Shown here in pieces: positions 1-64,000 of a stretch of 64,000 nucleotides of DNA (within the stretch, counting starts at the first letter, position 1; each line of letters starts with the position of its first letter). The stretch lies in assembly GCF_016093545.1 (NCBI RefSeq), contig NZ_JADKYX010000001.1, positions 434,001-498,000 of the forward strand, written 5' to 3'. The translations under genes were made by a program, and so were the position numbers. This stretch comes from Massilia rhizosphaerae (GTDB lineage: Bacteria > Pseudomonadota > Gammaproteobacteria > Burkholderiales > Burkholderiaceae_D). Under the pieces are notes generated by a model. That model worked only from the letters and a program-made list of their open reading frames with translations. It searched no databases and was not told the origin of the DNA.

Positions 1-303
1 GTCACGCGTACGAAGCAGCCGCCGATCAACGAGACGGCCGCCATCGCCGTGCTGAAGGCCGACGTGAGCAAGCTGCCGGCGTATGTGGGCGTCGACATCC
101 CGGGCCAGGGCTATGGCATCTACCGCATCGTCAAGGTGGGCCAGCCGGCACAGCCGGACGTGGCGCGCCGCAAGCAGGAGGCGGAACAGATCGGCCGCGC
201 CATCGGCAATGGCGAGACCTATGGCTTCGTCGAAGCGCTGAAGCACAAGGCGAAGGCCAAGATCAACGTCAAGGCGGCGGACCTGGGCGCCAGGTCCGAA
301 TAA
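1..303 (+). CDS. PpiD/SurA-type peptidyl-prolyl isomerase, C-terminal fragment
   Basis: The reading frame is open from the first base of the window, so the gene begins upstream and only about the last 100 residues are seen. The piece reads like the C-terminal part of PpiD, the inner-membrane periplasmic folding chaperone: a segment with GYGIYRIVKV, then a Lys/Ala-rich helix ending NVKAADLGARSE. The parvulin core itself is not in view, so the assignment rests on this tail and on the common Burkholderiales arrangement. A strong terminator follows the stop directly, making this the last gene of its transcript. Confidence 0.6.
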   Translation, partial: VTRTKQPPINETAAIAVLKADVSKLPAYVGVDIPGQGYGIYRIVKVGQPAQPDVARRKQEAEQIGRAIGNGETYGFVEALKHKAKAKINVKAADLGARSE

Positions 304-319
304 GCCGACGCGTCACGAC

Positions 320-354
320 AAAAAGCCCGGCCGCGCGAGCGGACCGGGCTTTTT
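320..354 (+). terminator. Rho-independent terminator after the PpiD-like gene
   Basis: An 11-bp perfect stem, AAAAAGCCCGG pairing with CCGGGCTTTTT, encloses a 13-nt loop and ends in a T-run. It lies 17 bases past the stop of the PpiD-like gene. The A-run on the left means it could also work on the other strand. Confidence 0.9.
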
Positions 355-410
355 GTTTGGGCCGAGCGGCCGTTACAATCGCCCTTCGATCAATCACGTT
401 TGGGGATGCC

Positions 411-842
411 ATGGCCCTGGTCTGGACCGATGCGCTCGACACCGTCGACTGGAATGAACTTTCCGAGCTGTACCGCAAGGCGCCGCTGGGCGACAAACCG
501 CCGGAGCGCCTCCGGACCGTGTTCTCGAACAGCATGTTCCGCCGCTTCGCGTACGAGGACGGGGTGCTGGTCGCCGCAGGCCGCGCGCTGGCCGACGGCT
601 ACGACTGCTCGTATATCTGCGACGTCGCGATCCTGCCGAGCCACCAGGGGCGCGGTCTCGGCAACGACCTTATTGCGCAACTGGTCGAGCTGTCGCGCGG
701 GCACGCGAAGATCATCCTGTACGCGGTGCCCGGCAAGGAAGGCTTTTATGCGCGCCACGGCTTCCGGCGCATGACGACGGCGATGGCCGTGTTCGCGGAC
801 CCGGACAAGGCCGTGGCGCGCGGCTATCTTGAACCGTTTTGA
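411..842 (+). CDS. GNAT-family N-acetyltransferase
   Basis: A 143-residue single-domain GNAT protein, expected to transfer an acetyl group from acetyl-CoA to an amine. The acetyl-CoA-binding loop is visible as QGRGLGND around residues 81-88, preceded by the beta-strand CDVAILPSH; the C-terminal GKEGFYARHGF is the typical GNAT motif B. The ATG at 411 is preferred over the in-frame codon at 357 because the latter lies inside the preceding terminator, and a GGGG stretch sits 6-9 bases before 411. The substrate cannot be told. It stands alone between a terminator and a REP-like element, convergent with mnmH. Confidence 0.85.
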   Translation: MALVWTDALDTVDWNELSELYRKAPLGDKPPERLRTVFSNSMFRRFAYEDGVLVAAGRALADGYDCSYICDVAILPSHQGRGLGNDLIAQLVELSRGHAKIILYAVPGKEGFYARHGFRRMTTAMAVFADPDKAVARGYLEPF

Positions 843-868
843 TAACCTATCTCGGTAGTCTCGAACTC

Positions 869-943
869 GTAGGGTGGGCGGCCCCCGCCCACCAACCGTA
901 TGCGCCGCAGTAACGCATGGTGGGCACAGGGGTGCCCACCCTA
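869..943. repeat. REP/BIME-like palindromic doublet
   Basis: Outer arms GTAGGGTGGGC (869-879) and GCCCACCCTAC (933-943) are inverted. Inside are two smaller hairpins built from the same core: GGTGGGCG/CGCCCACC (873-893) and GGTGGGCA/TGCCCACC (919-940), separated by a third, ATGCG/CGCAT. This paired-hairpin layout is what REP doublets look like. It fills the gap between the 3' ends of the convergent GNAT and mnmH genes and may block read-through. No RAYT transposase gene is in the window. Confidence 0.75.
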
Positions 944-955
944 CTGGAACAGGCT

Positions 956-2020
956 CTAAATGGCCGACGGCGCGTGCAGGCGCTGCGCGGCCGCGAGGAA
1001 GTCGTCCTTCGAGATGCCCGGCAGCGTCAGCACCTGCGCATCCGGATACTGCGCGAAGTTGCGGTCGATCGAGCGCAGGTAGGCGGGATCGTAATGCTCC
1101 ACGAGCAGCTGGTCCACCAGCTCCGGCATCCGCCCCGTGTTCGCGAGTTCGTGCCAGGCATCGATGCGCGCGCGGCCGTGCAGTTGCACGAGATGATCCA
1201 GCTGGGCGTTCAGCAGGGCCGGATCGGCGCAGAAGTGGTCGTAGTCTTCCATCAGCAGCTGCACGCGCAGCGGGCGCTCCAGCTGCAGCGCGATGCAGGG
1301 CGAGGCGCGCATGCGTTCCATGACCGCGTCCGGCACACGCAGGTTGCCCACCTTCTTGCTTTCCGATTCGACGAACACGGGCCGGGCCGGGTCGAAGCGC
1401 CGCAGCGTATCCCAGATGCGCGTCTCGAACATCTTCTGGCTCGGCTGCGGTTCGCCCGGCAAGTGGCCCAGCACGGAGCCGCGGTGCGCCGCGAGGCGTT
1501 CCAGGTCGAGCACCTGCGCGCCGACGGACGCCAGCGTCTCCAGCAGGCGGCTCTTGCCGCTGCCCGTCGTGCCGCAGACGACGCGGAACCCGAGCGGCGG
1601 CGGCGCGTCCAGCGCGGCCGCGACGTAGGCGCGATATGCCTTGTAGCCGCCGTCCAGCTGCACGACGGGCCAGCCGATCTTGGCGAAGATCAGCGCCATC
1701 GAGCCGCTGCGGTTGCCGCCGCGCCAGCAGTACACGAGGGGCTTCCAGTCCTTCGGTTTGTCGGCGAACAGCGTCTCGACGTAGTGCGCGATGTTGCGCG
1801 CGACGAGCGGGGCGCCGATCTTCTTGGCCTCGAACGCGCCCACCTGCTTGTAGGTCGTGCCGACGAGGATGCGCTGGGCGTCGTCCAGGGTGGGGCAATT
1901 GATGGCGCCCGGGATGCGGTCGAGCGCGAACTCGGACTCGCTGCGCGCGTCGATGATGGTGTCGAACTGGTCGAGCATGGGCAGGACGTCGTCGACGCCG
2001 AGGACTGCGGGGTATTTCAT
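956..2020 (-). CDS. mnmH: tRNA 2-selenouridine synthase
   Basis: A 354-residue protein that replaces sulfur by selenium at the wobble 2-thiouridine of tRNAs for Lys, Glu and Gln, using selenophosphate through a geranylated intermediate. Residues 1-130 form a rhodanese domain with the catalytic cysteine in YCWRGGNRSG; after it comes a P-loop, GTTGSGKS, near residue 150. Both features and the length match MnmH/SelU. Its ATG overlaps the stop codon of tesA by one base (TAATG), implying translational coupling. The cell should therefore also have selenophosphate synthetase, which is not in this window. Confidence 0.95.
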   Translation of the reverse strand: MKYPAVLGVDDVLPMLDQFDTIIDARSESEFALDRIPGAINCPTLDDAQRILVGTTYKQVGAFEAKKIGAPLVARNIAHYVETLFADKPKDWKPLVYCWRGGNRSGSMALIFAKIGWPVVQLDGGYKAYRAYVAAALDAPPPLGFRVVCGTTGSGKSRLLETLASVGAQVLDLERLAAHRGSVLGHLPGEPQPSQKMFETRIWDTLRRFDPARPVFVESESKKVGNLRVPDAVMERMRASPCIALQLERPLRVQLLMEDYDHFCADPALLNAQLDHLVQLHGRARIDAWHELANTGRMPELVDQLLVEHYDPAYLRSIDRNFAQYPDAQVLTLPGISKDDFLAAAQRLHAPSAI

Positions 2021-2652
2021 TATCGTTTTACGAGGGGCGCGAATTGCGGCCAGATGTTGTTGAGGATGGTCGGGTGCGCCGCCGCCAGCGGGTGCAGGCG
2101 GTCGGCCTGGAAGTTGGCCATGTTCTGCGCGACGCCGTCCAGCATGAACGGCACCAGCGGCACCTTGTACGTGCCGGCGAGTTCCTTGTACATGCGGGCG
2201 AAGCGCTCCGTGTAGGCGCGGCCGTAGTTGGGCGGCATGCGCATGCCGACGAGCAGGACTTTCGCGCGGTTCTGCTGCGCCAGCCGGATCATCGTGCGCA
2301 GATTGTCTTCCGCGGCCGGCACCGGCAGGCCGCGCAAGCCGTCGTTGGCGCCCAGTTCCAGCACGACGACGTCCGGCTTGTGCTGCCGCAGCAGCGCGGG
2401 CAGGCGGGTGCGGCCGCCGCTCGTCGTCTCGCCGCTGATGCTGGCGTTGACGACGCGGGCGTCGATGTTCTCGCGCTTCAGGCGCTGTTCGAGCAGGGCG
2501 ACCCAGCCCGTGCCGCGCGCGAGGCCGTATTCGGCCGACAGGCTGTCGCCCACCACGAGCACGGTTTTTGGGGCAGAATAGGCGCTTCCCGGCGCGGCGA
2601 TCGCAAGGACCGCGATGGCCACGATCGTCCATTTCCTGAGTAGAGCAAGCAT
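2020..2652 (-). CDS. tesA: Arylesterase / lysophospholipase-like SGNH hydrolase
   Basis: A 210-residue periplasmic esterase of the TesA type. An N-terminal signal peptide (residues 1-28, ending AYSA) is followed by the four SGNH blocks: GDSLS with the nucleophilic serine, the glycine block in NASISGETTSGG, GAND, and DRLHP carrying the Asp/His of the triad near the C-terminus. It probably hydrolyses acyl-thioesters, aryl esters or lysophospholipids. The ATG at 2652 has GGGA 9-12 bases before it on the minus strand. Transcribed into mnmH and divergent from the ybbA ATPase, with which it shares the start-codon tetranucleotide CATG. Confidence 0.92.
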   Translation of the reverse strand: MLALLRKWTIVAIAVLAIAAPGSAYSAPKTVLVVGDSLSAEYGLARGTGWVALLEQRLKRENIDARVVNASISGETTSGGRTRLPALLRQHKPDVVVLELGANDGLRGLPVPAAEDNLRTMIRLAQQNRAKVLLVGMRMPPNYGRAYTERFARMYKELAGTYKVPLVPFMLDGVAQNMANFQADRLHPLAAAHPTILNNIWPQFAPLVKR

Positions 2653-3370
2653 GCGTGATATTCCCGAGGCGTCAAAAGGCGGTGCAGGACAAGGCGGCAC
2701 GGGCAGGCCCGCGATCGAAGTCGCCGGCCTGTCCAAGCGCGTGGCGGATGCCAGCGGCGAGCTTACCATCCTGCACGACGTGGATTTTACCGTGCAACCG
2801 GCCGAGACGCTCGCCCTCGTCGGCGCCTCCGGGTCCGGCAAGTCCACCTTGCTGGGCCTGCTGGCGGGTCTCGACACGCCGTCCTCGGGCAAGGTCGTGC
2901 TCGACGGCACGGACATCTTCGCCCTCGACGAGGACGGCCGCGCCGCGTTCCGCAAGGCCAGGCTGGGTTTCGTGTTCCAGTCGTTCCAGCTGCTCGCGCA
3001 CCTGAACGCGCTGGAAAACGTGATGCTGCCGCTGGAGTTGCGCGGCGACGGCGACGCGCGCGCGAAGGCCGAGGCGATGCTCGGCCGCGTGGGACTGGGC
3101 AGCCGCCTGCGCCACTATCCCAAGTACCTGTCGGGCGGGGAACAGCAGCGCGTCGCGCTCGCCCGCGCCTTCGTCACGGAACCGCCGCTGCTGTTCGCCG
3201 ACGAGCCCACCGGCAGCCTCGACGCCGCCACCGGCGAAGCCGTCATCCGCCTGATGTTCGACCTGAACCGCGAGCGGGGTTCCACGCTCGTGCTCGTCAC
3301 CCACGACCCCGCCATGGCCGCGCGCTGCGGCCGCATCCTCACCATTTCGGCCGGCCGGCTCGTCGCCTGA
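2651..3370 (+). CDS. ybbA: YbbA-type ABC transporter ATP-binding protein
   Basis: A 239-residue ABC ATPase of the LolD/MacB-like group. Walker A GASGSGKST, Q-loop FVFQSFQLL, signature LSGGEQQR, Walker B LLFADEPT and switch His in VTHD are all intact, so it should be active. Divergence from tesA is the usual position of ybbA. The ATG at 2651 gives an N-terminus close to the E. coli length; an alternative at 2615 has a better AAGGA site but would overlap tesA by 38 bases. The permease YbbP that normally follows is absent: the next gene is a PEP-CTERM protein. Confidence 0.9.
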   Translation: MRDIPEASKGGAGQGGTGRPAIEVAGLSKRVADASGELTILHDVDFTVQPAETLALVGASGSGKSTLLGLLAGLDTPSSGKVVLDGTDIFALDEDGRAAFRKARLGFVFQSFQLLAHLNALENVMLPLELRGDGDARAKAEAMLGRVGLGSRLRHYPKYLSGGEQQRVALARAFVTEPPLLFADEPTGSLDAATGEAVIRLMFDLNRERGSTLVLVTHDPAMAARCGRILTISAGRLVA

Positions 3371-3524
3371 TTGCGTTGTCCGGTGTGCGCGTGCCGATGC
3401 ACGCCGCATTTCTGCGCTCGACTGACTCTTCTCAAGCCGGATTCGTTTGCAAATTTGACAATGGACTCCCGTTCGCCCCGACGATGGGGCGTGTTGCCGT
3501 AGCAACCTTCTGGAGGATGTCGAC

Positions 3525-4229
3525 ATGACCAAGCGATTCCGCAATCGCGTGCAACAACTCGCCGCAGCCGCCGCATTCCTGTGCGTGACCCATGCGCAGG
3601 CCGCTCCCATCAACCTGCCCATCGTCAGCGACAGCACCTGGCGCAGCACCAGCGTCGCGCCGGGCGACTGGACCGCCATCAATTTCGACGACAGCGCGTG
3701 GGACCACGCGTACGCGCCATATCCGAACGGCGTCACCACGCCTGCCGACATCGTCGGCGGGCCGACGGCGGCCCAGCTGATGTGGGATTGGCCCCGCCCG
3801 GGCGTGCCGGACGGCCAGAACGGTCCGAACGAGGCCTGGTTCCGCTACACGTTCGATCTCGCGCTGACGCCGGACGCGCTGCCGGTGCTCGCGCAGGCGC
3901 TCGTCATCGCCGACGACGAGTTCGAGATGTTCGTGAACGGCATCCGGTACGACTTCGGGCGCTCGACGGCGCTGTCCGACAACAAGCGCGCCAATGGCCA
4001 GCCGAACCCGCTGCTGGCCGACTTCACGAGCCTGCTGCGCAACGGCACCAACGTCCTCGCGATCCACGCGGCGGACGGTTCGCTGGCCGTGCCGCACGAC
4101 CAGCTCTACGAGTTCGTCTTCTTCGACGGCCGGATCCGGACGGTGCCCGAGCCGGGCTCGGTGCTGCTGCTGTTGTCCGGTTGCGTGCTCATGACCGGCA
4201 CCCTGGCACGCCGGCGGCGGGGCCGCTAA
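3525..4229 (+). CDS. PEP-CTERM sorting-domain exported protein with galactose-binding-like fold
   Basis: A 234-residue secreted protein. Residues 1-26 are a signal peptide ending in HAQA. The middle resembles the jelly-roll sugar-binding modules of glycosidases, with STWRST, INFDDSAWD and AWFRYTFDL. The C-terminus is a textbook PEP-CTERM: VPEPGS, a hydrophobic stretch, then RRRRGR. Such tails are recognised by an exosortase, anchoring or releasing the protein at the outer envelope, often with exopolysaccharide. GGAGG lies 8 bases before the ATG. No exosortase gene is in the window. The binding partner is unknown. Confidence 0.9.
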   Translation: MTKRFRNRVQQLAAAAAFLCVTHAQAAPINLPIVSDSTWRSTSVAPGDWTAINFDDSAWDHAYAPYPNGVTTPADIVGGPTAAQLMWDWPRPGVPDGQNGPNEAWFRYTFDLALTPDALPVLAQALVIADDEFEMFVNGIRYDFGRSTALSDNKRANGQPNPLLADFTSLLRNGTNVLAIHAADGSLAVPHDQLYEFVFFDGRIRTVPEPGSVLLLLSGCVLMTGTLARRRRGR

Positions 4230-4265
4230 GCGCGGCGGCGCCGGGCCGGTGCCGCGTGCGGACGC

Positions 4266-5762
4266 TCAGGTGCGACAGGCGTCCTCGACGAGGGCATTGA
4301 GCTCGGCGCGGATCGCGCGCGGCAGCTCGCCTGCCGTCAGCCCGACGGGCCCGGCGCCGCTCGCGACCAGCCGGTCCGCGGCCGCGCCGTGCAGCCAGAC
4401 GCCCGCCAGCGCCGCTTCCCACGCGGGCCAGCCCTGGCTCAGCAAGGTGCCGATCAAGCCCGCGAGCACGTCGCCCGTGCCGCCGGTGGCGAGGCCGGGA
4501 TTGCCGGTCGTATTGATCGCCACTTCGCCGTCCGGACGCGCGATGACGCTGCCCGCGCCCTTCAGCAGGACGACGGCATCCAGGCGCTGCGCCAGCTCGC
4601 GCGCATTCTCCAGGCGGTCGGCCTGGACGACGGCGGCCGTCACGCCCAGCAGGCGCGCCGCTTCCAGCGGGTGCGGGGTCAGCACGGTGGCGCCGTCGTG
4701 GGCGGTCAGGCGCGCGGCCAGGTCGGGGCTGGCCGCGCACAGGTTCAGCGCGTCCGCATCGACCAGCAGCGGCCCCGTGCCGTCGACGACCTTCGACAGC
4801 AAATGCGTGGCGCCCGCCGATTCGCCCATGCCCGGGCCGGCGACGACGGTGCGGCCGTCGAACGCGAAGCCGGCGCCGTCGCGGAACATGATCTCGGGCT
4901 GCAGGGGATCGAGGCCCGGCCCCGGATCGACGGCGGCCACGAACACGCGGCCCGCACCGGCATACAGCGCGGCGCGCGCGGCCAGGATGCCCGCGCCGGC
5001 CATCCCGCGCGCGCCGCCCAGCACGGCCACGTCGCCGAAGCTGCCCTTGTGCGAATTGCGGCGGCGCGGCGCCAGCAGACCGGCGAACAGCGCGGGCGCG
5101 TTGAGCCGCGCGTGCGCCACCTCCATGTGCAGGGTGGCGGTGCCGAGGCGGTTGACGTGGACGCGGCCCGCGTGGTCGCAGCCGTCGCCCGTGTGCAGGC
5201 CCGGCTTGTTGCCGAGGAAGGTGATCGTGTGCGTGGCGCGCACGGCGACGCCGTCCGGGCCGACGACGCCGCCGGTGTCGGCATCGAGGCCGCTCGGCAC
5301 GTCCAGCGCCAGCACGGGGCATGCTATGCCGTGCGAGCGTTCGACCAGCTCGCGCGCGCGTCCCGCGAGCGCTCGCGCGAGGCCGATGCCGAACAGGCCG
5401 TCGACGACGAGGCAGCAGCCATGGGCGTCGTCGATGCCTTCCACGAAGCGGGCGCGGCTGGCCTGCGCGCGCTCGAGCGCGCGTTGCGCCTCCGGCGACG
5501 GCGCCGCGCCCGCCAGGTGCACGACGTCGACACAGGCACCCAGGTTGGCCAGGTTTGCCGCGACTTCGAGCGCGTCGCCGCCATTGTTGCCGGGCCCGGC
5601 CAGCACGAGGATGCGCCCCGTCGGCAGGCCGCCCAGCACTTCGAGCGCATAGGTGGAGGCGGCCTCGCCCGCGCGCTGCATCAACGCGCCGGGCGGAAGC
5701 TGCGCTTGCGCGGCCTGTTCGATGGCGCGGATCTGCGCGACGCTGTAGAGGGGTTTGTCCAT
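4266..5762 (-). CDS. nnr: Bifunctional NAD(P)H-hydrate epimerase / ADP-dependent dehydratase
   Basis: A 498-residue two-domain repair enzyme. The N-terminal half (about 1-215) is the YjeF_N epimerase with [11 protein letters not shown]; the C-terminal half (about 230-490) is the ribokinase-like dehydratase with [12 protein letters not shown] and [19 protein letters not shown], the nucleotide and catalytic Asp site. Together they convert damaged R- and S-NAD(P)H hydrates back to NAD(P)H with ADP. It is divergent from the oxoprolinase, about 100 bases apart, and convergent with the PEP-CTERM gene. Confidence 0.95.
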
Positions 5763-5864
5763 GCGGGCTCCAAAGACGAGGGTGTTCCAAAAGCGTGCAT
5801 TTTGCCAAATTCACGGCGGGGCGCGACTACAATAGCCGCTGGCTTGACTATACGAGGAAAACCG

Positions 5865-9464
<3,600 letters not shown>

Positions 9465-9473
9465 CCGCGGCGC

Positions 9474-11150
9474 TTACGTGGAGATGCCGTACTTGCGCTT
9501 GGCCGCCGCCATCTCCGCGTCCAGCGCGGCCAGGCGCGGGTGCGCCGGGTCGAGCGCCCGGATGTGTTCCAGCTGTTCTTCCGACAGCGCGGCGAGCGGG
9601 TGGTCCCAGCCCATCTCCATGATCTGGCGGAGCACGCCGCCGACGACGGCGATCATCACCTGCAGGTTGTTCGGCGCCATGTGCAGCGCTTCCAGCAGGG
9701 TCTGGACGGCGCCGCGCACGTCCCCCATGTTGCGCTTCTCGTCCGCCACGCCGAGCAGGATCTGGGCCTGGGCGCGCAACTGCTTGCCCATGCCGTCCGC
9801 CAGGTCGGGCCGGCCGGCACGCACGAACACGTTCAGCGCCTGCTGGGCGGAAAGCGCGTCGTCGCCGTTCAGCGCGCCCAGCACGACTTCGGCCGCCTCG
9901 TCGTCCAGGCGGTGCGCGAGGCAGGATTGCGCGAGGCCGACGCGCATGGTCGGCGACAGCGCGCCGCCCGCGCGCACGGCGCCCACGGCCTGCTTGAGTT
10001 CCTTGACGGCGGCCGCGCCGTCGCCGGCCGCGTCGTGCAGCAGCGCCACCGAGATCGACCGGCAGGCATCCGCCGCCGGCGTGCCGCGTAGCGAACGTTC
10101 GAGGTCGCGCACGACGGTCGACGCGGCGGCCGGATCGCCCTTGACGACGAGCGCCCGGACGAGGTTGACGTGGTCCTCGGGATTGCGGAATTCCGAGTAG
10201 CGCGAGCGCGTGACGACCTGGCGGAACGATTTTTCGGCGCCGTCCGCGTCGCCCGTCTCCAGCGCCACTTCGCCGAGCCGGCGCAGGCGGCGCACCACGT
10301 AGGGCGAGATCGCGACGGCGTTTTCCAGCGTCTTCTTGGCCAGGGCCGCGTCGCCCATCTCCTGCTGGCATCGGGCGAGCAGGTCGTAGGCGGCCATCAG
10401 CCGCGGGTTGTCCGCGACGATGCGTTCGAGCAGGGGAATCGCCTCGTCCATGCGGCCCAGGGCGGCGACGGCGCGCGCGAGCCCGAGCCGCGCCCAGCCC
10501 ACGGGTTTCGCGGCCAGCACGTCGCGGTACACGGTTTCGGCCAGTTCGTATTCCTTCAGCGACGCGTGCAGTTCGGCGCGCAGCCGGGCGAAGTCGAGGG
10601 CGTACCCCGGGCGCGTGCGGGCCGATTCGATGGCGGCGTCGATCGCTTCGCGCGGCCGCGCCTGGGCGATCAGCTGGTAGACGGGGAGCAGCGCGGCGCG
10701 GCGCGCGACGGCCTTCTGGATGCGTTCGTGCAGGACCTGGACCGTGAAGGGTTTCAGGATGTAGTCCGTCGGCGTCAGTTCGGCCGCGCTGACGACCTTG
10801 CCGTACGTGCCTTCCGCCGTCAGCATGATGAAGATGGCCCAGGGCGGGATGATGCGGTGGTGGCGCAGGTCCTCGAGCAGTTGCTGGCCGTCCTGGCCTT
10901 CGCCGCTCGTCGTCCCGCTGCCGAGTTCATACTCGCACAGGATGATGTCGAAGGACTTGCGGCCGAGCGCCTTGATCGCGGTGCTCGCGTTCACCGCCGA
11001 TTCGACGCGCGTGACGCCGGATTGGGCGAGCATGTTCTGCAGGTTCGCGCGCACGCCGGGGTTGGGGTCGACGATCAGTACGCTCAGCTGAGCGCCCAAC
11101 TGATTGTTCGGCAAGGTGCCGGTCTGGCTGGATGAGCTATTTTCTGGCAT
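9474..11150 (-). CDS. TPR protein with N-terminal atypical receiver domain
   Basis: A 558-residue protein: a receiver-like domain at about 22-150 followed by TPR-type helical repeats to about 545. The receiver keeps Asp28, Thr111 and Lys133, but the phospho-acceptor place in FDIILCEYELG holds Glu73, and a Gly/Ser/Thr-rich loop is inserted before DG. Glu here mimics phosphorylation or abolishes it. TPRs normally bind partner proteins, so this is more likely a scaffold than a transcription factor. It ends 10 bases from the oxoprolinase stop (convergent) and is divergent from purL. Confidence 0.85.
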   Translation of the reverse strand: MPENSSSSQTGTLPNNQLGAQLSVLIVDPNPGVRANLQNMLAQSGVTRVESAVNASTAIKALGRKSFDIILCEYELGSGTTSGEGQDGQQLLEDLRHHRIIPPWAIFIMLTAEGTYGKVVSAAELTPTDYILKPFTVQVLHERIQKAVARRAALLPVYQLIAQARPREAIDAAIESARTRPGYALDFARLRAELHASLKEYELAETVYRDVLAAKPVGWARLGLARAVAALGRMDEAIPLLERIVADNPRLMAAYDLLARCQQEMGDAALAKKTLENAVAISPYVVRRLRRLGEVALETGDADGAEKSFRQVVTRSRYSEFRNPEDHVNLVRALVVKGDPAAASTVVRDLERSLRGTPAADACRSISVALLHDAAGDGAAAVKELKQAVGAVRAGGALSPTMRVGLAQSCLAHRLDDEAAEVVLGALNGDDALSAQQALNVFVRAGRPDLADGMGKQLRAQAQILLGVADEKRNMGDVRGAVQTLLEALHMAPNNLQVMIAVVGGVLRQIMEMGWDHPLAALSEEQLEHIRALDPAHPRLAALDAEMAAAKRKYGIST

Positions 11151-11266
11151 GCGTGTCGGTATCCGTCGGGCCCTATTTCAGCACTACGATACCGGTAAGC
11201 TGAAAGGTCGGCAACTTTTCGCCACCGGTGCGTGGCGGGCGGGAGACCAGGAGGGGGCCGACGCTG

Positions 11267-11272
11267 TATAAT
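11267..11272 (+). promoter_or_regulatory. Candidate -10 element of purL
   Basis: A perfect TATAAT lies 51 bases before the purL start, inside CTGTATAATACC. The best-placed -35 hexamer (11244-11249, AGACCA) is poor, so an activator may be needed, or the match may be chance. No clear PurR operator palindrome was seen nearby. Confidence 0.45.
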
Positions 11273-11322
11273 ACCGGGCTTCTTTCACCCGCAGCCACGC
11301 TGCATCAACCGACTTTCAAGCC

Positions 11323-14300
11323 ATGTTGATTCTGCCGGGTTCCAACGCCCTTTCCGCCTTCCGTAGCCAACGCCTCCTCGCGCAACTGCAAGCCGTCGCC
11401 CCGACGATTGCCGGCGTGTCGGCGCGCTACTACCACTTCATCGACGCCAGTGTGCCCCTCACCACGGAGGACACCGAGCGCCTGACGGCCATGCTCACCT
11501 ATGGCGAGCCCGTGCCGGCAACGCAGTACGAGGGCGTGACCGAGGAATTCTTCGTGATCCCGCGCCTGGGGACGATTTCCCCGTGGGCGTCGAAGGCCAC
11601 CGACATCGCCCACAACTGCGGCATGGCGCACATCCACCGCGTCGAGCGCGGCGTCGCCTTCCAGGTCGTCCTGAAGGGCGGGATCCTCGGCACGGGCTTC
11701 GGCGCGCCGAAGAAGCTGGCCGGGAACGAAGTGGCGGCCGTCGCCGCGTTGCTGCACGACCGCATGACGGAAACGGTGCTGCGCAGCGCGGACCAGGCGC
11801 AGGCCCTGTTCACGGACCTGGAGAGCCGCCCGTTGGACCAGATCGACGTGCTGGGCCGGGGCCGCGCCGCCCTCGTGGAGGCGAACGGCACGATGGGCCT
11901 GGCGCTGGCCGAGGACGAGATCGACTATCTGTTCGACGCATTCTCGCGCGCCCAGCGCAACCCGACGGACGTCGAGCTGATGATGTTCGCACAGGCGAAC
12001 TCGGAGCACTGCCGCCACAAGATCTTCAACGCCGAGTGGACCATCGACGGCGCGAAACAGGACAAGTCCCTGTTCCAGATGATCAAGAACACGCACCAGC
12101 TGCAGCCGAAGGGCACGATCGTCGCGTACAGCGACAACTCGGCGATCATGGAAGGCGCCGAGGCGATGCGCTTCTTCCCGCAGGCCGGCAGCCAGGCCTA
12201 TGCGCCGGTGACGCAGCTGACGCACACGCTGATGAAGGTCGAGACCCACAACCACCCGACGGCGATCTCCCCGTTCCCGGGCGCCTCGACGGGCGCCGGC
12301 GGCGAGATCCGCGACGAGGGCGCGACGGGCCGCGGCGCCAAGCCGAAGGCGGGCCTCACCGGCTTCACCGTGTCGAACCTGTATTTGCCGGATGCCGTGC
12401 AGCCGTGGGAAAACGCGGCCGACGTGAATTCCGCCGACAAGGCGGGCGCCGACAAGGTCTACGGCAAGCCGGAACGCATCGCGTCGCCGCTGCAGATCAT
12501 GGTCGAGGGCCCGCTGGGCGGCGCCGCGTTCAACAATGAATTCGGCCGTCCCAACCTCGGCGGCTATTTCCGCGTCTACGAGCAGAACGTGGGACCGACC
12601 GCCATCGGCGCGAACACGGTGTACGGCTACCATAAGCCGATCATGATCGCGGGCGGCATCGGCAATATCTCGAACGAGCACACGCACAAGAACGACATCC
12701 CGGTGGGCAGCCTGCTGCTGCAGCTGGGCGGACCGGGCATGCGCATCGGCATGGCCGGCGCGGCCGCGTCGTCGATGGCGACCGGTACCAACACGGCCGA
12801 CCTGGACTTCGACTCGGTCCAGCGCGGCAACCCGGAGATGGAACGCCGCGCGCAGGAAGTCATCAACAGCTGCTGGCAGCTGGGCGCCGCGAACCCGATC
12901 ATCTCGATCCACGACGTGGGCGCGGGCGGCATCTCGAACGCCTTCCCGGAAATCACGAACGACGCCAAGCGCGGCGCCACGTTCGACCTGCGCAAGGTGC
13001 CGCTGGAAGAAAGCGGCATGTCGCCCAAGGAAATCTGGAGCAACGAGTCGCAGGAGCGCTACGTGCTGGCCATCGCGCCGGACGACCTGGCGCGCTTCGC
13101 CGCCATCTGCGAACGCGAGCGCTGCCCGTTCGCGGCCGTGGGCGTCGCGACGGAAGAGCGCCAGCTGCGCCTCATCGACCCCATTACAAACACGTCGCCG
13201 GTCGACATGCCGATGGACGTCCTGCTCGGCAAGCCGCCGAAGATGCACCGCAACGTCGAGCACGTGACCAACGCGTTCAAGCCTGTCGACGTGACGGGCC
13301 TCGACCTGGAAGAAGTGGCGCGCCGCGTGCTGCTGCTGCCGACCGTGGCCGACAAGTCGTTCCTGATCACCATCGGCGACCGCACCGTCGGCGGCATGAG
13401 CGTGCGCGACCAGATGGTCGGCCCGTGGCAGGTGCCGGTGGCCGACTGCGCCGTCACGACGCTGAGCTTCGAAGGCTACAAGGGGGAAGCGATGGCGATG
13501 GGCGAGCGCACGCCGGTCGCCGTCATCGACGCCGCCGCGTCGGGCCGCATGGCCGTCGGCGAGGCCATCACGAACATCGCGGCCGCCCCGATCGCCGACA
13601 TCTCGGCCATCAAGCTGTCCGCCAACTGGATGGCCGCGTGCGGCCAGCCGGGCCAGGACGCGGCGCTGTACGACACGGTGAAAGCCGTCGGCATGGAGCT
13701 GTGCCCGGCGCTGGGCGTGTCGATCCCTGTTGGCAAGGACTCCCTGTCGATGCGCACAACATGGAAAGACGGCGGGAACGACGACGGCGAGGGCAAGGCG
13801 GTGGTGTCGCCGGTGTCGCTGATCGTGTCGAGCTTCGCGCCCGTCACCGACGTACGCAAGACGCTCACGCCGCAGCTGCGCACGGACCTGGGCGACACGT
13901 CGCTGATCCTCATCGACCTGGGCCGCGGCAAGAACCGCCTCGGCGCATCGAGCCTCGCGCAGGTCACGCAGCAGCTGGGCAACGACACGCCGGACGTCGA
14001 CAACGCGGCCGACCTGAAGGCCTTCTTCGGTGCGATCCAGAAGCTCAACGGCGACGGCAAGCTGCTGGCCTACCACGACCGCTCGGACGGCGGCCTGTAC
14101 GCCACGCTGTGCGAGATGGCGTTCGCGGGCCGCGCCGGCGTCTCCGTCAACCTCGACATCCTGACGATGGAAGGCGAGCACGCGTCCGACCACGGCGACG
14201 CCAAGAACTGGGCGAGCCAGGTGGGCGAGCGCCGCAACGACCTGACCTTGCGCGCGCTGTTCAACGAAGAGCTGGGCGCCGTCGTGCAGGTGAAGACGGC

Positions 14301-15375
14301 CGAGAAGTCGGACGTCATGAACGTGCTGCGCTCGTTCGACCTGGGCGCCTGCAGCCATATCATCGGCAAGGTGAACGACCGCGGCGTCGTCGAATTCACG
14401 CGCGACACGAAGGTCATCTACAGCAAGCGCCGCAGCGAATTGCACCGCCTGTGGAGCGAGACGAGCTGGCGCATCGCGCGCCTGCGCGACAATCCGGCTT
14501 GCGCGGACCAGGAATACGACCGCCTGCTGGACGAGCAGGACCCGGGCTTCACGCCCAAGCTGGTGCACGACACGACCGTCAACATCGCGGCGCCGTTCAT
14601 CGCGACGGGCGCGCGTCCGGCCGTGGCGATCCTGCGCGAGCAGGGCGTCAACTCGCACATCGAGACGGCATGGGCGATGCACCAGGCGGGCTTCGACGCC
14701 GTCGACGTGCACATGAGCGACCTGATCGCCGGCCGCGCGACGCTGGGCGACTTCCAGGGCTTGATCGCCGTCGGCGGCTTCTCGTACGGCGACGTGCTGG
14801 GCGCCGGCGAAGGCTGGGCCAAGACGATCCTGTTCAACGCCGAGCTGAAGGCCGCGTTCGCGCAATTCTTCGGCCGCGGCGACACGTTCGGCCTGGGCGT
14901 CTGCAACGGCTGCCAGATGATGAGCAACCTGAAGTCCATCATCCCGGGTGCCGAGGCGTGGCCGAAGTTCACCCGCAACAAGTCGGAACAGTTCGAAGCC
15001 CGCTTCGGCATGGTCGAGGTGATGGATTCGCCGTCGATCTTCTTCCAGGACCTCGCGGGCACGCACGCGCCGCTGGCGATCGCGCACGGCGAAGGCTTCG
15101 CGGACTTCTCGCAGACGGGCGATTTGTCCAAGGTCGTCAAGGCGCTGCGCTACATCGACAATCGCGGCGCCGCGACCGAGGTGTATCCGTTCAACCCGAA
15201 CGGCTCGCCGGAAGGCCTGACGGCCGTGACGACGCCGGACGGACGCTTCACCGTCATGATGCCGCACGCGGAGCGGGTGGCGCGTACGGTGACCATGTCG
15301 TGGCATCCGGATGGCTGGGGCGAGGAGTCGCCGTGGGCGCGGATGTTCCAGAATGCGCGGAAGTGGGTGGGCTGA
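11323..15375 (+). CDS. purL: Phosphoribosylformylglycinamidine synthase, large single-chain form
   Basis: A 1350-residue enzyme of the fourth purine step: FGAR, ATP and glutamine to FGAM. It is the long proteobacterial type. An N-terminal domain is followed by two AIRS-like halves ([20 protein letters not shown] is the conserved FGAM-synthase stretch) and a class I glutamine amidotransferase domain from about residue 1040, with the nucleophile Cys1194 in GVCNGCQM and the C-terminal His/Glu pair in [11 protein letters not shown] single-gene transcript: its own candidate promoter lies upstream and a terminator follows. No good Shine-Dalgarno precedes the ATG. Confidence 0.98.
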
Positions 15376-15397
15376 GTCCAATTCGTCGGTCTGCCTG

Positions 15398-15426
15398 AAG
15401 CGCTCCCGAGGGGGCGCTTTTTTTTG
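15398..15426 (+). terminator. Rho-independent terminator of purL
   Basis: AAGCGC pairs with GCGCTT, with CCC/GGG continuing the stem, and a run of eight or more T follows. It lies 23 bases after the purL stop. Confidence 0.88.
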
Positions 15427-15568
15427 AAACCGCGGCCGCGTGCTCGTGGCGCTTGGAGGCCCGGGCGCTTTCGGTTATCGTTGTTTCGCCATGTTGTCCG
15501 CAGTCACCGATAGCACCTTGGACCGTGTTTCGCTCGCGTGCGCCGCGTCAAGAGAGTACGAAAGGTAT

Positions 15569-15597
15569 TTGACTTGCGGTAATTACATGTCTACCAT
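15569..15597 (+). promoter_or_regulatory. Candidate sigma70 promoter for the GHG/Cys protein
   Basis: TTGACT (15569-15574) and TACCAT (15592-15597) are separated by exactly 17 bases, in a stretch poorer in GC than the neighbours. A small inverted repeat, TTGC/GCAA, at 15605-15618 lies near the expected transcript start. The promoter is predicted by eye only. Confidence 0.4.
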
Positions 15598-15637
15598 CAT
15601 CAAGTTGCATTGACGCAATGTTTATGAGGAGACATAT

Positions 15638-16141
15638 ATGAATATTTATCTCGTGGGTCATGGGGCCTGGAACACGCAGGAAGGCTGGTTCACGGTCCCG
15701 GCCGGCGTCACGATCCACTTTTATTGCAAGCACCAGAAGAAGTTCGACAGCAGCTGGGAATGGCCGCTGAAGGAGGGGCAGGAGCCCGTGCACCGCGACT
15801 ATGTTCACCAGGTATGCCGGCCGGGCGAGCGTTGCATCGATTATTGGCTGACCTATCCCGGCGGCATCAGCTCGACCGCCAACTTCAAGGAAATGCACCC
15901 GATCAAGGCGCCGGCCTATATCGGCGCCAATATGCACGATGGCGGCTTCTACGCCGTCAAGGAACGCTCCGAAGACGCGTGGTATGCACGCCTGTCGTGC
16001 ATCGCCGATTCGCTCGCCCAGCCGTGCGACCTGCACTGGTTCGCGTGCCGCGACGAGATGTCGCCGGTCACGATCGGCGTGGACGACCTGTATCGCGAAG
16101 CGAACAGCTACCCCGGCAAGCAGCTCCAGCGCAAGCTCTGA
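15638..16141 (+). CDS. Orphan protein with GHG and Cys motifs, Stv-like putative adhesin/caspase-like fold
   Basis: A 167-residue soluble protein without signal peptide. The N-terminal strand runs straight into VGHGAW (His8), then FTVPAGVTIHFYCKH; near the C-terminus is LHWFACRDE (Cys137). From memory this pattern, including the TVPAG-T-I-FY segment and the Cys-Arg pair, fits proteins annotated as putative adhesin Stv domain, and a His-Gly plus distant Cys also recalls caspase-like folds. No function is proven. GAGGAGA precedes the ATG by 6 bases. The gene has its own candidate promoter, sits after the purL terminator and is convergent with a DUF1304 gene only 3 bases away, so it looks like a single-gene insertion. 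Confidence 0.6.
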   Translation: MNIYLVGHGAWNTQEGWFTVPAGVTIHFYCKHQKKFDSSWEWPLKEGQEPVHRDYVHQVCRPGERCIDYWLTYPGGISSTANFKEMHPIKAPAYIGANMHDGGFYAVKERSEDAWYARLSCIADSLAQPCDLHWFACRDEMSPVTIGVDDLYREANSYPGKQLQRKL

Positions 16142-16144
16142 GGA

Positions 16145-16510
16145 TCACGCGGCCAGCCAGGCGGCGAGCGCCAGCCCCGCCGGCACGGTCTGCACGAACA
16201 GGATGCGCCGCGACGCGGTCGCGGCGCCCCACACGCCCGCGATCGCGACGCAGACGAGCCCGAAGATGACGAAGGCGCGACCGATGTGCGCGTCCGGATG
16301 CAGCAATCCCACCGCCAGCATCGCCACCAGGAAGCCGTTGTAGCAGCCCTGGTTGGACATCAGCGCGGCCAGCGCGTCCACCTGGCCTTCCTTGATGCCG
16401 AACACCTTCCTGCCGCGGGTGCGGAACAGGACGGTTTCGATCAGCACGATGTAGACGTGGATGGCGATGACGACGGCGGTGAGGACGGTGGCGATCAGCA
16501 GCATGGACAT
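16145..16510 (-). CDS. DUF1304 small integral membrane protein
   Basis: A 121-residue protein with four hydrophobic segments: about 3-25, 50-70, 78-97 and 102-120. The HVYIVLIETVLFRTRG stretch after the first helix and KEGQVDALAALMSNQGCYNGFLV are the DUF1304 hallmarks. The function of the family is unknown. The second in-frame ATG at 16504 has GGA at a better distance and may be the true start. It is the last gene of a leftward run behind the nucleoside hydrolase and esterase genes, though a gap of 24 bases separates it from them. Confidence 0.88.
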   Translation of the reverse strand: MSMLLIATVLTAVVIAIHVYIVLIETVLFRTRGRKVFGIKEGQVDALAALMSNQGCYNGFLVAMLAVGLLHPDAHIGRAFVIFGLVCVAIAGVWGAATASRRILFVQTVPAGLALAAWLAA

Positions 16511-16534
16511 TCCAGAAAGTACGATGAATGTACT

Positions 16535-17593
16535 CTACCGTATCCGGGCGCGCCTGTGGGACTCCGAGTGCCCGCCGACGCGCGCGAACTTCGCGTTCAT
16601 GTCGGCAAAGGTCAACCGGGTATCGATCGTCCGGTACACGCGCATCGGCCGTCCGTCCGGACGCGGCTCGTAGCTGCCGTCGTCCGCGATGCGCGGGGTG
16701 GGGCGGACGTCGTAGGCGCTCGACGCGCTGTCCGGGTCGAACGAGGACTGCAGCGCCGTGAGGGTGACGAGCGGGCTGTCGCCAAGGATATAGGTTTCAC
16801 CCAAGCCACCCCGCATGAGTGCGTCGACGCGCGCCAGTTGCCGCAACAGGAAGGTGCCGAGCCGGCCGGCGCCGCGCAGGCCGGCCGCGAGTTCGGCGTG
16901 GCTGACGATGAGTTGGCGGTAGACATTGCGCGGCACCTGCCAGATCTCGACGTCGCTGCGGTTGAAGATCCACTGCGCAGCCACCGGGTCGATCGTGAAG
17001 TTGTATTCCGCGTCGCGGCGCGGCGGCACGCCCGGCAGCATGTCGTCGTGTTCCCGTCCGCCGATCCACACGAGCTTCAGCCTGCCGCCGATGCGGGGCT
17101 CGAGCATCAACGCCGCGGCAAGGTCCGTCAGGCCCGCGCCGGCGGCATAGTAGAGCGGCAGGCGGGTATCCGTCCGCAACGCCTCGGCGACGATGCGGCG
17201 AGCCGCCTCGTTCATCGCGGGCGCTTCACCCTTCGACAACGCGCCGTTGCGGCCCGGTACGACGGGCGGTCGGCGCGCCAGGTTCATCGCCGCATAGAGC
17301 GCACGCACCTTCGCCACGGCGTTGTCCGGCTGGCGCGCCGACCTGTCGAGGAAGTCGCCCGGGTGGATGTGGGAGCCGATCACGAACGGAATCTCGACCG
17401 ACGGCGAGGCCAGGTGATGGGCCAGCTGGAACAGGCCGTCGGGATCCCCGGAGAAATCGTTGTCGACGATGACCCGCTGGCGCGGCGCCGCGGTCAGCGC
17501 CAGGGCGAAGCACGGCCTGCCGAGCGTTGCCGCGGCATGGCCCGCGCACAAGAGGGCCCTGCGGCCGGCCGACGGCCCGTTGGCTCCAGGCAT
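16535..17593 (-). CDS. Nucleoside hydrolase-like protein
   Basis: A 352-residue protein of the inosine-uridine nucleoside hydrolase fold, which splits ribonucleosides into base and ribose. The calcium-site motif is present in the variant form IVDNDFSGDPDG near residue 42 (the family consensus is DTDxGxDD), followed by IGSHIHPGDF. The C-terminal ligand Asp is less obvious. A cluster of hydrophobic residues at 13-35 may be a weak signal sequence. It starts 4 bases after the stop of the upstream SGNH esterase gene, so the two are surely co-transcribed, and a joint role in scavenging external substrates is plausible. The real substrate is unknown. Confidence 0.75.
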   Translation of the reverse strand: MPGANGPSAGRRALLCAGHAAATLGRPCFALALTAAPRQRVIVDNDFSGDPDGLFQLAHHLASPSVEIPFVIGSHIHPGDFLDRSARQPDNAVAKVRALYAAMNLARRPPVVPGRNGALSKGEAPAMNEAARRIVAEALRTDTRLPLYYAAGAGLTDLAAALMLEPRIGGRLKLVWIGGREHDDMLPGVPPRRDAEYNFTIDPVAAQWIFNRSDVEIWQVPRNVYRQLIVSHAELAAGLRGAGRLGTFLLRQLARVDALMRGGLGETYILGDSPLVTLTALQSSFDPDSASSAYDVRPTPRIADDGSYEPRPDGRPMRVYRTIDTRLTFADMNAKFARVGGHSESHRRARIR

Positions 17594-17597
17594 GCCG

Positions 17598-18908
17598 TCA
17601 GCGCATCAGCTTGTCCAGCTCCGGCTGCATTTCACGCTGCCAGATCTTGTAGCCGTCCCCGTTCGGGTGCAGCAGGTCGGGGAAGATGGTCTTCGACAGC
17701 GTGCCGTCCGGCGCCAGGAACGCCTTGCCGATGTTGAGGAAGAACACGTGCTTGCCGTCGGCCAGCTTGGGCAGCATCGCATTGACCTTTTCGTTGTTCA
17801 GACGCAGGGCATCGTCAGGCTTTTCGCCGCGCGGGAAGATCGCCAGGAGCAGGATCTTGGTGTGCGGCAGGTGCTTCTCGATTTCCTGGATGTCGCGCTT
17901 GATGCCGGCATAGATCGTCTCGGGTGCGTCCTGGCGCAGGCCGGTATTGTTCGTGCCGATCATCATGACGGCGACTTTCGGCGCGATGCCGTCGATCTCG
18001 CCATGCTGCAGGCGCCACAGGACGTTTTCCGTGCGGTCGCCGCCATAGCCCAGGTTCAACGCATGGTACTTGCCCCAGAACTGGTCCCACAGCGCCTTGT
18101 CGTCCTTTTCCCAGTTATGGGTGATGGAGTCGCCGATGAACACCAGGTCGGTCGGCTCGCCGGCGGCCTTGCGGCGCGCGATCTCCGCCAGTTTTTCCTT
18201 GTGGCGCGGCATCCACCAGTCGAGCGACCACGATTCGTTCAGCGGCGACGGCGTCACGCTGACGGTGCGGTAGTCCGGGCACGTCGCGTTCGGCTTGCCG
18301 GCCTTGTCGATGCGGATGTTGGCGATCTCGACGTCGCCTTCGCCCGTGCCGTCCAGCGCGAACGGCGTCGTCACGGCGCTGAAGTCGTCGCCCTTGCGGT
18401 AGAAGCACGACAGCGCATAGCTCAGGTGGCGCCAGCCCTTGCCCTGGGCGGCCCGCGCGTCGATCACGTCGGTGACCTTGCGCTCGCAGTCATGGCCGCA
18501 ATTGAGGCGGTAGGAGAGGCCGCCCTTGGCCAGTTCGTTGACCTTCAGGTCGAACGATACCGTGCCCTTCGCCATATAGGGGCGCAGGTCGAGCGGGGCG
18601 GTTTCCAGGCGCGCGGTCGAGAACCAGGCGTCTTTCCATGTCAGTTCGAGCGCGTCGCCGTCGGCGTCCTTGCGCGTGCGGCGGGCTTCGACGACGGCTT
18701 TCGGCTGCTTGGCGTCATGGTCCATGCGGCCACTTTCTGCCGTCAACGGTTGCTGGACGTCGAAGTCGCCGAACATCACGCGGGCGCCCGCGAGGGGCTG
18801 GCCCACGTACAGGGGCAGGGTGGGCGCGGCCGGCGCGGCCATGGCGGCCGTCGCGCTCGTCGCGGCGAGGGCGGACAGGATCAGGGCGGTAGAATGGCGG
18901 AGGGTCAT
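17598..18908 (-). CDS. ExoP-like carbohydrate-binding domain fused to SGNH esterase
   Basis: A 436-residue secreted protein: signal peptide (1-24, ending AMA), then about 30-215 resembling the galactose-binding-like ExoP domain usually found at the C-terminus of GH3 glucan glucohydrolases (DGDALELTWKDAW, LDLRPYMAKGTVSFDLKVN, CGHDCERKV, GKGWRHLSYALSCF). From about 230 there is a PAF-acetylhydrolase-type SGNH hydrolase with FIGDSITHNW, GYGGDRTENVLWRL, GTNN and DLLHPNGDGY. It probably removes acyl groups from a polysaccharide. The pairing of these two domains is uncommon in my knowledge. Upstream lies the terminator of the parvulin genes, so its promoter must be in the 18909-18945 gap. Confidence 0.85.
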   Translation of the reverse strand: MTLRHSTALILSALAATSATAAMAAPAAPTLPLYVGQPLAGARVMFGDFDVQQPLTAESGRMDHDAKQPKAVVEARRTRKDADGDALELTWKDAWFSTARLETAPLDLRPYMAKGTVSFDLKVNELAKGGLSYRLNCGHDCERKVTDVIDARAAQGKGWRHLSYALSCFYRKGDDFSAVTTPFALDGTGEGDVEIANIRIDKAGKPNATCPDYRTVSVTPSPLNESWSLDWWMPRHKEKLAEIARRKAAGEPTDLVFIGDSITHNWEKDDKALWDQFWGKYHALNLGYGGDRTENVLWRLQHGEIDGIAPKVAVMMIGTNNTGLRQDAPETIYAGIKRDIQEIEKHLPHTKILLLAIFPRGEKPDDALRLNNEKVNAMLPKLADGKHVFFLNIGKAFLAPDGTLSKTIFPDLLHPNGDGYKIWQREMQPELDKLMR

Positions 18909-18945
18909 GGCGTCTCTTATTTCGTTGTTTGGTCGAACAAATTCG

Positions 18946-18978
18946 TCAAAAAAAAGCGCCCCGACGGAGCGCTTTCGT
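18946..18978 (-). terminator. Rho-independent terminator of the parvulin genes
   Basis: On the minus strand GCGCTCC-GTC-GGGGCGC (one G-T wobble), flanked by AAA and a run of about eight T, starts roughly 15 bases after the stop of the second parvulin gene. Confidence 0.85.
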
Positions 18979-18991
18979 TTGTAGAACCAGC

Positions 18992-19771
18992 TTACTGGAT
19001 CTTGGCTTTCTTCATCAGTTCTTCGCGGTATGCGGCCAGCTTGCGCTGCTGCAGTTGTTCCGCGACTTGCTGCTTGACTTCTTCCAGCTTCGGGAACTTG
19101 CTGGGGCGCACGTCTTCCAGCTTGATCACGTGCCAGCCGAACTGGGTGTGCACCGGGGTTTCGGTGATTTGGCCTTTTTGCAGCGAGGTCATGGCCTTCG
19201 AGAACTCAGGCACGAACGAGGCCGGGCTTGCCCAGTCCAGGTCGCCACCGTTCGGCGCCGAGCCCGGGTCTTTCGACTGCTTGGCCAGGTCTTCGAACTT
19301 GGCGCCGCCCTTCAGCTTCGCGATGATCTGCTTGGCTTCGTCTTCCGTGCCGACGAGGATGTGGCGGGCGTGGTATTCCTTGTCGCCGGCCTGTGCCTTG
19401 ACCTTGTCGTACTCGGCCTTGATATCGGCATCCTTGACCGGGTTCTTCTTGATGTAATCGGCCAGCATCGCATTGATGATGATGCTCTGGCGGGCGTTGT
19501 CGATTGCGTTCTTGACGTCCGGACGGGTGCCGATACCTTGCTTGTCGGCTTCCTGGATCAGGACTTCGCGGCCGATCAGGTCCTTCTTGATTGCCTCGCG
19601 CAATTGCGGGGAATCGGTTGCCTTGCCCTGGGCGACGACCTGCTTGACCACCTGGTCAACCTTGGCCGCGGGGATGGGCTTGCCATTGACGGTCGCAACG
19701 TTCTGCGCGAACGACGGCAGGGCTACCATCGCGGTCATGGCTAACAACAGGCTGGCTGGCTTCACAATCAT
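18992..19771 (-). CDS. Periplasmic parvulin-type peptidyl-prolyl isomerase (copy 2)
   Basis: A 259-residue exported foldase of the PrsA/SurA group. Signal peptide 1-22 (ends SFA), an N-terminal SurA-like helical segment with VNGKPIPAAKVDQVVKQ, then a parvulin domain at about 132-225 (ARHILVGTEDEAKQII, GGDLDWASP, FGWHVIKLEDVRP). It ends in a basic helix. The gene is a tandem duplicate of the next one upstream (100-base gap); both carry nearly the same block TDSPQLREAIKKDLI. A terminator follows. They likely help outer-membrane proteins to fold. Confidence 0.92.
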   Translation of the reverse strand: MIVKPASLLLAMTAMVALPSFAQNVATVNGKPIPAAKVDQVVKQVVAQGKATDSPQLREAIKKDLIGREVLIQEADKQGIGTRPDVKNAIDNARQSIIINAMLADYIKKNPVKDADIKAEYDKVKAQAGDKEYHARHILVGTEDEAKQIIAKLKGGAKFEDLAKQSKDPGSAPNGGDLDWASPASFVPEFSKAMTSLQKGQITETPVHTQFGWHVIKLEDVRPSKFPKLEEVKQQVAEQLQQRKLAAYREELMKKAKIQ

Positions 19772-19871
19772 TTATTCGATCCTATCTAAAACCGGTGGTG
19801 GTGCCGGTGGTCAACACGAAAAGTCGCCGCGGCGACGAAATCCGGCGGCCAGGGCCGCCGGCGCTGCAATG

Positions 19872-20663
19872 TTACTGTACCTTTGCCTTCTTGACCATTT
19901 CTTGCTGGTACGCGGCCAGCTTTTGCTGGGTCAGCGCTTCCGAGATCTGCGGCTTGACCTGGTCCAGGCTCGGCAGCTTGGCCGGGCGGACGTCGTCCAG
20001 CTTGATCACGTGGTAACCGACTTGAGTCTTGACCGGGGTGTCGGTGATCGCGCCTTTCTGCAGATTGGTGAAGCCGGCGGCAAATTCCGGCGGGAACGAC
20101 GACGGGCTCGCCCAATCCAGGTCGCCGCCGTTGTTGGCGGTGCCGGTGTCTTTCGACTGCTTGGCCAGGTCTTCGAACTTGGCGCCGGCCTTCAGCTTGG
20201 CGATGGCGGCCTTCGCTTCGTCTTCCGTCGCGAACAGGATATGACGGACGTGGTATTCCTTGTCGCCCGTCTGCTTCGCGTAGCGGTCGTACTCGGCCTT
20301 GATGTCGGCGTCGGTGACCGGGTGCTTCGTGATGTAGTCGCGCGCGAGGGCGTTGATCACGATGGTCTGGCGGGCGTTTTCCAGCGCCGCCTTGACCTCG
20401 GGCTTCTTGTCGTAGCCTTCCTTGATCGCCTGCTGCATCAACACTTCGCGCGAGATCAGGTCCTTCTTGATCGCCTCACGCAGTTGCGGGCTGTCCGTGC
20501 CCTGGCCTTGCGCCACGACCTGCTTGACGATGGCGTCGGCGCGCGAGGACGGGATCGCCTTGCCATTGACCACGGCAAGGTTCTGTGCGAACGAAGGCGA
20601 GTATGCAAAGGATGCGGCGATGGCGATCAGGGCTAACAGCAGCCGCGCTGGCTTAAAAGTCAT
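19872..20663 (-). CDS. Periplasmic parvulin-type peptidyl-prolyl isomerase (copy 1)
   Basis: A 263-residue paralogue of the downstream gene, with the same layout: signal peptide 1-27 (ends SFAQ), VNGKAIPSSRADAIVKQ, and a parvulin domain at about 136-228 (VRHILFATEDEAKAAI, GGDLDWASPSSF, VGYHVIKLDDVRP). AGGAATCG lies just before the ATG. The strings TDSPQLREAIKKDLI, AKFEDLAKQSKD and GGDLDWASP are shared with copy 2, so the duplication is clear at protein level. The 104-base gap behind bolA could hold its own promoter. Confidence 0.93.
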   Translation of the reverse strand: MTFKPARLLLALIAIAASFAYSPSFAQNLAVVNGKAIPSSRADAIVKQVVAQGQGTDSPQLREAIKKDLISREVLMQQAIKEGYDKKPEVKAALENARQTIVINALARDYITKHPVTDADIKAEYDRYAKQTGDKEYHVRHILFATEDEAKAAIAKLKAGAKFEDLAKQSKDTGTANNGGDLDWASPSSFPPEFAAGFTNLQKGAITDTPVKTQVGYHVIKLDDVRPAKLPSLDQVKPQISEALTQQKLAAYQQEMVKKAKVQ

Positions 20664-20767
20664 TTCGATTCCTGTGAGGGGGTTGCTTGGACGAAGATTG
20701 GATTAATTATTGTGATGCGTAGCGGATTTTGGGACAGCTAACTTAAACCTACCTGAAAATCGCGCCG

Positions 20768-21058
20768 TTACGACAATTCGGACGGTGCGATGGCGGTGAT
20801 CGCCAGGGCATGTATATCGAGGTGCATCATACCTTGCACGGCATCATATACCAGTCGATGACGCATGACCAGCCTCAGTCCTTCGAAGCGTTCAGAAACG
20901 ATTTTCACTCTGTAGTGCCCCCCGCCGGAGGCCGCGCCGGCATGGCCGGCGTGCAGGTGCGAGTCGTCGCCGACTTCCAGTACGGACGGGTTCAATGCGG
21001 CCGCGAGAAGCTGGCGGATGCGTTCCACGCGGTCGTCCCGCGGTGCCGGCGCGTTCAT
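20768..21058 (-). CDS. bolA: BolA-family protein
   Basis: A 96-residue BolA-like protein, the small KH-type fold that partners monothiol glutaredoxins in iron-sulfur trafficking and acts as a morphogene in E. coli. Motifs: VGDDSHLHAGHAGA, HYRVKIVSERFEGL and MRHRLVYDAV with the conserved His. The ATG overlaps the yciB stop as ATGA, so it is translationally coupled to yciB. The order msrB-yciB-bolA-parvulin is a familiar one in Burkholderiales. Confidence 0.93.
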   Translation of the reverse strand: MNAPAPRDDRVERIRQLLAAALNPSVLEVGDDSHLHAGHAGAASGGGHYRVKIVSERFEGLRLVMRHRLVYDAVQGMMHLDIHALAITAIAPSELS

Positions 21059-21711
21059 GCGTCCCCCTTGCCGTGATCGGGTTGTTCGTGCTCGTCGATG
21101 TACTTCGAGAGCATCAGCGTCTGCACGACGATGAAGGCGAAGAATATGCCTGTGATGCCGAACAGCTTGAAGTTCACCCAGGCGCCCGTATTGCCCTTGA
21201 AGACGATGAAGGCCATGACGAGGTTCAGCACGCCGATGGCGGCGAAGAACGTCATCCACGCATAGCCGACCTTGGCCCAGACGGCGTCCGGCAGCTTGAT
21301 CTGCGCTTCCATCACCTTGCGCATCAGGTTGTTGCGGAATCCGACCTGCGCGACGAACAGCGCCAGCGCGAACGCCCAGTACAGGATCGTCGGCTTCCAT
21401 TTGATGAAGCTCTCGTCGTGGAAGTAGATGGTGGCGCCGCCCGTCACGATGATGACGCCCAGCGACAGCCACAGCATGCCGTCGACCTTGCGGCCGCGGG
21501 CCAGCAGGTAGAGGATCTGCAGGATCGTCGCGACGATACCGACGGCCGAGGCCAGCATGATCGGCGATTGTTCGGGCGTGACGTTGCCGCCCGAGATCAG
21601 GCCGCCCATATATTGCACGGCGAGCGCGTGCGCCGCGTCCTGGTGGCCGTCCGCGAATTTGTAGACGAGAAAGAAGAGGATGACCGGGAACAGGTCGAAC
21701 AGGAATTTCAT
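21055..21711 (-). CDS. yciB: Septation protein A / inner-membrane-spanning YciB
   Basis: A 218-residue membrane protein with about five to six helices. It begins MKFLFDLFPVILFF, the invariant start of YciB/IspZ, and has KWKPTILYWAFALALF and NNLMRKVME. YciB links elongation and division machinery and envelope integrity in E. coli. It is coupled to bolA downstream and lies 17 bases after msrB. Confidence 0.95.
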   Translation of the reverse strand: MKFLFDLFPVILFFLVYKFADGHQDAAHALAVQYMGGLISGGNVTPEQSPIMLASAVGIVATILQILYLLARGRKVDGMLWLSLGVIIVTGGATIYFHDESFIKWKPTILYWAFALALFVAQVGFRNNLMRKVMEAQIKLPDAVWAKVGYAWMTFFAAIGVLNLVMAFIVFKGNTGAWVNFKLFGITGIFFAFIVVQTLMLSKYIDEHEQPDHGKGDA

Positions 21712-21728
21712 GGGGGACTCGGTTTCGT

Positions 21729-22133
21729 TCAGATCGGTTCGAAGCGTAGCGCGGCGGAGTTGATGCAATAGCGCAGGCCGGTCGGCGGCGGGCCGTCCGG
21801 GAACACGTGGCCCAGGTGGGCGTCGCAGACGGCGCAGATGATTTCCGTGCGCACCATGCCGTGGCTGCGGTCGGTCTTCTCGATCACGTTGTCCGGATCG
21901 AGGGCGCGGAAATAGCTGGGCCAGCCGCAGCCGGACTCGAACTTGGCGTCCGACTCGAACAGCGGCGTGCCGCAGCACACGCAGCGGTAGATGCCGTGCT
22001 CGTGGTGGTCCCAGTACTTGCCCGTGAACGCGCGTTCGGTGGCCGCGTGGCGCGTCACCTGGTATTCCATCGGATCCAGCTGGGCGCGCCATTCGGCGTC
22101 CGCCTTGGTCACTTTTGTCACTTTTTCGGTCAT
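21729..22133 (-). CDS. msrB: Peptide-methionine (R)-S-oxide reductase
   Basis: A 134-residue MsrB, reducing methionine-R-sulfoxide in proteins. Two zinc CxxC pairs are present (CVCC and CAVC), along with [16 protein letters not shown] and the catalytic cysteine in [11 protein letters not shown]. There is no signal peptide, so it acts in the cytoplasm. It follows selO by 21 bases. SelO, MsrB and BolA together give this operon a redox-stress flavour. Confidence 0.97.
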
Positions 22134-22154
22134 GATGTCTCTGTCGTCTTGGAA

Positions 22155-23642
22155 TCAGGAAGAGCAGCTCACTTCGAGTTGGGCGGCCCAGTCCGGCGGC
22201 AGTGCCGCATAGTCGTCGTGCTCCGGCTGGTCGTCGAACGGGTGCTCGAGCACGGACAGCAGCCTGTGCACTTCCGAGTAGTCGCCATTCTGCGCTTTTT
22301 CGATCGCGACCTGGGCGAGATAGTTGCGCAGAACATACTTGGGGTTGGCGGCGTGCATCGCAACCCGGCGCGTCGCATCGACGCTTCCTTCCTGGCGCAG
22401 CCGCGCGCGGTAGCTTGCCGCCCAGGCGTCGAACGCCGGGCGGTCGAGGAACAGGTCGCGCAGCGGCGCGTCGGCCGCGTCGCGCCCGGCATCGGGCACG
22501 TCCACCTGCAACTCGCCCAGGCGGCGGAAGAACAGTGTGAAGTCGACGTGGTTCTCCTGCATGAGCTTGAACATATCGTCGGCCAGCGCGCGGTCGTTCT
22601 CCTGCACGGATTTGAGCCCGAGCTTGGCATGGACAAGTTCATCGAACTTTTCGCCGTAGGCATCGACATAGACGTCGAGCGCGGCCTGCGCCGCGTCCTG
22701 GTCTTCGATCAGCGGCAGCAGGGCGTTGGCGAGCGCATAGCAGTTCCAGTGGCCCACGGGCACCTGGTTCGCGTACGAGTAGCGGCCGCCCTGGTCCGTG
22801 TGGTTGCAGATGTGGTCGACGTCGAACGCTTCCATGAACCCGAACGGGCCATAATCCAGGGTGATGCCCAGGATCGACATATTGTCCGTATTCATGACGC
22901 CATGCATGAAACCGACGGCCTGCCAGTGCGCGATCAGCCGCGCCGTGCGGCGCGTCGCTTCCTCGAGCAGGGCAAGGTAGGGATTCGGGGTGCCGGCCAG
23001 CTCCGGATAGAACGTCTCGATGACGTAGTCCGCCAAGGTGCGCAATTCGTCCGGCTTGTCGCGGTAGCGCCAGTGTTCGAAGGAACCGAAACGCACGAAG
23101 CTGGGCGCCATGCGGGTGACGACGGCGGCCGTCTCCACGGTTTCGCGGACGACCCGCTGGTTCGAGCCCGTCACCATGAGCGCGCGCGTCGTCGGGATGC
23201 CGAGGGCGGCCATCGCCTCCGAACACAGGAATTCGCGGATCGACGAGCGCAGCACGGCGCGGCCGTCGCCCATGCGAGAGTACGGCGTCATGCCGGCGCC
23301 CTTGAGCTGCAGCTCGATCCTGCCGTCAAGGCCGGCGACGTCGCCCAGCAGGATCGCGCGGCCGTCGCCCAGCTGGCCCGCCCAGTGGCCGAACTGGTGG
23401 CCGGAATAGACGGCGGCCAGCGGCTGCGCGCGGGGCGGCACCTGGTTGCCCGTGAAGACGGCGACGAAATCGTCGTGCGCGAGGTCGACCGGATCGAGAC
23501 CGACGAGCCGCGCGGCCGGACCGCTGGCCGCGACGAAGTACGGCGCGGGCAGGGGCGTCGGCATCAGGCGCGTGTAGAACGCGGGCGGCAATTCGGCAAA
23601 GGAATTGTCGAATGGCAGGTCGTCGGCGGTGCGGGTGCTGAT
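22155..23642 (-). CDS. selO: Protein adenylyltransferase SelO, probable ATC start
   Basis: A pseudokinase-fold enzyme that transfers AMP from ATP to Ser/Thr/Tyr of redox proteins. Motifs: [38 protein letters not shown]-like [11 protein letters not shown], the metal site [12 protein letters not shown] with LDYGPFGF, and the C-terminal EVSCSS. The conserved N-terminal stretch [16 protein letters not shown] lies upstream of the first ATG/GTG/TTG-type codon (TTG at 23591) and runs back without ATG, GTG or TTG to a stop. AAGGA is 6 bases before an ATC at 23642, giving a 495-residue protein. A CTG at 23618 lacks a ribosome site. See findings. Confidence 0.9.
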
Positions 23643-23859
23643 AACGCTTCCTTGGTTGCATTGGTTCTCGGTGCGCGGATTTTACCCCACACGCGCGGAT
23701 TCTATGGGCGAGGGCCGTGCGTGGCCTATCCGGGTTACATTCCGTAACGGTTCTGTAATGCGGAACCGGACCGCTTGCTGCGCCGCAGCATCGAATGTCG
23801 TTGACCTTATCCGCACGCTCGTTCGAAACTGGGCATTCCGACAAGTTTTCGAGAACACC

Positions 23860-25487
<1,628 letters not shown>

Positions 25488-25515
<28 letters not shown>

Positions 25516-28232
25516 GGCGTCCGCCGCGCATACCGGTCGATCAACTCCTGCGCGGGAATCGGGCGGGACAGCAGATAGCCCTGGATCTCGTCGCACCCTT
25601 CGGCGCGCAGGAACTCGAGCTGGGCCTGGGTTTCCACGCCCTCCGCGATCACGCCGAGGCCCAGGTTCTTCGCCATGGCGATGACCGTGCGGACGATCGC
25701 GCGGTTCTCGCGGTTGCGCGGGAGGTCGCGGATGAAGCTCTGGTCGATCTTCAGGCGGTCGATCGGAAAGTCCTTCAGATACGAGAGCGACGAATAGCCC
25801 GTGCCGAAATCGTCGATGGCGATCTCGACGCCCAGCGCCTTGAGTTGCTGCAGCTTGCACACCGTGTCGTCGACGCCGGCGATGATCGAGCTTTCCGTCA
25901 GCTCGAGTTCCAGCCGGTGCGGGGGCAGGCCCGTGGTGTCCAGGATGCGGTGCACCTGGGCGACGAAATCCGCGTGGTGGATCTGCTTGGCCGCGATATT
26001 CACGGCCAGGCGGAGCGGCAGGCCGTGTTCCTTGTCCCAGACCATCGCCTCGGCACAGGCGGACTGCAGCACCCAGGTGCCGAGGGGGACGATCTGGCCG
26101 CTTTCTTCCGCCAGCGGAAGGAATTCGGGGGGCGCGAAGGTTTCGCCGCCCTCGCGCGGCCAGCGCAGCAGGGTTTCCACGCCCGTGATCTGGCCGGTAC
26201 GGAGCGATTGCTGCGGCTGGTAGTACAGCTGGAATTCGTGGCGCTCGGTGGCGCGGCGCATGGCCGTTTCGATTTCCAGGCGCCGTCTCGCCTGGTGCGC
26301 CATCGATTCGTCGAAGAAGCGCCAGCAATTGCGCCCGGCCGCCTTGGCGCGGTAGAGCGCGGTGTCGGCGTGGCGCCGCAGGGACTTGCTGTCGGACGCG
26401 TCTTCCGGAAAGAGACTGATGCCCATGCTGATGCCGACGTACAGGTCGCGGCCGTCGAGGGCGATGGGCTCGTCGAACGAGCGGCTGATGCGCTCCACCA
26501 ATTGCTCGACGCCGACGACGCTGTCGCCGAAATCTTCCATGAGCACGACGAATTCGTCGCCGCCGAGGCGGGCCAGGAAATCGCTGCGGCGCAACGCATC
26601 CTGGATGCGCTTGCCCACGGTGCAGATGATCTGGTCGCCTTTTTCATGGCCGAGACTGTCGTTGATGGTCTTGAACTGGTCGAGGTCGATCAGGATGACG
26701 GCCACCCACGCCTTGTTGCGCGCGGCGAGGGCGATGGCGTGTTCGATCCGGCCCAGCAAGGTAAAGCGGTTGGGCAGCTTCGTGAGCGGGTCGAAGTGGG
26801 TGACCTCGAACAGGCGTTGTTCCGACAGCCTCAGGTCGGTCACGTCGACGGTGACGCCGCGCAGCTGGAGCGCGTTCCTGCCGGTGGCCGTGACCATCAC
26901 GTTGCTGCGCAACCAGCGTTCGCGGCCGTCCGGCGTGACGACGTGGTGCTCGATCGGCTGGAGGGCCGTCGTGCGCCCGTCCGGCGCGAAAGGCGGCAGC
27001 GGGGTCGACGTGCCGCCGCCCAGCTTCTCCAGCCAGAATCGCGGGTCGGACAGCCATTGGCGGGAGGGATAGCCGGAGATGGCGCCGGCGTTGCCGCTGA
27101 CGTAGGTGAAGCGCATGTCGGGCAGCGTCGCTTCCCAGACGATGCCGTCGATGCCGTCCACCAGCTCCTCGTAGCGCTGCCGGGAGTGCGCCAGCGCGTC
27201 GTTGCGCCGCGCCAGGTCGTCCTGCGTCGCCATCAGCTCGTTCAGGCGGCGCCACAAGAGGACGATCAGCGATTCCACCAGGAGGATCGAAAACAGCCGC
27301 ATCAGGATGATGTCGCGGATCCTGTCGCGCCATGGCATCAGCACGTAATCGCGCGACATGCTGACGGCGGCGATCAGGGGATACCGCGTGGCGCGGGCAA
27401 AACCGGCGATGCGCGCGCTGTCGTCGAGGGCGCTGCGCTCGACCTCGTACGTGCCGCTGCTGGCAAGGCGCGCGTGGCGGAACAGCGGGGCGTCCGCGAA
27501 ATTCCGGCTCAGGACGCTTTCGTCCATGGGCGTTTCCATCAGCACCCAGCCGTCCGGCCGGGCCAGCGTCAACGCGCTGCCTTCGCCCACGCGCAAGGTG
27601 CGGTAGAACGCGTTGAAATAAGCGAGGTCGATGGAGAGGAGCACGATCGCCTTCAGCGTGCCGTCCGGATGGTCGATGCGGCGGCTGAGCGGAATGGTCC
27701 ATTTGCCGTTGTACCGGCTCCTGATCGGCCTCGAGAGATGCGGTGCGCTGCCGGGATGCTCCACGTGGAAACGATAGTATTCGCGGTCTCGAACGTCGAT
27801 GGGGTCGAACGGATACGCCATGCTGCTGACGCGCACCCAGCCCTGCGCATCGACCGCGCTCAGGCCCCGTGCTTGCGGCAGGTTGCTGACCTGCCTCACG
27901 AGGATGGCATTGACCTTCGGATCGTCCTGCGCGGACAGCGTCAATCCGCGTTCTTCGATATCGCCTATCGCGCCTTGCAGCCTGCTGTCCGCTTCACCGA
28001 TGGTGCGCACGGCGTGTTCCACCAGGATCGTCGAGATATTGCCGACGTCGGACGCGGTGCGGGCCATCGTCGCGCGGTAATCTTGCGCGATGAATTCGTA
28101 GGCAAAATAGATATAGAGTGCCGGAATGACGATGGCCAGCCCGAGCAGCGCGCGATGCAGATTGCGAATATTGGGGACGGCCAGCGTTGCGCGTGAAGCG
28201 GGCTCGATCGTCGCCCGGGAAGAGTCCGGCAT
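25488..28232 (-). CDS. Membrane-bound dCache-PAS-GGDEF-EAL c-di-GMP enzyme
   Basis: A 914-residue sensor. TM helix about 27-49, periplasmic Cache-like sensor to about 295, second TM about 297-318, PAS with PAC about 350-470, GGDEF about 480-640, and EAL about 650-900. The cyclase site RLGGDEF and the RxxD inhibitory site (RRSD, five residues earlier) are intact. In the phosphodiesterase the signature reads ETL instead of EAL, but the metal and base residues in NIAAKQ, ELTESSI, DDFGTGYSS, KIDQSFI and AEGVET are present, so it may still be active. It shares a divergent 164-base promoter region with the beta-oxidation gene. Confidence 0.93.
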
Positions 28233-28320
28233 GATGTTCGCGCATAGAGAAAGGAGGAAGCCTCCTCCATCTGCACGCCGGTGTCAATACGCGTCCGCGC
28301 GGGGCTTTCCGATAAATAAC

Positions 28321-28328
28321 ACGATCGT
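28321..28328. promoter_or_regulatory. Palindrome between divergent EAL and FadB-like genes
   Basis: ACGATCGT is a perfect 8-bp palindrome within ACACGATCGTTCTTTTT. TetR-type repressors of fatty-acid degradation often use ACG-N-CGT cores, so an operator for the beta-oxidation gene starting 69 bases downstream is possible. An 8-bp palindrome can occur by chance. Confidence 0.25.
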
Positions 28329-28396
28329 TCTTTTTATCGGTTATATTGTCGCCACCGACCCCATACCACCTGAAGAGAAGAGAGAAGAGGAGACCC

Positions 28397-30484
28397 ATGA
28401 GTGCCGACTACCAGGTCATCGACGACGTTGCCGTCATCACGCTGAACAACCCGCCCGTCAACGGCCTCGGCCTCGCGACGCGCACCGCCGCCGTCGAGGG
28501 CTTGCGCCGTGCGGCCGCGGATGCGGCCGTCAAGGCCATCGTCATCACGGGCGCCGGCAAGGCGTTCTCGGGCGGCGCCGACATCCGCGAGTTCAATTCG
28601 CCCAAGGCGCTCACGGAACCTACGCTGCACACCCTGATCCGCACGGTCGAGGATTCGGGCAAGCCGACCGTCGCCGCCATCCACACCGTGTGCATGGGCG
28701 GCGGCCTGGAACTGGCGCTCGGCGCCAACTACCGCGTCGCGCTGCCGGGCGCGCAGATCGCGCTGCCGGAAGTGAAACTGGGCCTGCTCCCCGGCGCCGG
28801 CGGCACGCAGCGCCTGCCGCGCGTGCTGGGCCTGGAGACCGCGCTGAACATGATCGTGACGGGCACGCCGGTGGTGTCCGAAAAACTGGCCGGCACCTTG
28901 CTGTTCGACGAACTGCTGGAGCCGGGCAGCGACCTCGTGGCCGGGGCCGTCGCGTTCGCGCGCCGCGTCGCCGATGTGCGACCTCTGCCCAGGGTGCGCG
29001 ACCGCCAGGTCGACCATCCCGACGCCGCGGGCTTCCTCGCGGCCGCGCGTGCGCGCGTGAAGGCCGAGGCCGGGCCGTTCCCGGCGCCCGTCGAATGCGT
29101 GGAGACGGTCGCCGCGTCCGTCGAACAACCGTTCGAGGAGGGTTTGAAGTTCGAGCGCGAGCGCTTCATCCGCCTCACGCAGACGACGGAATCGAAGGCG
29201 CTGCGCCATGCCTTCTTCGCCGAGCGCGCCGCCGGCAAGGTGCCGGACGTGCCGCCCGATACGCCGGTGCGCGACATCCGCAGCGCGGCCGTCGTCGGCG
29301 CCGGCACGATGGGCGTCGGCATCGCGATGAATTTCGCGAACGCCGGCATCCCCGTCACCTTGCTGGAAACGAGCCGGGAGGCGCTGGACAAGGGCCTGGC
29401 CACCCTGCGCGCGAATTACGAGAACACGGTCAAAAAGGGCAGGCTGGCGCCCGAGAAGGCCGCTGAGCGCGTGGGCCTCGTGCGCGGCACGCTGGACTAT
29501 GCCGACATCGCCCAGGCCGACATCGTCATCGAGGCCGTGTTCGAAGACATGGGTGTGAAGGAGACCGTGTTCCGCAAGCTGGACGCGGCGCTGAAGCCGG
29601 GCGCGATCCTCGCCTCGAACACGTCGACGCTGGACCTGGACCGCATCGCGTCGTTCACGGCGCGCCCGCAGGACGTCATCGGCCTGCATTTCTTCAGCCC
29701 CGCCAACGTGATGAAGCTGCTGGAGATCGTGCGCGGCGCGGCGACCGGCAAGGACGTGCTGGCGACGGCGCTGGCGCTGGCGAAGAAGCTCAGGAAGACG
29801 GGCGTCGTGTCGGGCGTGTGCGACGGTTTCATCGGCAACCGCATGGTCGAACAGTACATCCGCCAGGCCGGCTTCCTGCTCGACGAGGGCGCGCTGCCGC
29901 AGCGGGTCGACGCGGCCATCGAACGATTCGGCTTCGCCATGGGCCCGTTCCGTATGGGCGACCTGGCCGGCAACGACGTGGGCTGGTACATCCGCAAGCG
30001 CCGCGCCGTGGAGACGCCGGACGTCAGGTATTCGAAGACGGCCGACCTGCTGTGCGAACAGGGCCGCTTCGGCCAGAAGACGGGCGCCGGCTGGTACGAC
30101 TACCGCGCCGGCGACCGCACGCCGCAGCCATCGACGTGGGTCGACGAGATGATCGTCAGGCATTCGCAGGACCTGGGTCTCGCGCGCCGCGCGATTTCCG
30201 ACGAGGAGATCGTCGAGCGGCTCGTGTATGCGCTGGTCAATGAGGGTGCGCGGATCCTGGAAGAGGGGATCGCGCTGCGTGCCTCGGACATCGACATGGT
30301 GTATTTGTCCGGCTACGGCTTCCCGCTGTTCCGCGGCGGACCGATGTTCTACGCCGACACAGTCGGCCTGGCGAACGTGCTGGCCGCCGTCGAGAATTAC
30401 GCGCGCGGCTGCCACGGCGAGGCCTGGACGCCGGCCCCGCTGCTCGTGCGCCTGGCGCGGGAAGGCAAGACCTTCAACGCTTGA
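28397..30484 (+). CDS. 3-hydroxyacyl-CoA dehydrogenase / enoyl-CoA hydratase (FadB/FadJ type)
   Basis: A 695-residue bifunctional beta-oxidation enzyme. The N-terminal crotonase domain (1-190) has GAGKAFSGGADIREF, GGGLELALGANYR and LPEVKLGLLPGAGGTQRLPR. The dehydrogenase from about 295 has the NAD site VVGAGTMGVGIAMNFANAG and the catalytic His in GLHFFSPANVMKLLEIV; two C-terminal 3HCDH repeats follow. GAGGAGA sits 5 bases before the ATG. The thiolase partner is not adjacent, so it must be elsewhere. The acyl-CoA ligase 3 kb upstream could feed it. Confidence 0.95.
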   Translation: MSADYQVIDDVAVITLNNPPVNGLGLATRTAAVEGLRRAAADAAVKAIVITGAGKAFSGGADIREFNSPKALTEPTLHTLIRTVEDSGKPTVAAIHTVCMGGGLELALGANYRVALPGAQIALPEVKLGLLPGAGGTQRLPRVLGLETALNMIVTGTPVVSEKLAGTLLFDELLEPGSDLVAGAVAFARRVADVRPLPRVRDRQVDHPDAAGFLAAARARVKAEAGPFPAPVECVETVAASVEQPFEEGLKFERERFIRLTQTTESKALRHAFFAERAAGKVPDVPPDTPVRDIRSAAVVGAGTMGVGIAMNFANAGIPVTLLETSREALDKGLATLRANYENTVKKGRLAPEKAAERVGLVRGTLDYADIAQADIVIEAVFEDMGVKETVFRKLDAALKPGAILASNTSTLDLDRIASFTARPQDVIGLHFFSPANVMKLLEIVRGAATGKDVLATALALAKKLRKTGVVSGVCDGFIGNRMVEQYIRQAGFLLDEGALPQRVDAAIERFGFAMGPFRMGDLAGNDVGWYIRKRRAVETPDVRYSKTADLLCEQGRFGQKTGAGWYDYRAGDRTPQPSTWVDEMIVRHSQDLGLARRAISDEEIVERLVYALVNEGARILEEGIALRASDIDMVYLSGYGFPLFRGGPMFYADTVGLANVLAAVENYARGCHGEAWTPAPLLVRLAREGKTFNA

Positions 30485-30530
30485 CGATGGGCCATGCTAG
30501 GCTAGCGGTCAACGCGACGACCCGGCCCAC

Positions 30531-31742
30531 ATGAAAAACGCCCTGCTGATCGCGACCGCCTGCCTGCTCGGACTGTTGTCCACGACGGGCGCGTCGCTGC
30601 CTTATCCCATCCTGCCGCCGCTGTTCGTGAACGGCGCGCCGGACAGCCTCACGCACTTCCTCGGCCTGCCGCCCAAGCTGCTGTTCGCGCTGGCGCTGAT
30701 GGTCAATCCGGTCGGACTGTTGCTGGGCACGTCGGTGCTCGGGTCGCTGTCCGACCGCTACGGCCGGCGTCCGCTGCTGCTCGTCACGGCGCTCGGCGCG
30801 GCGGTCGGCCACGTGCTCACGGCATGGGCGCTGGCGAGCCGCTCGTATCCGCTGTTCCTCGCCGCCCGTTTCGGCACGGGCCTGCTGGAGGGCCAGAGCG
30901 CGATCGTGCGGGGCATGCTGGCGGACCGCTTGCAAGGGCCGCTGCGCAACCACGCGCTGTCGTGGCTGAACGGCGCGCTGCACCTGGGCTGGTTGTTCGG
31001 GCCGCTGCTGGCCGGCTTCACGATCGCGTGGGGCGTCACGGTGCCGTTCTACATCGCGGCCGGCGCGCTGTTGCTGGGTGCAATCCTCGTCGGCGCGGCG
31101 CTGGAGCGCAAGCCGCGCGCGGAGGGACCGTCGTGGTGGCGAGTCGCGCGCGACCGGCATGCGTTCAACCTGCTGCGTCACGACGGCCTGCGCGCCCTGT
31201 TCGGCGTGCAGCTCGCGTACACGTGCGGCGTCACCGCCTTCTACGAATTCTATCCGCTGTGGCTCGTGGAAGTGGGCCATTACGACACGCGCGCCATCGC
31301 CCTCGTCAACGTGGGGATGTGCGGGCTGATGACGTGTTCCGCGCTGTTCGCGGGCCGCGCCAGCCGCACGGAACCGATGCGCCGCGCCGCGTGGCTGGCG
31401 GCGTGCGTCGCGCTGGCCATCGGGTCGCTGGGGGTGGGCCATTTGTGGGTGGGACTCGTCGGCATCATGGCGTTCGGCTTGCCGCATGCGTTCTACAATG
31501 CCGTCGTGCAGGCGTGGGCGGCGGACCGCTTCGGCGGCGGCCACGGACAAGGCGCCGTCATGGGCCTGTTGTCGACGACGTTCTGCCTCGCGAACATCCT
31601 GATGGCGGCGGCGGGCGCCGTGCTCACGCTGGTCGACATGCGTCTCGTGCTGCTGGCCGGCGCGATCCTCACGGCGTGGGCGGCGAACCGGATGCGCACG
31701 TGGGGCCGGGTGCCGGTGGCCGGGGCGCCGCCGGCGGCGTGA
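30531..31742 (+). CDS. MFS transporter, TCR/tet-like efflux type
   Basis: A 403-residue, 12-helix major facilitator. Motif A is visible as GSLSDRYGRRPLLL between helices 2 and 3, with RFGTGLLEGQSAIVRGMLAD in the motif B/C region. The organisation resembles drug or metabolite exporters of the DHA1 class. The substrate is not identifiable. It starts 46 bases after the beta-oxidation gene and may be co-transcribed with it. A REP-like repeat cluster follows. Confidence 0.85.
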   Translation: MKNALLIATACLLGLLSTTGASLPYPILPPLFVNGAPDSLTHFLGLPPKLLFALALMVNPVGLLLGTSVLGSLSDRYGRRPLLLVTALGAAVGHVLTAWALASRSYPLFLAARFGTGLLEGQSAIVRGMLADRLQGPLRNHALSWLNGALHLGWLFGPLLAGFTIAWGVTVPFYIAAGALLLGAILVGAALERKPRAEGPSWWRVARDRHAFNLLRHDGLRALFGVQLAYTCGVTAFYEFYPLWLVEVGHYDTRAIALVNVGMCGLMTCSALFAGRASRTEPMRRAAWLAACVALAIGSLGVGHLWVGLVGIMAFGLPHAFYNAVVQAWAADRFGGGHGQGAVMGLLSTTFCLANILMAAAGAVLTLVDMRLVLLAGAILTAWAANRMRTWGRVPVAGAPPAA

Positions 31743-31807
31743 CACTTCGCGGAGTGACGGACTTATTCGCCGGCTACCGCGGGCCAAGGCGGTAAATTCC
31801 GGGCCAA

Positions 31808-32040
31808 AAATTCGGGGTCAAAATTCGGGGTCAGAGCACTTTTTTCGCGAAATTCGGGGTCAGAGCGATTTTCGGTGCACATGATTTCGAGCAAGTGCGG
31901 GTCAGACGGTATCAGGGCTGCCAGTGGCTACCATCTCGCTGGGACGGGACTTTCTGACGCCATTCGTTTAGTTCGAGACATTGATCGAAAATGTGCTCTG
32001 ACCCCGAATTGAGCCGAAAATGTGCTCTGACCCCGAATTT
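31808..32040. repeat. BIME-like element of inverted AATTCGGGGTCAGAGCAC repeats, copy A
   Basis: Three rightward units begin at 31808 (AAATTCGGGGTCA), 31821 (AAATTCGGGGTCAGAGCAC) and 31850 (AAATTCGGGGTCAGAGCG). Two inverted units, GTGCTCTGACCCCGAATT, are at 31993-32010 and 32022-32039. The inverted units are preceded by GACATTGATCGAAAAT, which recurs almost unchanged in the second element at 51.7 kb. Such repeats accompany REP-associated tyrosine transposases (RAYT) in related genomes, but no transposase gene is here. Confidence 0.8.
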
Positions 32041-32059
32041 TATTATCGTGACGCGAACG

Positions 32060-32083
32060 AAAAAGCCGCCGGTGACGGCGGCT
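32060..32083 (-). terminator. Terminator of the MHS transporter gene
   Basis: On the minus strand AGCCGCCG-TCA-CCGGCGGCT is followed by TTTTT. The stem lies 26 bases beyond the stop of the leftward transporter gene. Confidence 0.8.
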
Positions 32084-32108
32084 CGGCTGGGAGGGGCGAG
32101 GGCGACGG

Positions 32109-33809
32109 TCAGTCGGCCGCGTAGATATCGTTGTCCTTGGTCTCGCGCACGAACACCATGCCGATGACGACGGTGGCGACGGCGATCGCGATGGGATACC
32201 ACAGGCCGTAATAGATGTTGCCGTTGGCCGCGACGAGCGCGAATGCGGTCGTCGGCAGCAGTCCGCCGAACCAGCCGTTGCCGATATGGTAGGGCAGTGA
32301 CATCGACGTGTAGCGGATGCGGGTCGGGAACATTTCGACGAGCAGCGCTGCCACCGGGCCGTACACCATCGTCACGTACAGCACGAGGACGAACAGCAGC
32401 AGCACGAGCATGGGCTTGTTCAATTGCGTGGAATCGGCCTTGGCCGGATAGCCGGCGGCCTTGAGGGCGGCGCCGAGGTCCTTCTTCAACGACGCTTCCC
32501 GGTCCTTGCTGGCCTGGTCGAAGTTCAGGCCGTCCCGGGTCATGGTCGCGTTGAAGGATGGGTAGACCTTGTCGCCGACCTTGACACTGGCGATGGTGCC
32601 GGCGGGCGCGTCCTGGCGCGTGTAGCTGACGGAGGCCGCCGTCAGCTGGGCGGTGGCGATGTCGCACGACGACGGGAAGGTCTTCGTGCCCGTGGCGTTG
32701 AACTGGAAGTGGCACGAGTCCGGGTCGGCCACGACGACGACGGGCGCGCTGTTCAGCGCAGCCTCCAGCGCCGGGTTGCCGTAGTGCGTGAGGCCCTTGA
32801 AGATCGGGATATAGGTCAGTGCCGCGATCAGGCAGCCCGCGAGGATGATGGTCTTGCGGCCGATGCGGTCCGACAGCGCGCCGAACACGATGAAGAACGG
32901 GGTCGCCAGCGCGAGGGCGATGGCGATCAGCACGTTCGCCGTGGGGTCGTCGATCTTCAGGGTCTTCGTCAGGAAAAACAGCGCGTAGAACTGGCCCGTG
33001 TACCAGACGACGGCCTGGCCCATCACGACGCCCAGCAGCGCGAGCAGGGCGATCTTCCCGTTCTTCCAGGTCAGGAAGGCTTCGCTGAGCGGCGCCTTGG
33101 ATGTGCGGCCCTCGGCCTTCATGCGCGCGAACGCGGGCGATTCGTTCATCGACATGCGGATCCAGACGGAGACCGCCAGCAGCAGCACGGAAACGAGGAA
33201 GGGGATGCGCCAGCCCCACGCGTCGAACGCGGCCGCGTCCATGCCGGCGCGCACGCCCGTGATCACGAGCAGCGACAGGAACAGCCCGAGCGTGGCCGTC
33301 GTCTGGATCCAGGACGTGAAATAGCCGCGGCGGCGTTGCGGCGCGTGTTCGGCGACATAGGTGGCGGCGCCGCCGTATTCGCCGCCGAGCGCGAGGCCCT
33401 GCAGGATGCGCAGGGTGACGAGGACGATCGGCGCGGCGATGCCGATGGCCGCATAGCCCGGCAGCAGGCCGACGATGAACGTGGAGCCGCCCATGATCAG
33501 GATCGTGACGAGGAACGTGTACTTCCGGCCGATCATGTCGCCCAGGCGCCCGAACACGAGCGCGCCGAACGGCCGCACGATGAAACCGGCCGCGAACGCG
33601 AGCAGGGCGAAGATGAACGAGGTGGTCGCATCGCCGATGAAGAACTGCTTGGCGATCACGGTCGCCAGCGAGCCGTAGAGGTAAAAGTCATACCATTCGA
33701 AGATCGTGCCGAGCGAGGACGCGAAGATGACCTTGCGCTCCTCCCTCGTCAGCCCGACGCCCGAAGGCATGGATTTGCCGCCCGCGGCCATGCCGGGTGT
33801 GATTGCCAT
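32109..33809 (-). CDS. MHS-family MFS transporter (proton symporter)
   Basis: A 566-residue metabolite:proton symporter. The family signature ASSLGTIFEWYDFYLYGSLA opens the first helix; motif A appears as GRLGDMIGRKYTFL and again as GALSDRIGRKTII, with LALGGEYGGAATYVAEH in helix 4-5. About 125 hydrophilic residues (roughly 350-475) with two cysteines are inserted in the C-terminal half and would face the periplasm. The start at 33809 has AGGAGA 5 bases before it. Substrates of the family include organic acids, proline and shikimate; which one is used here cannot be told. Confidence 0.9.
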   Translation of the reverse strand: MAITPGMAAGGKSMPSGVGLTREERKVIFASSLGTIFEWYDFYLYGSLATVIAKQFFIGDATTSFIFALLAFAAGFIVRPFGALVFGRLGDMIGRKYTFLVTILIMGGSTFIVGLLPGYAAIGIAAPIVLVTLRILQGLALGGEYGGAATYVAEHAPQRRRGYFTSWIQTTATLGLFLSLLVITGVRAGMDAAAFDAWGWRIPFLVSVLLLAVSVWIRMSMNESPAFARMKAEGRTSKAPLSEAFLTWKNGKIALLALLGVVMGQAVVWYTGQFYALFFLTKTLKIDDPTANVLIAIALALATPFFIVFGALSDRIGRKTIILAGCLIAALTYIPIFKGLTHYGNPALEAALNSAPVVVVADPDSCHFQFNATGTKTFPSSCDIATAQLTAASVSYTRQDAPAGTIASVKVGDKVYPSFNATMTRDGLNFDQASKDREASLKKDLGAALKAAGYPAKADSTQLNKPMLVLLLFVLVLYVTMVYGPVAALLVEMFPTRIRYTSMSLPYHIGNGWFGGLLPTTAFALVAANGNIYYGLWYPIAIAVATVVIGMVFVRETKDNDIYAAD

Positions 33810-33913
33810 TGTGGTCTCCTGTCTTGTTTCTTGTATTTTCTGATGCGCGGCGCGATGGCGCGGGCCGCCCGTCGACTGTGCGCCGGGAAGCTTACGGGAT
33901 GCTTGCTGCAAAC

Positions 33914-34963
33914 TTACGTGGCGCTTACATCCGGCGCGCCGTCCGCATCGTCCGCCTCGTCGGCATCGTCCGCGTCGTCGGCTGGCGCCTCGTGCAGGCG
34001 CGCGTAGCGGTACGCTTGTGTCGACCGCTCCAGCGCCAGGCCGAGCGCCGTCGTCAGCTCGCCGCACGACACGCCCTGTTCCAGCTGCTGCACGGCGAAG
34101 CTGTTGCGCAAGGTGCGCCCGCCCGCGCGCGAGACCGCGATGCCGGCCCGCTCGAACGTCGCGCGGGTCTGCCGGTAGACGGTGGCCTTGTGCAGCGGCT
34201 CGCCTTCCAGGTTCGCGGGGAATACGAGGCCGCCGGGGATGTCGAGTTCCGCCCGCTCCTGCAACCAGGTGGTCAGCTCGGCGACGCCGGCGCGGGGCAG
34301 GGTCGTCGTGTGTTCGTAGCTGGTGCGGTGCTTGGCCTCGGGCGTGATGTTCAGCGCGATGCCGCCCTCGATGTCGGGCTGGCGGCCCACTTCGTCGACG
34401 AGCAGGCCGATGGCTTCCGCCACGCGCAGGCCGGCGAGCGCCATCACGATCTGCATGGCGCGGTCGCGCCGGCGCTTCCAGCCCGCGTGACCCTCCGTGT
34501 CCTCGCTGCGGCCGGCGGGAAGCGCGGCGAGGAAGCGCTGCAGGTCGCCGGCGGAGAGCGCCGTCATCGGGGCATCCTCGGCCAGGTGGGCGCGGTCCGT
34601 CGCGACGATCGCCTGCCGCGCGGGATTGGGCGTCCGGCCCAGGTATTCGAAACAGCGTTCCAGCAGGCGCAGGTAGCGGTAGGCGATCTTGCTGTTGAGG
34701 TCACGCTGGCCATCCTTCGACAACTCGATGAAGCGGCGCAGGTCGGCCGCGTTCACGGTCGACATCTTGAGGCCCCGCTCGAGCATCCATGCGGCGAATT
34801 TGCCGAACATGAATTTGTAGATCGCCGCGGACTCGTTCGACACGGGCAGCGGGACGTCGCGCTGGCGGCTGGACGTGAGGACGAATTCCTGCGTGACGAC
34901 GAAGGCGGCGAAGGCGTCGATGGGACGCTTGTCCCATTCGGCGAGGGAGGGTGGGTGGCTCAT
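33914..34963 (-). CDS. Tyrosine-type site-specific integrase/recombinase
   Basis: A 349-residue protein of the phage-integrase fold: SAM-like core-binding domain about 10-125, catalytic domain about 135-325. Visible site residues are Arg180 (LAGLRVAEAIGLL), Arg286 in RTLRNSFAV where the usual HxxR is RxxR (Arg283 replaces His), and Tyr318 or Tyr320 in TQAYRYARLH. The C-terminus is an Asp/Ala run made by a 9-bp DNA repeat. It is a lone recombinase: there is no phage or plasmid gene beside it and no tRNA. A 14-bp repeat lies 30 bases upstream of the start. A housekeeping or orphan role is as likely as mobility. Confidence 0.85.
   Translation of the reverse strand: MSHPPSLAEWDKRPIDAFAAFVVTQEFVLTSSRQRDVPLPVSNESAAIYKFMFGKFAAWMLERGLKMSTVNAADLRRFIELSKDGQRDLNSKIAYRYLRLLERCFEYLGRTPNPARQAIVATDRAHLAEDAPMTALSAGDLQRFLAALPAGRSEDTEGHAGWKRRRDRAMQIVMALAGLRVAEAIGLLVDEVGRQPDIEGGIALNITPEAKHRTSYEHTTTLPRAGVAELTTWLQERAELDIPGGLVFPANLEGEPLHKATVYRQTRATFERAGIAVSRAGGRTLRNSFAVQQLEQGVSCGELTTALGLALERSTQAYRYARLHEAPADDADDADEADDADGAPDVSAT
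33941..33982. repeat. 9-bp tandem repeat inside the integrase C-terminus
   Basis: Four and a half units of GTCCGC(A/C/G)TC-like sequence, some reading GTCGGCATC. On the minus strand they encode a chain of Ala-Asp-Asp/Glu triplets. Units differ by single bases. This kind of slippage-prone tract can vary in length between strains. Confidence 0.8.
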
Positions 34964-34992
34964 GGCGGTGGCGGGCGGTGGTTTCCCATATA

Positions 34993-35006
34993 TTGCAACT
35001 AACCGA
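34993..35006. repeat. 14-bp direct repeat, left copy
   Basis: TTGCAACTAACCGA is found here and again, base for base, at 35375-35388. This copy lies 30 bases upstream of the integrase start codon. The interval of 382 bases between copies contains only the DUF1737 gene. Confidence 0.75.
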
Positions 35007-35125
35007 CTTGCGGCGTCAAGCGTGCGCAGGGGCGGCCGGCCCCACGCCGAGCGGGGCGGCGCGTTTGTCAATATACTTGGGCGTTGTCGTCGCACGCATC
35101 CACTCACCACTTTGGAGTACACCAG

Positions 35126-35326
35126 ATGTCGGATCATCCACCCGAAGACCTCCCGCCCTACCGTTTGCTGACCGGCCCGGACGATGCCTCGTTCTGCCGC
35201 CGCGTGAGCGCCGCGCTCGCGCAGGGCTATCTGCTGTACGGATCGCCCACCGCGACGTTCAACGGCGAGACCGTCGTCGTGGCGCAAGCGATCGTCTGGC
35301 CGAGCATCCGGTCGTCGATCGCCTAG
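35126..35326 (+). CDS. DUF1737 small protein
   Basis: A 66-residue protein with the DUF1737 core YRLLTGPDDASFCRRVSAALAQGYLLYGSPTATFNGETVVVAQAIVWP. The function of the family is unknown; it is a compact alpha/beta protein. The ATG at 35126 is chosen for the TTTGGAG 8 bases before it; a longer frame from 35084 has no such site. It lies alone between two copies of a 14-bp direct repeat, divergent from the integrase gene. Confidence 0.85.
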   Translation: MSDHPPEDLPPYRLLTGPDDASFCRRVSAALAQGYLLYGSPTATFNGETVVVAQAIVWPSIRSSIA

Positions 35327-35374
35327 GAAGTCCGCCGTACGGCGGCGCGGCAGGCCTCGGCCTGTCCAGTAATT

Positions 35375-35388
35375 TTGCAACTAACCGA
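35375..35388. repeat. 14-bp direct repeat, right copy
   Basis: Identical to TTGCAACTAACCGA at 34993-35006. Beyond the 14 bases, only partial similarity continues (ACTTGCGGCG versus ATATTTGGCG). It lies 49 bases after the DUF1737 stop. Confidence 0.75.
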
Positions 35389-35521
35389 TATTTGGCGCCC
35401 GCCAACCAAAAACCTCGCCGCCAACGATCCGGGCGCCCGCGGCTTATCGCTCCTATAATCACCGGTGTCGAACCATGCAGGCCCGACACCCACCGATATC
35501 GAACGCTACACAAGGAAATCC

Positions 35522-35824
35522 ATGCTCAAGCACATCGTCATGTGGAAACTGAAAGACCACGCCGAAGGCGCCGACCGCGCCGCCAACGCCATCGAAATGA
35601 AGCGCCGCCTGGACGAGTGCGCCCACATCGTCCCGGGCCAGCTCAAGTTCGAGGTCGTCATCGCCCAGCCCGGCCTGGAAGCCACGTACGACGTCGTGCT
35701 GTATTCGGAGTTCGAAGACAAGGCCGCGCTCGACGCGTATGCGCAGCATCCGGTGCACCAGGCGGTCGTCCCATTCATCGGGGCGATCCGCGAAGGGCGC
35801 CAGTGCATGGACTATATCGTCTGA
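35522..35824 (+). CDS. Dabb-family (stress-responsive alpha/beta barrel) protein
   Basis: A 100-residue Dabb domain: MLKHIVMWKLKD at the start, DVVLYSEFEDKAALDAYAQHPVHQAVVPFI in the second half. These dimeric ferredoxin-like proteins include plant stress proteins and small aromatic cyclases or oxygenases; no activity can be assigned. AAGGAAA is just upstream of the ATG. An SDR gene follows after 30 bases, probably in the same transcript. Confidence 0.92.
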   Translation: MLKHIVMWKLKDHAEGADRAANAIEMKRRLDECAHIVPGQLKFEVVIAQPGLEATYDVVLYSEFEDKAALDAYAQHPVHQAVVPFIGAIREGRQCMDYIV

Positions 35825-35854
35825 CGAAGGGGACGCCGTCCACGGGAGGACGCC

Positions 35855-36757
35855 ATGAAGGATTTTGCGGGAAGAGTGGCCGTCGTCACGGGCGCCGGCA
35901 GCGGCATCGGACGCGCGTTGGCTCATGAAGCGGCCCGTCTCGGCATGAAGGTGGTGCTGGCCGACGTCGACACGCACGCGCTGGAGCAGGTCAGCAGCGC
36001 ACTGCAGGCGGGCGGCGCCGACGTGCTGGCGATGGTCTGCGACGTGGGCAAGGCCGCCCACGTGGAAGAACTCGCGGACGCCGCGATGATTCGCTTCCAC
36101 GGCGTGCACCTGCTGTTCAACAACGCGGGCGTCAGCGTGGCGGGACTGGTCTGGGAACACACCGAGGCCGATTGGGAGTGGGTCCTGGGTGTGAACTTGT
36201 GGGGCGTGATCCACGGCGTGCGCGTATTCACGCCGCTGATGCTCGACGCGGCGCGCAACGACCTGGGCTACGAAGGCCACATCGTGAACACGGCGTCGAT
36301 GGCCGGCCTGCTGGCGCCGCCCGCGATGGGCGTCTACAACGCGTCCAAGCATGCCGTCGTCGCGCTGTCGGAGACGCTGTATCACGACCTGCGTCTCGTC
36401 GGCGCGCCGGTCCAGGCGTCCGTCCTGTGCCCGTATTTCGTCCCGACGGAGATCGCGCACTCGGACGCGCACCGCCCCGGCGACCTGCGCCACGACGGCG
36501 CGCCGACGCCGAGCCAGCGGACGGCCCGGGCGCTGCTCGAACAGGCTGTCGCGGCGGGCAAGGTGTCGGCGGCGGACGTCGCGCGCATCGCCTTCGACGG
36601 CATCCGGCGCGGCGACTTCTACATCTACACGCACCCGCAGACGTTGCAGGGCGTGGCCCAGCGCATGGATGCCATCGTCCACGCCGGGCCGCCGGCCGAC
36701 GCCTACGCGGCGACGCCGCAGTTCACGGCAGCGCTGAAGGCGGGCATCAAGCGCTGA
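35855..36757 (+). CDS. Short-chain dehydrogenase/reductase
   Basis: A 300-residue classical SDR. Cofactor motif TGAGSGIGRA at 13-22, Asp at the end of beta-2 (LADVD, suggesting NAD preference), NNAG near residue 90, catalytic Ser in NTASMAG and Tyr-x-x-x-Lys in YNASKHAVV. The extended C-terminus with THPQTLQGVAQRM is seen in SDRs from hydroxysteroid and alcohol dehydrogenase groups. GGGAGGA precedes the ATG. Substrate unknown. It is probably co-transcribed with the Dabb gene. Confidence 0.93.
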   Translation: MKDFAGRVAVVTGAGSGIGRALAHEAARLGMKVVLADVDTHALEQVSSALQAGGADVLAMVCDVGKAAHVEELADAAMIRFHGVHLLFNNAGVSVAGLVWEHTEADWEWVLGVNLWGVIHGVRVFTPLMLDAARNDLGYEGHIVNTASMAGLLAPPAMGVYNASKHAVVALSETLYHDLRLVGAPVQASVLCPYFVPTEIAHSDAHRPGDLRHDGAPTPSQRTARALLEQAVAAGKVSAADVARIAFDGIRRGDFYIYTHPQTLQGVAQRMDAIVHAGPPADAYAATPQFTAALKAGIKR

Positions 36758-36780
36758 ACCCGGGCGCTGGACCGCCACGC

Positions 36781-37536
36781 TCAGGCCGCGGCCTGGCAGG
36801 GTTTGAGGATGCGTTCGTGGAGTTCCGGTTCGGCGTCGCCGTACAGCTTGACGACGGTCGACGTGCGCGTGCCGTAACCGGGAATCTCGATGCAGACGGC
36901 GGACAGCTGGCGTTCCAGGTCGAGGGGCACGCCGGTGTCGGGCAGGCGCATGTCCGGCGCGCGCGTCGTGTCGGCCAGCATTTCGAAATACGCTTCTTCC
37001 GGCGCGCCTTGCAGCAGCAGGCTCGCGAACGTGGCCTTGGTGCGCAGGACCTTGGGCCACGGCGCGTCGAGCAGGCCGTTCGAGACGCCGTAGATGCCCG
37101 GTTCCAGCGCCTTGCCGTTGCGCGGGTCGGCGCCGGCGCGGTTCGAGAACCAGTACATGGCGGCGGCGTCGCCCAGGATCAGGTTGAAGCCGTTGTAGGC
37201 ATGGGCGTCGCCGGCGATGCGGTCGAGGTAGGCCGGCGCATCGAGGTCGCCCTTGAGGAAGTCGGCGACGAGGGCGCCGCGCGTCGGGGCGTCCGAGCGC
37301 CGTTCGTCCGGGGCGCGGATGTTCGTGAGCGCGGCGAATTTCGGACCGTGCGGCCCGCTCTTCGTCACGCCCATCCAGCTGCCGCCGCCCCGCAGGTCGC
37401 GGCCGGCGATGATGTCGGGCGCGTCCGGCCACGGGCCGGCCGGGGTGGCGGGGCGGTCATAGTATTCGTCGCGGTTGGCGCAGGCGACCAGCGGCAGGCC
37501 GGGGATCACGCGCCAGGCAAAAACGATCAGGCACAT
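36781..37536 (-). CDS. NRDE-family (TANGO2-like) protein
   Basis: A 251-residue protein starting MCLIVFAW, with the family signature ANRDEYYDRP, then GGSWMGVTKSG and TNIRAP. Cys2 becomes N-terminal after Met removal, as in Ntn hydrolases. Eukaryotic TANGO2 has been linked to haem and lipid handling; the bacterial role is open. The start overlaps the DUF4936 gene by 10 bases, placing both in one operon with ygfZ. Confidence 0.93.
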   Translation of the reverse strand: MCLIVFAWRVIPGLPLVACANRDEYYDRPATPAGPWPDAPDIIAGRDLRGGGSWMGVTKSGPHGPKFAALTNIRAPDERRSDAPTRGALVADFLKGDLDAPAYLDRIAGDAHAYNGFNLILGDAAAMYWFSNRAGADPRNGKALEPGIYGVSNGLLDAPWPKVLRTKATFASLLLQGAPEEAYFEMLADTTRAPDMRLPDTGVPLDLERQLSAVCIEIPGYGTRTSTVVKLYGDAEPELHERILKPCQAAA

Positions 37537-37805
37537 GGCGGGAGATCCGTAAAGATTTCGGCGCGGCGGGGCCCGGCGATGAGGGCTTCCAGGCCGGCGG
37601 CGCGGGCGGCGGCGTCCAGGCGCGCGGGAAAGTCGGGTGCGACGCCGGGATAGACTTCCATCCAGGTCTGCAAGCCGTCGCGGACGTCGGGCCGGCGCTT
37701 CAGCTGCGCCGGCAACCCCACCTGCGCCTGCAGCGCGCGCACGCGCGGGGCCAGCGCGCCGGCATCCGCCGCGCGCACCTTGTAATAGACGTACAGGTCG
37801 ATCAT
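37527..37805 (-). CDS. DUF4936 protein
   Basis: A 92-residue protein with YVYYKVRAADAGALAPRVRALQA and LQTWMEVY, typical of DUF4936, a small family found beside ygfZ and NRDE genes in Burkholderiales. Function unknown. It overlaps ygfZ by 4 bases (ATGA) and the NRDE gene by 10, so the three are translationally coupled. Confidence 0.85.
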   Translation of the reverse strand: MIDLYVYYKVRAADAGALAPRVRALQAQVGLPAQLKRRPDVRDGLQTWMEVYPGVAPDFPARLDAAARAAGLEALIAGPRRAEIFTDLPPCA

Positions 37806-38860
37806 GCTTCGGGGGCGTCGAGCGGATACGGCAGCGGAAGGAATTCCAACTTCGTGCCGCCGGCGGAGGCGTGGCGCACCTCGCCGTCGAGCGCGGCCAG
37901 CTTGATCTCGACGAGCGCGTCGGCCCCGCCGGCACCGTTGGGCGCCGCGTCGACGATCATGCCGGACGGCTGGTCCGGGTCGGCGACGGAATAGACGTCG
38001 TCGCCGGGACGCGCGGCCGGGTCGGGCAAGGTGGCCAGTACCATGCGGCGTTTCAGCTTACCGAGATACTGGCTGCGGGCGACGATTTCCTGGCCCGGAT
38101 AGCAGCCTTTCTTGAAATTGACGCCGCCGAGCAGCTCGAAGTTGACCATCTGCGGGACGAACTGTTCCTGCGTGGCCTGGCCGACCTGCGGCACGCCGGC
38201 GTGGATGGCCGCGAGCCGCCATGCGGCCGTGCCGCCCAGCGCGAGCGTCTCGCCGAGCAGCGGCAGCGCCTTGACGGCGTCGTCGGCCGTCGTCAGCCAC
38301 AGGTAGCGGGGGTGGCCGAATGCGTCGGTCAGGCGGATCACCGTACCGAAGTCGCCGTCGACCTTCGCATAGGGCGCGTCGGGCAGGGCGCCGACACGGG
38401 CACGCAGCGCGTCGCCCGCCGCCGCGCCGCCCAGGCCGAGGACGGCCGCGCACCGCGGTTCCGCGGTGGCGTCGCGCAGCTTCGCTTTCGCGCGCAGCAC
38501 GAACATGGTCAAGCGCTTCTGCAGCGGCGCCTGGATGGCGCGCGGCAGTTGCAGATAGATGCTTTCCGCGTCGCGCCAGATCAGGAACGTGGCTTGCAGC
38601 CGGCCTTTCGGCGTGCAATAGCCGGCCAGCCGGGCCTCGCCTGTGCCGAGGTGTTCGACGTCGTTGGTGAGCTGGTTGTGCAGGAAGCTGGCCGCGTCCT
38701 CGCCCGCGGCGGCGATCAGCCCCAGGTCGGTGACGGGGGCGACGAAGCCTCGTTCGAGGTCGGCGGTGCCGAGCGCGCGGCCGAAATCCTCGACCTGGGT
38801 CGGGCTATCGGGGTGAAAACGGGCGCCTTGAGCGGCGAGATGTTCGATCCAATGGTTCAT
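37802..38860 (-). CDS. ygfZ: Folate-binding iron-sulfur maintenance protein YgfZ
   Basis: A 352-residue GcvT-like protein that uses tetrahydrofolate to keep certain iron-sulfur enzymes, among them MiaB, functional. The family motif KGCYPGQE is present with its cysteine at residue 253. The N-terminal HNQLTNDVEHL and GYCTPKGR also fit. It heads a leftward operon with DUF4936 and NRDE genes and is divergent from mltG (104-base gap). Confidence 0.95.
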   Translation of the reverse strand: MNHWIEHLAAQGARFHPDSPTQVEDFGRALGTADLERGFVAPVTDLGLIAAAGEDAASFLHNQLTNDVEHLGTGEARLAGYCTPKGRLQATFLIWRDAESIYLQLPRAIQAPLQKRLTMFVLRAKAKLRDATAEPRCAAVLGLGGAAAGDALRARVGALPDAPYAKVDGDFGTVIRLTDAFGHPRYLWLTTADDAVKALPLLGETLALGGTAAWRLAAIHAGVPQVGQATQEQFVPQMVNFELLGGVNFKKGCYPGQEIVARSQYLGKLKRRMVLATLPDPAARPGDDVYSVADPDQPSGMIVDAAPNGAGGADALVEIKLAALDGEVRHASAGGTKLEFLPLPYPLDAPEA

Positions 38861-38964
38861 GACACGAATTATTTCCGGTTTGGCAGTATCGGCTTTATGA
38901 TTACGGCCTCATTATAAGTTCGCCTTCAAAAACGCGCCGACGACGGCGAAAAACCGAAACCAGT

Positions 38965-39969
38965 ATGGCATTGTTCAGAAAACTCATCGTCACCGGCGTG
39001 ATCGTCGCCATTGCCGCCGGGGGCGGCTTCCAATGGTGGAGCAAGCAGCCGATCACCCCGGCCGGCGCCCCGGAGATTCCGTTCGCCATCGCGCAAGGCA
39101 GCGGCGTGGCCGGCGCGACGCAACAGATGGCGACGGCGGGCGTGCCCGTCAATCCCTTCCTGTTCGGGGTGCTGGCCCGCGTCACGGGCAAGGCCGGCCG
39201 GATCAAGGCGGGCAGCTATGAGCTGAAACCGGCAACGACGCCGCGCCGCCTCCTCACGCAGCTCGTGCGCGGCGAGTTCGCGCAGGAGTCGCTGACGATC
39301 ATCGAAGGATGGACGTTCCGCCAGATGCGCCAGGCCATCGACGCCGCGCCGAACCTGAAACACGAGACGGCGCAGCTGTCCGACCAGGAATTGCTGGCGA
39401 AAGTGGATCCCGGCTACAAGGCGCCGGAAGGCCTGTTCTTCCCCGACACCTACCTGTTCGCCAAGGGGGCAAGCGACCTGTCCATCTACAAGCAGGCGCA
39501 CGAGATGATGATGAAGCGCCTCAAGGCCGCGTGGGACAAGCGCGACCCCGGCCTGCCGTACACGGATCCGTACCAGGCGCTGATCATGGCGTCGCTGGTG
39601 GAAAAGGAGACGGGCCAGAAGAACGAGCGGGCGATGATCGCCGGCGTGTTCGTGAACCGCCTGAAGGCCGGCATGATGCTGCAGACCGATCCCACCGTCA
39701 TCTACGGCATGGGCGACAAATACGACGGCAAGATCCACAAGAAGGACCTCGAGACCGACACCCCGTACAATACCTATACGCGCGCTGGCCTGCCGCCGAC
39801 GCCGATCGCGCTGCCGGGCGTGCAGTCGCTCGCCGCCGCGACGGCGCCCGCGAGGACGGAAGCGCTGTATTTCGTTTCGCGCGGCGACGGCACGAGCCAT
39901 TTCTCGGTCAACCTCAACGAGCATAACAAGGCCGTGAACCAATACCAGCGCAACCAGCCGCCCCAGTAA
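38965..39969 (+). CDS. mltG: Endolytic murein transglycosylase
   Basis: A 334-residue inner-membrane enzyme that cuts nascent peptidoglycan and so ends glycan strands. One N-terminal TM helix (7-25) is followed by a LysM-like segment to about 100 and the YceG catalytic domain, with EGLFFPDTY and the active-site region ASLVEKETG near 209-217, then AGVFVNRL and PTVIYG. The C-terminal TPYNTYTRAGLPPTPI completes the family pattern. First gene of mltG-tmk-holB-pilZ; tmk follows after 6 bases. Confidence 0.96.
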   Translation: MALFRKLIVTGVIVAIAAGGGFQWWSKQPITPAGAPEIPFAIAQGSGVAGATQQMATAGVPVNPFLFGVLARVTGKAGRIKAGSYELKPATTPRRLLTQLVRGEFAQESLTIIEGWTFRQMRQAIDAAPNLKHETAQLSDQELLAKVDPGYKAPEGLFFPDTYLFAKGASDLSIYKQAHEMMMKRLKAAWDKRDPGLPYTDPYQALIMASLVEKETGQKNERAMIAGVFVNRLKAGMMLQTDPTVIYGMGDKYDGKIHKKDLETDTPYNTYTRAGLPPTPIALPGVQSLAAATAPARTEALYFVSRGDGTSHFSVNLNEHNKAVNQYQRNQPPQ

Positions 39970-39975
39970 ATACGA

Positions 39976-40611
39976 ATGAATGCAATGAATCACAACGATG
40001 CCGTCCGCGGTCGCTTCATCACCTTCGAAGGCATCGACGGCGCGGGCAAATCGACGCACATCGGCTACGTCACTTCGCTGCTCAAGGGCGCGGGCAAGAC
40101 CGTCGTCTCGACCCGCGAGCCGGGCGGCACGCCGCTGGGCGAAAAACTGCGCGACCTGGTGCTGCACGAAAAAATGCATCTGGAGACGGAGGCGCTCCTG
40201 ATGTTCGCCAGCCGGCGCGAGCATGTCGCCCAGGTCATCGAGCCCGCGGTCGCGCGCGGCGACTGGGTCCTGTCCGACCGCTTTACGGATGCCAGCTTCG
40301 CCTACCAGGGCGGCGGCCGCGGCCTGGACCGGGCGAAGCTCGACGCGCTGGAACAATGGGTGCATCCGCACCTGCAGCCCGACCTGACCTTGCTGTTCGA
40401 CGTGCCGCTGGAGGTCGCCCGCGCGCGCCTGGCGGCCACGCGCACGCTCGACAAATTCGAGATGGAGCAGGCCGATTTCTTCGCTCGGGTGCGCGACGAA
40501 TACCTGCGCCGCGCCGCGGCATCGAACGGACGCATCGTCGTCATCAACTCCACGCGGTCGATCGACGACGTGCGCGCCGCGCTGCAAGCCGCGCTGGAGA
40601 AATGGCTGTGA
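39976..40611 (+). CDS. tmk: Thymidylate kinase
   Basis: A 211-residue dTMP kinase. The P-loop [10 protein letters not shown] is at about 18-27, DRF with [15 protein letters not shown] follows, and the LID region has [16 protein letters not shown]. It makes dTDP from dTMP. An in-frame Met at residue 4 is an alternative start. The stop overlaps the beginning of holB. Confidence 0.97.
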
Positions 40612-41645
40612 GCATGTATCCGTGGCAGCAGGACGCCTGGACGCGGCTGCAGGCGATGCGCGCGCGCCTGCCGCACGCGATCCTGTTCCACGGCCCGGCC
40701 GGCGTCGGCAAGGCCGACTTCATCGAAACGTTCGCCCAGGCGCTGCTGTGCGAGAACGTGAGGCCGGACGGGCACGCCTGCGGCACGTGCGCGTCGTGCG
40801 GGTGGTTTGCCCAGGGTAATCATCCGGACTACCGCCGCGTGCGTCCGGAAGCGCTGGAGGACGAGGTCCCGGCGGCCGAAGGCGAGGACGCGCCGGCCGA
40901 AGAGAAAAAGACGAAAACGAAGACGGCGTCGAAAGAGATCAAGATCGAGCAGGTGCGCGCGCTGGCCGATTTCATGAACATCTCGACGCACCGCCAGGGC
41001 CTGCGCGTCGTCGTGCTGTATCCGGCGGAAAGCCTGAACATGCCGGCGTCGAACGCCTTGCTGAAAACGCTCGAGGAACCGCCGCCGGGCACCGTGTTCC
41101 TGCTGGCATCGAACGGCCTGGACCGGCTGCTGCCGACGATCTTGTCGCGCTGCCGCAAGTTCGCCCTGCCCATGCCCGAGCACGCCGAGGCGCTCGCCTG
41201 GCTGGAAGCGCAGGGCGTGCAGGACGCGGACGGCTGGCTGCGCGAGCAGGGCGGCGCGCCGCTGGCGGCCCTGGCCCAGGCCGAGACGGGCAGCCGCGAG
41301 GAACTCGACGGCTTGCTGCAGATCCTCGCCCAGCCGAGCGTGGACGCCGCGTTGCGCAGTGCCGACAAATTGAGCAAGGCGCCGCTGGCGTCCCTCGTTG
41401 CGTGGCAGCAGCGGTGGCTGTATGACGTGTTTTCGTACAAGCTGTCGGGGGTGATCCGGTATTATCCGAGGTATCAACGGGAATTGGCGGCCCTGGCTGG
41501 ACGCGTGAACGTGGCCAATTTGGTGCAAGCAATTAAATCCACGAACGAGCGCCGCGCCGTGGCCGATCACCCGTTGTCTCCGAAACTGTTTGTCGAAGAC
41601 ATGTTGCTCGATTACATAGCCCGTTGCGGTGCCGGGGCTGTTTGA
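40602..41645 (+). CDS. holB: DNA polymerase III subunit delta prime
   Basis: A 347-residue clamp-loader subunit. The AAA+ fold has a Walker-A-like GPAGVGKA, a zinc module with Cys50, Cys60, Cys63 and Cys66, [14 protein letters not shown], and the SRC motif in ILSRCRKF. A short Lys/Thr/Glu-rich insertion (about 100-115) separates the zinc module from the core. The start is uncertain: ATG 40602 overlaps tmk, and GTG 40608 or ATG 40614 would also serve; GGAG at 40595 favours 40608. pilZ follows after 13 bases. Confidence 0.95.
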
Positions 41646-41658
41646 CGAAAGGACGACG

Positions 41659-42060
41659 ATGAGTGTAACGCCTAACGGTCCGATCAGCGGCCTGCCCGCC
41701 GATCCGAACGCGCCGCAGCCCGCGCGGCCGTCGGTGCTGTCGCTCGCCATCAAGGAAAAAGCCGCGCTGTACGCGGCCTATATGCCGTTCCTGAAAAACG
41801 GCGGCATGTTCGTGCCCACCAACAAGCCGTACAAGGTCGGCGACGAGATCTACCTCATCCTGTCGCTGATGGACGATCCCAACAAATACCCGATCGCCGG
41901 CAAGGTTGCGTGGATCACGCCGGCCGGGGCGAACAACAACAAGGCGCAGGGCATCGGCGTGCATTTCCCGGCCGACGAGACCGGGCAGCGCGCCCGCCTG
42001 CGCATCGAAGAAATCCTCGGCGCCGCGCTGCGCTCGTCGCGCGCCACCCATACCCTATAG
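41659..42060 (+). CDS. pilZ: PilZ-domain protein, type IV pilus type
   Basis: A 133-residue PilZ. It has PSVLSLAIKEKAALYAAYMPFLKNGGMFVPT, the N-terminal form seen in true pilus-biogenesis PilZ proteins, which lack the RxxxR c-di-GMP arginines. That motif is absent here too, so it probably acts in pilus assembly with PilB/FimX-like partners rather than binding c-di-GMP. The place after holB is the classical one. Confidence 0.93.
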   Translation: MSVTPNGPISGLPADPNAPQPARPSVLSLAIKEKAALYAAYMPFLKNGGMFVPTNKPYKVGDEIYLILSLMDDPNKYPIAGKVAWITPAGANNNKAQGIGVHFPADETGQRARLRIEEILGAALRSSRATHTL

Positions 42061-42077
42061 TTCCTGTTCGTTTCAAC

Positions 42078-42596
42078 ATGCCGTCCTACGTCCACCGCCT
42101 CGCCCGCATCGAAGATCTGCCCGTCATCGTCGACATCTACAATTCCACCATCGCGTCGCGCGAAGTCACGGCCGACACCGAGCCCGTCACCGTCGCGTCG
42201 CGCGAAGGCTGGTTCCACGAACACACGCCGGAGCGCCGCCCGCTGTGGGTGATCCACGATGCGGCCGACGCGTCGGATAATCCGGCCGTGATCGGCTGGT
42301 GCTCGTACTCGAATTTCTACGGCCGCCCGGCGTATTCGGGCACGGCCGAGCTGTCGATCTATATCGCGGAAAGCTGGCGCGGCAAGGGCGTGGGGCGTTA
42401 CTGCCTGGAACAGGCGATGGCGTTCGCGCCGAACGTCAAGGTGCACACCTTGCTCGGCTTTATTTTCGGCCACAACGTGCCCAGCCTGGGGTTGTTCCGT
42501 AAATATGGCTTCGAGACGTGGGCCAATTTTCCGCGCGTCGCGAACCTGGACGGCACCGAGCGCGACCTGATCATTCTCGGCAAGCGCGTCGCCTGA
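42078..42596 (+). CDS. GNAT acetyltransferase, phosphinothricin-acetyltransferase-like
   Basis: A 172-residue GNAT. It has the IYNSTIASREVTADTEPVT stretch of the Pat/YncA group, ELSIYIAESWRGKGVGRYCLEQ as acetyl-CoA loop, and HNVPSLGLFRKYGFE. Related enzymes acetylate methionine sulfone/sulfoximine or the herbicide phosphinothricin. The gene begins 17 bases after pilZ and may share its transcript. It marks the left end of an accessory stretch separating pilZ from tatD. Confidence 0.88.
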   Translation: MPSYVHRLARIEDLPVIVDIYNSTIASREVTADTEPVTVASREGWFHEHTPERRPLWVIHDAADASDNPAVIGWCSYSNFYGRPAYSGTAELSIYIAESWRGKGVGRYCLEQAMAFAPNVKVHTLLGFIFGHNVPSLGLFRKYGFETWANFPRVANLDGTERDLIILGKRVA

Positions 42597-42624
42597 CGCG
42601 GGCATGCGAGGTCTTCGCTCAAGA

Positions 42625-43860
42625 TCAAAGCGGCGTGGTCTTTGCGGCTGCGGCGGCACCGGCTGGGCTTTGTTCGAGCTGGGGCAACCCAATCGATGCG
42701 GGTGAGCCATCGCGGGCGCGGCGGCCGTTGAGCAAGACACCGATCCACGAATTGCGCACCAACCAGTGGTAACTGAGCAGGCATACGGCCGTGGTCGCGG
42801 AAATGTTTAGCAACATCTTCCCTGCGACACCGAAGGGCGCGTCATACAACAGGATGCCGAAGCCGATCGTGCCCGCCAAATGGACCAGATAGACCCAGTA
42901 CGAACTGTCGGACAGGTATTTCAGGACGCGGTTTTGTCGAGGAAGATATCGCGAAAAGAATCCCAGCACAGCGAGACTCCACAGCCAGTTGGTGCAACCG
43001 AAGAACAGTGCGGTGCCGAGATCCGGATACGCCATGCGAGCGTCTGCCGCACTGCCGGCTTTCAACGTGACCAGGCTGAGGATAAACGCGACCAAGCCGG
43101 CGATGCCATTGCGCCAGCAACGTCGCTCGAGCTGGGGAAGAAGGTCGTGGCGTTGCCAATACACGGTCGCGCCGGCGGCGAAGAATAATCCATAGTCGGC
43201 AATCTCGGCCAGATTCGGCACGAAGGACCCGCTGGGCGCCAGGATGCCGTGCGGATACGCGGTCCCGATAAGCGCCACCGGAATCGCGAGGACGATCGTG
43301 CCCCACCACGTCGCGAGCATGTTGCCCGCGGCGCTGCGTGCCGCGGCGAGCACCCGGTGCGGCAAATATTGTCCAAGACGGCTGGCGACCGCGGCCAGCA
43401 GACAAAGCCATAGCAGGTCGTACAGGAACCAAAGATGCATCGTGTTGAATGCGGTTTGATGGGGTTCCCGTTTGGGAAGCAAGGTGAGATCGAATCCGAT
43501 CGTGCCGCGCTGCATGAGGTGTGCAAATATCACTATCAAGCTCGAAACGCAGACGAAAAGAATTGGCCAGAAAATGACGAACGGCAGTCCGATGCGCCGC
43601 GCGCGATTCTTCAGCATGCCCGCACGGCCACGCTCTTCAAGCATCCTGGCGACAAAGAACCCGGCAAGAATATAGAACGCAGGCATTCGGAACGAGTGAA
43701 TCAGCAAGACAATCAAGTCGGCGGCCGGCGAGGACTGGCTGTCGCGCCAAGGCATCGTTGGCGTCGCCATGTGGTTGACGGCGACATGCAATACGATGCC
43801 AAGCCACATCAACATCGCGCGCAGATTGTCCAATGCGTGTATGCGGGACGGTGCGTTCAC
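42625..43860 (-). CDS. Membrane acyltransferase (acyltransferase 3 / OpgC-like)
   Basis: A 411-residue membrane protein with about ten helices. It has the acyltransferase-3 opening RIHALDNLRAMLMWLGIVLHVAVNH (conserved Arg and His), SFRMPAFYILAGFF, and SYWVYLVHL near the C-terminus. Relatives move acetyl or succinyl groups onto periplasmic glucans, O-antigen or peptidoglycan. A GTG start at 43860 is chosen because AAGGAG stands 7 bases before it. It follows the ABC permease by 22 bases on the same strand, so the acyltransferase and the exporter may serve one product. Base composition is less GC-rich than the flanks. Confidence 0.85.
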   Translation of the reverse strand: MNAPSRIHALDNLRAMLMWLGIVLHVAVNHMATPTMPWRDSQSSPAADLIVLLIHSFRMPAFYILAGFFVARMLEERGRAGMLKNRARRIGLPFVIFWPILFVCVSSLIVIFAHLMQRGTIGFDLTLLPKREPHQTAFNTMHLWFLYDLLWLCLLAAVASRLGQYLPHRVLAAARSAAGNMLATWWGTIVLAIPVALIGTAYPHGILAPSGSFVPNLAEIADYGLFFAAGATVYWQRHDLLPQLERRCWRNGIAGLVAFILSLVTLKAGSAADARMAYPDLGTALFFGCTNWLWSLAVLGFFSRYLPRQNRVLKYLSDSSYWVYLVHLAGTIGFGILLYDAPFGVAGKMLLNISATTAVCLLSYHWLVRNSWIGVLLNGRRARDGSPASIGLPQLEQSPAGAAAAAKTTPL

Positions 43861-43882
43861 TGGTACTCCTTTCCGATAGATT

Positions 43883-44557
43883 TCAGATGAACTGCGTCTT
43901 GCGTGACCGCAGCCAAAGGGTGGCGCCCAAGCCGGCAACAATCAGCACCAGTTCTGCCAGCAGGAAACCGAATACGTCCGCGCTCCAGACCACGGCGCCG
44001 CCTTGCATGGACGCATGAATCGCGCGGTTCGTCGCCGCGCTGTAGACGGTCCCCTGCAACACGACGTTCCAGAAGACGACCGCACGGATCGTCTTGTCGA
44101 GCGAATCGCGCACCAATGCGGCGGTCAGCACCAACACCGCATTCGCGGCACAGCCGCCGAAGACAATAAGCAGGAAAGGGATCAGCCCACGGGGCAGGTG
44201 ACCCTGCAGGTGAACGGCGGCGATCGAGGCAAACAGCAACAGACTCCACACGCCGAAGTAGCTCAGCAGGTTGAAAGCGAGCTTCGACCAGGTGTATTCC
44301 GCCGGCGTGATCGGCAGACTCATCAGGAAGGCAAGCGTCTGGTTCCTGCTTTCTCCGAGAACCGTTACAACAGGCAAATGCATGCCTAGTGTAACGAGCG
44401 TGGTCACAAGCAGGACGCCGCCGGCACGAAAAAACGTGGCCCCGGGTATGCTGGCCAGAGCGATCGCCAACAGGCCGAACACAATATAGCCCGCGACGAT
44501 TCGGTGGAAGAAGTGGACGTCCTTGCGTATCAACATCGCGATCATCGATGTGTTCAT
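43883..44557 (-). CDS. ABC-2-type exporter permease
   Basis: A 224-residue inner-membrane protein with six hydrophobic segments, no signal peptide, starting MNTSMIAMLIRKDVHFF. It carries the short cytoplasmic N-terminus and the TLAFLMSLPITPAEYTWSKL segment before helix 3, as in ABC-2 and YtrC-like permeases. The start overlaps the ATPase gene by 4 bases (ATGA). A GntR regulator plus ATPase plus permease matches the Ytr/antibiotic-response module of other bacteria. The substrate is not predictable. Confidence 0.82.
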   Translation of the reverse strand: MNTSMIAMLIRKDVHFFHRIVAGYIVFGLLAIALASIPGATFFRAGGVLLVTTLVTLGMHLPVVTVLGESRNQTLAFLMSLPITPAEYTWSKLAFNLLSYFGVWSLLLFASIAAVHLQGHLPRGLIPFLLIVFGGCAANAVLVLTAALVRDSLDKTIRAVVFWNVVLQGTVYSAATNRAIHASMQGGAVVWSADVFGFLLAELVLIVAGLGATLWLRSRKTQFI

Positions 44558-45453
44558 TCGGCTTGCTCCTTACGTTTTGCCAGGACGTTGCAGACAAAAA
44601 TTTCTTCCAGGTTCATCTGTTCGACGGAGCGCACGGTCGCGCCCGCGGCCTCGCATGCGGCCGCCAATGCGGGTTCGAAGCGGGATGTCGTCAGCGTCCG
44701 CGCCCTGCCTTGTCCCGCCACCTCGACCGTCCCGGGAAGCTCGGGCAGCGTGACGTCGTTCGGCACGTCCAGGCGCAAGCGGCGCCACCGCTCGGTATAG
44801 TGTGCGGTGTCGTCGGAATCGACGATGCGACCCTGGTCGATGAAGGTGAGGCGGTCGGCAATTTGCTCGACATCGCGCGTGTTCTGCGATGAAAAGAGGA
44901 CGGTGCGTTCCTCGTCGGTCACGACTTCCATCAGTGCGGCGAGCACCTCGTGACGGGCGACGGGGTCGAGGCCGGTCGTCGGTTCATCCAGGATCAGCAA
45001 GCGCGGCCGCCGAGCGAGCGCCAGAAGGAGCGCGGCCTTGACGCGTTGTCCGTGCGACTGTTGCCTCATCGACTGCACGGGATTCAGGTAAAGCTTCTTC
45101 GCCAGCGCCATCGCATAAACCTGATCCCAGGCGGGATAGATCGATGCCATCCATTCCATATGCCAGGCCAGATTGGCGTTGGGATACAGGCGCACATCTT
45201 CTGAAACGAAGCCGATATCCTGTTTGGCAAGTGCCTGCTGGCGGGGCATGTCATAGCCGAGAACGCTCGCCTGCCCGCTGTCCTGGGTGACCAGGCCCAG
45301 CATGATACGAATCGTGGTGGATTTTCCAGCGCCATTGGCACCGAGAAACCCCATGACGCAGCCGGTCGGCATCGTCATGTCGATGCCGTCGAGATGAAAA
45401 TGAGGGTAGCGTTTGCTGATGCCGTGCAATTCAATGGCAGGTGACGGGTTCAT
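44554..45453 (-). CDS. ABC transporter ATP-binding protein with altered signature motifs
   Basis: A 299-residue ABC-2 ATPase. Walker A GANGAGKSTT, Q-loop DIGFVSED and Walker B LLILDEPTTGLDP are normal. The signature, normally LSGGQ or LSKGM, reads QSHGQR, and the switch His, expected in SSH, is Gln in FSSQNTRD. The C-terminal 70 residues are an extra domain seen in the YtrB group. Coupled by 4-base overlaps to the GntR gene before it and to the permease after it. Low activity or a regulatory role is possible. Confidence 0.9.
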   Translation of the reverse strand: MNPSPAIELHGISKRYPHFHLDGIDMTMPTGCVMGFLGANGAGKSTTIRIMLGLVTQDSGQASVLGYDMPRQQALAKQDIGFVSEDVRLYPNANLAWHMEWMASIYPAWDQVYAMALAKKLYLNPVQSMRQQSHGQRVKAALLLALARRPRLLILDEPTTGLDPVARHEVLAALMEVVTDEERTVLFSSQNTRDVEQIADRLTFIDQGRIVDSDDTAHYTERWRRLRLDVPNDVTLPELPGTVEVAGQGRARTLTTSRFEPALAAACEAAGATVRSVEQMNLEEIFVCNVLAKRKEQAE

Positions 45454-45842
45454 CGGGTTCCTGTCTTGTTGATGATTTGGAGGAGACGAGACGTGGTGTC
45501 TTCCGGCGAAAGCCCGAGCATGTGGGCAAGGCGCGCGACCTCGCCCAGATGCCAGCTCAGGTCCTGGGCCCACAATTGGCTGGGGAGGTTCGGTGCGGCA
45601 GCGACCGTCGAGCCGCGGCCCTGGTGGGTCGAAATGACCCCTTCGCGTTCGAGCTCGAGATAGGCACGCTTGACCGTGATGACGCTGACGCATAACTGGG
45701 CAGCCAATTGACGGATGGACGGAATCTCGTCTCCTGGCGCCCAATCCCCAAGCGCGACCTTATTACGGATTTGCTCCATGATCTGCAGATACATGGGCCG
45801 GCCATCAGCCTGGGAGATGACGAGGTCACTGTGCTTATCCAT
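45450..45842 (-). CDS. GntR-family regulator, YtrA subfamily
   Basis: A 130-residue repressor-type protein: a winged helix of about 70 residues (MYLQIMEQIRNKVALGDWAPGDEIPSIRQLAAQL, then the recognition helix with SVITVKRAYLELEREG) and a short helical tail. The short C-terminus places it in YtrA, whose members control the ABC transporter in the same operon. Its start codon lies within a palindromic AT-rich site, fitting autorepression. Confidence 0.92.
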   Translation of the reverse strand: MDKHSDLVISQADGRPMYLQIMEQIRNKVALGDWAPGDEIPSIRQLAAQLCVSVITVKRAYLELEREGVISTHQGRGSTVAAAPNLPSQLWAQDLSWHLGEVARLAHMLGLSPEDTTSRLLQIINKTGTR

Positions 45843-45862
45843 ATACACAGTATATACACACT
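45841..45862. promoter_or_regulatory. Candidate YtrA-type operator
   Basis: On the minus strand the sequence AGTGTGTATATACTGTGTATAT directly precedes and touches the GntR start codon. It contains the perfect palindrome GTATATAC and two GTGTATA half-sites 11 bases apart. YtrA-type regulators bind such GT-rich, A/T-centred dyads beside their own promoter. Confidence 0.55.
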
Positions 45863-45951
45863 GGGCCGCTGCGCGCAGAAATTTTTTTTGCCGAGTTCCG
45901 GCATGGGATCGTGCGGGGCTGTCACTCTCGCGGGTCGCGTACAATATCGGG

Positions 45952-46734
45952 ATGTACATCGATTCCCACTGCCACATCAACTTCCCGGAACTGGCCGCGC
46001 GGATGCCGGAAATCCTGGCCAGGATGGCCGAGAACAAGGTCACGCACGCGCTGTGCGTGTCCGTCGACCTGCCGGATTTCCCCGGCGTGCTCGCCCTGGC
46101 CGAAGAATACCCGCACATCTTCGCCTCGGTCGGCGTGCACCCCGATTACGAGGACACGCCGGAACCCACCGTCGCGCAACTGGTCGAGATGGCCGATCAC
46201 CCCAAGGTGATCGCGATCGGCGAGACCGGCCTCGATTATTACCGGCTGGAGGGCGACCTCGAATGGCAGCGCGCGCGCTTCCGCACGCACATCCGCGCGT
46301 CGCGCGAGACGCGCAAGCCGCTGATCATCCACACGCGCGCCGCCAGCGCGGACACGATCCGCATCATGCGCGAAGAAGGCGCGGGCGTCGAGGCGGGCGG
46401 CGTGGCCGGCGTGATGCACTGCTTCACGGAGTCGCTGGACGTCGCCCTGGCCGCCATCGAGATGGGGTTCTACATCTCGTTCTCCGGCATCGTCACGTTC
46501 AAGAGCGCCAAAGACCTGCAGGCCGTGGCCAGGGCGCTGCCGCTGGACCGCATCCTCATCGAGACCGATTCGCCGTACCTGGCGCCCGTGCCCTATCGCG
46601 GCAAGATGAACGAGCCGGGCTATGTGCCCCACGTGGCGGAATACCTCGCGACGCTGAAGGACGTGCCGCTGCGCGAGATCGCCGACCGCACCACCGAGAA
46701 TTTCTTCAACCTGTTCAAGGCCGCGAGGAACTGA
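45952..46734 (+). CDS. TatD-family metal-dependent hydrolase
   Basis: A 260-residue TIM-barrel DNase-like enzyme. Metal ligands: DSHCHINF at the N-terminus, GETGLDYYR, HTRAA, MHCFTES and IETDSPYLAP. The best-known members are 3'-5' DNases. In related genomes it follows pilZ directly; here 3.9 kb of other genes lie between. The ankyrin gene begins 3 bases after its stop. Confidence 0.95.
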   Translation: MYIDSHCHINFPELAARMPEILARMAENKVTHALCVSVDLPDFPGVLALAEEYPHIFASVGVHPDYEDTPEPTVAQLVEMADHPKVIAIGETGLDYYRLEGDLEWQRARFRTHIRASRETRKPLIIHTRAASADTIRIMREEGAGVEAGGVAGVMHCFTESLDVALAAIEMGFYISFSGIVTFKSAKDLQAVARALPLDRILIETDSPYLAPVPYRGKMNEPGYVPHVAEYLATLKDVPLREIADRTTENFFNLFKAARN

Positions 46735-46736
46735 CC

Positions 46737-47426
46737 ATGACGTCCCACCGCCCGTTGCGCCGTACCGTTCTCCGATCTTTCGTGCTGGCCGTGGCGCTGG
46801 CCGCGGGCATCCATCCGGCGCAGGCTGCGCAGACGCCGGCGCAGACGGCCGACTTCTTCCGCGCCGTGCAGATGGACGATGCGGGCACCGTGCGGGCCTT
46901 GCTGGGCAAGGTCGACCCGAACCAGGTGAACCCGGTCGGCGGCGAACCGGCACTGGTGCTCGCCGTGCGCGAAGGGGCGATGCAGGTGTTCGACGCGCTG
47001 CTGCGCTATCCCGGCACGAACGTCGACGCACCAGCCATGAACGGCAACACGGCGCTGATGATGGCCGCGTACAAGCACGACAAACCCGCCGCCGAAGCCC
47101 TGATCGCGAAGGGCGCGGCCGTGAACCGTCCCGGCTGGACGCCGCTGCACTACGCGGCCGCCAGCGGCGACGACGACATCGCGCGCCTGCTGCTGGCGCA
47201 CGGCGCCCGCATCGACGCGGCGTCGCCGCCCGCCAGCGGCGCCTACACGCCCCTGATGATGGCGGCGCGCGAAGGCCATCAGGACAGCGCGCTGTTCCTG
47301 CTCGGCCAGGGCGCCGATCCGCGATTGAAGAACAGCGAAGGCTTGACGGCGGCCGAGATCGCGCGGCGGGCCGATCACGGCGCTATCGCGAAGGCGCTCG
47401 AGCAGCGCGCTAAGAGCGGCCGCTGA
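46737..47426 (+). CDS. Secreted ankyrin-repeat protein
   Basis: A 229-residue protein with signal peptide 1-30 (ends AQA) and about four to five ankyrin repeats: NTALMMAAYKHDKPAAEALIAKGA, TPLHYAAASGDDDIARLLLAHGA and TPLMMAAREGHQDSALFLLGQGAD are clear. It is expected to bind a protein in the periplasm. GAGGAA precedes the ATG by 7 bases, overlapping the end of tatD, so it is coupled to it. Its last 17 bases overlap the convergent GGDEF gene. Confidence 0.9.
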   Translation: MTSHRPLRRTVLRSFVLAVALAAGIHPAQAAQTPAQTADFFRAVQMDDAGTVRALLGKVDPNQVNPVGGEPALVLAVREGAMQVFDALLRYPGTNVDAPAMNGNTALMMAAYKHDKPAAEALIAKGAAVNRPGWTPLHYAAASGDDDIARLLLAHGARIDAASPPASGAYTPLMMAAREGHQDSALFLLGQGADPRLKNSEGLTAAEIARRADHGAIAKALEQRAKSGR

Positions 47427-48750
47427 GCGGATCCGCGCCGTCCGCCTGGCACGGGTGCGCGCGCTTGGCCGCATACATGCGCGCGTCCGCGTGCATCAAC
47501 AGCGTTTCGACCTGGTCCGCGTGGTCCGGGAACAGCGCGATGCCGATGCTGACGCCGATGTGGAGCGGCACGCACGGCGTCGGCACCGGTTGCGCGAGCG
47601 CGGCGCGGATCTTGTCGGCGCAGCGGTCGGCGTCTTCGGGCGCCTGCAGGTCTTCCAGCAGCAGCACGAATTCGTCGCCGCCGAGGCGGGCCACGGTGTC
47701 GGACTCGCGCGCGCACTCCACCAGCCGGGCGGCCACCTCGCGCAGCAGCGCGTCGCCGGTGGCGTGGCCATGATGGTCGTTGACCTGCTTGAATTCGTCG
47801 ACGTCCACGTACAGCAGACCCAGCCGTGACTGGCTGCGCCGGGCCCGGGCGACGGCCGTGCGGACGCGGTCGAAGAACAGCCGCCGGTTCGGCAATCCCG
47901 TCAATTCGTCGTGGCAGGCCGAGCGCATCAGGTCGTCGTGCAGGCGCTTGCGCTCCAGCGCCAGGCCGACCTGGACGGCGACGAAGCGCAGCAGGCCGCG
48001 GTCGGCCGGCGAGTAGCCGGTACCGGCGCGGTCGCGCAACAGCAGGGCGCCGATGGTGCCCGCCGGCCCCTTCAAGTCGATCATGAGCCAGGTGTTCAGG
48101 CGGCCGGCCGCGACGTGGCGTACGGCGTCCGGCGCGAGCGTGTCCGGATTCGACGTCGCCGCGCGCCAGCGCGCGAGGCAGGCGCGCGACGGCGGGCGCG
48201 TCCGTTCGTCGTGGTCGCGCCGGTAGATGACCTTGAAACCCTGTTGCGCGGTGGGATCCGTGACGACGACCATGCCGGGCGCGCCGACCATCCGGTCGAG
48301 GATGCCATGGATGTCGGCGCACAGTCCGGCCAGGTCGCCGGCCACGAAGGCGGCCTCGGAAATGGCGTAGGTCGCGGCCTGGCGCCGTTCGGCGCGCTTG
48401 CGCAGGGTGACGTCGCGCGCGACGCCCAGGCGCAGGTTCTGGTCGGCGATCCAGCGCGCCGACCACATGACGTCGACCCAGTGGCCTTCCTTGTGCAGGT
48501 AGCGGTTTTCGAAGCCGATGCTGTCCTGTCCGGCCGCGATGCGCGCGCTTTCCGCGAGGGTCCGGTCGTGGTCTTCGGGAACGACGAAATCGAGGATGTG
48601 CCGTCCGATCAATTCGGTCGGGCGGTAGCCGAGGATGCGCTCGCTGCCCGCGCTGACGTCGACGATGACGCCGTGCCGATCCACCAGGAACACGACGTCC
48701 AGCAACAGATCGGCAATATTCGCCGAGAGGGAACGAATCGAATGGACCAT
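47410..48750 (-). CDS. PAS-GAF-GGDEF diguanylate cyclase
   Basis: A 446-residue soluble sensor. PAS/PAC at about 12-118 (VSAGSERILGYRPTELIGRHILDFV, then ARDVTLRKRAE), GAF-like about 125-270, GGDEF about 285-440 with LGGDEFVLLLED and the inhibitory RxxD (RESD) five residues earlier. There is no TM segment. It should make c-di-GMP, with product feedback. The 219-base gap upstream carries an AT-rich inverted repeat that may control it. Confidence 0.93.
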   Translation of the reverse strand: MVHSIRSLSANIADLLLDVVFLVDRHGVIVDVSAGSERILGYRPTELIGRHILDFVVPEDHDRTLAESARIAAGQDSIGFENRYLHKEGHWVDVMWSARWIADQNLRLGVARDVTLRKRAERRQAATYAISEAAFVAGDLAGLCADIHGILDRMVGAPGMVVVTDPTAQQGFKVIYRRDHDERTRPPSRACLARWRAATSNPDTLAPDAVRHVAAGRLNTWLMIDLKGPAGTIGALLLRDRAGTGYSPADRGLLRFVAVQVGLALERKRLHDDLMRSACHDELTGLPNRRLFFDRVRTAVARARRSQSRLGLLYVDVDEFKQVNDHHGHATGDALLREVAARLVECARESDTVARLGGDEFVLLLEDLQAPEDADRCADKIRAALAQPVPTPCVPLHIGVSIGIALFPDHADQVETLLMHADARMYAAKRAHPCQADGADPLSGRS

Positions 48751-48777
48751 GTGAAAAGCGGTGATGACGGGCGGCGT

Positions 48778-48822
48778 GAAAATACTAACATTCTCTCTCA
48801 GGAAATAGCTAATAGTATTTTC
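48778..48822. promoter_or_regulatory. AT-rich inverted repeat upstream of the GGDEF gene
   Basis: GAAAATACTA (48778-48787) and TAGTATTTTC (48813-48822) are perfect 10-base inverted arms around a 25-base spacer. The region is distinctly AT-rich against its surroundings and lies 28 bases before the GGDEF start codon. It could be an operator pair or a leader hairpin; the regulator is unknown. Confidence 0.4.
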
Positions 48823-48969
48823 TCAACGCCGGTGCTGTTCCGCCGATCCGACAAACTGAACTGCAAATCCCCGTCACCTCCACGCATCGCCGGTTTTCCA
48901 CCGTGTACATAATGCATCCTGAGATCAACATGGCGCCGGCAGGACCGCGGGCCCGACAACGAGGACACA

Positions 48970-49893
48970 ATGCTGAACGAACGCGAAATCGAGAGTTGCT
49001 ATCTGGGGCAGTTCATCCCGGTCCACTACCACCACAACATGCTGATGGATCACAACCGCATGCACAGCTTCAAGTCGGCGATCTACCACGCCGTCAAGCC
49101 GGGCATGAAGGTGCTGGAACTGGGCGGCGGCACGGGCGTCCTGTCGTTCTTCGCGGCGCAGAACGCGGACAAGGTCTACTGCGTCGAGTTCAATCCGGAC
49201 ATGGTGCACGAGGCGCGCCGCTTCCTGGCCATGAACGAGAACGGCCACAAGGTGGAGGTCGTGCACGCGGACGCGTTCGAATACCTGCCGCCGGAGCCGG
49301 TCGACATCGTCATCTGCGAGATGATCCACGTGGGCATGCTGCGCGAAAAACAGGTCGACGTGATCGAATCGTTCAAGCGCCGCTACCTGGCGCGCTTCGG
49401 CGGTCCGCTGCCGATCTTCATGCCGGAAGCCGTCATCATGGCCGCCCAGCCGCTGCAGCTGGAATACGATTTCGAAGGCTTCTACGCGCCCATCGTGCAG
49501 TTCCAGCCGACCAACGTGATCTACCCGGGCACCGTCGAGCTGGCGCAGCCGGGCGTGTATTCGATCATGGACTTCAGCCAGCCGGTGGGCGACGCCATCG
49601 CGTGGGAAGGCCAGTTCCGCATGGAGCAGGGCGGGCGCCTGAACGCGCTGCGCTTCATCACCAAGAACGTCCTGTCCATTATCGAGGAGCGCGGCACCAC
49701 GATCGACTGGCTGAACCACTACATGATGCTGCCGCTGGCCACGCCGCTGGACGTGCAGGCGGGCGACGTCGTGCAGGTGAGCTTCGCGTACCGCGCGGGC
49801 GGCTCGATCCCGTCGCTGGAAGCGTCGATGCGGGCCGAGGTCGTTGCGCGCGCGGGCGAGCCGGTGCGCGCGCGCGAGACCGCGCTCGCGTAA
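48970..49893 (+). CDS. PRMT-like class I SAM methyltransferase
   Basis: A 307-residue protein with the architecture of protein arginine methyltransferases. The N-terminal HHNMLMDHNRMHSFKSAIYH helix matches the PRMT start; motif I is VLELGGGTGVLSFFAA (48-63), the ribose-binding acidic residue is Glu73, and the double-E loop is CEMIHVGMLRE with Glu117 and Glu126, nine residues apart as in PRMT1. The C-terminal half is a beta-barrel candidate with TIDWLNHYMMLPLATPLDVQAGD, aligned with the THW loop, which here reads IDW. GAGGA precedes the ATG. The methylated target is unknown and could also be a small molecule. Confidence 0.75.
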   Translation: MLNEREIESCYLGQFIPVHYHHNMLMDHNRMHSFKSAIYHAVKPGMKVLELGGGTGVLSFFAAQNADKVYCVEFNPDMVHEARRFLAMNENGHKVEVVHADAFEYLPPEPVDIVICEMIHVGMLREKQVDVIESFKRRYLARFGGPLPIFMPEAVIMAAQPLQLEYDFEGFYAPIVQFQPTNVIYPGTVELAQPGVYSIMDFSQPVGDAIAWEGQFRMEQGGRLNALRFITKNVLSIIEERGTTIDWLNHYMMLPLATPLDVQAGDVVQVSFAYRAGGSIPSLEASMRAEVVARAGEPVRARETALA

Positions 49894-50058
49894 GCAGTCC
49901 GAACGGTCGCCCCGCGGCGCGGGGCGGCGCCATCCGCTCGTCCCCGCATTTTCCCCGTCCATCCGCCCCCGTCCGCCGTCCATCGCAGAATCGTTGCGCG
50001 TTGGCGTCCATACAACTACAGTGACCACGTCGGGCCGCACCGGCCCTTGTCCTGACCG

Positions 50059-50271
50059 ATGGAGCTGGCGATGCTGGGTTTCCTCATGTGGTTGTTCCTG
50101 CTGTTCCTGTGCTGGCCGCTGGCGTTGCTGGCGCTCGTGATGTATCCGCTCGTGTGGCTCGTGCTGCTGCCGTTCCGGCTGCTGGGGATCGGCGTGGAGG
50201 CCGTGTTCGAGCTGCTGCGCGCCGTCGTCATGCTGCCGGCGCGCGTGCTCGGCGGCGGCGCCGGGCGCTGA
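50059..50271 (+). CDS. Small hydrophobic membrane protein
   Basis: A 70-residue protein, hydrophobic from about 5 to 63 with two probable TM helices (8-33 and 34-60). I do not recognise a family. The codon pattern is GC-rich at third positions as in real genes nearby, and the gene lies in the same direction as its neighbours. Start options are ATG 50059 or ATG 50071. No clear ribosome site. Confidence 0.55.
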   Translation: MELAMLGFLMWLFLLFLCWPLALLALVMYPLVWLVLLPFRLLGIGVEAVFELLRAVVMLPARVLGGGAGR

Positions 50272-50382
50272 GCATTGACGTCCGGCCAGTGTGCGCCGAT
50301 TAACAGACGGACACGAACCGTTCGCCTATCGTGCCATACTGATGGCTTTCATCCGAGGGCCATGCTTTTAAAGGATATGACT

Positions 50383-50610
50383 ATGCGCCTGGACATCTAC
50401 CGCAGAGCCGAGCACGACGGCAAGTTCTCCTACCTGGCCGTCCCCGAGACCCGCAACATCCCCGAGGAAGCCACGAATACCGACTGGGAAGTCGAAGCGC
50501 GGGCCTTCGAAGTCGACGACGGCGCCGGCGATCTGCCGGATTACGATATCCAGAACCTGACCGGCCAACTGGCCGAAAAAGGGTACGCCGTCACGTCGTC
50601 GATGCACTGA
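50383..50610 (+). CDS. DUF6139-like small protein
   Basis: A 75-residue acidic protein starting MRLDIYRRAEHDGKFSYLAVPE, ending LAEKGYAVTSSMH. From memory it fits DUF6139, a family restricted to Oxalobacteraceae and relatives. AAGGA stands 8 bases before the ATG at 50383, which is why longer starts are rejected. No function known. A long hairpin follows 34 bases after the stop. Confidence 0.7.
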   Translation: MRLDIYRRAEHDGKFSYLAVPETRNIPEEATNTDWEVEARAFEVDDGAGDLPDYDIQNLTGQLAEKGYAVTSSMH

Positions 50611-50643
50611 CCGTCGCGCCGTCGCGACAAGACGACGGACATC

Positions 50644-50697
50644 CGCGGCCGTACGCCGTCCGTCCCGACCAGCGGGGGCGGGCGGCGTACGGCCGCG
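50644..50697. repeat. Long perfect-stem hairpin between DUF6139 and lpxO genes
   Basis: The left arm at 50644-50666 and the right arm at 50675-50697 pair over 23 bases, with the outer 15 bases perfectly matched (CGCGGCCGTACGCCG) and two G-T wobbles further in. The loop is 8 bases. No T-run follows, so it is not a standard terminator. It may insulate lpxO from the gene before it or be a REP-like element. Confidence 0.7.
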
Positions 50698-50740
50698 TAT
50701 CGCATATGGTATCCTTGCGCCTCGTTTTGTCGGAGGCGTC

Positions 50741-51640
50741 ATGAAGTGGTTCGTTGTCGGTTTTCTCGTGCTGTCGGTCCTGCACATCCATTTCCGGGGC
50801 AAGGTGCGGCTGCCGTTCGGCCGCCAGCTGTTCGACCATTCGTCGTTCATGGCGCCGATCAATATCTTCATGCACCTGTTCTCCAAGGTGCCGAGCACGC
50901 CGTACATCCCCGTGCGCGAATTTCCCGAGTTGTCGGTATTGCAGGAAAACTGGCCGACGATCCGCGAGGAAGGGCTGCGCCTCATCGAACTCAAGAAGAT
51001 CAAGGCATCCGAGCAGAACAATGACGCCGGCTTCAATTCCTTCTTCAAGACGGGCTGGAAGCGCTTCTATCTGAAGTGGTACGACGCCAGCCACCCGTCG
51101 GCCGAACGCCTGTGCCCGCAGACGCACGCGCTGCTGCAAAGCATCCCGTCCGTGAAGGCCGCGATGTTCGCCGAGCTGCCGCCGGGCGCCAAGCTGAACC
51201 CGCACCGCGACCCGTTCGCCGGCTCGATGCGCTACCACCTGGGCCTGGCGACGCCGAACGACGACCGCTGCTTCATCGAAGTCGACGGCCAGCGCTACAG
51301 CTGGCGCGACGGCCAGGGCGTCATCTTCGACGAGACGTATATCCACTGGGCGGAAAACACCAGCGACAGCGACCGCCTGATCCTGTTCTGCGATGTCGAG
51401 CGCCCGATGCGCTTCCGCTGGATGCAAGCGGTCAACCGCTGGCTGGGCCGCACGATGATGACGGCGGCCGCGTCGCCGAACGAAAGCGGCGACCAGACCG
51501 GGCTCGTCAGCAAGCTGTTCCGCATCTCCTACGTGATGGGCCAGTACCGCCGCCGCTACAAGGCGTGGAACAAGACCGCGTACAAGGCGACGAAGGTCGC
51601 GCTGATCGTGGGCCTGGCCGCGCTCGTCTACTACATCTGA
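50741..51640 (+). CDS. lpxO: Aspartyl/asparaginyl beta-hydroxylase, LpxO-like lipid A hydroxylase
   Basis: A 299-residue Fe(II)/2-oxoglutarate oxygenase with one TM helix at each end (2-18 and about 282-298). The iron ligands are visible in NPHRDPF (HxD) and YIHWAENTSDSDR (distal His, then the 2-oxoglutarate Arg region). Length, anchors and the KFKTGWKRFYLKWYD-like region (FFKTGWKRFYLKWYD) match LpxO, which puts a 2-hydroxyl on a secondary acyl chain of lipid A. Hydroxylation of another substrate cannot be ruled out. A repeat element lies after its stop. Confidence 0.82.
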   Translation: MKWFVVGFLVLSVLHIHFRGKVRLPFGRQLFDHSSFMAPINIFMHLFSKVPSTPYIPVREFPELSVLQENWPTIREEGLRLIELKKIKASEQNNDAGFNSFFKTGWKRFYLKWYDASHPSAERLCPQTHALLQSIPSVKAAMFAELPPGAKLNPHRDPFAGSMRYHLGLATPNDDRCFIEVDGQRYSWRDGQGVIFDETYIHWAENTSDSDRLILFCDVERPMRFRWMQAVNRWLGRTMMTAAASPNESGDQTGLVSKLFRISYVMGQYRRRYKAWNKTAYKATKVALIVGLAALVYYI

Positions 51641-51674
51641 CCCGCCCACCCCGACAACCGAACCGCCCAGCGAA

Positions 51675-51890
51675 AAATTCGGGGTCAGAGCATATTTGCC
51701 GCAAAATTCGGGGTCAGAGCACTTTTTAAGGTAATTTCGCCCGAAGAACCTTTCGGCGCCAGCAGCTGTGAATTCTCACACGCGCTTGTTCGCAGCTTGC
51801 CGCAGTGCAGTCGAGTGGCCCATTGCTGTCCGTCTGGACATTGACCCGAAATGTGCTCTGACCCCGAATTTGTGCTCTGACCCCGAATTT
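51675..51890. repeat. BIME-like element of inverted AATTCGGGGTCAGAGCAC repeats, copy B
   Basis: Two rightward units start at 51675 and 51704 (AAATTCGGGGTCAGAGCA), and two inverted units, GTGCTCTGACCCCGAATT, lie at 51853-51870 and 51872-51889. The stretch GGACATTGACCCGAAAT before the inverted units matches its counterpart in copy A closely; the middle 125 or so bases otherwise differ. Like copy A, it occupies a gap between two converging genes. Confidence 0.8.
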
Positions 51891-51896
51891 GGGACG

Positions 51897-53873
51897 TCAG
51901 GCGCGCGGGCGCTGGCGGTGGAATACCAGGGGGCTGTACGGGATGGCGGACGGCGGCGGCGAATGCAGGATGCCTGGTTTCATCGCGCCGATCACGTGCA
52001 TCTCGCACGGCTTGCAGTCGAATTTCAGCGTGTAGCGTTCGTCGCCGGACACGAGCGTCATCGGCTCGGCGCGGACCTGGCCCTGCACGCCCTGCACACC
52101 CTTGGCTTGCTTGGGGCACAGGTTGAACGAGAAGCGCAGGCAGTGCTTGGTGATCATCAGCGACACCTCGCCCGGCTCCTCGTGCGCCTCGTACGCGGCG
52201 GCGATCAGCTGCACGCCGTGCTTGTGATAGAACGCCCGCGCCTTGTCGTTGTACACGTTGGCGAGATAGCTGAGCTGCGTTTCCGGATAGGCGGCCGGCG
52301 GCTCCGCCGGTTGCGCGCGCTCCGGACGCCGCCACGCGGCCAGCCGGGCCGCTTCCTGGGCGGCGATGGCGTCGCGGCGCAGGCCGTTGATGGCGCTGGA
52401 CGGCACGAACCACGGCTGCGACAGCGCGACGTCGATATCGCCCGCCGCGAACATCGTGTTCCCCAGCTTGCCCACGCTCGCGCGCAGGCCGGCCAGCGCC
52501 TGCTCGGCCTGCTGCGCCGGCTGCAGGGCCAGCGCCGCATGGGTCGTCGTCGTGATGCCGTCTTCGTCCGTGACGGTGAGGCGCAGGCCGCCGTCGACGT
52601 CTTCCAGCCGCAGGTCCACGCGCACCTTGCGCTCGGACGATTTCTTGGTGAGCGCCGCTTCCCACTGATGGTCGCGGTTGCGGTGGACGACGGTGCCGAC
52701 CTTCAGCCCGGCCAGCGCCGCGATCGCCTCGTTCGGGAACACGCGCCAGCGCTGGCCTTCCGCATCCTCGCCGAGCTTTTGCACGGTGTTGGCCTGGATG
52801 CCGACCGTGTCGCGCTTGTGCATGTAGTTCAGGCCATCGCCGTTGGCCATGGCCATGGCCGTGTTCGTGACGAGGTCGAAATTGTCGCCGCCGATGCGCG
52901 TCACCGTGCCCAGCTCCACGCCCACGTACTTGGGCGAATCGAAGGCGCCGATGGTCTGCTGGCGGCCCTGGGCGAAATAATCCGTGTGCCCGCGATGGAA
53001 ATTCTTGTCGACGTCGGGCGTGAACAGGATCTCCGTGCGGCCGCTCGACGCGCGCGCCAGTTCGGGGCGGCGCTCCAGGATCTCGTCCAGCAGCAGGCGG
53101 TAATGGGCCGTGATGTTCTTCACATACCCCATGTCCTTGTAGCGGCCTTCGATCTTGAAGGAGCGGATGCCGGCGTCGACGAGCGCTTCCAGGTTGCGGC
53201 TCTGGTCGTTGTCCTTCATCGACAGCAGGTGTTTTTCGTACGCGACGACGCGGCCCTCGCCGTCCGACAGCGTGTACGGCAGGCGGCACGCCTGCGAGCA
53301 GTCGCCGCGGTTGGCGCTGCGGCCCGTGTCCGCGTGCGAGATAAAGCACTGGCCGGAGAACGCGACGCACAGCGCGCCGTGGATGAAGTACTCGAGCGGG
53401 GTGTCGACCTGGGCGCGGATTGCCTTGATCTGTTCGATGGTCAGCTCGCGCGCCAGCACCAGCTGCGAAAAGCCGACCTGCGACAGGAATTTTGCCTTCT
53501 CGACCGTGCGGATGTCGCACTGCGTGCTCGCATGCAGCTGGATCGGCGGCAGGTCCATCTCGAGCATGGCCATGTCCTGCACGATCAGCGCGTCGACGCC
53601 GGCGTCGTACAGCTGGCGGATCTGCTTCTCGGCCGTTTCCAGCTCGGCGTCGTGCAGGATCGTGTTCATCGTCACGAAAATGCGGGCGCGGTAGCGGTGC
53701 GCGAATTCGACGAGGGCCGCGATGTCTTCCAGCGTATTGCTCGCGTTGTGGCGCGCGCCGAACGCGGGGCCGCCGATGTAGACCGCGTCGGCGCCGTGCA
53801 GGATGGCTTCGCGGCCGATCTCGGCGGTTTTGGCGGGAGACAGCAGTTCGAGCTGGTGGGCAAGCAGTGACAT
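51897..53873 (-). CDS. rlhA: U32-family 23S rRNA C2501 hydroxylation protein
   Basis: A 658-residue U32 peptidase-like protein. N-terminal TIM barrel with ELLSPAK, GADAVYIGGPAFGAR, and the Cys-rich site HGALCVAFSGQCFIS followed by RGDCSQACRLPY; then GIRSFKIEGRYKD and the C-terminal DUF3656-type extension to FDCKPCEMHVIG. This length fits RlhA (YdcP), which makes 5-hydroxycytidine in 23S rRNA, rather than the shorter TrhP (YegQ). Prephenate-linked iron-sulfur chemistry is assumed from the family. Confidence 0.88.
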   Translation of the reverse strand: MSLLAHQLELLSPAKTAEIGREAILHGADAVYIGGPAFGARHNASNTLEDIAALVEFAHRYRARIFVTMNTILHDAELETAEKQIRQLYDAGVDALIVQDMAMLEMDLPPIQLHASTQCDIRTVEKAKFLSQVGFSQLVLARELTIEQIKAIRAQVDTPLEYFIHGALCVAFSGQCFISHADTGRSANRGDCSQACRLPYTLSDGEGRVVAYEKHLLSMKDNDQSRNLEALVDAGIRSFKIEGRYKDMGYVKNITAHYRLLLDEILERRPELARASSGRTEILFTPDVDKNFHRGHTDYFAQGRQQTIGAFDSPKYVGVELGTVTRIGGDNFDLVTNTAMAMANGDGLNYMHKRDTVGIQANTVQKLGEDAEGQRWRVFPNEAIAALAGLKVGTVVHRNRDHQWEAALTKKSSERKVRVDLRLEDVDGGLRLTVTDEDGITTTTHAALALQPAQQAEQALAGLRASVGKLGNTMFAAGDIDVALSQPWFVPSSAINGLRRDAIAAQEAARLAAWRRPERAQPAEPPAAYPETQLSYLANVYNDKARAFYHKHGVQLIAAAYEAHEEPGEVSLMITKHCLRFSFNLCPKQAKGVQGVQGQVRAEPMTLVSGDERYTLKFDCKPCEMHVIGAMKPGILHSPPPSAIPYSPLVFHRQRPRA

Positions 53874-53939
53874 GGGCGATTCCTGGCTATCGAAGGCGGA
53901 AATTATAGCCAGATCAAGGGCTTATGTCACCGTCCAACG

Positions 53940-54596
53940 TCACCGCTCGGTCAACGCCTCCCCGTGCAATGCCGCCTCGACGGCGTCCCGCAGCGCGTCC
54001 GGCGCCACCGGCTTGGACAGGACCGGGATGTCGTCCGGCAGCCCCATGGCCCGGATCGTCGCCGGATCGAGGCCGCTGATCACGACGATGGCCATGTCGC
54101 GGTAACCCACGCTCGCGCGCAAGGTGCGGATCATGCGCAGGCCGTCCACGCCCGGCATGCTGAGGTCGCCCACGAGCAGGTGCGGCCGGGTTTCGCCGAT
54201 GCGGATCAGCGCATCGAAGCCGTTGCCGGCCCGGACGACGTCCACCGGCAAGTCCCAGCCGGCCATCGCGGATTCGTACAGCGCGAGCATTGCCGCGTCG
54301 TCGTCCACGAGCAACACCTTGTAGCGGGCGGGCGCGGAGCGGTTGGCCATCGCCTGCCGGCGCCGCTCGACGTGGCGGGTGATCGAGGCGATGGCGATGC
54401 GGCGGTGCCCGCCGGCCGTCTTCCACGCTTCGAGCGTGCCGCTCTCCACCCACAGTTGCACCGTGCGGTGCGACACGCCGAGCAGGGCCGCCGCCTGCCG
54501 GGTGGAACAATAGGCGGCGGCGTCGAAGTCCTGCGCGGGCGAGGGCTGGCTGAATGGCAATGTCATGGCTGTCGTGTCACGTTGTGTCGATTCCAT
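53940..54596 (-). CDS. Response regulator with N-terminal excisionase/MerR-type HTH
   Basis: A 218-residue fusion in the reverse of the usual order. DNA-binding domain at about 28-80 (YCSTRQAAALLGVSHRTVQLWVESGTLEAWKTAGGHRRI, an excisionase/BldC-type winged helix), then a receiver at 92-215 with Asp98-100, phospho-acceptor Asp144 in VGDLSMPGVDG, Ser174 and Lys195. All key receiver residues are present, so it should be phosphorylated. No histidine kinase gene adjoins. It is divergent from nothing close: the molybdoenzyme gene upstream is on the same strand 66 bases away and might be its operon partner. Confidence 0.88.
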   Translation of the reverse strand: MESTQRDTTAMTLPFSQPSPAQDFDAAAYCSTRQAAALLGVSHRTVQLWVESGTLEAWKTAGGHRRIAIASITRHVERRRQAMANRSAPARYKVLLVDDDAAMLALYESAMAGWDLPVDVVRAGNGFDALIRIGETRPHLLVGDLSMPGVDGLRMIRTLRASVGYRDMAIVVISGLDPATIRAMGLPDDIPVLSKPVAPDALRDAVEAALHGEALTER

Positions 54597-54662
54597 TGAT
54601 GCATTCAGGAATCTATCAAATAATCACAACGTGTGACAGCAATATTTGCGAAACGTTACCCG

Positions 54663-56981
54663 TCAATGCAACGGCCGGCCCGGCCCACCCGTGCGTTCGA
54701 TGCGGATCGCGATCGATTTCGCGGCCGGCACCTTGCTCTCTTTCGCGTAATGCCACAGCGGGATCAGCGGGTTGCATTCCGGGTAATAACCCGCGACACA
54801 ACCCTCCGGCACGCCGTATTCCATCACGTGCAAGCCCTCGACCTTGCGCTCGATGCCGTCGTCCACGGCCGTGCTGGCCGTCACGACGTCGCCGTCCGCG
54901 AGGCCCAGGCGCGCCATGTCGGCGCCGGCCATCAGCAACACCATGCGGTCGCGCGTGCCGCGGAATCGGTCTTCCAGGCTGTAGATCGTCGTGTTGAACT
55001 GGCCGTCGCTGCGCACCGTGAACAGGCGCAGGGCGTCGGCGGGAATCGGCATGTCGGGATCGGTCGACAGCGTCTCCGGCACCGTGAAATTGGCCTTGCC
55101 GGTCGGCGTGTTCCACTTGCGGTCGGCCGCGGCGAGCGGCTTGCGGAAGCCGCCCGGTGTCCACATGCGCTCGTTGAACTCGTGGAAGATCTTCGGATAC
55201 GTCGCGGCGATGGCGTCGCGCACCCTGGCGTAGTCCGCCACCCAGCCGTCCCAGTCGACTTTCGGATTCGGATCCAGCGCCGCCTTGGCGATGCCGGCCA
55301 CGATGGCCGGTTCCGACAGCAAGGTGTCCGCCGCCGGTTCCGCGCGGCCGCGCGAGCCGTGCATGCAGCCCGTCGAATCCTCCATCGACACGGCCTGTTC
55401 GCCGCTCGCCTGGCGGTCGACCTCGATGCGGCCCAGGCACGGCAGGATGTAGGCCGTCCGGCCATGCACGAGGTGGCTGCGGTTCAGCTTGGTCGATATC
55501 AGCACGGTGAGGGGCACGCGGCGCCAGGCGGCGTCCATCACGCCGTGTTCCGGCACGGCGCGCACGAGGTTGCCGCCGAGGCTGATCAAGGCTTGCACCT
55601 TGCCGTCGCGGATGGCTTCGCAGGCCTCGACCGTGTTCATGCCCTTGTCGCGGGGCGGTTCGAAGCCGTACAGCTCCTTCAGCTTGTCGAGCGGCGCCAG
55701 CTCCGGCTTTTCCGTGATGCCGACGGTGCGCTGGCCCTGCACGTTGGAGTGGCCGCGCACCGGGCAGATGCCGGCGCCGGGCTTGCCCATATTCCCCCGC
55801 AGCAGCAGCAGATTGACGAGCATCTGCACGTTCTGCACCCCGTTGCGGTGCTGGGTGAGGCCCATGCCGTACACGCCGATCACGGTCTTCGCGTGGATGT
55901 AGGTGCCGGCCGCCTGCTCGATCTGCGCGCGCTTGATGCCCGACTCGCGCTCGATCTCGTCCCAGCCGCAGTCGCGGACGGCGGCCGCGAATTCGTCGAA
56001 GCCGTGGCAGTGCTCGGCGATGAACGCGGCATCGATCGCGCGCGGGCCGCCTTCGGCCTGGGCGCGCTCGTCCGCTTCCAGCACGGCCTTGCACAGGCCC
56101 ATCAGCGCGGCCGTGTCGCCGCCGGCCTTCACCTGGTGGTACTGGGTGCTGATCACGGTCTCGTGGCCGGTCAACATCTCCGTCGGCGATTGCGGGTTGA
56201 CGAAGCTGACGAGGCCCCGTTCGCGCAGCGGATTGAACGTGACGATGGGCACGCCGCGCTTGCGCGCATCCTGCAGCTGGTGCAGCATGCGCGGGCTGTT
56301 CACGCCCACGTTCTGGCCGAAGAAGAAGATGCAGTCGGTCCGGGCGAAATCGTCCAGCACGACGGTCCCGATCGACACGCCGATCGACTTGGGCAGCGCC
56401 ACCGAGGTGCTTTCGTGGCACATGTTCGAGCTGTCGGGCAGGTTGTTGTTGCCGTACATGCGCGCCAGCAGCTGGTACATGTACGACGTTTCCAGCGAGG
56501 CGCGGCCCGAGCTGTAGAACACGACCTGTTTCGGATCCATCTTGCGCAGTTCGGCGCCGATCTCGGAGAAGGCGCGCTCCCAAGTGATTTCCACATAGCG
56601 GTCGAGGGCGCCGTCGTAGCGCATCGGAACGGTCAGCCGGCCCGCTTGTTCCAGCTCGTGATCGTGCCAGCTTTCCAGCTCGCGCAGCGTGTGGCGCTGG
56701 AAGAAGTCGGCGCCGATCGTCTTGCTCGTCACTTCCCAGGCCGTCGCCTTGGCGCCGCTTTCGCAGAACTCGGCCGGGTGCGGATGCGCCGGCTTGGCCC
56801 AGGAGCAGCTGACGCACATGAAGCCGTCGGACTTGTTCTGGTGGACCAGCAACTGGGCGCCTTCGACCGGGACGCGCTCCTTGAGCAGGATCGTGCCGAC
56901 TTCCTTCAGCGATCCCCAGCCGCCGGCCGGCATCCTGGGTTCGTTGGGTTCGTTGGGTTCCTTGCCGCCTTGCTTGCTCAT
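54663..56981 (-). CDS. FdhF/YdeP-family molybdopterin oxidoreductase
   Basis: A 772-residue bis-MGD enzyme of the YdeP group. FMCVSCSWAKP lies near residue 53, then FYSSGRASLETSYMYQLLAR, SNMCHESTSVAL, FFFGQNVGVNSPRM, the MGD-binding GNMGKPGAGICPVRGHSNVQG, and a C-terminal MopB-binding domain with LADGDVV. No Tat signal is present, so it is cytoplasmic. The N-terminus has an Asn-Glu-Pro repeat coded by a 9-bp DNA repeat (56939-56960). YdeP is linked to acid resistance in E. coli; the substrate is unsettled. fdhD, which sulfurates such cofactors, is divergent and 152 bases away. Confidence 0.9.
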   Translation of the reverse strand: MSKQGGKEPNEPNEPRMPAGGWGSLKEVGTILLKERVPVEGAQLLVHQNKSDGFMCVSCSWAKPAHPHPAEFCESGAKATAWEVTSKTIGADFFQRHTLRELESWHDHELEQAGRLTVPMRYDGALDRYVEITWERAFSEIGAELRKMDPKQVVFYSSGRASLETSYMYQLLARMYGNNNLPDSSNMCHESTSVALPKSIGVSIGTVVLDDFARTDCIFFFGQNVGVNSPRMLHQLQDARKRGVPIVTFNPLRERGLVSFVNPQSPTEMLTGHETVISTQYHQVKAGGDTAALMGLCKAVLEADERAQAEGGPRAIDAAFIAEHCHGFDEFAAAVRDCGWDEIERESGIKRAQIEQAAGTYIHAKTVIGVYGMGLTQHRNGVQNVQMLVNLLLLRGNMGKPGAGICPVRGHSNVQGQRTVGITEKPELAPLDKLKELYGFEPPRDKGMNTVEACEAIRDGKVQALISLGGNLVRAVPEHGVMDAAWRRVPLTVLISTKLNRSHLVHGRTAYILPCLGRIEVDRQASGEQAVSMEDSTGCMHGSRGRAEPAADTLLSEPAIVAGIAKAALDPNPKVDWDGWVADYARVRDAIAATYPKIFHEFNERMWTPGGFRKPLAAADRKWNTPTGKANFTVPETLSTDPDMPIPADALRLFTVRSDGQFNTTIYSLEDRFRGTRDRMVLLMAGADMARLGLADGDVVTASTAVDDGIERKVEGLHVMEYGVPEGCVAGYYPECNPLIPLWHYAKESKVPAAKSIAIRIERTGGPGRPLH

Positions 56982-57096
56982 ATCAAGACTCCGTCGTCGG
57001 GGACACATATTGCCCCAATAGCAGTGAGCTTGAGCGCAACATGAGGCCGCGTCTGTTCGACAGCGCACACGCGGTGCCGGCACCTGCCGGCCGGTC

Positions 57097-57105
57097 TGCT
57101 ATGAT
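57097..57105 (+). promoter_or_regulatory. Candidate extended -10 promoter of fdhD
   Basis: TGCTATGAT forms an extended -10 (TG, one base, then TATGAT at 57100-57105). No -35 is evident, which extended -10 promoters tolerate. It lies 28 bases before the chosen fdhD start. Confidence 0.45.
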
Positions 57106-57133
57106 CGGCCTCCCGTCCCGCAGGCCAGACCCG

Positions 57134-57976
57134 ATGCATTCGTCCGACCATCCCGAAGACCCCGCCATGCCGCCGCCGGCACGCAGCCGCCGCGTGCTGC
57201 GCATGCGCGCGGGCGCGCTCGCCGAGGCGGACGACATGCTGATCGAAGAAGTGCCGGTCGCGCTCGTCTACAACGGCATCTCGCACGCCGTCATGATGGC
57301 GACCCCCGCCGACCTGGAAGAATTCGCCCTTGGATTTTCGCTGTCCGAGGGCATCATCGCGGGCCCCGGCCAATGCTACGGCATCGAGGTCGAGCGGACC
57401 GCCGGCGGCATCGCCGTGCAGCTCGACATCGCCGGCAGCGCCTTCATGGCGCTCAAGGAACGGCGCCGCAGCCTGACCGGACGCACGGGGTGCGGGCTGT
57501 GCGGCGTCGACAGCCTGGACCAGGTCTGCCGCCCCGTGCCGGCGCTGCCGCCGGCGCGAGGCCTGAATGCGGCCGGCGTGCGCAATGCCCTGGCGGCGCT
57601 CGGCGACCGGCAGGCGCTCGCCCGCCTCACGGGGGCCGCCCACGCCGCCGCCTGGTGCGCCATGGACGGGACGCTCGCCATCGTGCGCGAAGACGTCGGC
57701 CGCCACAACGCGCTGGACAAGGTGATCGGCGCGATGGCGCGCGGCCGGGTGCGGCCCGGCGACGGCTTCGTCCTGATCACGAGCCGCGTGAGTTTCGAGA
57801 TGGCGCAGAAGACGGCCGAGATCGGCGTGCCGGCGCTGGTCGGGATGTCGGCGCCGACGCTGGCCGCCGTCGATCTGGCCGACCGGGCCGGCATGACCTT
57901 GCTCGCGTTCGCGCGCGGGCAGGATTTCGTCTGCTACGCGCACGGGGACCGGCTGCAGGGTCAGGAGCGGATGTAG
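57134..57976 (+). CDS. fdhD: Formate dehydrogenase accessory sulfurtransferase
   Basis: A 280-residue FdhD. It passes sulfur from IscS to the molybdenum cofactor of formate-dehydrogenase-type enzymes. The sulfur-carrying CxxC is in GRTGCGLCG; also EEVPVALVYNG, DLEEFALGFSLSEGI, REDVGRHNALDKVIG and ITSRVSFEMAQKTAEIG. Start candidates are 57101, 57134 and 57167; 57101 falls in a -10 element and is rejected. Adjacent to a likely client, the YdeP-type enzyme. Overlaps the DsrE gene tail-to-tail by 16 bases. Confidence 0.95.
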   Translation: MHSSDHPEDPAMPPPARSRRVLRMRAGALAEADDMLIEEVPVALVYNGISHAVMMATPADLEEFALGFSLSEGIIAGPGQCYGIEVERTAGGIAVQLDIAGSAFMALKERRRSLTGRTGCGLCGVDSLDQVCRPVPALPPARGLNAAGVRNALAALGDRQALARLTGAAHAAAWCAMDGTLAIVREDVGRHNALDKVIGAMARGRVRPGDGFVLITSRVSFEMAQKTAEIGVPALVGMSAPTLAAVDLADRAGMTLLAFARGQDFVCYAHGDRLQGQERM

Positions 57977-58401
57977 GCGTAGCCTTCCGTTTGACGGCGG
58001 ATGAGGTGGGCGACCCCGGACGGCACATAGCCGACCGTCGGCGCCATCTGGTCGTGCGTGAGCTTGAAGCCGCGCATGGAATTTTCGCAGGCGAGGGCGC
58101 GGATGCCGGCCTGGCCGTCTTCCGCCAGCCGGGCCGCCACGTCGGAGCCGGCCTTGAGCATGGCGATGCCCGGTCCGAAGGCGACGATCTCGATGACGAC
58201 GTTGCCGGCCCCGAGTTCGGCCTGGGCATTGCGCGCGTTGTTCAGCGTGAGGTTCCATTTGGCCGGGTCGGCGTCGCTGACCTGGAACACGGCCTTGTAG
58301 CCGGCGGCGGCCGGCGCCGCGCCCGCGCTGCCCGCGGCGGCCAGCGCCAGCGAGCCGGCGAGGAGTTGGCGGCGGTGCCGGCGATCGGAGGATAGCGTCA
58401 T
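57961..58401 (-). CDS. Exported DsrE-family protein
   Basis: A 146-residue protein with a Tat-like N-terminus (RRHRRQLLAGSLALAAAGSAGA) and a DsrE-type core: YKAVFQVSDADPAKWNLTLNNARNAQAELG, VIEIVAFGPGIAML, and one cysteine in ACENSM, the place of the sulfur-carrying residue in DsrE/TusD. It may handle sulfane sulfur in the periplasm. The ATG at 58401 has GGGAG 6 bases before it. Being next to fdhD suggests a sulfur-transfer theme, though export makes direct contact unlikely. Confidence 0.83.
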   Translation of the reverse strand: MTLSSDRRHRRQLLAGSLALAAAGSAGAAPAAAGYKAVFQVSDADPAKWNLTLNNARNAQAELGAGNVVIEIVAFGPGIAMLKAGSDVAARLAEDGQAGIRALACENSMRGFKLTHDQMAPTVGYVPSGVAHLIRRQTEGYAYIRS

Positions 58402-58471
58402 GGTGTCTCCCAGCAAATAATCGGGGAACCATGGTGGCCGCCGGCCGCCGCCATGTCAAGCGTGGGCGGCG

Positions 58472-58822
58472 TCAGCCCGACACGAGCGCCAGCAGCGCCG
58501 CCCGGTCGCCCGCCTGCTGGCGCTGGGCCGTGACGCGGTCCCACAGCAGGAACATGCCGTAGGCCCATTGCGTCACCAATTCCGCTTCCTCCGCCGGCCG
58601 CGCGGCCGCGCCGCCCAGCAGGCGTTCGATTTCGGCGCGGGCGAGCGCCGTCACCTGCTCGTAGTTCCAGGCGCCTTTCGGCAGCATCTTCTGGCGCGCA
58701 CGGTAGCGGCGGGCCCGCTCCGCATCGCTGAGTTTGTCGTCCTTGGGCGGCCGGCCCCGCTTTTTCGCGGTGGCCGCCTGGAGCGGCAATTCGATCGTGC
58801 TCAGGTCTTCCGGTTGCTTCAT
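58472..58822 (-). CDS. Small AT-hook-like protein
   Basis: A 116-residue protein with the AT-hook core KKRGRPPKDDK at about 20-30, followed by LSDAERARRYRARQKMLPKGAW, a basic stretch that could bind DNA, and a helical C-terminus with QWAYGMFLLWDRVTAQRQQAGDR. I do not recognise a named family. The start at 58822 is chosen over 58870. It is divergent from the patatin gene and may regulate it. Confidence 0.7.
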   Translation of the reverse strand: MKQPEDLSTIELPLQAATAKKRGRPPKDDKLSDAERARRYRARQKMLPKGAWNYEQVTALARAEIERLLGGAAARPAEEAELVTQWAYGMFLLWDRVTAQRQQAGDRAALLALVSG

Positions 58823-58972
58823 GGTGCGGTCGAGAGTGGTCGTCACCACATTATTCGTGACGCATTTCAATAAAGCAAGATCGACGTGGCGCCGCCTCAG
58901 CCGGGAACCCGCGGTGCCGCGGCCTGCCTAAGGGTGCGGGAGGGATCAATGCGCGGCCGTCAAGGAGATCTT

Positions 58973-60910
58973 ATGGCAACCAATCACATCGCAATCGCCT
59001 GCCAGGGCGGCGGCAGTCACGCCGCCTACACGGGCGGCGTCCTTCCCATCCTGCTGGGAGAATTCGACAACCTGCCGCCGGCCCGCGCCGAGGACGAGGC
59101 GGCGACCGACCGCTCGGCGCTGGTCGCCATCAGCGGCACGTCGGGCGGCGCCATCAGCGCGCTGCTCGCCTGGTACGGTTTCATCACGGGCGGCGCGCCC
59201 GACGCCGCGCACCGGCTGGACACGTTCTGGCGGGGCAATTCCGCGCTCGGCGTCGTGGAGGCGGTCACCAACCGCCTCGGCCGCGCCGCCGCCGACCTCG
59301 CCTCGATGGGCGGCTGGGACATCAAGGCCAGCCCGTACGTGCTGCCGCTGTCCGGCATGGTGTGGTGGAACACGAACGTCTGGCCCATGCTGGCCCGCAT
59401 GTTCGGAGCGGACAATCCCTGGATGCGGCCTGACTTTTATTCGCTGCAGGCCCTGCTGGAACCCGGCGTGGATTGGCCCCTCGTCGCCCAGCTGGGCGAG
59501 TTCGCCAGCATTCCCGTCGAAGTCGAGCGCTGGCTGCGCGGCGACCTGGAAGCGGCGATGTTCCCGGCCGGCGCGCCCTGCCAGGAACGTTACCGCGCGG
59601 AGCGGGCCGCGGTCGAAGGCCGGATCACCGCCAGGCTGGCCGCCGCCGACCGTCTGCGCGCGCGCATGGCGCAGCTCGGCATCGGCGAGGATACGCTGCT
59701 GCACGCGGCCATCGCCGGCTGGCGCCCGCCCGCCGTGCGCTTCGAGGCCGACGCCTTGAGCGGGCTGGCCGACAGCGTGCGGCACGCCTTGCGGCCGATC
59801 CCGCGCCTGCTGCTGGGCGCCGTCGAACTGCACGAAGGCGAGTTCGTCGCGTTCAGCTCCGAGCGGGCGCCGGGCGACGGCGGCATCTCGATCGACTCGG
59901 TGCTGGCTTCCGCCTCGGCGCCGTGGCTGTTCCGGGCCCACGAGGTCGGCGGCACCGACGACCTGACGCTCGAACCCCGTCCGTTGACGTTCTGGGACGG
60001 CCTGTTCTCGCAGAATCCGCCGATCCGCAACTTCCTCTCCGGCGTGGTGGACGATGCGCGCAAGCCGGACGAGATCTGGGTCGTGCAGATCAATCCGATC
60101 CAGGCCAAGGCCGAGGCGGGCGCGCCGCACGGCCGCCGCGGCATCGCGTTCTCCGGCAGCGACATCTGGGACCTGCGCAATTCGCTGGCCGGCAATCTGT
60201 CGATGAACCAGGAACTGGGCTTCGTGGACGCGATCAACCGGCGCATGGAGACGGGACGCGGCGGCGACGAGGCGCCCGCCAGCACCGCCGCGCAGCGGCG
60301 CGACAAGCTCGTGCAGGTCGACCGCATCGTCATGGACGGCAGCGCCGTCGCGGCGGCGACCGGCATGCCGCTGGGCGCGAATTCCAAGCTGGACCGCGAT
60401 CCCGGCCTGCGCGCCGCCCTGTGGGAACACGGCACGGTGCAGGCCCACCGCTATCTGGCCCTGCGGCGCCATGTGGAAAAACTGTTCTCCGGCCTGGACG
60501 GCACGCTCGCGGGCGCCTGCGCGTGCGCGGCCGGCTTGCCGCCCGCCGGCGCGGCCAGCGGACCGGCCGCGGCGATCCGGCCGGATGGCGCGGCGCGCTT
60601 CGGCGAGCTCATCGTGGAAGGCGCCACCGTGCACGGCATCGCGCCGGACGTTCCGGAGACCCCGCAGGCGCTCGTGCAGTGGCGCTCGGCGCATACGCAG
60701 ATCAACGGCCGGCCCGTGCGCATCGAAGGCCGGACGGAACTGGCCGCCGGCGACGGCACCCCGGCCGACTGGCGCCTGAAAGACGTGCGGATCACGGCCG
60801 TCGTGCCGACCGTGCCGGCGCAGCCCGTATTGACCCCGGCCCGGGCGCGCGCGCGGCGCCAGGCCGGACAGCCCGTGGCGGCGCGGCCTTCGCAGGAGGT
60901 CCGGCACTGA
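58973..60910 (+). CDS. Patatin-like phospholipase
   Basis: A 645-residue lipid acyl hydrolase. The oxyanion motif is CQGGGSHAAYTGGVL at 9-23, the nucleophile is the Ser in SGTSGGAIS, and the catalytic Asp is in DGLFSQNPP (usual form DGG or DGA). The C-terminal 200 residues are unlike patatin and rich in Ala/Pro; their role is unknown. AAGGAGA is 5 bases before the ATG. No secretion signal. Such enzymes cut phospholipids or act as effectors; an immunity partner is not evident. Confidence 0.87.
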   Translation: MATNHIAIACQGGGSHAAYTGGVLPILLGEFDNLPPARAEDEAATDRSALVAISGTSGGAISALLAWYGFITGGAPDAAHRLDTFWRGNSALGVVEAVTNRLGRAAADLASMGGWDIKASPYVLPLSGMVWWNTNVWPMLARMFGADNPWMRPDFYSLQALLEPGVDWPLVAQLGEFASIPVEVERWLRGDLEAAMFPAGAPCQERYRAERAAVEGRITARLAAADRLRARMAQLGIGEDTLLHAAIAGWRPPAVRFEADALSGLADSVRHALRPIPRLLLGAVELHEGEFVAFSSERAPGDGGISIDSVLASASAPWLFRAHEVGGTDDLTLEPRPLTFWDGLFSQNPPIRNFLSGVVDDARKPDEIWVVQINPIQAKAEAGAPHGRRGIAFSGSDIWDLRNSLAGNLSMNQELGFVDAINRRMETGRGGDEAPASTAAQRRDKLVQVDRIVMDGSAVAAATGMPLGANSKLDRDPGLRAALWEHGTVQAHRYLALRRHVEKLFSGLDGTLAGACACAAGLPPAGAASGPAAAIRPDGAARFGELIVEGATVHGIAPDVPETPQALVQWRSAHTQINGRPVRIEGRTELAAGDGTPADWRLKDVRITAVVPTVPAQPVLTPARARARRQAGQPVAARPSQEVRH

Positions 60911-60993
60911 TTGTTTCCCACTAGGCAACTTGCCACGATGCGGCTAGAATGAGTAGATTGTGTGTTTGTCATCTTGCTGAGGAGTCCGGAATC

Positions 60994-62790
60994 GTGGTAA
61001 TGCTATTTAATAGGACGGCGGCGGCCGTCGCCGCCGTCTGCGCACTGGCCGCCGGCGCATGCCTGGCGCAGGACCCGGGGCCCCAGAGCGTCGTCGTCAC
61101 GGGGCAGCGCGGCACGTCGCCCTGGATACGGGCCGAGAGCGCCCATGTGGTCGTCCTGTCGGATGCGCCGCGCGCGGACGTCGGCCTGCTCGTCGACCAC
61201 CTGGAGCGCCTCGACGGCCTGCTGCGCGCCTACACGGACGACTATCGGGCGGCGGGCGCGGGCCCCGAACCCAAGCTGAACCTGGTATACCTGAACGACG
61301 TTCGCGACCTGGACCGGATCGATGCGGACAAGCCGGCGGAAGGCATCGCGCTGTTCCGCGATTGCGCGGACGGCGCGCAGGGCTTCCTCGTGCGCACGGA
61401 GCCGCTGACCGCCATTGCGGACGACCGGCTGGTCAAGGCCCCGCTGGACGAAGGCTTGTCGTACGTGTCGGAAGCCTATGCCCGCCACTTCCTGTACCGT
61501 CACACGAACGTGCGCAGCCCGTCGGCGTGGATCGAAGGCTTCGCGAATTATTTCGCCAGCGCGCGCTTCGGCGACAAGCAGATGGTGATCGGGCGCACGC
61601 CGCCGGGCGTGGGCCGCTACTTCGCCTTCCTCGACCAGGGGCATCGCTACAACCTCGATTACAACGACGTCCTGGGGCCGCATCCGCTGGACCATTTGTC
61701 CGGCGCGCGCGCCGTGGCGGGCAATGTGGAATTCGAAGCACGGTCGTGGATCCTGACGCACTACATCCTGGGCGCGAGCGAGCGGCGCAAGAAGCTCTTG
61801 CCGTTCCTGAACGCGATCTACAAAGGCGGCGACCCGGCCGCCGCGTTGCACGACGTGTTCGGCCTGGACGCTGACGACGCATCGACGGCCCTGTGGCGCT
61901 ACCGGCTGCGCGCGGCCGAGGTCTTGCGCGTCGAAGAGGCGCCGGGCAAGCGGCCGAAGATCGCCTTCACGACGATGTCGGCGACGTCCGGCGGCTTCCT
62001 GCTGGCCGACGCCGCGCTCAAGGCCTGCCCCACGCGGGCGCAGGGCGAAGGGCTGTTGCGCACGCTGACGGCCGACGCCGGCGCCGTGCCGAACGTCGAC
62101 GCCGGACAACTGGCCCTGAGCCGCGCCCGCGTCGACTGGGGCGATCCGGCCGCCGCGCTGCCGTGGCTGCAACGGGCGGCGCGCCACGCGGACGCCGGCG
62201 CCGACGTGCTGGTGCTGCACGCGCGGGCGAACCTGAAGCTGGCGGCCAAGCTTGACGCCGGCGCGCGCGGCGCCTACCTCGACGCCGCCCGTGCCAGCCT
62301 CGCGCGGGCGCGCGAGCGCGAACCGGGCTCCGGCGCCGTCGCGCTGGCGCAGCTGGACCTGGCGCTGCTGGCCGACGGCAAGCCGAGCCGCGCCGTGCTG
62401 GACGACGTGCTCGCCGCCTGGCGCGCGACCCGCGACTCGGCGCCGCTGGCCCGCGCTGCGGTGCTGGCGCACTGCTACCTCGTCGACGCGCAAGGCGCCG
62501 AACACATCCTGCGCATGCTGTCGAACGATACGCGCGACGCCGCCACGGCCGCGTGGGCGGTGCAGTTCCAGAAGCGCCTCGATCGCGGCCTGACGCTCGC
62601 CGACATCACGGGGGAGATGCGCCTGGCGTCGTCCAGCGTCGGGTTCAGCGAGTGGACGCTCGACCAGATCAGCATGATGCGCGAGGTGGAATACAATGCC
62701 GGCCTGGAAGACGCTCAGGGCATTCTCAGCCAGCAGACGCAGAATCCGGACCCGTCCAAGGCGTTGTTGAGTCCGCCTGTGCGCAAGTGA
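60994..62790 (+). CDS. Exported DUF1570-like protein with a lost peptidase site, TPR-like tail
   Basis: A 598-residue protein with signal peptide to about 25 (ends CLAQ). Residues 40-300 resemble the peptidase-MA/DUF1570 group: VYLNDVRDLDRI, and SYVSEAYARHFLYRHTN followed by WIEGFANYFASARFG. In relatives the first of these reads HEYxHHF, a zinc HExxH-type site; here the His and Glu are replaced, so hydrolysis is unlikely. The C-terminal half is helical, TPR-like. GTG 60994 is the chosen start, 9 bases after GAGGAG; ATG 61000 is the alternative. Confidence 0.72.
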   Translation: MVMLFNRTAAAVAAVCALAAGACLAQDPGPQSVVVTGQRGTSPWIRAESAHVVVLSDAPRADVGLLVDHLERLDGLLRAYTDDYRAAGAGPEPKLNLVYLNDVRDLDRIDADKPAEGIALFRDCADGAQGFLVRTEPLTAIADDRLVKAPLDEGLSYVSEAYARHFLYRHTNVRSPSAWIEGFANYFASARFGDKQMVIGRTPPGVGRYFAFLDQGHRYNLDYNDVLGPHPLDHLSGARAVAGNVEFEARSWILTHYILGASERRKKLLPFLNAIYKGGDPAAALHDVFGLDADDASTALWRYRLRAAEVLRVEEAPGKRPKIAFTTMSATSGGFLLADAALKACPTRAQGEGLLRTLTADAGAVPNVDAGQLALSRARVDWGDPAAALPWLQRAARHADAGADVLVLHARANLKLAAKLDAGARGAYLDAARASLARAREREPGSGAVALAQLDLALLADGKPSRAVLDDVLAAWRATRDSAPLARAAVLAHCYLVDAQGAEHILRMLSNDTRDAATAAWAVQFQKRLDRGLTLADITGEMRLASSSVGFSEWTLDQISMMREVEYNAGLEDAQGILSQQTQNPDPSKALLSPPVRK

Positions 62791-62987
62791 GTCAGTAATA
62801 TCGGGAACTTTATCGGGTCGTCGCGGGAATACTGGGCTGGAGCGGAAACCGGCCCGTGCCCGCCGCCCGGCGTCGAACCTGTCTTGACATCCGCTCAAGG
62901 CGATGAGTGTTTGGCGCCGGCGTCATCCGGGCGCCGGCCGCCGCGTTAAGTTCGAGCCCCGGCATTGACGACAACCCGATTTTACCG

Positions 62988-64000
62988 ATGATTCCTACCA
63001 TGTACGCCGCCCGCGACGCGCGGGCGCTGAAGGTCCTGCCCGCACTGTTCCTCAGTTGTTTCGCCGCGCAGCCGCTGTTCGCGCAGACGGCCGTGCCGGA
63101 TCCCGTTCGCGCCAAGGCGCCCGTCAAGTCCACCACTTCCACCGCCGACGACGGCGTCGCGACGGTGGAAGTGGTGGCGACCCGTCCCACCAACAAGGTC
63201 GACCGCGACGTCTACGACCTCAAGAACGACATCAGCGTCAGCAACGCGTCCGCCGCCGATATCCTGAACAACGTCCCGTCCGTCACTGTCGACCAGGACG
63301 GCAACGTGGCGCTGCGCGGCAACCAGAACGTGCAGATCATGGTCAACGGCAAGCGCGACGCCCAGTTCCAGGGCCAAAACCGGGGCGACGCGCTGAACGC
63401 GTTCCCGGCCGAATCCATCGAATCCATCGAAGTCATCAACGTGCCGGGCGCCGAGTTCGGCAACGAGGGCGGCAACGGGCCGATCATCAACCTGGTCCTC
63501 AAGCGCAACCGCAAGGCGGGCTCGCGCGCGACCCTGAGCGCCAACAAGGGCACGGAGGGCCGCGGCAACGCGTTCCTGAACGGCGAGCACGCGGAAGGGC
63601 CGTATTCCATCAGCGGCAACCTCGGCGTGGCCGAGCGGGTCCGCCACGTCCACACCGAATCGCAGCGCCAGGATCTCGACCCGGCCACGGGCGGCGTCAA
63701 GGACGGCCAGGACTCGGTGGGCAACCGGGATATCCGGTCGAAGGTGCTGCACATGGCGTCGACGCTCACGTACAACGTCGGCGCACGCGACCAGGTGGGC
63801 GCGACGGCCAGCTATTCGAACATCCGCAACGAGTCGGACAGCACGGGCACGACGCAGCGCTTCGCCGCCGACTCGTCGCCGCTGGCCGACTACACCAGCC
63901 GCGCGCGCAGCCGCTCTCCGGCCCAGAACTTCGGCGTCGGCGCGTCGTACGACCACAAGAGCGGCGCGCCGGGCGAAGACCTCAAGTTCGACCTGCGCTA
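62988..64000 (+). CDS. TonB-dependent outer-membrane receptor, N-terminal part
   Basis: The gene runs off the window; the first 337 residues are visible. Signal peptide to about 33 (ends LFAQ), a possible TonB box VEVVATRP, the plug with ASAADILNNVPSVTVDQDGNVALRGNQNVQIMVNGK and SIESIEVINVPGAEFGNEGGNGPIINLVLK, then the first barrel strands. The plug resembles receptors with an OMP beta-barrel of the PF14905 kind. Start is ATG 62988 or ATG 63000. Ligand unknown. Confidence 0.92.
   Translation, partial: MIPTMYAARDARALKVLPALFLSCFAAQPLFAQTAVPDPVRAKAPVKSTTSTADDGVATVEVVATRPTNKVDRDVYDLKNDISVSNASAADILNNVPSVTVDQDGNVALRGNQNVQIMVNGKRDAQFQGQNRGDALNAFPAESIESIEVINVPGAEFGNEGGNGPIINLVLKRNRKAGSRATLSANKGTEGRGNAFLNGEHAEGPYSISGNLGVAERVRHVHTESQRQDLDPATGGVKDGQDSVGNRDIRSKVLHMASTLTYNVGARDQVGATASYSNIRNESDSTGTTQRFAADSSPLADYTSRARSRSPAQNFGVGASYDHKSGAPGEDLKFDLR

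Follow-up and report, generated by a model that had tools for sequence, protein, structure and literature searches.

The window (the whole stretch of 64,000 nucleotides that was analysed) contains, at positions 48970-49893 of the forward strand, a gene encoding a PRMT-like methyltransferase. The gene starts with an ATG and consists of 307 codons plus a stop codon, and homologues of it were found. A GAGGA read from the sequence at 48961-48965 (+) is probably its ribosome-binding sequence. Farther upstream, 56 nt before the ATG, lies the hexamer CATAAT (48908-48913, +), which we infer to be the probable -10 element of a sigma70-type promoter. Of 105 upstream regions of 130 nt, which are distinct but related, 57 contained ATAATG, compared with 3.7 expected upon shuffling. 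Because this nATAAT hexamer recurs upstream of the start, the methyltransferase gene is probably transcribed from a sigma70-type promoter of its own. On the 5' side of the hexamer, at about 48853-48890, there is an imperfect block (approximately AACTGG..GG.AAA....CAGCTC) that recurs in Massilia-like loci and is a possible operator candidate. The home genome (7.0 Mb, in 59 contigs) contains one full copy of the gene plus one weak match (E 1e-4).

Among the best 80 of the 213 loci confirmed in named genomes, most belong to Massilia, Telluria, Duganella, Janthinobacterium, Rugamonas and Pseudoduganella, and the nearest protein is that of Massilia kyonggiensis (96% identity). Upstream of the methyltransferase gene, these 80 loci contain tatD (80/80) and the ankyrin gene ank (79/80), and 63 of them also contain a PilZ gene within 6.5 kb, as far as the locus reaches. 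A reverse-strand GGDEF gene is located between ank and the methyltransferase gene in eight of the 80 and also in the window, where a Pfam match identifies it as a PAS-GGDEF gene (47410-48750, -). An operon with ank is not supported: the ank match ends 105-1571 bases before the methyltransferase gene, and the GGDEF gene intervenes in those eight loci. Downstream, the window contains a DUF6139 gene (50359-50610, +) and an aspartyl/asparaginyl beta-hydroxylase gene (PF05118; 50741-51640, +); both were matched in most Massilia loci, whereas the loci of Duganella and Janthinobacterium gave no match to them over about 6 kb. Outside the named loci, inspection by eye revealed no common neighbour save the flagellar pair described below and the peptidase-M48 neighbourhood of loci L134 and L136, with the peptidase being confirmed for L134 only.

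In the family to which the window belongs, 82 out of 195 genomes gave a strong match (E 1e-71 or better); weaker matches, including a 33-residue fragment in genome G194, were scored as absent. A stop is located inside the match in two of these 82 genomes (G065 and G087), and two others (G009 and G042) have partial copies. Beyond the family, relatives with 35-71% identity were detected in 26 genomes belonging to 13 other families of the phylum, which is a small fraction of the genomes searched. In a sample of the class, 10 of 369 genomes (the window's own included) gave matches at E values up to 1e-12, some of which are THW-type relatives only. Carriage by phages was considered and rejected, as the scan of viral_contigs for phage-borne relatives found none and the PHROGs matches were limited to three generic methyltransferase families.

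Enzymatic protein arginine methylation has been studied mostly in eukaryotes. When the window protein was compared with PDB sequences using phmmer, the first 58 among the best 60 of 128 matches (E 6.3e-14 to 5.1e-6) were named arginine methyltransferases, with one exception that is labelled “MGC151858 protein”, and matches 59 and 60 were other methyltransferases. The top matches were PRMT4.2, PRMT3 and PRMT6 (E 6e-14 to 5e-12), in alignments that span residues 4-177 only. A 19-row profile of the family (A2) aligned with PDB sequences over positions 11-149 (E 2.7e-22); its barrel part gave no significant alignment to PDB sequences on its own. A profile of six bacterial PRMT-like proteins, five of which have His-Trp (A3), provides a bridge between A2 and the known PRMTs. 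Using hhalign, A2 and A3 aligned over 252 columns, up to residue 273 (E 7.6e-37), with the Trp of the family's IDW placed on the Trp of the THW loop, and A3 in turn aligned with PRMT6 over positions 6-310 (E 1.6e-61). A second set of bacterial PRMT-like proteins also aligned with A2 (E 4.1e-29).

The curated libraries do not give the window protein a PRMT family name, and Pfam assigns it generic methyltransferase domains, the best match being Methyltransf_25. The Pfam family PRMT_C (PF22528) is absent from the 21 families that match the window protein at E values up to 0.1, and also from the 25 families (of 31) listed for 19 family members; it did match all three THW-type bacterial PRMT-like proteins that were tested. 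The best NCBIfam match is methyltransferase CpaM, which covers residues 20-138 only and whose score of 54.7 bits falls short of the cut-off of 180 (E 8.6e-15); none of the 25 matches listed, out of 62, attained the cut-off of its own model.

A structural model was predicted from a 71-row alignment with middling confidence (pLDDT 67.5; an earlier model, from 16 similar rows, had a pLDDT of 60.7), the parts with a pLDDT below 50 being residues 1-28, 120-124 and 167-181. All 50 Foldseek matches listed for this model are PRMTs (best E 2.5e-16, for TbPRMT7; TM-scores 0.59-0.67), and the same holds for the 50 matches listed by VIA-align 2, in which 270 residues (1-295 of the model) aligned with PRMT6 at a Z of 18.6 and an rmsd of 3.8. 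The model matches PRMT6, CARM1 and TbPRMT7 over almost its full length, including the barrel, which corresponds to approximately residues 152-295 (49423-49854, +) according to the profile-profile alignment and the model. Thus, the window protein very probably consists of a Rossmann fold followed by a PRMT beta-barrel, and the predicted barrel is well supported by the profile-profile alignment together with a model of middling confidence. The sequence-only reading had proposed a PRMT layout with a C-terminal barrel, and both are supported, the layout by the PDB sequence matches, the profile-profile alignment and the predicted fold, and the barrel by the latter two. Of the database checks on a PRMT assignment, the fold searches do return PRMTs, but Pfam PRMT_C gives no match and the best curated families are Methyltransf_25 and CpaM.

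The residues that this reading had placed in PRMT order, namely HHNMLMDHNRMHS at 21-33, motif I at 48-56, Glu73, the Glu117/Glu126 pair and IDW at 245-247, are found at these positions and are conserved across a set of 113 distinct proteins of the family that includes many close relatives; this set was used for all conservation counts. Alignments to PRMTs place the N-terminal segment YLGQFIPVHYHHNMLMDHNRMHSF (residues 11-34; 49000-49071, +) at what we take to be the counterpart of the PRMT N-terminal helices. Within it, Met24, Asp27 and Arg30 are present in 111, 112 and 113 of the 113 proteins, respectively. Motif I, VLELGGGTG (residues 48-56; 49111-49137, +), which is expected from alignments and conservation to bind SAM, contains Gly52 (112/113), Gly54 (112/113) and Gly56 (113/113), and agrees with the PRMT motif I as defined in the available part of PMC12925635. 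The same source defines the post-I acid, which is present here as Glu73 (49186-49188, +; Glu in 112 and Asp in one of the 113) in the segment VYCVE, with a Cys where PRMTs have Gly or Ala. Glu73 is expected to form a hydrogen bond with SAM, a role assigned from PRMT1 as described in the accessible text of PMC8619983.

The alignments also identify the double-E loop, CEMIHVGMLREKQ (residues 116-128; 49315-49353, +), of which residues 120-124 are modelled with a pLDDT below 50. It contains Glu117 (111/113; Asp in two), Glu126 (112/113; Ala in one) and the invariant His120. Compared with the PRMT loop SExMGxxLxxExM, the two Glu residues have the same nine-residue spacing, and the Gly is changed to His and the last Met to Gln. 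The known role of this pair in PRMTs, according to the part of PMC8619983 available, is to neutralise the guanidinium group.

The IDW sequence (residues 245-247; 49702-49710, +) stands where PRMTs have the THW loop, with its Trp aligned with the THW Trp by hhalign. Trp247 is invariant, and the residue before it, at position 246, is an acid throughout the 113 proteins (112 Asp, one Glu), so that the THWxQ sequence is not found here. The earlier remark that the THW His is lost is therefore correct, and the change is stronger than claimed, as an acid has taken its place throughout the family. In addition, the YFxxY motif that is generally conserved in type I PRMTs is replaced by YLGQF (Tyr11 91/113, Phe15 103/113). 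The window protein thus shares with eukaryotic PRMTs (PRMT6, CARM1/PRMT4, PRMT3 and Trypanosoma PRMT7) the Rossmann fold plus barrel, motif I, the post-I acid, the nine-residue spacing of the double-E pair and MLxDxxR near the N-terminus, but differs from them in having an acid for the THW His, His120 for the Gly of SExMG, YLGQF for YFxxY, a short arm region and no PRMT_C match. Because the THW His, YFxxY and a PRMT_C match, which are defining features, proved to be lacking when tested, we regard the protein as a variant of the PRMT fold and not as a regular PRMT. Other bacterial PRMT-like proteins (L108, L122, L129 and others) share its two-domain layout and, unlike the window clade, have His-Trp in five of the six cases, match PRMT_C in the three tested, and in two cases carry SEC-C or TPR domains. 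Within this group, L108 and L129 comprise one protein with a C-terminal SEC-C motif and one with an N-terminal TPR array, both of which match PRMT_C.

Taken by themselves, these substitutions might indicate that an old PRMT fold harbours a new active site, formed by Asp246, His120 and Lys232, that methylates a protein or metabolite at a group other than guanidino. The acid at position 246, His120 and Lys232 are each present in 113/113 proteins, while among the six PRMT-like relatives five have His and one has Ser directly ahead of the Trp, and all six have Gly at the place of His120. However, the double-E pair, which serves to neutralise guanidinium, is kept in 111 and 112 of the 113 proteins, and we consider this explanation improbable. 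It is far less probable still that the protein is a largely structural or regulatory SAM-binding protein devoid of catalysis: inactive copies may exist, given the degraded glycine loop and Glu126 in L107/L137 and the Asp at position 117 in L190, but motif I, Glu73 and both Glu residues are intact in the window protein and in nearly all of the 113. The L137 relative (7810-8733, -; the distant L107/L137 member, with 35% identity), in which Glu126 and some of the motif I glycine loop are missing while IDW is kept, is perhaps such an inactive copy. We conclude that the family represents a conserved and probably active enzyme of the PRMT fold, in which the THW loop is invariably acidic, and that its chemistry is likely to be arginine or guanidino methylation.

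In the mechanism that we propose, Glu117 and Glu126 would bracket the guanidinium group of an arginine, and SAM, held by motif I and Glu73, would donate the methyl group. In PRMT1, the N-terminal helices are stabilised by the THW loop, the H293S mutation alone leaves the formation of MMA and ADMA intact, and its combination with M48F yields mainly SDMA, as reported in PMC8619983. Since H293S retains MMA and ADMA formation, the loss of the THW His does not by itself show an altered specificity. By alignment, Met24 occupies the place of PRMT1 Met48, and for this reason MMA or ADMA would be the likelier product; that is, mono- or asymmetric dimethyl-arginine would be formed, as symmetric dimethylation by PRMT1 needed Phe at the Met48 position. 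Asp246, in the place of the THW His, probably alters the closing of the N-terminal helices over the substrate. The substrate itself would be a protein, possibly a flagellar one or one involved in flagellum assembly, and the gene would be expressed from its own sigma70-type promoter.

The gene had been described as not obviously tied to a known pathway, which is true within the window; its relatives, by contrast, point weakly to the flagellum. In genome G1286 (family f191; locus L181), the gene is located between fliC-flaG-fliD-fliS-fliK-flhB_C-ycgR and fliE, fliF-fliG-fliH-fliI. In G948 and G1153 (family f266; L176 and L182), it adjoins flhB_C-fliK...fliS-fliD...fliC, in the opposite orientation. 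Flagellin, FliS, the FlhB C-terminus and YcgR were confirmed by Pfam for the proteins tested, and the other flagellar names were assigned from sequence. As these two lineages are sisters in the tree (99/99), the position in a flagellar cluster may reflect a single event. Flagellar queries gave no match in the loci of the other lineages, which are 4 to 17 kb each, and the neighbours in the 80 named loci are tatD and ank.

We also screened genomes for the Flagellin_N domain (PF00669), which picks up the FlgL hook-filament protein as well. In the family sample, it is present in 82/82 positive genomes versus 89/113 negative ones (Fisher p 7e-7, ignoring kinship). It was likewise found in all 26 positive genomes of the 13 other families, so that a flagellin-type gene is present in each of the 108 positive genomes tested, and in 134 of 200 genomes of an order sample that includes positive genomes. 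The incomplete genomes G686, G749 and G779 gave only weak, FlgL-type PF00669 matches. Counted by genus, the family signal is weak, because 38 of the 44 genera in the sample carry Flagellin_N. The flagellar link of the PRMT-like gene is only suggestive, and the flagellin-type genes in all positive genomes tested hint at an unstudied protein modification; a flagellar protein as the actual substrate is nevertheless somewhat doubtful.

The upstream regions were also scanned for a sigma28 (FliA) promoter, TAAA-N14-16-GCCGATAA. A score of at least 9 was obtained for 34 of 117 regions, without clear enrichment over the 24.0 expected by single-base shuffling and the 24 obtained for the reverse strand. 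In flagellin controls the scores were 11, 11, 10 and 5, the lowest coming from a region with only 38 upstream bases. This small excess, part of which the sigma70-like -10 hexamer may account for, was rejected as support for a sigma28 promoter, and the sigma70-like hexamer is present instead.

In G948 and G1153, which are two species of the same genus, the methyltransferase forms the C-terminal part of an ORF of 825-837 residues (L176:7028-9538, -; L182:6085-8559, +). In the ORF of G948, the N-terminal part spans about 540 residues; it gave no match in PDB or NCBIfam, and the whole ORF none to this part in Pfam, at the limits used. By eye, this part looks like a PLP enzyme. In both loci, the fused ORF is preceded by a PLP decarboxylase gene. 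The PLP-like domain also occurs alone, following a decarboxylase gene and a TPR-like gene, in G032, G187, G033 and G1079. This three-gene arrangement (PLP decarboxylase, a TPR-like protein weakly similar to RimK, and the PLP-like protein) is located at L200:4529-8777, with flaG at 8840-9271, at L201:4521-8832, with flaG at 2960-3337, and further at L202 and L203; flaG is adjacent to it in G032 and one ORF off in G187. The proximity to flaG thus concerns two genomes of one genus, and the operon is possibly an undescribed flagellar modification operon. The PLP-like domain was rejected as an obligate partner of the methyltransferase, as it is present in 6 of the 40 genomes searched (37 clade-positive and 3 negative).

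The fusion to a PLP-like domain and the preceding PLP decarboxylase gene in L176 and L182 would suit small-molecule chemistry, and the main rival to a protein substrate is indeed a small-molecule guanidino methyltransferase acting on free arginine, agmatine or a pathway intermediate. There is bacterial precedent in streptozotocin biosynthesis, where SznE/StzE is described as methylating the guanidino group of arginine and as working together with SznF/StzF, for which N-omega-methyl-L-arginine is an accepted substrate (PMC11705231). A further arginine methyltransferase, 31% identical to SznE, is encoded in a gene cluster that provides N-methylagmatine groups (PMC12637814, a preprint). The short arm region points in the same direction. 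A helical dimerisation arm, which is crucial to PRMT activity according to PMC8619983, is not confirmed here: the model contains no helix between residues 165 and 208, at low confidence (pLDDT below 50 at 167-181), and A3 carries 10 and 5 extra columns after residues 171 and 175 that the family lacks. On the other hand, the 80 named loci have tatD and ank as neighbours and no biosynthetic cluster, and this tatD-ank setting is stable over several genera, unlike that of a typical natural-product gene. Weighing these points, we regard a small-molecule substrate as rather unlikely and a protein substrate as an even call.

The reading that we prefer, a divergent bacterial PRMT-like enzyme that methylates protein arginine, perhaps in a flagellar protein, stands at about the same even level. 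It can be set beside two systems, both likened here by description. SznE/StzE shares the bacterial origin and the arginine guanidino group, which is the chemistry proposed here, but works on arginine for a natural product (PMC11705231). The flagellin lysine methylase FliB is a flagellum-tied methyltransferase, a role that is one possibility for the window protein, but methylates lysine by a [4Fe-4S]-mediated reaction (PMC8598068, PMC7181671). Lysine methylation of flagellin by FliB is known (PMC8598068, PMC7181671, PMC7212469). In its most specific form, the preferred reading would be arginine methylation dedicated to the flagellum, in which an enzyme of the PRMT fold, its THW loop acidic, acts on flagellin or another flagellar protein as the arginine counterpart of FliB, and in one genus is fused to a PLP-like domain that in two further genomes belongs to a three-gene operon adjacent or close to flaG; we hold this version to be unlikely. 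Literature searches on bacterial PRMTs and on flagellin methylarginine or arginine methyltransferases gave nothing on this clade among the results listed, which is weak evidence of absence as few subscription journals were covered, and no paper on a bacterial PRMT was among the listed results.

Being conserved in Massilia, Duganella and Janthinobacterium, a full-length enzyme of the PRMT fold whose guanidinium-binding pair is intact would offer a simple system for studying bacterial protein-arginine methylation, in which the effect of the acidic THW loop on the choice of product and substrate could also be shown. If the flagellar hint is true, a new modification would be added to those of the flagellum. 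The clade could also help to show how eukaryotic PRMTs relate to the broader bacterial family. A tree without eukaryotic PRMTs or SznE was built from 46 representatives of the clade together with 17 further PRMT-like rows. The clade and the other PRMT-like rows are located on opposite sides of one branch (93/96), and the long-branch L110 is nearest to the clade; the deep order is unsure because there are several long branches.

Among 72,556 plasmid records, three weak matches were detected, one of which covers at least 80% of the query. A region of plasmid NZ_CP046706.1 of Nostoc sp. ATCC 53789 (205258-206139, -), annotated as a non-ribosomal peptide synthetase, aligns with the window protein over residues 21-299 with 24% identity, and this NRPS region may possibly hold a PRMT-like domain.
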